From Gemmatimonadota bacterium (lineage in GTDB: Bacteria > Gemmatimonadota > Gemmatimonadetes > Gemmatimonadales > GWC2-71-9): DNA of 43,901 nucleotides. Below, piece after piece: positions 1-43,901 of the stretch (its first letter is position 1; each line of letters begins with the position of its first letter). The position numbers were made by a program, and so were the translations under genes. The notes beneath the pieces are model-generated. The model made no database searches. It was not told where the DNA came from and was given only the letters and a program-made list of their open reading frames with translations. Where the stretch lies: contig JANYAG010000048.1 in the NCBI GenBank assembly GCA_025361465.1, positions 1-43,901 on the forward strand, written 5' to 3'.

Positions 1-1
1 G

Positions 2-112
2 GTGATCCTCTTCTCGAACAACCCGATCTACCGCTGGCTGAACCACGGCGAATTCAACATGGTCTTCAACGCGATCCTGAACTGGAACGACGTGCCAATA
101 GCAAAGAAATAG
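2..112 (+). CDS. C-terminal fragment of an M14-type zinc carboxypeptidase-like protein (5' truncated by window)
   Basis: Open frame from the window edge ending ...VILFSNNPIYRWLNHGEFNMVFNAILNWNDVPIAKK*; resembles C-termini of large secreted M14 peptidases. Confidence 0.45.
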   Translation: MILFSNNPIYRWLNHGEFNMVFNAILNWNDVPIAKK

Positions 113-157
113 GGGCGACGCGCAGGCGTCGCCCCCGTCCCGGCCAGGCCGACATGT

Positions 158-580
158 TCAGCCCAGCACCACCTTGAGCGTGATCGGCACGGCAGCCAGC
201 GCTTTCGACACCGGGCAGTTCGTCTTGGCATCGGCGCCGATGGTCGCCAGCGTCTCGGCCGTCAAGCCGGGCGCGGCGACCACGGTGTCGAGATGAATGC
301 CGGTGATCGCGAAGCCGGTGGCGCCCTTGTTGAGGTCCACGGTTGCCGTGGTGGCGACACTCGTCGGGACATGCCCGGCGCCGGAGAGTGCCGCAGAGAG
401 TGCCATCGAGAAGCAGCTCGCGTGGGCGGCTGCGATCATTTCTTCGGGGTTGGTCCCGGCGCCGTTCTCGAAGCGGGTGCCGAAGGAATACTGCCCCTCG
501 AACGCCCCCCCACCAAACCGAACGGTACCCTTCCCCGCCTTGAGATCCCCTGTCCAGCGTGCCGACCCGATCCGTTGCAT
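158..580 (-). CDS. osmC: OsmC/Ohr family peroxiredoxin
   Basis: 140 aa; NPEEMIAAAHASCFSMALS and TNCPVSKAL catalytic-Cys motifs of OsmC/Ohr family. Confidence 0.9.
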   Translation of the reverse strand: MQRIGSARWTGDLKAGKGTVRFGGGAFEGQYSFGTRFENGAGTNPEEMIAAAHASCFSMALSAALSGAGHVPTSVATTATVDLNKGATGFAITGIHLDTVVAAPGLTAETLATIGADAKTNCPVSKALAAVPITLKVVLG

Positions 581-788
581 GGCGCAATTCTCCGAAATGG
601 TGTGAGGGTGAGGTGAATTCTACTCACCTGGCGCTCGGCACAAACGGTTCGATGCTGTGGGAGCACCGCGGCGGGCTCCGCCCCCTACTTGTGCGCCGGG
701 GACCGACCGCTATAATGGATCAATACGGGCGGATTCGCTCCGACCGCTCTCTCACTCCAGACACATCACCGATTCTGCCGGAGGCCTT

Positions 789-1070
789 ATGGAGGCCACC
801 ACCCTGCCATGGCTCAACGCCGTGGTCGGCACCATCGCAAGCACCGCGGTGGGCCTGCTCATCGTGGTGAACGGGCTCTTCGCCATTGGCGTGGTTGTTG
901 GTCGTGACCGGAGTTTCGTGAATCGCTGGACCAAGCCGCTGGTGGTAACCGACGCGGCCCTGGTGCTGGCTGCCGTGGGGACCCCGGTGGTGGCGATCGC
1001 CATCAAGCTCGGCGCGAAGGGAGTGATGTTCCTGGCGACCATCCCTCCCAAGCTGATGCCGGGGAAGTAG
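789..1070 (+). CDS. small hypothetical membrane protein (about 93 aa)
   Basis: ATG at 789 (MEATTLPWLNAVVGTIASTAVGLLIVVNG...); two or more hydrophobic segments. Confidence 0.5.
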   Translation: MEATTLPWLNAVVGTIASTAVGLLIVVNGLFAIGVVVGRDRSFVNRWTKPLVVTDAALVLAAVGTPVVAIAIKLGAKGVMFLATIPPKLMPGK

Positions 1071-1078
1071 CCGGGCGG

Positions 1079-1432
1079 TTAGGCTTCCTCGAGGTGGTCG
1101 ACCACCCACCGGCCATTGCTGCCGCACACCGAGCACGCCGCCTTCCCTGACCCATAGAGGATCATCTCGGCCTCGCTGTCGCACGACGGGCAGCGGGCCT
1201 TCACCGTCTGCAGGGTATCGAGCGGGATCCCGTTACGGATGATCCGGCCCACCATGGCGCTCGGTTCGGCGGCGCCGAGCGGGCACATGTTGCCGGTACA
1301 GTGGGAGCCGATCTCGAGACAGACCAGTTCGGCATCGTGAACCGAGGCATGCCCCTCGATGGTGGGGGCCTCGGTGATGAGCACACGCACCGGCCGGTCG
1401 CACGCCCCACAGAACAACTGTTGATTCTTCAT
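1079..1432 (-). CDS. small zinc-ribbon-type protein, possibly last gene of the Rnf operon
   Basis: MKNQQLFCGACDRP...CPSCDSEAEM...CSVCGSNGRW; several CxxC pairs; about 60 nt downstream of apbE on the same strand. Confidence 0.6.
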   Translation of the reverse strand: MKNQQLFCGACDRPVRVLITEAPTIEGHASVHDAELVCLEIGSHCTGNMCPLGAAEPSAMVGRIIRNGIPLDTLQTVKARCPSCDSEAEMILYGSGKAACSVCGSNGRWVVDHLEEA

Positions 1433-1491
1433 GCTGCCCCCCACACGTCAAGAGTCGCGGTGGCGCCAACGGTGGCGCCCCCCGCATCGGG

Positions 1492-2484
1492 TCAGGTCAG
1501 ACGGACAATCTCTGCATCGACCAGCACGCGGCGCGCGACCCGCCGCGCCTCATCGGTGCTCATCCCGAAGACGGCGGTGCCCGCCGCGTCGGCGTTCAGG
1601 CAATTGTCGCCGGTCACCGTCACGCTGTGGACCGGAGTCCGGCGCGGCGCGGCAGTGACGGGGTCGATCAGGTGGTGATACCGGGTGCCGTGCCAGGTGA
1701 AGAAGCGCTCATAATCGCCGGACGTCGTGACGGCCCGATCGGCCACGTCGAGTTCGCCGGCCAGCCGGTCGAGGTTGTGCGGGTCACGAATGCCGACCTT
1801 CCACGGCGCACCGTCGGGCGCGTGCCCGAGGGCGTAGAGATCGCCGCCCACCGTGACGATCGCGTGGGCGATCCCCTTGGCACGCAGGGCGCTGATCGAC
1901 CGATCGATGCCGTACCCCTTGGCAATGCCACCGAGGTCAAGTCGGACATCACGGTCGTGGAAGCGCACCACGGCGCCCTTGCCCCGCCGAGTGACGTCCA
2001 CCTTCCGCCACAGTCCGCGCGACGCCAGGCGTTTGACCGCGGGTTCGGGTGGCGGTTCATGACGATTGAGCACATCCCAGAGATCCGTGGCCGAGCAGAG
2101 CGCGGGATCGAAGGTGCCGTTGCTCACCAAGGACCAGTGCAACGCCGCCTCGATCACCAGGGCCGTCTCCGCCGACACGACAACACCATCGCGTCCGGCG
2201 CCCAGATTGACGCGGCCAATGTCGGACGTGGGCTGGAGGTGGGTCATGGTCCGATCGACCCACTGCAGCTCGGCGATCGCGGCATCGATGGCGTTCTCCG
2301 CCACCCGCGTGTCGGCATGCGCCACCTGGATGTTGGCGAGCGTTCCCATGACGGGGAACGAGCGCCTGACCAGCGGCATCCGGCGCCGCAGGGCCAGCGG
2401 CATCGACAGGGCGACGAACATCCCGGTGCCGATGGTGAGGAACTCCCGTCGCGTCGGGGGACGCCGGAAGAAATCAGCCGACAT
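1492..2484 (-). CDS. apbE: FAD:protein FMN transferase (ApbE), with Tat-type signal
   Basis: RREFLTIGTGMFVALSMPLAL signal; DLGGIAKGYGID and YHHLIDPVT motifs of ApbE; follows the rnf genes. Confidence 0.92.
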   Translation of the reverse strand: MSADFFRRPPTRREFLTIGTGMFVALSMPLALRRRMPLVRRSFPVMGTLANIQVAHADTRVAENAIDAAIAELQWVDRTMTHLQPTSDIGRVNLGAGRDGVVVSAETALVIEAALHWSLVSNGTFDPALCSATDLWDVLNRHEPPPEPAVKRLASRGLWRKVDVTRRGKGAVVRFHDRDVRLDLGGIAKGYGIDRSISALRAKGIAHAIVTVGGDLYALGHAPDGAPWKVGIRDPHNLDRLAGELDVADRAVTTSGDYERFFTWHGTRYHHLIDPVTAAPRRTPVHSVTVTGDNCLNADAAGTAVFGMSTDEARRVARRVLVDAEIVRLT

Positions 2485-2623
2485 GGTGCTCTCCTTCCTT
2501 TTCGTGACGTTCACACGAGTTGGTGCACCCAGCGCAATGGCCGGTGCATCCCCGGTGAGGGAACATGCCGTGGAGGACAAACAACGCCGCACACAACCCG
2601 ATGGCGATGACGGTTTGGCTCAC
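2474..2623 (-). CDS. 49-aa single-TM Cys-rich peptide (CX3CX2CX3C), putative Rnf maturation factor
   Basis: GTG start overlaps rnfA stop (GTGA) and its stop overlaps the apbE start; VSQTVIAIGLCAALFVLHGMFPHRGCTGHCAGCTNSCERHEKEGEHHVG. Confidence 0.6.
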   Translation of the reverse strand: MSQTVIAIGLCAALFVLHGMFPHRGCTGHCAGCTNSCERHEKEGEHHVG

Positions 2624-3198
2624 TGCGCGCTCCCCATGCCGGCGAAGCCCATGAACGCCATGGACAGGCACGACGCCACGACCAGCACCAGTCCCATGCG
2701 GCGCGCAATGACCGGCACGTCGGCCACTTCGATCCGTTCGCGGATCGAGGCCATCAGGGAGAGTGCCAGGGTCAGTCCGAGCCCGGCGCCGATGGCGAAC
2801 ACCAGCGATTCGATCAGGTTGTACCGGCGCGAGGTCTGGAACAGGGCCAGGCCGAGAATGGCGCAGTTGGTCGTGATCAGCGGGAGATAGATCCCCAGCT
2901 GCCGGAAGAGCACCGGGAAATGCTTCTTGACCGCCATCTCCACGATCTGCACGCCCGAGGCGACCACCACGATGAAGGCGATGGTGCGCAGGAACGGCGT
3001 CTGCATCAGCACGTAGGTGTTGAGCACCCAGGCGCCAACGGCGGTGAGCAGCAGCACGAAGGTATTCGCGAGGCCGAGGCGCCAGGCCGTCTCGATCTTC
3101 GCGGTGACGCCGAAGAAGGAGCACAGCCCCAGGAACATCACCAGGGTGAAGTTGTTGACCAGCAGGGTCGAGACGAAGATCCACGCCAGGTTGCTCAT
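2620..3198 (-). CDS. rnfA: Electron transport complex subunit RnfA
   Basis: LLVNNFTLVMFLGLCSFFGV and LPLITTNCAILGLAL conserved RnfA/NqrE motifs. Confidence 0.95.
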   Translation of the reverse strand: MSNLAWIFVSTLLVNNFTLVMFLGLCSFFGVTAKIETAWRLGLANTFVLLLTAVGAWVLNTYVLMQTPFLRTIAFIVVVASGVQIVEMAVKKHFPVLFRQLGIYLPLITTNCAILGLALFQTSRRYNLIESLVFAIGAGLGLTLALSLMASIRERIEVADVPVIARRMGLVLVVASCLSMAFMGFAGMGSAQ

Positions 3199-3875
3199 GC
3201 GGCCCTCTCGGCGCGACGACGGCGGAACTCGATGATCCCCGCCAGGCCGAGGAGCGCGATTCCGAGGGTCAGGAAGCCGCCCGGAGGCATCACCATGAAG
3301 ACCCATGGCTCGAAGCGCGGCCCGAGAAGGTCGTAGCCCAGCAACGAACCGTTGCCGAGCAGTTCGCGGATGGCACTCAACAGGGACAGCGAGAAGGTGA
3401 AGCCCAATCCCATCCCGACCCCGTCGGCAACGGCGCGCACCGGCCCGACCTTGGCGGCAAACGCCTCCGCCCGGCCGAGCAGGAGGCAGTTGGCCACGAT
3501 CAGGGGCATGAACGGCCCCAGCGCCTTGCTGATGTCGGGGAAGGTGGCGGCGAGGATCATGTCGGCCAGCGTCACGAAGGTGGCGATGACCAGGATGTAG
3601 GTGGTGATCCGCACTTCATGGGCGATGTACTTGGCCACCAGCGAGACGATCAACCCGGAACCGACCAGCACGAAGAGCGTCGCCATGCCCATCGCGATGC
3701 CGTTGGCGAGCGTATTGGTGACCGCCATGGTGGGACACATCCCGAGAAACTGCACCATCACCGGATTTTCGCGCAGGATGCCGCGCCAGATATCGGCGAC
3801 GACCGTCGCGGGCGGCGGCGTCCCGGGAACGAACTCCGGCGTGCTGGTGGATTGGTCGGTTGTGATGGCGGTCAC
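3195..3875 (-). CDS. rnfE: Electron transport complex subunit RnfE (GTG start)
   Basis: NPVMVQFLGMCPTMAVTNTLANGIAMG and MPLIVANCLLLGRAEAFA motifs of RnfE/NqrD. Confidence 0.95.
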   Translation of the reverse strand: MTAITTDQSTSTPEFVPGTPPPATVVADIWRGILRENPVMVQFLGMCPTMAVTNTLANGIAMGMATLFVLVGSGLIVSLVAKYIAHEVRITTYILVIATFVTLADMILAATFPDISKALGPFMPLIVANCLLLGRAEAFAAKVGPVRAVADGVGMGLGFTFSLSLLSAIRELLGNGSLLGYDLLGPRFEPWVFMVMPPGGFLTLGIALLGLAGIIEFRRRRAERAA

Positions 3876-4543
3876 TTGGCCCCTCCCCGGTCCCACGCGT
3901 CGAGCAGCGGGCGCCACTTGGCCACCGCATTGTTGATGATCCGGATCACGGCCCGCGAGGAGATGGTCGCCCCGGTGATGGTCTGGACCTCGCTGGGCGG
4001 CTTCCCTGCGCGGCCCTTGACCCCTTGGAGCGGCACGACGCGTCCGGTGAACTGGGCACCAAACAGGGAGTCCTTCTCGATCTTGTCGCCGAGCCCCGGC
4101 GTCTCCTTTTGGTCGAGCACCTTGTATCCGATCAACGCCCCGCTCGAGGGGTCGAACCCGATCATCAGCGTCAGCAGTTCCTGGAATCCCGGTTCGCTGG
4201 CCGTGATCGCGACACCCACCCGCTTGGCGGAGGCATCGAACCCGACGAACGCCTTGGGAAGGTCGATCGGATCTGCGCCGGACGGGACGGTGCGGGTGAG
4301 CGCGCCGTTCACGAGGTAGAGCGTGTCCCAGCGCGCGGGCGCCTTGAGCACCTCGCTCACGGCGGCGCGTTGCTGCTCGGCCGCGTGCTTCTGCACCGCG
4401 GGCAGGGTCACCTTGTAGACCGATACGACCAGCCAGCCCGACAGGGCGCCGGCAACGGCCAGGGTCAGCAGCAGGCGCCACGCCGGCGTGCTCTTGCCGG
4501 GCGTGAGCACGGCGGGAGTGCCGTGTTGATGCGTCGCGGTCAT
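3872..4543 (-). CDS. rnfG: Electron transport complex subunit RnfG (FMN-binding)
   Basis: One N-terminal TM; FMN_bind domain; flavinylation motif VQTITGATISSRAV. Confidence 0.93.
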   Translation of the reverse strand: MTATHQHGTPAVLTPGKSTPAWRLLLTLAVAGALSGWLVVSVYKVTLPAVQKHAAEQQRAAVSEVLKAPARWDTLYLVNGALTRTVPSGADPIDLPKAFVGFDASAKRVGVAITASEPGFQELLTLMIGFDPSSGALIGYKVLDQKETPGLGDKIEKDSLFGAQFTGRVVPLQGVKGRAGKPPSEVQTITGATISSRAVIRIINNAVAKWRPLLDAWDRGGAK

Positions 4544-4547
4544 GCCA

Positions 4548-5951
4548 TCACCTCTGGACCACCACCGGATGGGGTTGCGGTGCCATGAGAGTCACCGGAG
4601 TCGGCTCCACTGCGCCGCGCGGCCTGACGCCTGGGTGGAAGCCAAGCGTCAACATCAGGGCCGCGAAGCCGATGATGTAGGCCGCGGTGACAAACCACCC
4701 TTCCTTGAGCCACCTGGCCGCATTGCGCCCTTCGGGATACATGCTGACGAGTGCCACGCCGGCCGATGAGCCGAACCAGATCATCGAGCCGCCAAACCCG
4801 ACGGTGTAGGCCAGAACGCCCCAGTCATAGCCGCCTTGCTTGAGCGCCAGCGCCGTCAGCGGAATGTTGTCGAACACCGCCGAGACGAAGCCGAGCCCGA
4901 ACGCCGATTGCCAGCCCGCGGCCGGCAGGCGCTCGACCGGCATCATCGAGGCGCACAGCACCAGCGAGAGGAGGAAGGCCGCGCCCTTGAGCGCGGCGGG
5001 CATCAGGCTCCATTCCGGCTTGCGCAGCACGGTGGTCCCCAGGATGGCGACCCACACCGCGGCGCCCAGGAAGGGGAAGCGGTCCGACGATTCGGTGAAG
5101 CGGGTGTTGATCACCACATTGACGATGATCGCCGCCACCAGGATGGAAAGCACCACCGCGACCCGCACCCAGTCCACCCGCGCGTTGGCCGCATCGGCGC
5201 GGTGGATCGGGGAGTAGCTGTGCTGCTTCAGGGCGGCCGGAATGCCGCAGACGAACATCGCGATGAACGAACCGCCGTAGCCGTGGAGCACTTGCAGCGG
5301 GGGCACGCCGGCGATCCACATCATCGTGGTGGTGGTGTCGCCGACGACGCTGCCGGCGCCGCCGGCATTCGAGGCCGCCACGATCGCCGCCAGGTAGCCG
5401 ATATGGATCTTGCCGCGGAAGACGGTGTGCGCCACCGCACCACCGATCAGCGCCGCGGCGATGTTGTCGAGGAAGCTGGAAAGGATGCAGATCATCCACA
5501 GCAGTGCGAAGCCGCCGAGCCAGCCGTCGGGCAGGTACTTGGGCAGCGCGGCCGGCACCTCGCTGTTCTCGAAATGCCTGGCCAGCAGGGCGAAGCCGAC
5601 CAGCAGCAGCAGCAGGTTGGTCAGGATCACCCACTCACTCTGGAGATGCAGCCCGAAGCCCGTGAGGCCGGCACCGGTCCGGAATGGCGACGCGACGATC
5701 TTGTAGATCGCGATGCCGACCGCACCGATGATGGCGACCTTCATGGTCTGGTTGTGCAGGATCGCCACGCCCGCCAGCACCAGGCCGAACAGGATGAACT
5801 CGATCGGCACCGGGCCGAGCTGCGGACCCGAGAACCCGATCTCCGAGGCCGCGGCGAAGGCCCGGCCAGGCGATGCGAGGAGCAACAAGGCCGCGATACC
5901 GAGTGGGCGCATGGTCACCTTGCGAAACATCGAGGTTGAACTCGCACTCAC
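4548..5951 (-). CDS. NhaD-like Na+/H+ antiporter of the ion transporter superfamily
   Basis: Polytopic; LSSFLDNIAAALIGG, GDTTTTMMWIAGVPP and VFDNIPLTALAL signatures; GTG start overlaps rnfD stop. Confidence 0.8.
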   Translation of the reverse strand: MSASSTSMFRKVTMRPLGIAALLLLASPGRAFAAASEIGFSGPQLGPVPIEFILFGLVLAGVAILHNQTMKVAIIGAVGIAIYKIVASPFRTGAGLTGFGLHLQSEWVILTNLLLLLVGFALLARHFENSEVPAALPKYLPDGWLGGFALLWMICILSSFLDNIAAALIGGAVAHTVFRGKIHIGYLAAIVAASNAGGAGSVVGDTTTTMMWIAGVPPLQVLHGYGGSFIAMFVCGIPAALKQHSYSPIHRADAANARVDWVRVAVVLSILVAAIIVNVVINTRFTESSDRFPFLGAAVWVAILGTTVLRKPEWSLMPAALKGAAFLLSLVLCASMMPVERLPAAGWQSAFGLGFVSAVFDNIPLTALALKQGGYDWGVLAYTVGFGGSMIWFGSSAGVALVSMYPEGRNAARWLKEGWFVTAAYIIGFAALMLTLGFHPGVRPRGAVEPTPVTLMAPQPHPVVVQR

Positions 5952-6952
5952 CGTGAGCTCCCCGGGTGGGTGCCGAAGACGCGCGGTTGGGTCGCCCGGT
6001 TGATGAAGGGCACCAGGGCATTCATGAACAGGATGGCGTACATCACGCCCTCGGGCAGCCCGCCCCAGATGCGAATCACCACCACCAGCGCACCGATCCC
6101 GCCCCCGAACACCCAGCGACCACGATTGGTGACCGGTGAGGTCACCATGTCAGTGGCCATATACACCGCGCCAAGCATCAGTCCGCCGGAAAAGAGCATG
6201 AACAGGGCGTCAGGCCGGCGCGGATCCACGAGGTGGATCACGGTACTGAGCACCGCCACCATCACCAGGATGCTGACCGGGATGCGCCAATTGAGGTACC
6301 GCTTCCACGCCAGGAAGGCACCGCAGGCGAGGATCAGCAAGGCCGCCGTCTCCCCCACCGATCCTCCGGTATTGCCGATGATCAGGTGCATCAGCCCGGT
6401 GGTCTTCCCCTCGAACTTCAGGAGACCGAGCGGGGTCGCCGAGGTGACGGCATCGAGCGACGGACGGGTGAACGGAAAGGCGAAGAGATCGCCCTTGAGT
6501 TGCAAGAACGGGCCACCAACCGTTGGCCAGGTGGTGATGGCGACCGGAAAGGCGGCCTGCAGGAAGGCCCGTCCGATCAGCGCGGGATTGAAGACATTCT
6601 GGCCCAGGCCACCCCAGACGACCTTCCCGAAACCGATCCCGAACGCGCCGCCAAGAAACGCCATCCAGAGCGGCATGCCCGAGGGCAGCGACAGGCCGAG
6701 GAGCAGGCCGGTGATGACCGCCGAGCCATCGGCCAGGGTACCCCCGCGGCCAATCGTGCGCTCCGTCAGCAACGCGCCGAGCGACGAGGCGGCGATCACC
6801 AGCAGGGCGCCAATGCCGAAGAACCACCCGGCGGCCACGATGATCGGGACCAGCGAGCCGACCACGTTCCACATGATCACCGGCGTGGAGTCCTGCGAGC
6901 GAACATGCGGTGAGGCGGTGACAACCAGCTTGGGCGTAATCGATTGGCTCAT
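5948..6952 (-). CDS. rnfD: Electron transport complex subunit RnfD
   Basis: SPHVRSQDSTPVIMWNVVGSLVP; GGLGQNVFNPALIGRAFL; DAVTSATPLG covalent FMN-type motif. Confidence 0.95.
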   Translation of the reverse strand: MSQSITPKLVVTASPHVRSQDSTPVIMWNVVGSLVPIIVAAGWFFGIGALLVIAASSLGALLTERTIGRGGTLADGSAVITGLLLGLSLPSGMPLWMAFLGGAFGIGFGKVVWGGLGQNVFNPALIGRAFLQAAFPVAITTWPTVGGPFLQLKGDLFAFPFTRPSLDAVTSATPLGLLKFEGKTTGLMHLIIGNTGGSVGETAALLILACGAFLAWKRYLNWRIPVSILVMVAVLSTVIHLVDPRRPDALFMLFSGGLMLGAVYMATDMVTSPVTNRGRWVFGGGIGALVVVIRIWGGLPEGVMYAILFMNALVPFINRATQPRVFGTHPGSSR

Positions 6953-8277
6953 GTGGCACCAGCCTTGACGCGCCGCAGCGCGGCCTTGCTCGCCTGGAAG
7001 AGCTGGGCAAGCGGAATGTTCGACGGGCAGACATAGGCGCACGAACCGCAGAGCATGCAATCGGCCAGGTGCTCGTCAACCATGTCCTTGAAGCGGTGCA
7101 CCCGGGCGAAGTCACCCAGGAGCGACGGATTGAGGAACACCGGACAGGCCTCGAGGCAACGCCCACAGTGGATGCAGGGATAGACCTTGTCGAGCCGGGT
7201 CTCGTGTTTCTCGAGCACCACCACTCCGGTGGTGCCCTTGACGACCGGCGCGTCCAGATTGGCCTGCGCCTGCCCCATCATCGGGCCGCCGATGATCACC
7301 TCGGCCGCATCGGGGGTCACGCCATCACAGAAGGCCAGCAGGTCGCGGAGCTTGGTGCCGACCGGGACGATCAGGTTGGCGGGACGGCGAAGGCCGTGCC
7401 CCGAGACGGTGACGATCCGCTCGATCAGCGGCAACCCGGTCTCGAACACCTCGGCGATGGCCGCCACCGAGCCGACGTTCTGCACCACCACCCCGACGCT
7501 CACCGGCAACTTGCCCGAGGGAACTTCGATCCCGGTCACTGCCTGGATCAGCATCTTCTCAGCACCCTGCGGGTACTTCACCGTCAGCGGCAGGATGGTG
7601 ATGTCGAGATCGGTCGGCAACGCCTGTTGCAGCGCCGCGATCGCGTCAGGCTTGTTCCGTTCGACGCCCACGACGCACTTGGGGACCCCCATGGATTGCA
7701 TCATGACCCGGATCCCGAACAGCACCCGGTCGGGGTACTCTGCCATGGTGCGATGGTCCGACGTCAGGTAGGGCTCGCACTCGGCCCCGTTGATGATCAG
7801 CGTGTGCACCACGAAGTCCGCCGGTGGAGCCAGCTTCACATGGGTCGGGAACGCCGCGCCCCCCAGCCCGACGACGCCGGCGTCCTGCACCGCCTGCACC
7901 ACCTGGTCGACCGTGAGTCCCTCCCAGTGCGGCACCATCCGCGGCCGGGTCATCTGGGGCGCGTAGCGGTCCACCTTGATCCGCACCGCCATCGCCATCG
8001 TCCCGTCGGGATGCGGCCACCAGCCGATGTCCGTCACCGTGCCGGACGCCGAGGCGTGGATCGGGACCGAGATCCAGCCATCGGCCAGACCGACCGGATC
8101 GCCGCGTTCGACATGGTCCCCCACCTTGACGCACAGCGTGGCCGGGTTGCCGGCGTGCTGCCGCAGCGGCAGGACAATCTCGTCGGGATACGGCATCCGT
8201 CGGATCGGGAGTTGACTGGTCAACTCCTTCTCTTCACGAGGATGCACACCGTGACGGAACCCTGAGGAGAGTCTCAT
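6949..8277 (-). CDS. rnfC: Electron transport complex subunit RnfC
   Basis: GLGGAAFPTHVK, NGAECEPYLTSDHR, two 4Fe-4S motifs CIHCGRCLEACP and CMLCGSCAYVCP. Confidence 0.95.
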   Translation of the reverse strand: MRLSSGFRHGVHPREEKELTSQLPIRRMPYPDEIVLPLRQHAGNPATLCVKVGDHVERGDPVGLADGWISVPIHASASGTVTDIGWWPHPDGTMAMAVRIKVDRYAPQMTRPRMVPHWEGLTVDQVVQAVQDAGVVGLGGAAFPTHVKLAPPADFVVHTLIINGAECEPYLTSDHRTMAEYPDRVLFGIRVMMQSMGVPKCVVGVERNKPDAIAALQQALPTDLDITILPLTVKYPQGAEKMLIQAVTGIEVPSGKLPVSVGVVVQNVGSVAAIAEVFETGLPLIERIVTVSGHGLRRPANLIVPVGTKLRDLLAFCDGVTPDAAEVIIGGPMMGQAQANLDAPVVKGTTGVVVLEKHETRLDKVYPCIHCGRCLEACPVFLNPSLLGDFARVHRFKDMVDEHLADCMLCGSCAYVCPSNIPLAQLFQASKAALRRVKAGAT

Positions 8278-8284
8278 CCGATGA

Positions 8285-11200
8285 TCAATTGAACTTCGCC
8301 GCGCGTGCGATCCACTTCTCGAGGTCCTTCTCCTTGGAATTCAGCGGGGTGCCGGGATGGATGATCGCCACCGGGCAGCGCTCCGCGGCCGTGACCAACT
8401 GGGCGAACGTGCCAGCCTTGGGGTCCTTGATGACCGCCTGCTTGGTGGCGTTGTACACGAACATCTTCTTGTTGGCGTTGATGCATTCGTTGCACGTGGT
8501 GCAGCGCGCCGAATCGATCCACGGCGCAATGACCATGGCGTCGTCGTCTTCGGCCGTGGGCGCCGCGGCCACTGCGGCGACCGGGGCCTTGGCCGGCGCT
8601 GCCGAGGCCGGGACGTTCGTCACTGGTGCGGCGACCGGGGCGGCCCCGGCGGGCCGCGGCCGTGTCAACGCCGGCAACTCGGCCAGGAACTCCGCCACCG
8701 CCGCCGAGCCGCCAGCCTTGGTGAGCAGCGCCGACGCCAGCCGGCGCGCCATCTGCGCCGGATAGGTCGCGCGGAGGTCGGCCAGTTTCGCTTCATAGTC
8801 GGCCCGCAGCGAGGCCGTCCGGGTTTCGAATTCCGCCTCGACCGAGCTCGCCACCTGGTCGCGAACGCTCGGGGCGATCTCCAACCCGGCGAGTTGGCGC
8901 AGCTGTGACCAGAATTGCTGCCGCTCTTCCGCCAGGTGCACGATCTCGCTCGACACGCTGAGCCGGCGCAGCGTGCGATCCTTCGCGAGCGCCAGGATGT
9001 AGGGGGCATGACCATCGCGCTCCGCGGGGGCAAGCGCGAGATACTCGTGGAACGGCATCATCGCGTCGTCCCACGTGGTCGACGGCACCTCGGCGAAGTG
9101 TTGCTTGAAGCGGCCCTCGGTGGCGGCCCAATCGGCGATGGTCACCGGCAGTTCGAGGGTTTGCTCCGCCCCCGCGCCGTCGAGGTACTTCAACGTGTAG
9201 GTGGGCCAGGCGTCCTCGACCGAGGGATTGCCCTCGAGCGACAACTGGTCGGCATAGGTCGGCCCGGCCTCGGGGTCGAACGTGAGGAACGGGAACGCCC
9301 GGCTTTCCAGCGCCAGGCGAGCCGAGTGCTGCGACGAGTCGTCGGCCAGCCCGTGCTCGACCGGGCAGGGTGTGTACACATTGATCAGCACCGGGCGGCG
9401 CTTGTGCAGGCCCCTCAGCACGCCGCCAATCAGGTGCGACGCCGAGGCTTGCGACGTCTGGTGGACATAGACGCCGCGATGCGCGATGGCGATCAACGCC
9501 AGTTCCTTGCGGACTTCGGTCTTGCCATGCTGCGCCTTGCCGAAGCCGGACATGTCGGCCACCTGTCCCGTGAAGCCCGAGGTGCAGGCCTGGCCACCAG
9601 TGTTGGAGTACACCTGCGTGTCGAGCACCACGACGCGGATCGGCTTGCCGCTCGCCAGCAGGCGCGAGAGGTTCTGGAAGCCGATGTCGAGCATCGCGCC
9701 GTCGCCGCCCATCGCGACGATCGGCGGGCAGAGGGCGAATTCGTCGTCGGTGAACTGCTGCCAGGTGAGCAGCGCCAGGGCCGGTTCATGGAGCGCCGCG
9801 TCGTAGCCGCCGTCGGTCAGCAGTTCGGCGCGACGGATGAGGGCGAAGTTGTCCGCCATCTTGCGCATGTGGGCCTCGAACAGCCCGATCGCGACCGACG
9901 TCGAATCCTGGAAGAGATGGCTCACCCACGGGAACGGATACGGATTGTAGGGATAGGTGCCGCCCCAGACCGAAGAGCAGCCGGTGCTGTTGGCCATCCC
10001 CATCGGGGCACGCCCGGTGCCGCTCGGCCCCGCTTCGTAGCGCCACTTGAGGTCCTTCAGCGCGGCGATGGTGCGGTTGAGCAGCATCAGCTGCTCCTGC
10101 TTGGCCGCATCGATCGGCACGGCCACCGAGCCACCGCCCTGGGCGGCCGCATCGAGGTCGGCGCCCGAGGCGATCAGCTCACGCGCTTCCCGGTCAAGGG
10201 CAGCGAGCAGTTCGTCGAGATGGGCGACGTACCGCTCGATGCGCGGCTGCATCGACGCGAAGATCGAGGAGACGATCAGGTGGACCGCGGTCTTCTCGCC
10301 ACAGCCCATGCAGGCGCCGTCGCCGCCAACCATGGAACGGTAGGTGGCCTTCTTGAGCAGCAGCGAGGACAGCACGCCGATGCCCTCGTCCACATCGCTC
10401 ACGTTGACGAAGCGATTGTCGGTGTCGGGCAGCCGCTGCCAGATGGCCCAATTGCGGCGCAGCTGCTCGAGCGAGGCGTCATCCTGCCGGACCGACACGA
10501 GCGCGCCGTCGGGACAGACCTCGACGCAGAGATTGCACCCCTTGCAGGCCTCGGGATTGACCGTGATCGAGAGCAGGCCGCCGGAGCCCTTCTCCTTCCC
10601 TTCGATCGCGTCAAAGAACGGCCGGGTCCGCGCCACCGGGAACTCGGCCAGCCGCGGCTGCACCACCGCGAACTCCTGGTCGGTCGCCGCGCGACGATCG
10701 GCGTCCCACTTCAGCTTGTCCGCGACGGTCGCATAGCCCTTGGCGAACGCCTCGGTCACCGCCAGCGACGGCTCCTTGGCCAGGAGACGCTGGACTTCCT
10801 TGCCCCAGGGCTTGGCGACCGGCCGCAGGCGATCGACCGTGTGACTGGTGGCCGCCGCTCCGATCGCCGCAGTGATGACCTCCTCGGGGCTGTTGACCAG
10901 CCCGGGGATGGCGGCATCGGGACACTGGGTCCAGCACTGCGCACAGCCGGTGCAGTTGGCGGCCACGAACGCCGGGATCTCCATCCGCACGCCGCTCATG
11001 TCGCGCACCGCGCCGGTGGCGGCCGGGATCGCGCTGATCGCCGCAAACGGATCGGCGATGCCGTCCTGCCCCATCACGCAGAGCGAACACACCTGCTCCC
11101 AGAACCGGCCCGGATTGCCGATGCCCTGCTGGGCGTCGATCACGTCGAGCGAGCCGGGAATGTGCGGGACGGTGCCGAGCGCCATGCTCGCCTCGACCGC

Positions 11201-13321
11201 CGTGGCATCCACCACCAGCACCTGGTCAAACCCGCGGCGAATGACGCGGAGGTTGTCTTCCACCACCGCCTCGCCGCGATGGCCGAACTTCTTCTTGAAC
11301 TGGGCACGGATGCCCTCGAACAGGCGGGCTTCGGTCGTCTCCTCGCGCTGCAGCAGCGGCGAGGTGTTGAAGAAGGCCCCGAGGAACGCCGCACCCTGCA
11401 TCCGGTAGCGCAACTCGACGTCGGACGCTTCTTCCCGCGCGATGGCGAAGGCGTCGAGCACATAGACCCGGATCTTCCGCTCGCGGATGGTCGCGCGCGC
11501 CTGGGCCGGAAGGGTGAGCCAGAACTCGGCCGGGCTCAGGTCGCTCTGGATCACGAAGACGCCACCCGCGGCGAGGCCGGCGAGCGGATCGCTGTGCCGG
11601 AAGACATTCGGGTCGGGCGAGAGGACGACATCGACGTGCCGGAGTTCGCAGTTGAGGCGCACCGGCTCGTGCGACAGCACGGCATAGAACGTCGTCGGCT
11701 GACCCTTCTTTTCCGAGCCGTACTTGGGATTGGCCTTGATCTGCATCCCGAAGAGCTCGAACGCCGTCATCGCGAGGTTCTTGCCCATCGTGATGGCGCC
11801 CCAGCCACCGACGGAGTGGATCCGCACCGCGGTCGAGCCTTCGGGCAGGAGGTTCAGGTCGCCGGCCGACGTGAGCGACAGCTCCCCGATCTCGGGATAG
11901 CTGTCGAGCATCCGTTCCTGCCAGATCTGCAACTTCGGGAGCTTGGTCTCGCGGCGGATGAAGTCGATGCCCAGGTAGAACTGGCGCTTCTGGGCGCCCT
12001 TGGGCAGCATGTTGTCGACGGCCGCGACGATATCGCCGGGCTGCAGGTCGCGGCTGCCGAGGCCGAAACAGCCGGAATGGAAGTTGGGCACCTGGCCTGC
12101 GCCGAGCGCGGCGAGCCCCGGGAATGCGACGGCGCCGCCGGTCGCGACGCGGCCGTTCTCGACCGCCTGCGAGATGGCCGAGCGGATTTCGCGCAGCAGC
12201 GGGGGATCAACAGCCAGCGGCTGGTCGGTACGCTCGAGGACGACGACAGCCTTCTTGCCGGCGAGGGCATGACTGATCAGGTCGGCCGGGAACGGCCGGA
12301 ACATCGTCAGGTTGAGGACACCAATTGCCAGGCCACGCGTGGCGCGCAGGTGATCGACCACCGCCTCGGCATTGGCGACGACCGAGCCCTGTCCGACGAT
12401 CACGTATTCCGCATCGTCGAGACGGTAGCCGGAGACCCGGGCGTACCGGCGACCGGTGAGGGCGGCGAACTCGGCGAACGCCTGGTCGGTCAGGCTGGTG
12501 ATGTGATCGAAATAGAAGGGCCGCTGGGCGGCGACACCTTGGGCGTAGCTGTCCTGGTTCTGCACCACGCCGAGCATCGCCGGGTAATCGAAGTCGAACA
12601 TCTCCGGAATCCGGCGGCGCATCTCCCCGAACACCAGGCGCTGTGACGGCGTCGGCGAGGGGATCATGTCGGCGGGATCGCCGAGATACGTCTTGATGAG
12701 TTCGCGCTCCGGGAGGAGGAGCGACTCGATCACATGGGAGGTGAGGAAGCCGTCCTGGGCGCAGATGCCCGGGTTGAGCGACAGCTCGGCGATCCGGTGG
12801 GCGACCAGGTTGAGGTCGGCCGCTTCCTGGACATCCTTGGCGAACAGCTGGAAGAAGCCGGTGTCGTCGACCGCGTGATAGTCATCGTGACCGGCGTGGA
12901 CATTGAGGGCGTGCTTGGTCATCGCGCGGGCGGCGATGTTGAGCACATACGTCAGCCGCTTGCCGACGGCCGCGTAGAGCGACTCGTGCATGTAGGCGAT
13001 GCCCTGCCCGCTCGAGAAGTTGGTCGCGCGCAGGCCGGACATCGCCATCCCGGCGGTGACCGCGGCGGCGGCATGCTCGCCTTCGGGTTCGAAGAAGAGG
13101 AGGCGCCGGCCGTTGACGTTCAGCTTCCCTTCGGCGACCGCCTGGGCCCACCCTTCACCCATCTGGGTGGAGGGAGTGATCGGATAGGCGCCGGCCGCCT
13201 CGCCGGCGGCAATCTCCATGGCCACGACCGCGGCGCTGCCGTCGAGCGCCTCCAGCGTGCCGGGATAGCGCGGCGTTTCGGGCGCCTTGGAACTGCGCGG
13301 ACTGCGAAGAATCGACGTCAT
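8285..13321 (-). CDS. nifJ: Giant pyruvate:ferredoxin (flavodoxin) oxidoreductase-like protein with fused C-terminal 4Fe-4S ferredoxin domain
   Basis: About 1678 aa from ATG at 13321 (ATGA overlap with rnfB stop); AYPITPSTQMGE; CTGCAQCWTQCP; CKGCNLCVEVCP; GACMGCGE; NSTGCSSVWGGTYPYNPYP; GGDGAMLDIGFQNLSR; YTPCPVEHG; C-terminal ARCTTCNECINANKKMF...ERCPVAII. Confidence 0.9.
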   Translation of the reverse strand: MTSILRSPRSSKAPETPRYPGTLEALDGSAAVVAMEIAAGEAAGAYPITPSTQMGEGWAQAVAEGKLNVNGRRLLFFEPEGEHAAAAVTAGMAMSGLRATNFSSGQGIAYMHESLYAAVGKRLTYVLNIAARAMTKHALNVHAGHDDYHAVDDTGFFQLFAKDVQEAADLNLVAHRIAELSLNPGICAQDGFLTSHVIESLLLPERELIKTYLGDPADMIPSPTPSQRLVFGEMRRRIPEMFDFDYPAMLGVVQNQDSYAQGVAAQRPFYFDHITSLTDQAFAEFAALTGRRYARVSGYRLDDAEYVIVGQGSVVANAEAVVDHLRATRGLAIGVLNLTMFRPFPADLISHALAGKKAVVVLERTDQPLAVDPPLLREIRSAISQAVENGRVATGGAVAFPGLAALGAGQVPNFHSGCFGLGSRDLQPGDIVAAVDNMLPKGAQKRQFYLGIDFIRRETKLPKLQIWQERMLDSYPEIGELSLTSAGDLNLLPEGSTAVRIHSVGGWGAITMGKNLAMTAFELFGMQIKANPKYGSEKKGQPTTFYAVLSHEPVRLNCELRHVDVVLSPDPNVFRHSDPLAGLAAGGVFVIQSDLSPAEFWLTLPAQARATIRERKIRVYVLDAFAIAREEASDVELRYRMQGAAFLGAFFNTSPLLQREETTEARLFEGIRAQFKKKFGHRGEAVVEDNLRVIRRGFDQVLVVDATAVEASMALGTVPHIPGSLDVIDAQQGIGNPGRFWEQVCSLCVMGQDGIADPFAAISAIPAATGAVRDMSGVRMEIPAFVAANCTGCAQCWTQCPDAAIPGLVNSPEEVITAAIGAAATSHTVDRLRPVAKPWGKEVQRLLAKEPSLAVTEAFAKGYATVADKLKWDADRRAATDQEFAVVQPRLAEFPVARTRPFFDAIEGKEKGSGGLLSITVNPEACKGCNLCVEVCPDGALVSVRQDDASLEQLRRNWAIWQRLPDTDNRFVNVSDVDEGIGVLSSLLLKKATYRSMVGGDGACMGCGEKTAVHLIVSSIFASMQPRIERYVAHLDELLAALDREARELIASGADLDAAAQGGGSVAVPIDAAKQEQLMLLNRTIAALKDLKWRYEAGPSGTGRAPMGMANSTGCSSVWGGTYPYNPYPFPWVSHLFQDSTSVAIGLFEAHMRKMADNFALIRRAELLTDGGYDAALHEPALALLTWQQFTDDEFALCPPIVAMGGDGAMLDIGFQNLSRLLASGKPIRVVVLDTQVYSNTGGQACTSGFTGQVADMSGFGKAQHGKTEVRKELALIAIAHRGVYVHQTSQASASHLIGGVLRGLHKRRPVLINVYTPCPVEHGLADDSSQHSARLALESRAFPFLTFDPEAGPTYADQLSLEGNPSVEDAWPTYTLKYLDGAGAEQTLELPVTIADWAATEGRFKQHFAEVPSTTWDDAMMPFHEYLALAPAERDGHAPYILALAKDRTLRRLSVSSEIVHLAEERQQFWSQLRQLAGLEIAPSVRDQVASSVEAEFETRTASLRADYEAKLADLRATYPAQMARRLASALLTKAGGSAAVAEFLAELPALTRPRPAGAAPVAAPVTNVPASAAPAKAPVAAVAAAPTAEDDDAMVIAPWIDSARCTTCNECINANKKMFVYNATKQAVIKDPKAGTFAQLVTAAERCPVAIIHPGTPLNSKEKDLEKWIARAAKFN

Positions 13322-14157
13322 GCTTCCGTGCTCCCAGCCAAAGACGGCATGCGGACGAATTGCGCTCCGTCCAGCCATACGATCGCGCCGGTCGGACAGC
13401 GGGTCACTGCCTGCCGATCGGCCTGTGCGTTGAGTTCATAGTTCACTGTCGCCACACCACTGCTGACACTGATCAGTCCCGGCGCGGCATCCTGCACGCA
13501 CTTGCCGCAGGTCGTGCACGCCACCTGACACTGGTCCAGCACCTCGTCGCCGGCGAGGAGGTTCTTGCACTGCACCAGGAGCCGTTGTTCCACGGGCTGG
13601 AGCACGAACAGTCCCTTCGGGCAGGCCTCGACGCAGTCACCACACGCAGTGCAGGTGACCGGGTCGACCACCGGGAGCCCGGTGTCGCTCATCGTGATCG
13701 CCTTGAAGGCGCACACCCGAGCGCAATCGGCGAGGGAGAGGCAGCCCCAGGCGCAGCCCTTCCCGCCTCCGGCCACGGCCGCGGCCGCGGCACACGTGGG
13801 GAGCCCGCGGTATTCGGCCTGCGACACCGCGACGTCGGTTCCGCCGGCACAGAGCAGTCGCGCGACGCGCCGCTGTGCGGTCCCCGCCGCGACGCCGAGG
13901 AAACCGGCAATCGCCTTGTGCACATCATCGCTGCCCACCGAACACTTCGTCGGCGCGATGATCCCCTCAACCGCCTGCTCGGCAAACGCCCGGCAGCCCG
14001 GCAGCCCGCACGCGCCACAGTTGGCGTTGGGCAGCATCGAGGCGACCGCGTCGATCCGGGGATCTTCCCAGACCCACAGCTTCCGGTTGGCCAGCGCGAT
14101 GAAGACCGCGAAGACCAGCCCCACTCCACCAACAATCAGGATCGCGAGCAGTGTCAT
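13318..14157 (-). CDS. rnfB: Electron transport complex subunit RnfB (multi-cluster ferredoxin-type)
   Basis: N-terminal TM; LPNANCGACGLPGC...KC; CAWGCLSLADCARVCAF; CTACGDCVEACP; CTTCGKCVQDAAPGLI...RCPTGAIVW. Confidence 0.93.
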   Translation of the reverse strand: MTLLAILIVGGVGLVFAVFIALANRKLWVWEDPRIDAVASMLPNANCGACGLPGCRAFAEQAVEGIIAPTKCSVGSDDVHKAIAGFLGVAAGTAQRRVARLLCAGGTDVAVSQAEYRGLPTCAAAAAVAGGGKGCAWGCLSLADCARVCAFKAITMSDTGLPVVDPVTCTACGDCVEACPKGLFVLQPVEQRLLVQCKNLLAGDEVLDQCQVACTTCGKCVQDAAPGLISVSSGVATVNYELNAQADRQAVTRCPTGAIVWLDGAQFVRMPSLAGSTEA

Positions 14158-14179
14158 CGTGACGATTTCCGCATCGGTA

Positions 14180-15181
14180 TCAGCTCTCCCCCAGCCCGGA
14201 TGCACCAAGCAGCCACGCCGCGATCTTCTCCACCGCATCGTCGCCGCTGCCTGCGCGCGGAGCCGATCCGGCACTCGCCGGCGCGGCGATCGGTGCGCGA
14301 GCCAGATCTTCCAGCATGGTTCGGTCTTCCGCCATCTGCCAGGCGCTCATGCCACTGATGGCACGCTTGGGCACCTCGCCCAGCGTCCCCACCGTCAACC
14401 GCTGCCACGGCTCGCGCCCGGCGGCCGGGTCGTGGCAGAAGACCGCGGCGCCGGCCGGCATCACCGCCCCGATCGCCGGCCCGTCAGACAGGGCGACCCG
14501 ATCGAGTCCGCTGCCGTCGATGGTCTGCAACACCAGCGTACCGGGGGTGATGCAGCGCGCGAGTGGCGCCGGCGCCGACGCGCCCCGCACCACCAGCACG
14601 ATCTTCTCGCGACCGTCGGCAAAATCACTCAGGGCCCCGACGTGCAGGTCGGCCCCGTCGAGCGAGACGATCAGGGGCGGGGCGTACCGCCGCTCGGTCT
14701 TGCCCCAGGCACGGAAGTCCAGCGGATCGAGCAACCGATCATGCTCGCTGGCCTGGTAGCGTCCCCCGCGCACCACATCGGTCAGGATCACCGCACCAAA
14801 TGCCCGCCCGAATTCCGCCAGCGCGTCGTTGACCGTGGCACCCAGTCGGCCGCCCGTGGGGAGAGCGATCAGGAAGGCATCCGTGCCGCGCTCGGCGATC
14901 GCGCGCAGCGTGGCGCTGGCACGAGTGAGCGCGGCCACCGCCGCGGGGGACACCGGCGGCACCGCGGGGAAGAGCGTGGCGAACCGCGCCGCGTCCACCC
15001 GGCCGGCTGCAAATTGTCCCAGTGCAATCCCGGCGCGACCGGCCTGCTGACTGCTGTCGGCGGCCTGCTCCGCGAGGAACGCTTCGGCGAGGGCGAGGGC
15101 GCGTTGAATGATCGCGCGAAATTCGGCGATCGGCCGCTCCATGGCCGCCGTGGCCAGGGCAAAGCGCGCGTCAGACGGCAT
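14180..15181 (-). CDS. conserved hypothetical protein encoded between korB and rnfB
   Basis: 333-aa uninterrupted ORF overlapping korB by 11 nt and 22 nt before rnfB; no family recognised. Confidence 0.75.
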   Translation of the reverse strand: MPSDARFALATAAMERPIAEFRAIIQRALALAEAFLAEQAADSSQQAGRAGIALGQFAAGRVDAARFATLFPAVPPVSPAAVAALTRASATLRAIAERGTDAFLIALPTGGRLGATVNDALAEFGRAFGAVILTDVVRGGRYQASEHDRLLDPLDFRAWGKTERRYAPPLIVSLDGADLHVGALSDFADGREKIVLVVRGASAPAPLARCITPGTLVLQTIDGSGLDRVALSDGPAIGAVMPAGAAVFCHDPAAGREPWQRLTVGTLGEVPKRAISGMSAWQMAEDRTMLEDLARAPIAAPASAGSAPRAGSGDDAVEKIAAWLLGASGLGES

Positions 15182-16127
15182 AGCGATCCAGCTCCGCTTC
15201 CATCAGGGTGATCCGCTCGTCGGCGGTGCGCGGCGCCACGCGCAGGAGGTCTTCGTAGCGCGGCCGCGACGGATCGCGGAACAGCACACCGAGGTGGATG
15301 TGGTCGGTGCTCTCGGCGATTCGGCGCGCCGCGTCGAGATCATGCGGATCGTGCGCGACCTGGGTCTTGTAGATCTTCTCGAGATCAGGCACCACCACGC
15401 CGTCGTCGTGGGTCAGCAACGCAATGCGGGCGGGGTCCTGCACCGCCGCCTGGTAGACGGCCGCGGAGTACACCGGACACCGCTGCAGGATGCGCACGAA
15501 GCTCAGGCCGCGATGGTGATAGGCCTCTCGCAGCGTGGCATAGAGGTGCGCCGGGGCCCACTCGGCGGTCTGGGCCACGAACGAGGCGTTGGTCACGCCC
15601 AGCGACACCGTGAGCGGATTGAGCGACGGAAGCCGACTCCCGTTCGGTTGCGTGTTGCTGGGAAATCCCTGCGGGGTGGTCGGTGAGGTCTGCTTCTTCG
15701 TCAGCGCGTAGATGCCGTTGTCGAGGAGGAGGACCGTCATGTTGATGTTGTAGCGCAGGGCGTGGATCCAGTGCGCCGCACCGATCGACGTGCAGTCGCC
15801 ATCGCCCATGACAACAAAGACCGTGAGGTCGGGACGGCTCAGCTTGACGCCGGTCGCCACCGGCAGCGCGCGGCCATGGATGCCGTGGAAGCCGTAGGTC
15901 TTGAGATAATGCGGAAACCGGCTTGAGCAGCCGATGCCCGAGACGAACACCGTCTGTTCCGGGGTGAGCTGCTCGGCGGTCAGCAGCCGCTGCACCGCGG
16001 TCAGGACCGAATGATCGCCGCAACCGGGGCACCAGCGCGCGCGCGCGCCCTCGTAGTCACTCAGCTCGTACTCGGCATCGTGCTCGTCCGGCTGCAGGAC
16101 CGGCAGGAGCCCGCAGGCGATTGTCAT
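15171..16127 (-). CDS. korB: 2-oxoacid:ferredoxin oxidoreductase beta subunit
   Basis: ARWCPGCGDHSVL; FVSGIGCSSRFPHYL; VVMGDGDCTSIGAAHWIHALRYNINMTVLLLDNGIYALTKKQTSPTT (TPP-binding). Confidence 0.93.
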   Translation of the reverse strand: MTIACGLLPVLQPDEHDAEYELSDYEGARARWCPGCGDHSVLTAVQRLLTAEQLTPEQTVFVSGIGCSSRFPHYLKTYGFHGIHGRALPVATGVKLSRPDLTVFVVMGDGDCTSIGAAHWIHALRYNINMTVLLLDNGIYALTKKQTSPTTPQGFPSNTQPNGSRLPSLNPLTVSLGVTNASFVAQTAEWAPAHLYATLREAYHHRGLSFVRILQRCPVYSAAVYQAAVQDPARIALLTHDDGVVVPDLEKIYKTQVAHDPHDLDAARRIAESTDHIHLGVLFRDPSRPRYEDLLRVAPRTADERITLMEAELDRYAV

Positions 16128-18016
16128 GCTGCACCTCCCCGCGGCATCCGCTCGCGAATGGCATCCACAATGGATCCGGGACGCAACGGCTCGCCCGGGA
16201 CCCGGGTCCAGCAATCGACGTCCACGAGCGTGGTCGCGCGCAACAGCCAGCTCAGCTGCCCGCGGCGACGGTTCTCCTCCGTGATGAACGGGTCACCCAG
16301 TTCATCGCTGTAGTTGATCTCCACCGTGCAGACCTTCTTGAACTTCGCGAAGATCGCCTTCAGGCCCGGCTCAAGGGGCGAGAGGAAGCGCAGGTGCACC
16401 GATGAAACCCGCATCCCCTCGCGCTTCGCCCGATCCACCGCTTCCTCGATCGCGCCCTTGGTGCTCCCCCAGCCGACCAGCAGCAGGTCGCCCTGGTCGT
16501 CCCCGTACACCGGCGGTGGCGTCAGCATGTTCTGCAGCACGGCCAGCTTGCGGCTGCGCATCGCCGAGCTGTGCTGATGCACGCCCGAGCTGTAGGCCAC
16601 CTTGCTGCGGTTGTCGTGTGAGAGACCGGTGACGGTGTAGGCCCCGCCCGGCTGCCCAGGAATGATCCGCGGGGAAAGCCCGGTCTCCTCGTTCCAGTCG
16701 TAGGCGTGCTGTCCGGCGGCGACCGGCGGCAGGTCGAGCGGAGCCGCCTGCCAGCGGGCATCCAGCTTCGGCCGGGGAAACGGCGTCACACCGGTGGCGA
16801 GGTTGGCGTCGCTGAGCACCATCACCACGGTGCGGAATGCCTCGGCGATCCGGCGCGCGGTGATCATGACATGGAAGCACTCTTCGATCGTGGCAGGCGC
16901 CAGGACCACGTGCGGGGAGTCGCCGGGACTGGCGTACATCGCCGCGAGCAGGTCCGACTGCTCCACCTTGGTCGGCAGCCCCGTGCTGGGACCGCCGCGC
17001 TGCACATCGATGAGCACCAGCGGCATCTCGGTCATCACGGCCAGGCCGAGGAACTCCGTCTTGAGCGCAAGCCCCGGCCCCGACGTCACGGTGAGCGCCA
17101 CCTTGCCGGCGTAGGATGCGCCGATCGCCACGCCCACGGCGGCGATCTCATCCTCCGCCTGGTGCACCACGCCGCCGAAGCGTTCGAACACTTCGCTCAG
17201 GTAGTGCGACACCGAGGTCGCCGGGGTGATCGGATACATCGCGCAGAGCTCCATCCCGGCGGCGACCGCCCCGAGACCCAGCGCCTCGTTGCCGTTCATC
17301 ACGATCAGTGGCTCGGTGACCGGTGCTGGCGGCACCTCGATGCGGAAGTCGATGTGCGCTTCAGCCCAGGCGTAACCGAGCATGAGCAGGGCGACGTTCT
17401 GTTCGTAGACCTGTTCACTCTTCTTGCGGAAGGTCTCGGCGATCTGCTCCTTGATGCGCGCCATGTCGCTGGTGTAAATGCACGCCAGCATTCCGAGCGC
17501 GAACATGTTCTTCCCCTTGCGGGGATTGTCGACGAGGGTGAGGCACTCCACCTCCATCGGCACCGGGATGATGCGGTAGTGCTGGCCCGAGAGCTCGGCC
17601 ATCCCGGCTTCCCAGGCGGCGCGAATGTCCGCGTCCTCGTCGCTGGCCCACTTGTCCTCGACCAGCAGCACGGCGTCAGGCGCCAATGCCTCCAACCGAT
17701 GCCGGGCCAGCAAGACCTGCTCGTTGAAGGCGACGACGAGGTTGGTCGAATCGCCCCAATTGGTCACCGGTCGTTCGCCGATGCGAATCCGGAAGCCGCT
17801 GGCGCCTTCGGGAATCCGCGGCGGCGGCTGGATCTCGGCCGGAATGATCTCAACGGTCCAGACGCCGTTACCCATCTTGGCGCAGACCGCGCCGAAGATC
17901 TGGCCGCACTTCTGGGCGCCTTCCCCGGAGTCGGAGACGATCTCGAGGGTGTGCTCGGGCAGTCGCCGGACGCGCGGCTTGGTCGGGACAATGGTGGCGG
18001 ACGTGGTGGCAGTCAC
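16124..18016 (-). CDS. korA: 2-oxoacid:ferredoxin oxidoreductase alpha subunit with N-terminal gamma domain fused (GTG start)
   Basis: N-terminal POR gamma domain then NEALGLGAVAAGMELCAMYPITPATSVSHYL; QRGGPSTGLPTKVEQSDL. Confidence 0.92.
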   Translation of the reverse strand: MTATTSATIVPTKPRVRRLPEHTLEIVSDSGEGAQKCGQIFGAVCAKMGNGVWTVEIIPAEIQPPPRIPEGASGFRIRIGERPVTNWGDSTNLVVAFNEQVLLARHRLEALAPDAVLLVEDKWASDEDADIRAAWEAGMAELSGQHYRIIPVPMEVECLTLVDNPRKGKNMFALGMLACIYTSDMARIKEQIAETFRKKSEQVYEQNVALLMLGYAWAEAHIDFRIEVPPAPVTEPLIVMNGNEALGLGAVAAGMELCAMYPITPATSVSHYLSEVFERFGGVVHQAEDEIAAVGVAIGASYAGKVALTVTSGPGLALKTEFLGLAVMTEMPLVLIDVQRGGPSTGLPTKVEQSDLLAAMYASPGDSPHVVLAPATIEECFHVMITARRIAEAFRTVVMVLSDANLATGVTPFPRPKLDARWQAAPLDLPPVAAGQHAYDWNEETGLSPRIIPGQPGGAYTVTGLSHDNRSKVAYSSGVHQHSSAMRSRKLAVLQNMLTPPPVYGDDQGDLLLVGWGSTKGAIEEAVDRAKREGMRVSSVHLRFLSPLEPGLKAIFAKFKKVCTVEINYSDELGDPFITEENRRRGQLSWLLRATTLVDVDCWTRVPGEPLRPGSIVDAIRERMPRGGAA

Positions 18017-18029
18017 GGGGTGAGCATCC

Positions 18030-18332
18030 TCACTCGAGGAGGCGCGAGCTGGATGGCTCGGCCAGGCTCTTCGGGGGTTCGACAACGGGAACGATGGAGG
18101 GCACAGGCTGTTCGGTCGCCTGCATCTCGCGCAGATGCGCCAGTTCACTCAGGAGGTCCTCGTAGACCGCCGGATCAAGCAGCACCGCAGCACTGCGACC
18201 ATGCTGAGTGAGGATCACCGTGCACTTGGTGCTGCGGATCTGTTCGAGGAAAGCTGAGGCGTTCGCCCGGAATTCAGTGACCGGGCGGACATCCTGCGCG
18301 GGGCGGAGGCGGGACATGTTACGGTGCGTCAT
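18030..18332 (-). CDS. Phd/YefM-family antitoxin-like protein, no toxin gene adjacent
   Basis: 100 aa; VRPVTEFRANASAFLEQIRSTKCTVILTQHGRSAAVLLDPAVYEDLLSELAHL is Phd/YefM-like; stop 13 nt before korA start. Confidence 0.85.
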   Translation of the reverse strand: MTHRNMSRLRPAQDVRPVTEFRANASAFLEQIRSTKCTVILTQHGRSAAVLLDPAVYEDLLSELAHLREMQATEQPVPSIVPVVEPPKSLAEPSSSRLLE

Positions 18333-18334
18333 GA

Positions 18335-18370
18335 CGTACGCTCACGAGTACACGTAAACGGACAGTGTAC
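18335..18370 (-). promoter_or_regulatory. GTAC-core operator-like array upstream of the Phd/YefM-like gene
   Basis: cgtacg (18335-18340), gtacac (18348-18353), gtgtac (18365-18370); last two are inverted repeats; resembles TGTACA-core YefM operators. Confidence 0.45.
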
Positions 18371-18393
18371 GATCCTATCCCGCCAAATGTGAA
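18364..18393 (-). promoter_or_regulatory. candidate sigma70-type promoter for the antitoxin/kor/nifJ/rnf operon
   Basis: Minus strand TTCACA (18388-18393) - 18 nt - TACACT (18364-18369); -10 overlaps the third GTAC site. Confidence 0.35.
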
Positions 18394-18547
18394 GAAAAGA
18401 TGAAGTGATTATGAAGGAGTTTTCAGGCATCCGGGGGCAGGAAAATCGGGGTCTTTTGGGGTCGCCGGCGGCCGAAATCAGGGCGTCCGTCCCCAAGTCA
18501 AGAACCCTGCCGGAATTGACCGTCGGGACACGCGGCGGATAGGTTTC

Positions 18548-19810
18548 ATGGCTATGACTGAAATTACCTACGAGACCACCGCCGAGGACGTTGCCTCCCG
18601 CTCCCTCCACGTGTCGGTGCCGGTGGAGAGCCTGGCAGCCGCGGAGCGCAAAGCGGTGCGGCAGTATGCCCGCCAGGCCCGCCTTCCCGGCTTCCGGAAG
18701 GGCCATGCCCCCGAGGCAGTGGTGCGCCGTCGCTTCGAATCGGAAATTCGCCAGTGGATCCTCGAGGAATCGCTGCGTGAGAGCTGGCAGAAGATCCTCG
18801 ACGAGTCCGGCCTCAAGCCGGTGGCCGAGCCGCAGATCCGCAACGTGGCCTTCGAGGCCGGCCAGCCGCTGACCTTCGACCTGATGATCCAGGTCCGGCC
18901 GCAGATCACCCTGAGCACCACCGGCGGCTTCACCGTCGAGCGGACCGTGCCCCGGGTGACCGAGGAGATGGTCCGCGAGCAGCTCGAGCACGTCAGGGAG
19001 CAGCGGGCCACCTGGAACCCGCTCGACGGCGTGCAGCCCAAGCCCGGCCACCTCGTCTCCGTAACCGTGGAGACACTCGAAGAGGGGAAGGAACCGGCCG
19101 CCGGAAAACCGCACTCACTGGTACTCGGCCAGGGATCGGCGATCCCGGAGCTGGAGGACCGGATCATGGCGCTGCGCCCCGGCGAAACCGTCGACGCCGA
19201 CGTCCGCTTCCCTGACGACCACGCCGAGGAGAGCCGCCGCGGGACGTCCCGCAAGGTGCGGATCACCCTGCATGAGGTGAAGGAGCAAGCCCTGCCCCTC
19301 CTCGATGACGCCCTGGCACGGGAGGTTGGCGAATTCGACTCGGTGGCGGCCCTCGAGGCTGCGGTCCGGACCGACCTGGCCGCCGAAGCCAACCGGACGG
19401 CGGAACAGGGGATGCGGGAACAGCTGATCAAGCAGCTGGCAGAGGCCAACAATGTCCCCGCCCCACAATCGCTGGTCCATCGGCTGGTCCACGCCTATGC
19501 CGAAGCCTACCGGATCGAGGAAGCTCAGTTTGAAACGTTCGCCACCTCGTTCCAGACGATAGCGGAATCTCAAGTTCGTCGGGAACTGGTGCTCGAAGCC
19601 GTTTCCACGGCCCAGAACCTGCAAGCAACAGAGTCGGATCTCGACGCCCGGATCGCCGAAATGGCGGCTGCCCGGGGGACCGAACCGGGGAAGCTCTATG
19701 CCTCGCTGGAGCAGGCCAAGCGGCTGGGCGAGCTGGAGCGTGCGTTGACCGAGGAAAAGACCTTCACCTGGCTCCTGAGCCAGTCCACCGTGCATGAGGT
19801 CACTGCGTGA
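18548..19810 (+). CDS. tig: Trigger factor, ribosome-associated peptidyl-prolyl isomerase
   Basis: [18 protein letters not shown] ribosome-binding signature; upstream of clpP-clpX. Confidence 0.95.
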
Positions 19811-20421
19811 CGTTCGCATCGATCTACCCGCCGACCATCATCGAGCGCTCGTCGCGCGGTGAGCGGCAGTACGACATCTTCTCGCGGTTGCTGATGGACC
19901 GGATCGTCTTTCTGGGCGCCGGCATCAACGACGACGTGGCGAACATCATCATCGCGCAGCTGCTCTTTCTCGAGGCCGACAATCCCGAGAAGGACATCTA
20001 CCTCTACCTGAATTCTCCCGGCGGACAGGTGTCCAGCGGCATGGCGATCTACGACACCATGCAGCACCTGCGGGCGCCGATCAACACCATCTGCATGGGG
20101 ATGGCCGCCTCGATGGGGTCGTTCCTGCTGGCCGCGGGGACCAAAGGGAAGCGCGCCGCGCTGCCGCACTCCCGCATCATGATGCACCAGCCGTCCGGCG
20201 GGGCTCAGGGGTCCGCCGCCGACATCGAGATCCAGGCGAAGGAGATCCTCTACCTTCGCGGCCGGATGAACGAGCTGTACGCGAAGCACACCGGACAACC
20301 GGTGGAACGGATCGAGCGCGACATGGAACGGGACCGCTTCATGAGTGCCGAGGAGGCGAAGGAATACGGGCTGGTGGACACCGTCTTCGCACCGCGGAAG
20401 GGCCTGGACTCACCAGGCTGA
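19807..20421 (+). CDS. clpP: ATP-dependent Clp protease proteolytic subunit
   Basis: [34 protein letters not shown] (Ser), [14 protein letters not shown] (His). Confidence 0.98.
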
Positions 20422-20495
20422 TGCTTGACCAGTCCGGCCCCGGGGCACAGGTTCCCTGAACCTACCCGGCCGGACTCCAGCAGCGGGAATCGGCA

Positions 20496-21746
20496 ATGTC
20501 GAACGACAAGCACCTGCGTTGCAGCTTTTGCGGCAAGAGCAAGGACTCGGTCCGGAAGTTCATCTCCGGCCCGTCGGTCTACATCTGCAACGAGTGCATC
20601 ACGCTCTGCAACGAGATTCTCGCCGAGGACGAAGAGCGCGAGACGACCGAGGCACAGCGCCCCGTCCCCGCGCCGCAGGAAATCAAGGACACCCTCGACC
20701 AGTATGTGGTCGGCCAGGAGCGCGCCAAGCGCGCCCTCGCCGTGGCGGTCTACAATCACTACAAGCGCATCAACGCCGGCCCGCGCGACAGCTCCGAAGT
20801 GGAGCTCGAGAAGTCGAACATCCTGCTCCTGGGACCGACCGGCACCGGCAAGACGCTGCTGGCCCAGACGCTCGCCCGGATCCTCGACGTGCCGTTCACG
20901 ATTGCCGACGCCACCACGCTCACCGAAGCGGGATATGTCGGCGAGGATGTCGAGAACATCCTGGTGCGGCTGCTGCAGGCCGGCGACTTCAACGTGTCGG
21001 AGTGCGAGCGCGGCATCGTCTACATCGACGAGATCGACAAGATCGCCCGCAAGTCGGAAAACCCGAGCATCACGCGCGACGTCTCCGGTGAAGGGGTGCA
21101 GCAGGCGCTGCTGAAGATCCTCGAGGGCACCATCGCCTCGGTGCCGCCGCAGGGCGGCCGCAAGCACCCGCAGCAGGAATACATCCAGATCAACACCCGC
21201 GACATCCTCTTCATCTGCGGCGGGGCGTTCGACGGCCTCGAGAAGATCGTGGAGTCGCGGCTGGGCCGGCAGCGGATCGGCTTCGCCAGCGAGCTCTCCA
21301 CCGAAGGCGCGGTGGCCTATGACGAGAAGCACCCCTACGCGCTGGCCGAGCCGGACGACCTCCTGCGGTTCGGCCTGATCCCCGAGCTGGTCGGGCGCCT
21401 GCCGGTGATGGTGCCGCTCGAGACGCTCGACGAGGACGCCCTGGTACGCATCCTGGTCGAGCCGCGCAACGCGCTCACCAAGCAGTACCAGCGCCTCTTT
21501 GCCCTCGAGGACGTCGGGCTCACCTTCAATCCGGAAGCGCTCCGCGCCATCGCCCGCAAGGCGATCACCCGCCAGACCGGGGCGCGCGGACTGCGAGCCA
21601 TCCTCGAGAGCATGATGACCGACATCATGTTCGACCTGCCGTCGCGTCACGACGTGCGCGAGGTCATCATCACGCCTGAAGCCGTCACCCAGGGAGTCTC
21701 ACCGATGATCGTGACCGAACGGGCGCGACAGAAGAAGGAAGCCTGA
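20496..21746 (+). CDS. clpX: ATP-dependent Clp protease ATPase subunit ClpX
   Basis: [29 protein letters not shown] zinc finger; [18 protein letters not shown]. Confidence 0.98.
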
Positions 21747-22363
21747 TCGTCACTCCCGAGGCTGCAGCGGCATCACCGCTCGCCACCGTCCCGATCGAAC
21801 TGGTCGGGAGCTTTCCTGACGTCCTGCGCGCCCTCGAGCCCGCCGCCCCGGAGTTCGCCTTCGTGGGACGGTCCAACGTGGGCAAGTCCTCGCTCCTCAA
21901 CGCCCTGGTCGGGCGCCCGCTGGCGCGCGTCAGCGCCACCCCGGGCAAGACGCAGCTGATGAATGCCTATCGGCTGCCGACCTTCTGGTTGCTCGACCTG
22001 CCGGGCTATGGCTTCGCCAAGGCCGACCGCAGCAGCCGTGCCGCGTACCGCGTGATGCTCGAGAAACTGCTGCGCGAGCGCGAGTCGCTCAGCGGCGTGG
22101 TCTGGCTGCTCGACATCCGGCACCCGCCCTCGGCCGACGACGCGGAGTTCCAGGGATTCCTGACCCAGGCCGGCCGCTCGGTGCTGGTGGTGCTGACCAA
22201 GGCCGACAAGCTCCCCTACGCCCAGCGGGGCAAGGCCGCCGCCGAGCGGGCCCGGGAGCTTGGCGTCGACCTCGAACAGATCCAGATTGTCAGCACCCGC
22301 GACAAGCTCGGCATCAACGAGCTGGCCGAATCCCTGCTCTCCGCGGCCGGAGGGATGACATGA
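21743..22363 (+). CDS. engB: Ribosome biogenesis GTPase YsxC/EngB; start codon uncertain (non-canonical)
   Basis: [49 protein letters not shown]; no in-frame ATG/GTG/TTG between the upstream stop (21677) and the GTG inside the G1-motif region (21863). Confidence 0.85.
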
Positions 22364-22989
22364 CGCATCGGCTCGCCCTGCTGGCGCTCGCGCTCCTCGC
22401 CATCATGGCCGGACCGACCGTGGCCCAGCAGCGCGACACGGTGGCCGCCGATGGTTTGCCGCTCGATCGCGGCCGCCTCCGCCAGGACGACCTCGCCCTG
22501 TCGTGGAGCCGGGGCACCCTGGCGATCCGCTTCGTGCCGCTGGATGAACGAGTGGTGCGGCTCCTCGCCCCCGACGCGGCCCAGTCGCTCCACGCCCTGC
22601 GGCAGTCCGAAGCCGCGCGGATCGATTCGGTGGCCGCCCTGCGAGGCCTGCGCGCCCCGGGCATCGCCCTGGTGACCTTCCACGCCCTCGCGCCGGGAAC
22701 ACGCTTCGACCCGCAGTTGTTGACTATCTCAGTGCGCGGCCAGTTGTGGCGGTCCATTGGGGTGGTACCGCTCTCCGCGGCGTTCGGGAACGACCAACTC
22801 GACGTCCGCTCGGCCGCCATCGGGCTGGTGCTCTTCGATCATGAACTGCCGGTGCGGGAGTCCTTTGTCGCCAGCTACGCCGAGGCGAACAGCACCGACT
22901 GGGGGCAGCGCTTGGCGCGCCTCGACACCGAACGCTCACGCATCCTGGCCTCAACCCGCCCCGCCGTCGACAGCATAAAGCAGGACTGA
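22360..22989 (+). CDS. secreted hypothetical protein
   Basis: Signal peptide [28 protein letters not shown] overlap with engB. Confidence 0.65.
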   Translation: MTHRLALLALALLAIMAGPTVAQQRDTVAADGLPLDRGRLRQDDLALSWSRGTLAIRFVPLDERVVRLLAPDAAQSLHALRQSEAARIDSVAALRGLRAPGIALVTFHALAPGTRFDPQLLTISVRGQLWRSIGVVPLSAAFGNDQLDVRSAAIGLVLFDHELPVRESFVASYAEANSTDWGQRLARLDTERSRILASTRPAVDSIKQD

Positions 22990-22991
22990 CC

Positions 22992-23834
22992 ATGCCGTTC
23001 TATCCGCTTCGCCAACTCGACCTCCCGGCCGGGGCGCGCCAGCTTCGTGACAGCTGGCTGGCTGATCTCGCCGCCCGCCTCGCCGCGCCGGGCGCCGACT
23101 GGAATGTCCTCACCCGCGAGACGCTGTTCGAGCTGGCCTATCCCGGCCAGGGGCTCTGGGTGGAACGCCACCAGGACGCTTCGCTCCCGATGGCGAGCCG
23201 ACTCGCGCTGGACGCCCTCGATCCGCGCCACATCACGCTCGAACCCGAGTACTACCACGAAGTCGACGTGGCGCGTTTCGCCCGCGTCAAGCCGCTGCTC
23301 TGGCTCTGGTACTCGTTCGACCGGCTGCCGATCGGCGGGCAGAACGTCGACCTGGGGGTGGAGTTCCGGCGGGTGCTGGCGCCGCACATTCTCGGGCGCG
23401 TGGGCAAGAATTTCAAGTGCTTCCAGCACGTCGAATTTTCCTACGGCTACCAGCTCGAAGCCGGCGATGACGTCGTGGTGCACCGCCATGTGCTCCTCGA
23501 CGATCGCGGCGGGATCACGCTCGGGGACCGGGTGTCCATCTCGGACTACGCCAACATCTACTCGCACACCCACAGCATCGTCGAGCAGAAGGACGTGACC
23601 CTGCTCCCCACCGTGCTCGAGGACGACGTGCGCGTCACCTATCACGCCACCGTGCTGGCGGGCGTACGGGTGGGACGCAACAGTATGGTGGGCGCCAGTG
23701 CCCTCGCGACCAAGGACGTGCGGCCCTACCACGTCCATGTCGGGATCCCGGCGAGGTCGGTCCGGGTCAAGCCGAATGCACCGCCCGACGCCACCAGCAC
23801 CTACCGCGTGCCGGACCACCGCGCGAGCGACTGA
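22992..23834 (+). CDS. hexapeptide-repeat (left-handed beta-helix) acyltransferase
   Basis: VVVHRHVLLDDRGGITLGDRVSISDYANIYSHTHS...TVLAGVRVGRNSMVGASALATKDVRPYHVHVGIPAR. Confidence 0.8.
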   Translation: MPFYPLRQLDLPAGARQLRDSWLADLAARLAAPGADWNVLTRETLFELAYPGQGLWVERHQDASLPMASRLALDALDPRHITLEPEYYHEVDVARFARVKPLLWLWYSFDRLPIGGQNVDLGVEFRRVLAPHILGRVGKNFKCFQHVEFSYGYQLEAGDDVVVHRHVLLDDRGGITLGDRVSISDYANIYSHTHSIVEQKDVTLLPTVLEDDVRVTYHATVLAGVRVGRNSMVGASALATKDVRPYHVHVGIPARSVRVKPNAPPDATSTYRVPDHRASD

Positions 23835-23847
23835 CGGTCCGTCTCGG

Positions 23848-24894
23848 TCAGCGGCCTGGCTCGTCCTCGGGCCGCCGCAGGGCGTGCAGCAGCAGCAAGG
23901 CACTGGTGAAGAGCAGGACGGCCATGCCCTGGTGCACCACCCCCAGAACCACCGGCACCATGAGCAGCAGGGTCGCGATGCCGAGCGACAGCTGCAGCAG
24001 TCCCGCGACCGCCAGCCACCCCAGCAGGCGTCGCGTGAGAGGCGAGAGTGCCTGGTGGCGCGCCCGCCACCACAACCCCAGGATCGACAGCACCGTCACA
24101 ATGGCGAGCAGGCGGTGGTCGAACTGCACCGCGCCGGGATTCTCGAACAGGTTGCGCCACCACGGGGAGAAGGCGCCATATCCGGCTGGGACGACCTGGT
24201 CGCCCATCAGGGGAAAGGTGTTGAACACCCGCCCGGCCCGCAGGCCGGCGACGAAGGCGCCGGCGATGGCGGTCAGCACGGTCAGCACGGTGATTGCCCA
24301 CGCCCCGCGCCGCAGCACACGTTCATCCGGGGTCAGCCTGGCGCGCGGCCGCGCCAGGAAATCCGCCGCGGTCCAGACCGTGGCGCCATAGATCAGCAGC
24401 GCGGCCGCGAGGTGTGCCGCCAACCGGTACTGGCTCACCTCGGTGCGGGCGCTGAGCCCGCTCGAGACCATGAACCAGCCCAGCGCGCCCTGCGCCCCGA
24501 GCAGGATGAGCAGCAACCAGAGCCGGCGGCCCATTCCGCGTGGCACCATCCCGCGCACCAGGAAGACCACCAGCGGAATCGCGAACGCGAGGCCGACGAG
24601 GCGTGCCCAGAGACGGTGGGTGTATTCCCAGAGGAAGATCCGCTGGAACTGCGCCAGGGTCATTCCGGCGTGGATCGCGGCGTACTGCGGGATTTGGCGG
24701 TACTGGGTGAAGGCGTCGTTCCACTGCTCGGCACCGATCGGCGGAATAACCCCGGTGACCGGCTTCCACTCGGTGATAGACAGGCCGCTTTCGGTGAGGC
24801 GGGTGGCGCCGCCGATCACGATCAGGGTAAGGAGCATCGCGGCCCAGAGCGCAAGCCAGCGGCCGAGCGGACGGGCGGGCCCAGCCAGGGTCAT
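23848..24894 (-). CDS. ctaA: Heme A synthase, COX15/CtaA family
   Basis: IGGATRLTESGLSITEWKPVTGVIPP; FLWEYTHRLWARLVG; QFDHRLLA. Confidence 0.92.
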   Translation of the reverse strand: MTLAGPARPLGRWLALWAAMLLTLIVIGGATRLTESGLSITEWKPVTGVIPPIGAEQWNDAFTQYRQIPQYAAIHAGMTLAQFQRIFLWEYTHRLWARLVGLAFAIPLVVFLVRGMVPRGMGRRLWLLLILLGAQGALGWFMVSSGLSARTEVSQYRLAAHLAAALLIYGATVWTAADFLARPRARLTPDERVLRRGAWAITVLTVLTAIAGAFVAGLRAGRVFNTFPLMGDQVVPAGYGAFSPWWRNLFENPGAVQFDHRLLAIVTVLSILGLWWRARHQALSPLTRRLLGWLAVAGLLQLSLGIATLLLMVPVVLGVVHQGMAVLLFTSALLLLHALRRPEDEPGR

Positions 24895-27146
24895 GGGCGA
24901 CGGCGCTGCAGCGCGATCTCGATGCGGGCGGCCAGGGCGCGCGGGCGGAACGGCTTGGAGATGAAGTCGGTCGCACCGAGGCGCAGCGAGCGCACCTCGT
25001 TGTCCTCATCCCCGCGCGCGGAGACGACGAGGATCGGCAGGTCGGCCGTCTGCGTGCGCGAGCGCAGCTGGGTCAGCACCGTGAAGCCGTCGACATTCGG
25101 CAGGTTCAGGTCGAGGAGCACGATATCGGGATTGTGGCGATCCATCTGCTCGAACGCCTCCGATCCGTCGCGCGCTTCAAAGATCAGGTAGCCCTCGGCC
25201 TCGAGCAGGTCGCGCATCACCCGCCGGAGCTGGTCCTCGTCTTCGACCAGCAACACGGTCGCCTTGGTGCCTTCCCCCGGCGCGTTCGTCTCGACGTGCC
25301 CTTCGTCGACCAGCTCGATGTCCTCAAGCAATTGATCGGTGGACTCCGCCAGCTCCACCACCGGCTCGACCGGCTCGCGCACGGCCGAGCGCCCCTTCCC
25401 CTTGGGCCGCGGACGGTTCTGCGGCAACGCCAGCCCGCGCGTGCGCGCCTGCCCCTCGAGGGGAATGTCCGTGACACGCAGGACTTCATCGACGGAGGTG
25501 TCGCCCTCGATCGCGTGGCGGATCGCGCAATCGAAGAGGGTGCGCATCCCCTCGGACTGGGCCGCCTCGGCCAGTTCGTTGGCCATCGCGTTGGCACCGA
25601 CGAGCCGCTCCAGCTCGACGCTCATCACCAGGATCTCGACGATCGAGAAGCGCCCGCGATAGCCGGTCTGGGTGCACTGGCCACAGCCCACGGGCTTCCA
25701 GAGCGTCGCCTTCTTGGGGATGAACGGCTGGATGCGCGCGGGCAGGTCGGCATGGGCCATCGGCGTGCGGCACACCGGACAGAGCCGCCGCATCAGGCGC
25801 TGCGCCACGACGCCCCGCAAGGAGGCGCCGAGCTTGAACGCCTCCAATCCCATGTCCACGAGGCGGGTCACCGTGCTCGGCGCGTCGTTGGTGTGCAGCG
25901 TCGACAGCACCAGGTGGCCGGTCAGCGACGCCTGAATGGCGATCTGCATCGTCTCGAGGTCGCGGATTTCGCCGACCAGGACGATATCGGGATCCTGCCG
26001 CAGGATGGAGCGGAGCGCGGTCGAAAAGGTGAGCCCCGCCTTTTCGTTGGTCTGCACCTGCACGATGTTCTTGCCAAGCCGGTATTCGACCGGATCTTCC
26101 ACCGTGACGATGTTGATCCCCTCGGCCTGGATCTGCTTGATGCAGGCGTAGAGGGTGGTGGTCTTGCCGGAACCGGTCGGCCCGGTGCAGAGAATCACCC
26201 CTTCCTTGTTCGTCAGCAGTTGCTTGATGACATCGCGGTCGTCCTCGTAGAGACCGAGGGAATCGAGTGACAGCATCGTCTGCTGGGTATTCAGGATGCG
26301 GATGACGACCTTTTCGCCGTGCTGCGCCGGGAGCGTGGAGATGCGCAGGTCGATCGGCGCTTCACCGACGGATACCCGTGCGCGGCCATCCTGCGGCCGC
26401 AGGCGGTCGGCGATGTCGAGCCCGGACATGATCTTGATGCGCGAGATTAGCGGAATGCCGGCCTTGCGCGGGATGGTCATCGCCTGCCGCAGCACGCCAT
26501 CGATGCGGTAGCGCACCAGGACGGCCGCCTCGGCCGATTCGATATGGATATCACTCGCCCGCGACGTGATGCCGTCGTGGAGCAGCACGTCGACCAGCTT
26601 GATGATCGGCCGAGAACTCGCCTCGACCTCAACCGCCGCGACGTCGAGATCCTCGACATCCTCTTCGATCGCCGTGAGATCGACATTCTCCATGCCCACG
26701 AGCAGCTCGGCCACGCTGCCGCGGCGCTCCTTGCCATACAGCTCGTCGAGTTTCGCGCGAATGCGGGGCGGCGAGGCCAGCGAGACCCTGACCTCCCGCC
26801 CGGTGGCAAACGCCAGTGACTGCTCGGCGCCGATATCGAACGGATTGGAGGTGGCCACCTCGAGCAGCGCGTCGCTCACCTGCAGCGGAATCAGCAGGTG
26901 TCGCCGCGCCAGCGATTCCGGCACTGCGTCAAGGGCTGCCTGGGTCGCGGCAGAAAGGTCGGCGACGGGCAGGCGGCATCGCGCCGAGAGGGCGGCGAGG
27001 ATCTCGGCCTCCGGCAGCAGGCGCATGTCGATCACCCGCTCCCAGAGCGAGCCCTTCATGTCGCCTTCAGCACGCAGCGGCTCGAGCGCCCCTTCCGACA
27101 GCAGGGGCGAGATGATCGCAGCAAGCCAGTCGTCGTTATACGTCAT
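24891..27146 (-). CDS. PilB/GspE-type secretion/pilus ATPase fused to C-terminal CheY-like receiver domain
   Basis: Walker A GPTGSGKTTTLYA; Asp and His boxes; CPVC...CGQC zinc site; C-terminal TVLLVEDEDQLRR...DIVLLDLNLPN...PILVVSARG...FISKPF. Confidence 0.93.
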   Translation of the reverse strand: MTYNDDWLAAIISPLLSEGALEPLRAEGDMKGSLWERVIDMRLLPEAEILAALSARCRLPVADLSAATQAALDAVPESLARRHLLIPLQVSDALLEVATSNPFDIGAEQSLAFATGREVRVSLASPPRIRAKLDELYGKERRGSVAELLVGMENVDLTAIEEDVEDLDVAAVEVEASSRPIIKLVDVLLHDGITSRASDIHIESAEAAVLVRYRIDGVLRQAMTIPRKAGIPLISRIKIMSGLDIADRLRPQDGRARVSVGEAPIDLRISTLPAQHGEKVVIRILNTQQTMLSLDSLGLYEDDRDVIKQLLTNKEGVILCTGPTGSGKTTTLYACIKQIQAEGINIVTVEDPVEYRLGKNIVQVQTNEKAGLTFSTALRSILRQDPDIVLVGEIRDLETMQIAIQASLTGHLVLSTLHTNDAPSTVTRLVDMGLEAFKLGASLRGVVAQRLMRRLCPVCRTPMAHADLPARIQPFIPKKATLWKPVGCGQCTQTGYRGRFSIVEILVMSVELERLVGANAMANELAEAAQSEGMRTLFDCAIRHAIEGDTSVDEVLRVTDIPLEGQARTRGLALPQNRPRPKGKGRSAVREPVEPVVELAESTDQLLEDIELVDEGHVETNAPGEGTKATVLLVEDEDQLRRVMRDLLEAEGYLIFEARDGSEAFEQMDRHNPDIVLLDLNLPNVDGFTVLTQLRSRTQTADLPILVVSARGDEDNEVRSLRLGATDFISKPFRPRALAARIEIALQRRRP

Positions 27147-27268
27147 GCATCACCAGCACCACCCAGGGGATCGGGAGCTGTCATCGCCCCATCGCGCCGC
27201 GAAAGGTAGACGGCGAGCGGAGCAGGGGCCAACCTGGTTGCGCGGAGCGGCGCTCGCGGGCACAGGCC

Positions 27269-29278
27269 TCAGAAATAGCGCCACCAGTCCGGGTGCAGGT
27301 CAACAGTGAACGCGACCCGACCAGTCCGGAGCGCGAAGCCGCTCTCCAGTCGGACCAAGCGGCCCCAGAGGTCGAGCCGCAACCCTGCCGCCGCCTCGAT
27401 TCGCCCGGACGCCTGCCAGGGCAGCCCGGGCATCGGTCCGCCCGCGATCGCAGCACCTGCCACCAGGGACAACGCGCTGGGCAGGCGGAGGCGCAGGGGG
27501 TTCGCCAGCGGCGGCATGCCGATCGATACCGGCATCGCCCACGCCAGCTCGGCGCGAGCGCTGCGCCGCCCGCCAATCGACCGATCCGGCACGCCAACCA
27601 GCGATCCCCAGCCACCAAGCACGAACGAGCGATATGCCGGGAGGTCGGCCGTGCCGGCACCAAGATCGGCCTGGAAGACCAGCGCGTCGTGGCCGATCGG
27701 CAGGGTTCCCTGCCCCCCGATGGTCGCGCGACCCCACGACGACCCCGCGCGCCCGCCGTCAACGCCGACCGCCCACCCGTCGCCGGCGGCGTTGCGATGC
27801 CAGAACGCGAGACGACCGACCGTCGCAGCACCGACACCCAGCGCGGGATTGGGCCGCATCGTCCCGTCGAGTGCGACGAACGCCGCGGCGACCGAGCGTG
27901 ACCACTCGCGTCCCGCCTCCAGCGTGAGATTGCCGCCCGACAGCGTGGTGGCCAGCCGCACCCCGGCGTGTTCGATGAGGGTGTAGTCGCCGTGATCGCG
28001 ACCAGCGAACACCGTGGCGAGCGAGTTGACCATGCTGCTGATCACCGGCACATCGCCCACGTCCTGGATCACCCGGCCCGCAGAGAGCGTGATCGTCCCC
28101 TGGCGGTAGGCGCGCGTGAGCTCGACCTGTCCCACCACGCGATGATCCGACAACCCGATGCCGGCCTGACCGCGCGCGGTCACGGCCGCGCCAAGCGCCA
28201 GTCGGAGGCCAAAGCCGGGGGTGACGCCCTCGACACGATTGATGCGGAGGAAGTCGCCGAGACCGCGACCGAAGAAGCGCAGCCCCGGCAATCCGTCGAG
28301 AGAGCGGCCGAGGGCAAGGCGAGCGTCGCGCTGTGCCCGCTCGATGTCGGCGTCGTTCGCCGGCATGGTGGTGAGCAACCCGGCAAGTGGCCCATCCCAG
28401 GTGGCGCCGGGCGCCGGGCGACGCAGGCCGTCGATGGGCGCCCCCGTGAAACGATCGAACGGCGGCAAGGCGTCCTGCGCGTAGTCGTCGATTTCCCAGT
28501 CGCCGCGAATGACGGTCTGCCACGGCAGCTCGAGCAGCGGGCTCCCGCGCCGGATGGCGATCGACTGTCGCCACGGCAGCCAGCGGGCGCCTTCGCGCAG
28601 CGAATTCTCGAGGGTGACGGTGAGGTCGGCGACGGTCGCGTCGCGATACGAGGCCGGCGTAAAGGTGAAGCGGAAGCGCACCAGCGCCGCGCGATCGACA
28701 TCGAGGTAGAGCGTGCCGACGACGCCCGCTGCGTTGGCGTCGGCCGGCCGCACCGACACGGCCACCACGCGCACGCGGTCCCGGGCCGTGGCGATCACGA
28801 TGGTGTCGCCAATCGCGAAGCGATAATGCTCCAGCCCGGGCACGGAAAGCGGGTGGATGAGATCACGCACCTCGTCGCCGTCGCCGATCCGGATGGTGCC
28901 GCCGAAGTCGTTGGCGACGATGCCGAGATGGTCGCGGTGATACCGCATGGTGTTGGGAAGGAACGAGGTGTCGCGCCAGGCGACGATCACCTGCTTGGTG
29001 CGGCCCGGCCAGGCGCCGAAGACGTCCACGCGCAGTTCGTCGGCGCGCAGGACGCGCTCGATCTGGTTGGGCGCATCGCCGGTGAGGGAGGTGAAGCGCA
29101 CGATGCCGTGCGCACGGGCATGCCAGTTGGTGAAGGCCGAGTCGGCATCGCGCGACGATCGCTGCGCAGCGGCCCGGCGCACCAGGTCGATGCTGGTCCC
29201 CGGTGCCCACTGCTGTGCCGCAACCGGCCGCGCCGCCACCAGCAGGGCGCCCAGCGTCATGCCTGCCACCCACCGCAT
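27269..29278 (-). CDS. outer-membrane beta-barrel family protein (669 aa)
   Basis: ATG 29278; signal MRWVAGMTLGALLVAARPVAAQQ; alternating beta-strand pattern; terminal aromatic DLHPDWWRYF*. Confidence 0.65.
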   Translation of the reverse strand: MRWVAGMTLGALLVAARPVAAQQWAPGTSIDLVRRAAAQRSSRDADSAFTNWHARAHGIVRFTSLTGDAPNQIERVLRADELRVDVFGAWPGRTKQVIVAWRDTSFLPNTMRYHRDHLGIVANDFGGTIRIGDGDEVRDLIHPLSVPGLEHYRFAIGDTIVIATARDRVRVVAVSVRPADANAAGVVGTLYLDVDRAALVRFRFTFTPASYRDATVADLTVTLENSLREGARWLPWRQSIAIRRGSPLLELPWQTVIRGDWEIDDYAQDALPPFDRFTGAPIDGLRRPAPGATWDGPLAGLLTTMPANDADIERAQRDARLALGRSLDGLPGLRFFGRGLGDFLRINRVEGVTPGFGLRLALGAAVTARGQAGIGLSDHRVVGQVELTRAYRQGTITLSAGRVIQDVGDVPVISSMVNSLATVFAGRDHGDYTLIEHAGVRLATTLSGGNLTLEAGREWSRSVAAAFVALDGTMRPNPALGVGAATVGRLAFWHRNAAGDGWAVGVDGGRAGSSWGRATIGGQGTLPIGHDALVFQADLGAGTADLPAYRSFVLGGWGSLVGVPDRSIGGRRSARAELAWAMPVSIGMPPLANPLRLRLPSALSLVAGAAIAGGPMPGLPWQASGRIEAAAGLRLDLWGRLVRLESGFALRTGRVAFTVDLHPDWWRYF

Positions 29279-29401
29279 TCCAGACGCCTCCCCGAGCATG
29301 CCTGCAAGATGATCGGACGCCGCACGCAGCCGCCACACCCGGCACCGCACCATCCCCTTAGATTCGTCCCCTGAGCCCGGCATCACCGGTCCCCGATCAT
29401 T

Positions 29402-30010
29402 GTGAGCGTCGTGACCACTTTCCTGCGCCCGTTCGCCGCCCTGTCGCTCGCTCTCGTGACGACCACGGCGTGCCATCGCAACACCCTGATCGATCCGGGC
29501 GGGCCGCTGCCGGGGGCGACCCTGTATCGCAATCCGCCACTGGCGGTGGATCGCGTCTGGTTGGCCGAACTCGCCGGAACCACCCCGTCGGATACCACCG
29601 TCACCTTCGCGGCGAACTCCGGCCGGACCATCATCATGCGGCATGGCCCCCCCGACAACGCGATCTTCGCCATCATCGAGTTCGGACCCGGCGCCCTGAA
29701 GCCGCAGTCGGGTGCGATGGCGCAGGTGATCCTGCGCCCGGTGCCCGGCCGGGCCGGCGTCGAAGTGCTTACCCCCGACGTGTTCGGTGCCGGGGCCCGT
29801 GTCACGCTCTCCTATGCGGTCCACTTCCAGGCGCCCAGCAGTGCGCTGGCCAAGTTCGGCAGTGCCGGACGCTTTGAGGGGATGCTCGCGGCGGCGCGCA
29901 CACTGCCCGATGGCCGGCTCCAGTTCCTGAAGACCGATCGGCCCGCGGCCGACATGGTGCGGTTCGCCATCGATGCCTCGGCCATCTACCTCCTCGCCAC
30001 GCCCCGATGA
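29402..30010 (+). CDS. putative lipoprotein of unknown function
   Basis: 202 aa, N-terminal LSLALVTTTAC lipobox-like; ATGA overlap with trpE. Confidence 0.6.
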   Translation: MSVVTTFLRPFAALSLALVTTTACHRNTLIDPGGPLPGATLYRNPPLAVDRVWLAELAGTTPSDTTVTFAANSGRTIIMRHGPPDNAIFAIIEFGPGALKPQSGAMAQVILRPVPGRAGVEVLTPDVFGAGARVTLSYAVHFQAPSSALAKFGSAGRFEGMLAAARTLPDGRLQFLKTDRPAADMVRFAIDASAIYLLATPR

Positions 30011-31503
30011 GCGACACCTTCCAGCGGTGTCGCGACGCTGCCCGGCAGGGATGCACCCGGGTCCCGCTGACGCGCGAAGTCGTGCTCGACGGCGACACGC
30101 CGGTCTCCGCATTCGCCAAGCTGCATCGCGGCGCCTACGGCTTCCTGCTCGAATCGCTCGAGGGCGGCGAGCGCTGGGCCCGCTACTCGTTCCTCGCCAC
30201 CGAACCGGCCGCGGTGTATCGCTACCACGGCCGCCGGGTCCAGCGACTCCTGGACGATGGGTCGTGGATGGGGAAGGAACACCAGGAGGCGCCCCTCGCT
30301 CACTTGGCCGAGCTGCTGCGCACCGATCGCTCGCTGGAAGTCGCCGGCTTGCCCCCGTTCACCGGGGGCGCGGTCGGCTTCTGGGGGTACGATGTGGTGC
30401 GGACGATCGAATCGCTCCCCCATGCCCCCCGCGACGATCGCGCGCTACCCGATGCGGTGGTGATGGTGGTGGACACCCTGCTGGTGCTCGACAACCTCTT
30501 CCATCGTGCCACCGTCATCGCCAACGTCACGGTGTCACCCGACCTCACCGACGGCGAACTCGTTCGGCGGATCGCCGCGGCCGAAGCGCAGATGGCGAGC
30601 TGGCTCGCGCGGCTGGCTGCGCCGAACACCCTGACTCCGCTGGCGCTGAAGCCGGGCGTGCGCGTCGCGGCGGCCACCTCGCCGTACGCCGATGCGCGCT
30701 TCCGCGCCGATGTCGATCGCTGCAAGGCGTACATCGCCGCCGGCGATGCCTTCCAGATCGTGCTGTCGCGACGGCTCGACGTGCGACCCGCGCCGGATCC
30801 GTTCCTGACCTATCGCTGGCTGCGCGCCCTCAACCCGGCGCCGTACTGCTATTTCCTCCGGCTCGGCGACCTCACCATCGCCGGCGCCTCACCCGAGGTG
30901 CTGGTGCGGGTCGTCCACGACGAAATCACCCTGCGGCCGATCGCCGGAACCCGACCGCGCGGAATGACGCCCGAGGCGGATGCCGCACACGAGGCCTCGC
31001 TGCGCGCCGATCCCAAGGAAGTGGCCGAGCACCTGATGCTGGTGGACCTGGGCCGGAATGATGTCGGTCGCGTGGCGGAATACGGGTCGGTGCGCGTGGT
31101 GGAGCAGATGGTGGTGGAGCGCTACTCCCACGTGATGCACCTGGTGAGCGAAGTGCGCGGACAGTTGCGCGCCGGACTCGACGCCCTCGATGCCCTCGCC
31201 GCGGCCTTCCCGGCCGGGACGGTGAGCGGCGCCCCCAAGGTGCGCGCCATGCAGATCATCGATGAACTCGAGCCGACGCGGCGCGGTCCCTACGCCGGTG
31301 CGGTCGGATACGTCGGCTTCGGCGCGCGCACGCTCGACACCGCGATCGCGATCCGCACGGTGGTTTTTTCGGGCGACACGGCCAGCGTGCAGGCCGGCGC
31401 GGGACTGGTGACCGATTCGGTGCCCGACACGGAGTTCAAGGAAACGGCGGCGAAGGCGGGGGCGGTGCTGGCGGCGCTGGGGCGAGCTATCGCCCATCGA
31501 TGA
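30007..31503 (+). CDS. trpE: Anthranilate synthase component I
   Basis: LHRGAYGFLLESLEGGERWARYSFL; RPIAGTRPRGMTPEAD; LVDLGRNDVGRV; FPAGTVSGAPKVRAM. Confidence 0.93.
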   Translation: MSDTFQRCRDAARQGCTRVPLTREVVLDGDTPVSAFAKLHRGAYGFLLESLEGGERWARYSFLATEPAAVYRYHGRRVQRLLDDGSWMGKEHQEAPLAHLAELLRTDRSLEVAGLPPFTGGAVGFWGYDVVRTIESLPHAPRDDRALPDAVVMVVDTLLVLDNLFHRATVIANVTVSPDLTDGELVRRIAAAEAQMASWLARLAAPNTLTPLALKPGVRVAAATSPYADARFRADVDRCKAYIAAGDAFQIVLSRRLDVRPAPDPFLTYRWLRALNPAPYCYFLRLGDLTIAGASPEVLVRVVHDEITLRPIAGTRPRGMTPEADAAHEASLRADPKEVAEHLMLVDLGRNDVGRVAEYGSVRVVEQMVVERYSHVMHLVSEVRGQLRAGLDALDALAAAFPAGTVSGAPKVRAMQIIDELEPTRRGPYAGAVGYVGFGARTLDTAIAIRTVVFSGDTASVQAGAGLVTDSVPDTEFKETAAKAGAVLAALGRAIAHR

Positions 31504-31523
31504 TCGAGATTTCACGGAGTCGC

Positions 31524-31598
31524 CCTGAGCGAAGCGAAGGGTTTGCGTGGTCGAGCTTCACCGAAGACCCGCCACGCGAATCCTTCGCTTCGCTCAGG
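31524..31598. terminator. 75-nt hairpin between convergent trpE and maf, built from inverted copies of a 17-mer repeat
   Basis: Arms cctgagcgaagcgaagggtttgcgtgg / ccacgcgaatccttcgcttcgctcagg pair at 25 of 27 positions with a 21-nt loop. Confidence 0.6.
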
Positions 31599-32193
31599 AT
31601 GACCCTTGCCGAGGACTACTCAGCTCGCATCTCGCAAACCGATACGGAAACCCCGCCTCCTCCAGCAGCTGCAGCACCAGCCTCACCGGCAGCCCCATCA
31701 CCCCGAAGAAATCGCCGTCGATCCGTTCCACCAGCGCAGCGCCCCAGCCCTGGATGCCATACGCCCCCGCCTTGTCGAGCGGCTCGCCCGTGGCGATGTA
31801 GTCGCGCAGGAAGTCTTCGCTGCACGGACGGAACGTGACGCGGGTTTCGTCGATGGCGACCCGCTCGACCGCATCGGCGATCAGGCAGATGGCGGTGACC
31901 ACGGTGTGGGTGCGCCCCTGCAGCGCCGTCAGCATGCGGAGCGCGTCGGCGTCGTCCACCGGTTTCTCGAGCAGCTGGTCGTCGAGTACCACGGTGGTGT
32001 CGGCACCGAGCACCAGTCGCCCCGGCACCGCGCGCGCCTTGTCGCGTGCAAGCCGACGCGTGTAGGCCCGCGGGTCCTCGCCCGGCATGGGCGTCTCCAG
32101 CACGTCGGCGGCGCTCACCAGCAGCGGGATGCCGAGCATCTCGAGCAGTTGCCGCCGGCGCGGTGAGGCGGACGCAAGCACCAGGGCGGGCAT
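31594..32193 (-). CDS. maf: Maf-like nucleoside triphosphate pyrophosphatase
   Basis: LVLASASPRRRQLLEMLG; VLGADTTVVLDDQLLEKP; GAYGIQGWGAALVERIDGDFFGVMGLP. Confidence 0.93.
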   Translation of the reverse strand: MPALVLASASPRRRQLLEMLGIPLLVSAADVLETPMPGEDPRAYTRRLARDKARAVPGRLVLGADTTVVLDDQLLEKPVDDADALRMLTALQGRTHTVVTAICLIADAVERVAIDETRVTFRPCSEDFLRDYIATGEPLDKAGAYGIQGWGAALVERIDGDFFGVMGLPVRLVLQLLEEAGFPYRFARCELSSPRQGSS

Positions 32194-32639
32194 CATGCCG
32201 CGTTCCGCTCGAGCTGGAGGGTGACCGGCCCGTCATTGGTGAGCGTCACCTGCATGTCGGCCCCGAACTCGCCGGAGGCGACCGTGGCGCCGCGAGCCGT
32301 GAGGGCGGCGAGGAAGGCTTCATAGAGGGGAATCGCAATTTCCGGCCGCGCCGCGTCGATGAACGAGGGCCGCCGCCCCTTGGCGGTGTCGCCGTAGAGG
32401 GTGAACTGCGAGATGACCAGGATCGCCCCGCCCACCGCCGCGAGATCGAGGTTCATCTTCCCCTCGGCATCGCTGAAGAGCCGCAGTCCGACAATCTTGT
32501 CGGCCAGCCACTGCACTTCGGCCTCGGTGTCCGCCGCCGTAAACCCCACCAGGACCATGACGCCACGACCGATCGCTCCCCGAGTCTCCCCGTGGATCGT
32601 GACCTTGGCTTCCGACACTCGCTGCAGGATGACGCGCAT
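32193..32639 (-). CDS. dtd: D-aminoacyl-tRNA deacylase
   Basis: [43 protein letters not shown]. Confidence 0.96.
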
Positions 32640-32759
32640 GGCCGAAGAAGGTAATCGCGGCAGGCGGGTGTGGCCGAGCGTCGCGCGGTCCCGAAGATGG
32701 TTGAGGGAGCGTTGATACCGCCCGGCGATCCTTCCGCCTCCCCCTGTCGGAGGCGGTGC

Positions 32760-33356
32760 ATGCGTACCCTGTGGATGTCCCTGCTGCTCCTTGTCCCCCT
32801 GCACCCCGCGGCTGCGCAATGGCGCCTCACGGTGCTCCACGGCACCGCCGCGGTGTCCGGTTACTCACGTGATGAGAGCAGCCCCGATCACCCGTCCTTT
32901 CTTCCCGACCGTCCGACCAGCGACATCGTCGCCATCGGTCGCGACCTCGGGCACGGTCGCCTCACCGTCGAGCTGCGGCGGACCAGCGCTGATCTCACCC
33001 TGCGGGGCCCGGGCACCGCGATCGTCACCCGCGGTGCGCTGCACGCCTGGGGCGCGGGCGTCGAAGGCGCACGACGCCTCGCCGGCGTGGCCGGCCGACC
33101 CACACTGCACGCCGGACTCGGCCTGCTGGTGGAGCGCTGGGACTTTGCCGTCGACGCCAACGGCGCCCGCTGGCGCGTGGCCGGGCGCGGCGCCCTCGAG
33201 GTGGGATTGCCGATTACCAGACGATGGCAGGGCGTCGTGCGTGGCGAGGTGACGGCCAGTCCGTCGGTCTTTGCGGCGGAGGAGCTGCCGGGAGGCTACG
33301 TCAGAAGACTGGGGTGGCGACGCGGGATGGAGATCGGCGTGGGGTGGAGATGGTAG
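32760..33356 (+). CDS. secreted/outer-membrane small barrel-like hypothetical protein
   Basis: Signal [20 protein letters not shown]; alternating hydrophobic strands; terminal GVGWRW*. Confidence 0.55.
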
Positions 33357-33360
33357 GATT

Positions 33361-33391
33361 GAGAAGGGAGAAGGGAGAAGGGAGAAGCGGG
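33361..33391 (+). repeat. GAGAAGG heptamer array forming a G-quadruplex motif
   Basis: GGGAGAAGGGAGAAGGGAGAAGCGGG at 33366-33391: four GGG tracts with loops of 4, 4 and 6 nt. Confidence 0.7.
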
Positions 33392-33416
33392 AGGTCCCAC
33401 ACTCTCTCTTCTCCTG

Positions 33417-35243
<1,827 letters not shown>

Positions 35244-35273
35244 TCCTGCCTCGTTCGTTGTGCCCGGCGGCGT

Positions 35274-36635
35274 TCAGCGCGCGGCGCGCGCCTTGGCGAC
35301 CAGGGCTTCTGCTGCTGCCGCCGTGGGCGCCTCGGCAATCAGCCGGACGATCGGCTCGGTGCCCGAGGGCCGCACATGCAGCCAGCGATCGGACCAGGCC
35401 AGCCGCAGGCCATCCCGCGTATCCGGCTCGGCGTCGGGAAAGATCTCCCGCAGCCTCTGGTAGAGCTGCCCCAGGTCACCGCCGCGGGGGGCCTTCGCCT
35501 TGACGATCACGTATCTCGGCGCCGAGGCCACCAGCTGCGACAGCCGTTTCCCCGAGGTGGCCAGATGTTGCAAGATGAGGGCCGCACCCAGGGGGGCATC
35601 CCGCCCGATGTGCAGGGCCGGCAGGATCACCCCGCCATTCCCCTCCCCGCCAATCAGGGCCCGCTCATCCTTGATGGTCCGGGCCACGTTGGCCTCTCCC
35701 ACCGGCGCCCGGACAAACCGCGCCCCGCCCTCCCGGGCGGCGTCTTCCACCACCAGGGACGTCGAGAGGTTGGCCACCACCACAGGCAGTTTGGCGGCCT
35801 TCCCCTGCCGGGCCAGGACGGCCCGGACGGCCAGGGCCAGGGTGTAGTCCTCGCCAATCGGCGTCCCGGTCTCGTCGACCAGGGCCAGGCGATCGACGTC
35901 CGGGTCCACCGCCATGCCGATGTCGGCACCGGTCCGGCGGACCAGGTCGCCCAAGGCACCGAGGTTCTCGGGGATCGGCTCCGGTTCGCGCGGGAAGCGC
36001 CCATCCGTCTCGAGGTTGATCCCGTCCACCTTCACCGCGAGGCGATCGAATAGCGCCATCATGGTCGGGCCACCTGCGCCGCGCACGCAGTCGAGCGCCA
36101 CGTGGAACTTCCGCTGGCGGATCGGTTCGGCGTCGATCATCGGCAGGGCGAAGATCGCATCGAGGTGTCGGGCGACCGCCTCGCCATCACTGCGCAGTTG
36201 CCCGATGGTGTCCCACCCGGCCCGCGGCGGGCCGACCTCAGCGAGCCGTCGCACTTCCGCACCGGTCGCCGCGTCGAGGAAGATCCCGTCGGGCCCGACG
36301 AACTTGAGTGCATTCCACTCGATCGGATTGTGACTGGCCGTGAGAATCAACCCGGCACCGGCGTGGTGGTACTCGACCGCCATCTGCACCGTGGGGGTGG
36401 GCGCGATGCCGACGTCGATCACGTCCACGCCCACGGACTGGAATCCGGCAGTGGCGGCGTGCGTGAACATCGCCCCCGAGGTCCGCGCATCGCGGCCGAG
36501 GACGACACAGGTGCCGCCGCTGGCGCGCACCCAGGCGCCGAGGGCGGCCGCGTGGCGCGCGACCAGTTCAGGGGTCAGGTCGGTGCCGACGTGCCCGCGA
36601 AGTCCGGACACGGAGATCATCAGCGTTTCTGACAT
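35274..36635 (-). CDS. glmM: Phosphoglucosamine mutase / phosphohexomutase
   Basis: LTASHNPIEWNALKFV; DPDVDRLALVDE; GGEGNGGVI; RPSGTEPIVRLI. Confidence 0.88.
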   Translation of the reverse strand: MSETLMISVSGLRGHVGTDLTPELVARHAAALGAWVRASGGTCVVLGRDARTSGAMFTHAATAGFQSVGVDVIDVGIAPTPTVQMAVEYHHAGAGLILTASHNPIEWNALKFVGPDGIFLDAATGAEVRRLAEVGPPRAGWDTIGQLRSDGEAVARHLDAIFALPMIDAEPIRQRKFHVALDCVRGAGGPTMMALFDRLAVKVDGINLETDGRFPREPEPIPENLGALGDLVRRTGADIGMAVDPDVDRLALVDETGTPIGEDYTLALAVRAVLARQGKAAKLPVVVANLSTSLVVEDAAREGGARFVRAPVGEANVARTIKDERALIGGEGNGGVILPALHIGRDAPLGAALILQHLATSGKRLSQLVASAPRYVIVKAKAPRGGDLGQLYQRLREIFPDAEPDTRDGLRLAWSDRWLHVRPSGTEPIVRLIAEAPTAAAAEALVAKARAAR

Positions 36636-36788
36636 TCGGGCAGCCACCGTCGGGGGACAGGGTCAGTGCTCGGGCACAGCGATCCAGCGCGGAAGCTATT
36701 GCCGCGGGCAGGGGGCGACAATGCCGCGGTGGCTTGCTCCAAGTTGCGGCGCTGCATAACCTTCCGCCTCCTCTCGCCCGGTTCGATC

Positions 36789-37958
36789 ATGACTCGAGTT
36801 GCCAACGCAGATTCCGCCCACCGCCTCGCCACCCTGGCCGTCCATGCCGGCATCGATCACGAGCCACTGGCCGGTGCGGTCATGCCGCCGATCTACCAGA
36901 CCTCGACCTACATGCAGGACCGGCTGGGCGCGCCACACGCCGGCTTCGAATACGCCCGCACGCGCAATCCGACCCGCGAGGTGCTGGAGCGCAACCTCGC
37001 CACGCTCGAGGGCGGGACGCACGGCTTCGCCTTCGGATCGGGACTCGCCGCCCTCGACACCGTGCTCAAGCTGCTCAACGCCGGCGATCATGTCGTGGTG
37101 GGCAACAACATCTACGGCGGCAGTCATCGGCTGATGGAGCGGGTCTACCAGCGCTTCGGCGTCGAGTTCTCGTTCGTGGACATGCGCGACATGAAGAAGG
37201 TCGAGGCGTCAATCCGCAAGACGACCAAGCTGCTCTACTGCGAGACGCCGACCAACCCGATGATGTTCCTTGCCGATCTCCGCGCCCTGGGCGACATCAC
37301 CCAGGCGCTCGGCATCCTCTTCGTCGTCGACAACACCTTTGCGACGCCGGTACTGCAGCGGCCGATCACGTTCGGCGCCGACATCGTGCTCCATTCCACC
37401 ACCAAGTATCTCAACGGCCACTCCGACATGGTTGGCGGCGCCCTCGTCACCAGTCGCGACGACCTCGCCGAGCGAATCGGCTTCCTGCAGAACGCCGCCG
37501 GCGGCGTGCCGGGCCCGTTCGATTGCTGGCTCGCGGTGCGCGGGATCAAGACGCTGCCGCTCCGGATGCGCGCCCACTGCGAGAGCGCGATGCACCTGGC
37601 CACCTGGCTGAGTGGACGGAAGGACGTCCAGAAGGTCTACTACCCGGGTCTCCCCGATCATCCGCAGTTCGAGCTGGCGCGCCGGCAGATGAACAACTTC
37701 GGCGGAATGATCTCGCTCGAGCTCGGCGACGTGGCGCGCGCCAAGCGGATGGTGGAAGCGACCAGGATCTTCGCACTGGCCGAATCGCTCGGCGGCGTCG
37801 AGAGCCTGATCGGCCACCCCGCCTCGATGACCCACGCCTCGGTGCCCAAGGCGATGCGCGACGAGATGGGGCTGACCGATTCGCTGGTGCGCCTCTCGGT
37901 CGGCATCGAGGATGTGGACGACCTGATGCGCGACCTGGACCAGGCGCTGGCGGCCTGA
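36789..37958 (+). CDS. Cystathionine gamma-synthase/lyase family PLP enzyme
   Basis: FEYARTRNPTREVLERNLATLEGG; LHSTTKYLNGHSDMVGG (PLP Lys); GGVESLIGHPASMTHASV. Confidence 0.93.
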   Translation: MTRVANADSAHRLATLAVHAGIDHEPLAGAVMPPIYQTSTYMQDRLGAPHAGFEYARTRNPTREVLERNLATLEGGTHGFAFGSGLAALDTVLKLLNAGDHVVVGNNIYGGSHRLMERVYQRFGVEFSFVDMRDMKKVEASIRKTTKLLYCETPTNPMMFLADLRALGDITQALGILFVVDNTFATPVLQRPITFGADIVLHSTTKYLNGHSDMVGGALVTSRDDLAERIGFLQNAAGGVPGPFDCWLAVRGIKTLPLRMRAHCESAMHLATWLSGRKDVQKVYYPGLPDHPQFELARRQMNNFGGMISLELGDVARAKRMVEATRIFALAESLGGVESLIGHPASMTHASVPKAMRDEMGLTDSLVRLSVGIEDVDDLMRDLDQALAA

Positions 37959-38025
37959 CGATGCATGCTGAAACAGGACCGGGACTTTTCCGTAGGTTCG
38001 GATATCCCCTACTGGTGAGCCACCG

Positions 38026-39051
38026 ATGACCAACCTGCCCGCTGCCCGTCCCCGCGTCGCCCTGCCCGAGATTTCGGGCGTCTCGTGGGAACATCCGGCG
38101 GACCGTGCCGCCCTGCAGGCCCTCCGCGCCATCCCCGGGGTCGATGAAGTCATCCGGAAGATCCTCGGCTTCTTCGGTGGCGAGGAGGGGATCCGGCTCT
38201 TCTTCCAGGGCAACGCAGTGCGGGTGGGGCCGACGCAGTTCCCGCGGCTCTGGGGCCTGCACATCGAGAACTGCGCCACCTTCGGGTGGGAGAAGGTCCC
38301 TGAGCTCTACGTCACCCAGGAACCGATCTTCAACGCCGGCGCGTATGGCATCGAGAATCCGTTCATCGTCATTCACTCCTCGGCGTTCGAGCTGCTGGAT
38401 GACGACGAGATGCGGGTGCTGCTGTCGCACGAACTCGGGCACGTGATCAGCGGTCATTCGCTCTACACCACCATCGCGATGATCATGACGCTGGTATCGC
38501 TGGGCGCGTTGCCGATGCTCGCCGCGATGGTGCTGCTGCCGGTGCGGCTCGCCTTCCTCGAGTGGTCGCGCAAGTCGGAGCTGTCGGCCGATCGCGCCGG
38601 GCTGCTCGGCTCGCAGGACCTTGCAGCGACGATGCGGCTCTTCATGAAGATGGCCGGCGGCGGCAACACCGCGAACATCCGCCCGGGGGACCTCAACCTC
38701 GAGCCGTTCGTGCAGCAGGCCAACGAGTATGCGGTCAACGAGAAGCTCACCAACCTGATCTGGAAGATCCTCAATACGCTGAACCTGTCGCACCCGATGA
38801 ACGTGGTGCGCGCGGCCGAAGTACAGCGCTGGGTGCAGGCGGGCGGGTATGATCGGATCATCCGGGGCGAGTATGTCCGCCGCGGCACCGAGGAGCAGGA
38901 GCGTCCCTTCCGTGACGATCTCCGCGACGCGGCCAAGCATTACGGCGACGAGTTCAAGAGCGCAGCCGAGGACATCAGGAACGCCGCGAAGCGCGCCGCG
39001 AGTCGGGCCAAGGATGCCTACAACGAGGCGAAGGAGAAACACGGCACGTGA
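38026..39051 (+). CDS. M48 family metalloprotease
   Basis: VLLSHELGHVISGHSLY (HExxH); KSELSADRAGLL. Confidence 0.88.
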   Translation: MTNLPAARPRVALPEISGVSWEHPADRAALQALRAIPGVDEVIRKILGFFGGEEGIRLFFQGNAVRVGPTQFPRLWGLHIENCATFGWEKVPELYVTQEPIFNAGAYGIENPFIVIHSSAFELLDDDEMRVLLSHELGHVISGHSLYTTIAMIMTLVSLGALPMLAAMVLLPVRLAFLEWSRKSELSADRAGLLGSQDLAATMRLFMKMAGGGNTANIRPGDLNLEPFVQQANEYAVNEKLTNLIWKILNTLNLSHPMNVVRAAEVQRWVQAGGYDRIIRGEYVRRGTEEQERPFRDDLRDAAKHYGDEFKSAAEDIRNAAKRAASRAKDAYNEAKEKHGT

Positions 39052-40316
39052 GGATCCTCATCGTCGGCGGTGGTGGCCGTGAGCATGCCATCGCACTGGC
39101 GGTCGCCGCCGACGATCCGTCCCACCTGGTGTACGTCGCCCCTGGCAATCCCGGGACCGCGACCATCGCCACCAATGTGCCGGTGCCCGCTGACGACATC
39201 GACCGCCTGGCCGATGCCGTCGACATGTATGCCATCGACCTGACGATCATCGGGCCTGAGGTGCCACTGGCCCTTGGCCTGGCCGATCGGCTGCTCGCCG
39301 AGGGGCGGGTGGTGTTCGGGCCGATCGCTGCCGCGGCCGCGATCGAATCGTCGAAGGCGTTTGCCAAGGAGGTGATGGCCGCGGCCGGCGTTCCCACGGC
39401 GGCGAGTCGCACCTTCGACAACCTGCATGACGCGCTCGCCTTCATCGACCGCCATGACGAGCCGCTGGTGGTGAAGGCTTCGGGGCTCGCGGCCGGCAAG
39501 GGCGCCGTGGTCTGTGCCACGCGCTTGGAGGCGCGTGAGGCGGCGCGCGAGATGATTGGTGACCGGCGCTTCGGCAGTGCAGGCGACGTGATTGTCGTCG
39601 AGGATTTTCTTGTGGGCGAGGAGTTGTCGGTGATGGCGGTCACCAATGGCCGCGAGGTGCGGCTCCTCCCTGCAGCCCAGGACCACAAGCGATTGCTCGA
39701 GGGGGACCATGGTCCCAACACCGGCGGCATGGGGGCCTATGCGCCCGTGAAGATCGCCACGCCGGGGGTGCTGGCCCGCATCGTGAATGAGGTGTTGCTG
39801 CCAACGCTCCAGGAACTCGCGGTGCGTGACGCCCCGTTCCGCGGCGTGCTCTATGCCGGGCTGATGATGCATCCCGACGGGACGCCCAACGTGGTCGAGT
39901 TCAACTGCCGGCTGGGCGACCCCGAAACCGAAGCAATCCTTCCCCTGGTCAAGTCCGGGCTGGTGGCGCTCTTCGACGCCGCCGCGCGCGGCGCACCGCT
40001 GCCGCCACTCGAGCTCCATGACGGCGCCGCGGTCACCACCGTGCTCGCGAGCGAGGGGTATCCCGAATCCGCCCGCAAGGATGTGTCGATCACGATTCCC
40101 GGTGACCTTCCCGATGGCGTCACCGTCTATCATGCCGGTACGACCCATCGTGACGATGGGGTGCTGGTCACCAATGGCGGGCGAGTGCTCGCGGTGACGG
40201 CCGTGGCGCCCACCTTCGCCGAGGCGCAGGCGCTGAGTCGCGATGCGGCGGCGCGGATTCAGTTTCAGGGACGGCAGTTCCGGCGCGATATCGGGTGGCG
40301 GGAGAGCAACCGATAA
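39048..40316 (+). CDS. purD: Phosphoribosylamine--glycine ligase
   Basis: MRILIVGGGGREHAIALAVA; VVKASGLAAGKGAVV; DHKRLLEGDHGPNTGGMGAYAP; GTG start overlaps upstream stop. Confidence 0.96.
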   Translation: MRILIVGGGGREHAIALAVAADDPSHLVYVAPGNPGTATIATNVPVPADDIDRLADAVDMYAIDLTIIGPEVPLALGLADRLLAEGRVVFGPIAAAAAIESSKAFAKEVMAAAGVPTAASRTFDNLHDALAFIDRHDEPLVVKASGLAAGKGAVVCATRLEAREAAREMIGDRRFGSAGDVIVVEDFLVGEELSVMAVTNGREVRLLPAAQDHKRLLEGDHGPNTGGMGAYAPVKIATPGVLARIVNEVLLPTLQELAVRDAPFRGVLYAGLMMHPDGTPNVVEFNCRLGDPETEAILPLVKSGLVALFDAAARGAPLPPLELHDGAAVTTVLASEGYPESARKDVSITIPGDLPDGVTVYHAGTTHRDDGVLVTNGGRVLAVTAVAPTFAEAQALSRDAAARIQFQGRQFRRDIGWRESNR

Positions 40317-40369
40317 GCGAGAAGCGAGAAGCGAGGAGCGAGAAGCGAGAAGCGAGAAGCGAGAAGCGA
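40314..40369 (+). repeat. heptamer tandem array (GAAGCGA)n, about 8 copies, starting at the purD stop codon
   Basis: taagcga gaagcga gaagcga ggagcga gaagcga gaagcga gaagcga gaagcga. Confidence 0.9.
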
Positions 40370-40385
40370 AAGATGGTAACCTCAT

Positions 40386-40402
40386 CCTGAGCGAAGCGAA
40401 GG
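40386..40402 (+). repeat. third copy of the dispersed 17-mer cctgagcgaagcgaagg
   Basis: Identical to 31524-31540 and inverted 31582-31598. Confidence 0.9.
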
Positions 40403-40558
40403 ACCTCGGCCATTGGGCGTCCGACCCGGGACAACGTGAGCGGCACTCCGGGCAAGCAGGCAGCCCCTGTGCACACCACCGCCCCGCCACTCGTCCTTCC
40501 GTTGCACCCCCGAGTAGCTTGAACACCTGACCGATCCCCCAGTCGGTCTCCCGCGAGG

Positions 40559-41184
40559 ATGATCCAAATGCCATTCCTCCGCCGGTGCCTGACGATCTGC
40601 TCGATCTTGTGTTTCGCCACCACACCGGCACGCGCCCAAGCCCCTGCCGACCGTCCATTTGTCGATTCGCTGCTCACCAAGCTCGCCACCGCCTCCACGG
40701 CCGCGGCCCTTCCTTCCGAATCGCTCTGCGGCAATCGCGGCGCCGACCTCGCGCCGACGAGCTGCTCATCCGCTCGGTGAACGATCATTCCGATTGGCCG
40801 ATCGCCTGGTTCGGACTCGGCATCAACCGGCTGTCGCTCGCGCGACTCAAGGTGTTCTCACACGAAGGACCGCTGCTCGGCACCGGCCTGAGCAATGAGG
40901 CCGGCGGGGCGAATGCCCTGGTGCAAGCGCTCAAGCTCGATCCGGGATTCTCGGCCGCGGCGAACGTGCTGGCATTCACGCCGATGCCGCGCGAACGCGA
41001 CGGCGTGCGGATCGACCTCGATACGCTGCGTCAGTTCGCCATGCCGACGCCGCTGACCGACAAGCAGTACCTCACCGGCATTGTCGAGCTCCCGGCACCG
41101 CCGGGCGCGTATGGCGTCTCACTGGTGGTGACCCAGGCCGATATCGCGTGCACGTCACCACGACTGGTGGTGGACGGTCCGTGA
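40559..41184 (+). pseudogene. frameshifted secreted TPR-like protein
   Basis: Frame 1 gives signal peptide and ...NRGADLA; frame 3 continues ...ADELLIRSVNDHSDWPIAWFGLGINRL...; switch near 40750-40757. Confidence 0.6.
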
Positions 41185-41225
41185 CGGCGACGGGGTGGAT
41201 GACGATCGTAAAGTGAGACGCAGGC

Positions 41226-43895
41226 TCAGTGCTTGCCAGCCGTCCTGTCGCGCAGCTCCTTGACCCAGTTTTGCACCACGATGAGCTGCCGATCATCATC
41301 CGCCGACTTGAGCATGATGAAGCTCTTGCCGTCGGGCGCGATGTCGTAGTTGGGATGGAAGGGATCGGCCTCATAGGGCGCCTCGAACATCACCCGCTGG
41401 CCGGTCACGGCGAGTGTCGGGGCGGTCACGATCGTCGCCGCCATCAGGTTCGCGCCACTGCGGTAGTAGATCGTCTTCCCGTCGAGCGACCAGAGCGGCT
41501 CGGTGCCGCCGCTGTTCGACACCGGAATCCGGCCCGCTCCGGCCGCCAAGGGCCGGACGTACACCTCGTATTTCCCCGATTCGTCCGAGACGTAGGCCAG
41601 CCACTTGCCATCGCGTGGTGACAGCCGCGGCATCAGCTCGTCGGCGTGCGTATTCAGCAACGGGACCGGAGTCCGGGGTTCTTCCAATGGCAGCAGGAAG
41701 ATGTCGCGGTTGCTGTCGGCGGTGTCCTCGCGATACAGCACGGCTTTTCCGTCGGGCGCCACAATGCCTTCGCGGATCTGGTTCGGAGCGACATACACCA
41801 GTTCGGCAGCCGCGCTCGCATCGGCCAGCTGCCACCAGAGTCCGTATTTCCCGTTCCGGTTCGAGGAATAGAGCACCTTCTTGCCATCCGGTGTCCACTC
41901 CGGGCGGTCGTTGATCCCCTCGGTCGTGAGCGGCTGGTGGGTGCGCGCCGCCACATCATAGATCCAGATGTTGGATCCCTCGGCGCGCTGCACGTCGAAC
42001 GCCAGCCGCCGGCCGTCGGGCGAGAAGCGCGGGTGCCCGTAGGCCTTCTTCTCCTCGATCAACGCGTGGGCTTTGCCGCCGAGATCGACGCTCATCATCT
42101 GTCGGATGCTGCCGCTGTGGATGTAGACGAGCGTGCCAGTCGCCGAGAGCGAGGCCCCCGCGAAGCCAATGGAGGCGGCGATGCTGTCGCCAACCTGCAC
42201 CGGCGTGCCGGCCTGCAGCGTGCGCGGGTTGAACGGTGCCGCCATCAGGGCGCCGTCGACGCGGACGTAGAGCAGCTGGCCGTTGACGAGTCCCAGCGGA
42301 TACCAGCCCGGCAGTCCCTTCAAGATCGTGGCCTTGCCGGTCGCCACCGTGATCACGCCGATGTGCGCATCGGCAATGGCGCCGAGCAGACCGGAGTAGA
42401 ACACCAGCTTGCCGTCGTCGGCCGAACGCGGCGTCCATTGCATCCGCTCGCCGTCGGCCGTATCGACCGACCAGGACTGTCCCGGTTTCCCGCCGTCAGC
42501 CGACACCTGCCACAGTCCGCGCGCCCGGCTGAAGCTTCGGCTACCGTAGACGATGACTTTGTTGGAGAGCCACGTCATCCCGTACGCCCCCAGCGCGGGA
42601 CAGATGGTGGTGATGGCACCACCGTCAACCGACAGCTTGCTGATGTTGTCGTCCTGGGAGAGAAAGGCAATCCACTTGCCATCGGGCGAGAACTCCGGAA
42701 ACCTGGCGTCGGTCGTGCCGGGAAGCGCCCGCGGGCGCAGCTCGTCAACCGACTGCAGGTACAACTGGCTCCCCGACGCCGCACCGGCGGAATACACCAC
42801 CTCGCGGCCATCGGGCGAAATCGCCACCGTAGCCGCGGTGCCGAGGATCGGCAGGGACAGGCGCGCGCCCGCCGCCGGTTGCACGGCGAAGCGTACCACC
42901 CCCGATTCGGTCGCCGACGAATGGCGCGTCCACCCCCAGGTGGCCGCGATGGCCGCCAGGCCAAAGGCGATGGCCCACGGCCACGGCGAGCGCACGCTCC
43001 AGATGGATGGCGATGCGGGGCGGCCGCCCGCGGCCGGACTCGCCCGATTGGTCGCGGCAGCATCTCTCCCGTCAAGCGCCTCACCGAAGGCCGCCGCGGT
43101 TGGCCAGCGATCCGCCGGCAGCTTCTGCAGCGCGGTGTGCAGGGCGTGCTCCAGCCCGGCAGGGACAGTGTCGCGCCGCATCAGGATCGAGACCGGCTTC
43201 TCGGTCATCACCTTGGCGACGACCGCCTGGGCGGTGGGCCCCGTGAAGGGCGGCTCACCGGCCAGCATCTCGTAGAGCACGCAGCCCAGACCGTACACAT
43301 CGGCGCGCGCGTCGAGGTCGCGCTCGCCCATTGCCTGCTCGGGACTCATGTACTGCGGCGTGCCGAGCGACATCCCGGTCTCGGTCATCCGGGAGCCGCC
43401 GGCCTTGCTGGCGGCGAGCGCAATTCCGAAGTCGGCCACCAGCGCACTGCCATCGTGCAGTAGGATATTCTCGGGCTTGATGTCGCGGTGAATCACGCCA
43501 TGACGGTGCGCGTAGTCGAGCGCACCGGCCACCTCGCGGGCGATCCGGACCGCGTCGGCGATCGGCAGCTGCTTCTCACGGACCAGTCGGTCGCGCAGCG
43601 TCTCGCCGTCGATGTACGGCATGACATAGAAGAGGAACGACCCCTCGGCGCCCGAATCAAAGAGCGCCAGAATGTGCGGATGCTGCAGGTTGGCCGTGGT
43701 CTTGATCTCGGCGAGGAACCGCTCGGCGCCGATCACCGCCGCGAGTTCGGGCCGCAGCACCTTGACGGCCACCTGGCGATCGTGGCGCAGGTCGCGGGCG
43801 AGATAGACGGTGGCCATCCCGCCGGCGCCGAGTTCGCGCTCGATGCGATAACGATCAGCAAGGGCCGACGCGAGGCGAGACTGGTCAGTCGACAC
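41226..43895 (-). CDS. Ser/Thr protein kinase with TM segment and C-terminal PD40/TolB-type beta-propeller (GTG start)
   Basis: YRIERELGAGGMATVYLARD; HRDIKPENILL; ADFGIALA; repeated FSPDGKWIAF / WTPDGKKVLY / LSPRDGKWLAY units. Confidence 0.93.
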   Translation of the reverse strand: MSTDQSRLASALADRYRIERELGAGGMATVYLARDLRHDRQVAVKVLRPELAAVIGAERFLAEIKTTANLQHPHILALFDSGAEGSFLFYVMPYIDGETLRDRLVREKQLPIADAVRIAREVAGALDYAHRHGVIHRDIKPENILLHDGSALVADFGIALAASKAGGSRMTETGMSLGTPQYMSPEQAMGERDLDARADVYGLGCVLYEMLAGEPPFTGPTAQAVVAKVMTEKPVSILMRRDTVPAGLEHALHTALQKLPADRWPTAAAFGEALDGRDAAATNRASPAAGGRPASPSIWSVRSPWPWAIAFGLAAIAATWGWTRHSSATESGVVRFAVQPAAGARLSLPILGTAATVAISPDGREVVYSAGAASGSQLYLQSVDELRPRALPGTTDARFPEFSPDGKWIAFLSQDDNISKLSVDGGAITTICPALGAYGMTWLSNKVIVYGSRSFSRARGLWQVSADGGKPGQSWSVDTADGERMQWTPRSADDGKLVFYSGLLGAIADAHIGVITVATGKATILKGLPGWYPLGLVNGQLLYVRVDGALMAAPFNPRTLQAGTPVQVGDSIAASIGFAGASLSATGTLVYIHSGSIRQMMSVDLGGKAHALIEEKKAYGHPRFSPDGRRLAFDVQRAEGSNIWIYDVAARTHQPLTTEGINDRPEWTPDGKKVLYSSNRNGKYGLWWQLADASAAAELVYVAPNQIREGIVAPDGKAVLYREDTADSNRDIFLLPLEEPRTPVPLLNTHADELMPRLSPRDGKWLAYVSDESGKYEVYVRPLAAGAGRIPVSNSGGTEPLWSLDGKTIYYRSGANLMAATIVTAPTLAVTGQRVMFEAPYEADPFHPNYDIAPDGKSFIMLKSADDDRQLIVVQNWVKELRDRTAGKH

Positions 43896-43901
43896 GCAGT
43901 T

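Follow-up and report, generated by a model that had tools for sequence, protein, structure and literature searches.

A PFOR-type 2-oxoacid oxidoreductase with a tethered C-terminal ferredoxin, a probable partner of the co-encoded Rnf complex

The window analysed here is the whole 43,901-nucleotide stretch of contig JANYAG010000048.1, which belongs to a Gemmatimonadota MAG (GCA_025361465.1; 2.76 Mb, 87% complete) and carries an operon on its minus strand, to which all coordinates given below refer. The operon begins with the alpha subunit of a 2-oxoacid oxidoreductase, KorA (16124–18148), which scores 537.7 bits against TIGR03710 with its cut-off of 482.75, followed by the beta subunit KorB (15171–16214), recognized by profile search and from relatives, a protein of 333 residues with no assigned function that is conserved in relatives (14180–15181), and RnfB (13318–14274), identified by its FeS domain and Fer4 motifs. 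Directly downstream of rnfB lies the gene of a PFOR-type 2-oxoacid:ferredoxin oxidoreductase with a C-terminal ferredoxin (8285–13321), and the series continues with RnfC (6949–8277; with RnfC_N, Complex1_51K and SLBB domains, and encoded right behind the ferredoxin in relatives), RnfD (5948–7060), an NhaD-like sodium/proton antiporter (4548–5951; its 59 bits fall short of the cut-off for the NhaD equivalog), RnfG (3872–4543; assigned from its position and from relatives), RnfE (3195–3875), RnfA (2620–3198), and an ApbE-like FAD:protein FMN transferase (1492–2592), with RnfD, RnfE, RnfA and the ApbE-like protein being identified by profile search. All six rnfABCDGE genes are found in the window, where gene order and relatives agree on the assignment, even though the TIGR subfamily cut-offs are missed narrowly by RnfA and RnfE and also missed by RnfB.

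Several neighbours of the PFOR-ferredoxin gene deserve a separate comment. The NhaD-like antiporter, inserted here between RnfD and RnfG, was not found in the best 80 of 538 related loci, and its presence inside the rnf operon may point to sodium coupling. The genome paper of A. vinosum leaves the role of its three rnf clusters open and records a sodium/proton exchanger gene in one of them (PMC3368242). The 333-residue protein occupies the same place, after KorB and before RnfB, in operons of Gemmatimonadota and Planctomycetota; it matches no Pfam or NCBIfam family, its structural model matches TPP-enzyme folds only weakly (E>0.1), and the idea that it is a remnant of a PFOR was abandoned because a profile search detected no similarity to PFOR. 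The end of RnfB (CTTCGKC...CPTGA) resembles, by eye, a single-cluster ferredoxin, and may be a docking or exchange partner of the tethered ferredoxin. The original prediction had also remarked that the operon holds no separate ferredoxin gene, which is true of the operon only, because a free 7Fe-type ferredoxin frame is present elsewhere in the genome (G000:C337).

The reading frame of the PFOR-type protein is open from 13378 and spans 8285–13378, or 1,697 residues counted from the first ATG, the likelier start being the ATG at 13321 (MTSILRS...), which gives 1,678 residues, the length originally estimated and about 450 residues beyond that of a classical one-chain PFOR. Along this chain, Pfam places POR_N, PFOR_II, POR, two Fer4 motifs, TPP_C and a C-terminal Fer4_13, with POR_N, PFOR_II, POR and TPP_C each exceeding the Pfam cut-off within a single chain, as in a one-chain PFOR, and the best solved relatives are the PFOR structures 6CIN and 1B0P/1KEK. 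The NCBIfam equivalog TIGR02176 is matched with 401 bits against a cut-off of 911, so that the protein falls on a divergent branch and is no canonical NifJ. Both CxxCxxCxxxCP motifs of the body (Cys 790–800 and 926–936; 10514–10954 with the stretch between them), recognized by Pfam and alignment, align to those of 1B0P/6CIN, and Cys 1004, 1007, 1115 and 1319, which from 1KEK we take to correspond to the ligands of the proximal cluster, show no variation across an alignment of eight sequences, an outgroup of 36% identity among them; the body therefore holds the predicted cysteine ligands for three [4Fe-4S] clusters. The motifs around the substrate arginine are conserved, and pyruvate is the presumed substrate, another small 2-oxoacid being possible. 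Past the TPP domain, the chain extends into a mixed alpha/beta domain and then a long helix (8678–9352), modelled mostly with pLDDT above 80, for which neither a sequence-profile nor a Foldseek structure search against the PDB returned a solved homologue. No flavodoxin or FAD/NAD-binding domain is detected by Pfam in the chain, which thus lacks the C-terminal flavoprotein reductase of a pyruvate:NADP+ oxidoreductase, and no second member of this PFOR family was found in the 87% complete genome. One relative (G009) had been reported with an in-frame TGA, which was set aside because the frame reads open through the gene for 1,699 residues.

The extension is joined to the ferredoxin by a disordered, low-complexity linker of about 45 residues (approximately residues 1549–1595; 8537–8677), which in an AlphaFold2 model of the C-terminal 355 residues, built with 49 relatives, has pLDDT values of 43–69 that drop below 50. 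The linker is Pro/Ala-rich in the window, as originally described, and of low complexity in all relatives, but the composition itself is no general trait: the mean share of Pro plus Ala is 46% at GC contents above 65% and 18% at GC contents below 50%, and the linkers of Chromatiaceae feature Gly/Asn. Pro/Ala richness was accordingly rejected as a conserved feature, since it follows high GC while the letters vary among relatives.

Beyond the linker, residues 1596–1678 or thereabouts (8288–8536) form a ferredoxin domain with a conserved tail, delineated from Pfam, the model and relatives, with Cys 1607, 1610, 1613 and 1649 as the ligand cysteines. The isolated C-terminal piece scores 30.7 bits against Fer4_13, above the cut-off of 24.5, in the search against ferredoxin families that had been proposed as a check, and Fer4_13 is matched by all 50 aligned relatives (E<=0.01). 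The domain is modelled with pLDDT 94–97, and among PDB entries Foldseek ranks Desulfovibrio africanus ferredoxin I first (1FXR; rmsd 0.8 Å and TM 0.85, the latter on the target), a protein that a sequence-profile search also finds (E=5e-10) and that serves the crystallised D. africanus PFOR as its ferredoxin partner. The four-cysteine pattern CxxCxxC...C is present in 74 of 74 readable C-termini among the best 80 of the 538 related loci. Among Gemmatimonadota members, identity to the window is 69% in the ferredoxin and 34% in the linker, and the tail after the ferredoxin is of the type GTPLNxKEKDLxKWxxRAxxFN. These observations uphold the original reading of a ferredoxin fused to the PFOR C-terminus, whose quoted landmarks (YTPCPVEHG, the linker, and ARCTTCNEC...ERCPVAIIHPG) are all in place, and they confirm a single-cluster ferredoxin of the Fer4_13 or ferredoxin I type that is predicted to bind its cluster. 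Two details of that reading required correction: the domain stands nearest to Desulfovibrio ferredoxin I, with the Bacillus-type ferredoxin 1IQZ ranking below 1FXR at TM 0.55, and of the proposed CxxCxxC...CP pattern only the four cysteines are general, the trailing Pro being found in nearly all Gemmatimonadota members read, whereas elsewhere the residue after the fourth cysteine is usually Thr or Ala.

The fusion extends well beyond the source lineage. A scan of genome contigs with a query that included the ferredoxin yielded 538 related stretches, and the best 80 of these span at least seven phyla, namely Gemmatimonadota, Planctomycetota, Acidobacteriota, Myxococcota, Pseudomonadota, Bacteroidota and Hydrogenedentota, together with single MAGs labelled otherwise. 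The carriers include Gemmatirosa, Pseudomonadota such as Thiocapsa, Allochromatium, Marichromatium, Sedimenticola, Rhodocyclaceae and Thiobacillus, and, in the Bacteroidota, Algoriphagus, Flagellimonas, Cecembia and Persicobacter. Among the same best 80 loci, rnfC is the next gene on the same strand at all 62 that have at least 1.2 kb of downstream sequence, and all six rnf genes are present at 39 of the 40 with long flanks. The exception (L141, 14919 onward, in a Myxococcales chromosome record) encodes the PFOR-ferredoxin protein with RnfC alone and no further rnf gene within 10 kb. The position of rnfB varies, as in those long-flank Bacteroidota loci where it was found it comes after rnfA and not before the PFOR gene.

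Since these 80 loci had been ranked by a query containing the ferredoxin, an independent co-occurrence test was run, in which the 83-residue ferredoxin and RnfC served as separate queries against 394 genomes of the class. The two queries were positive in 86 and 84 genomes, respectively, and in 83 genomes jointly, so that the ferredoxin is present in 83 of the 84 genomes with RnfC; the remaining one (G241) has only an RnfC fragment at a contig edge, and the three genomes with the ferredoxin and without RnfC are G010, where it is a free frame of 96 residues, G096 and G403. Ferredoxin and RnfC share a contig in 81 of the 83 genomes, and in 80 of these they are 5–193 bp apart. At one locus (L173, G306), rnfC does not adjoin the PFOR-ferredoxin gene but lies 7.6 kb away. 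Fisher's exact test gives p = 1e-80 for this co-occurrence, a value that exaggerates the evidence, given the relatedness of the genomes, and the counts are likewise not independent because a tree of 44 PFOR bodies resolves the distribution of the ferredoxin into two label changes, a single gain that accounts for the fused family and a single loss. The latter concerns G112, a complete, single-contig genome whose PFOR nests inside the fused family: its frame of 1,549 residues (L034, 8114–12760) is 69% identical in the body and stops before the ferredoxin, the linker and ferredoxin having been lost. No rnf genes lie near this PFOR, and RnfC was found nowhere in the G112 genome with the query that was positive in 84 others. 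The outgroup proteins of G146, G116 and G125 (36% identical) have neither ferredoxin nor RnfC, with no rnf genes beside these three loci, and none was seen in the flanks read, some of them short, of 11 unfused PFOR loci of the same order.

Two of the genomes in which the ferredoxin occurs without RnfC place it on a related protein. In G096 (L152, 591–2840), a protein of 750 residues, 25% identical to the C-terminal part of the PFOR and ending in the same ferredoxin (54%), follows KorA and KorB and adjoins a flavoprotein that resembles GltD/NfnB by eye, and G403 (L151, 6002–6532) carries a truncated copy of such a protein; the RnfC search of both genomes was negative. The tethered ferredoxin is therefore not strictly an Rnf part, because in G096 it is attached to a KorAB-linked protein in the absence of RnfC, and the two cases imply that partners other than Rnf are open to the module, in favour of the more general idea of a tethered carrier for 2-oxoacid oxidoreductases. 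The overall distribution nevertheless argues for Rnf as its usual partner.

In the textbook view, PFOR and Rnf are linked through a soluble ferredoxin common to the whole cell, and RnfB is the usual entry point of ferredoxin electrons into Rnf. We consider it probable that the PFOR-type enzyme described here, to which a ferredoxin is attached by a flexible arm, is a dedicated partner of the Rnf complex encoded with it. Electrons would run from the active site along the three [4Fe-4S] clusters in the PFOR body, the tethered ferredoxin would dock at the distal cluster to pick them up, and the same domain would carry them to the iron-sulphur domains of RnfB, from where Rnf would pass them on to NAD+ while pumping ions. 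Flow in the opposite sense, from NADH to ferredoxin to pyruvate synthesis, would also be possible, and on balance we lean towards the oxidative direction. Docking at RnfB and channelling along the arm are what we infer from the fusion, the fold, the conserved ligands, the flexible linker and the strict rnf association. Ferredoxin gives electrons to RnfB, the cluster domain of which is itself flexibly tethered, according to a review (PMC12174285), and engineered hydrogenase-ferredoxin fusions with flexible linkers raised PFOR-fed electron flow 4–5 fold, with an optimum of linker length (PMC2847965). Comparative genomics gives good support to the originally proposed tethered shuttle, through the rnfC context at 62 of 62 loci, the 83 genomes shared between sets of 86 and 84, the joint absence in G112 and the lack of rnf beside unfused PFORs; the free ferredoxin of the genome and the ferredoxin without RnfC in G096 and G403 count on the other side. 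The original emphasis on Pro/Ala does not extend to the relatives in general.

The same machinery could also be built for the opposite purpose, with Rnf spending the ion gradient so that NADH reduces the ferredoxin arm, and with the enzyme acting as a pyruvate synthase and KorAB as a 2-oxoglutarate synthase in carbon assimilation. This would agree with the presence of KorAB within the operon of the window, with the inclusion of purple sulphur bacteria and Sedimenticola among the carriers (Thiocapsa, Allochromatium, Sedimenticola), and with the known ability of Rnf to operate in reverse (PMC12174285). The direction is, however, not fixed by the PFOR sequence, and we regard this reading as unlikely. 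The fusion is also found in Bacteroidota (Algoriphagus, Flagellimonas) and in Gemmatirosa, which are not known as autotrophs. We are similarly doubtful that the domain acts as an additional relay or electron buffer of a general kind, supplying whatever acceptor is at hand, the free ferredoxin pool among them, and that its linkage to rnf reflects a shared pathway instead of direct transfer: the free 7Fe-type ferredoxin of the genome and the KorAB-linked, flavoprotein-adjoining protein of G096 speak for such a role, but the domain has gone from the family PFOR where RnfC is absent (G112) and is kept in nearly every genome with RnfC, and the adjacency to rnfC is preserved across phyla.

Two further explanations appear highly improbable. 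A structural or vestigial domain that binds no cluster has nothing found in its favour, and it is contradicted by the invariable presence of the four ligand cysteines at the loci read, by the better conservation of the ferredoxin than of the linker, and by the confidently modelled fold. Production of an additional free ferredoxin from an internal start codon could be imagined from the in-frame ATG just ahead of the domain in the window (8536–8534), but such an ATG is present in only 30 of 73 relatives, and a start with a Shine-Dalgarno sequence occurs there in 18% of cases versus 21% elsewhere in the gene, so that this candidate was rejected for want of any excess over background.

If the PFOR-type enzyme is indeed a dedicated partner of Rnf, a fusion that is conserved in at least seven phyla and lies nearly always within an rnf operon would constitute a private electron wiring from a central carbon enzyme to an ion pump. 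We would go further only tentatively, in suggesting as a possibility that PFOR in many phyla is in effect an extra Rnf module, whose swinging ferredoxin arm bypasses the free ferredoxin pool; with electrons channelled by such an arm, a low-potential pathway might be able to operate in cells exposed to oxygen. Channelling to Rnf becomes testable in cultured carriers, namely Gemmatirosa, Flagellimonas, Algoriphagus, Thiocapsa and Allochromatium, and the fusion offers a natural model for engineered ferredoxin fusions. PFOR and ferredoxin are known families, and their fusion and its linkage to rnf are apparently undescribed, in that we found no paper on either, an absence that is weak evidence as most subscription papers were outside reach.

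The relation of the PFOR-ferredoxin protein to known systems can be summarized as follows. With the classical one-chain PFOR/NifJ (D. africanus, 1B0P/1KEK; Moorella thermoacetica, 6CIN), it shares the domain order, the two CxxCxxCxxxCP motifs, the TPP domain and the conserved YPITPS and TARA/AARA motifs, and its greater length is accounted for by an insertion between the cluster motifs, the post-TPP extension, the linker and the ferredoxin. D. africanus ferredoxin I (1FXR/1DAX) has the same fold and four-cysteine single-cluster pattern, but is a free small protein, whereas the domain in the window is fused and bears an added C-terminal tail. Pyruvate:NADP+ oxidoreductase of Euglena and Cryptosporidium, a PFOR with a C-terminally fused P450-reductase-like flavoprotein that yields NADPH, likewise has its electron partner fused at the PFOR C-terminus, the partner in the window being instead a ferredoxin tied to rnf. 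The Rnf complex of the review (PMC12174285) and that of the window both comprise the full rnfABCDGE set with ApbE, the window differing in the PFOR-ferredoxin gene between rnfB and rnfC, a subunit that does not figure in the passages of that review that were searched. Finally, the engineered hydrogenase-ferredoxin fusions (PMC2847965) likewise use a flexible linker to lift the local ferredoxin concentration and to insulate electron flow, but they are artificial and tether the ferredoxin to the acceptor, whereas in the window it is tethered to the PFOR.
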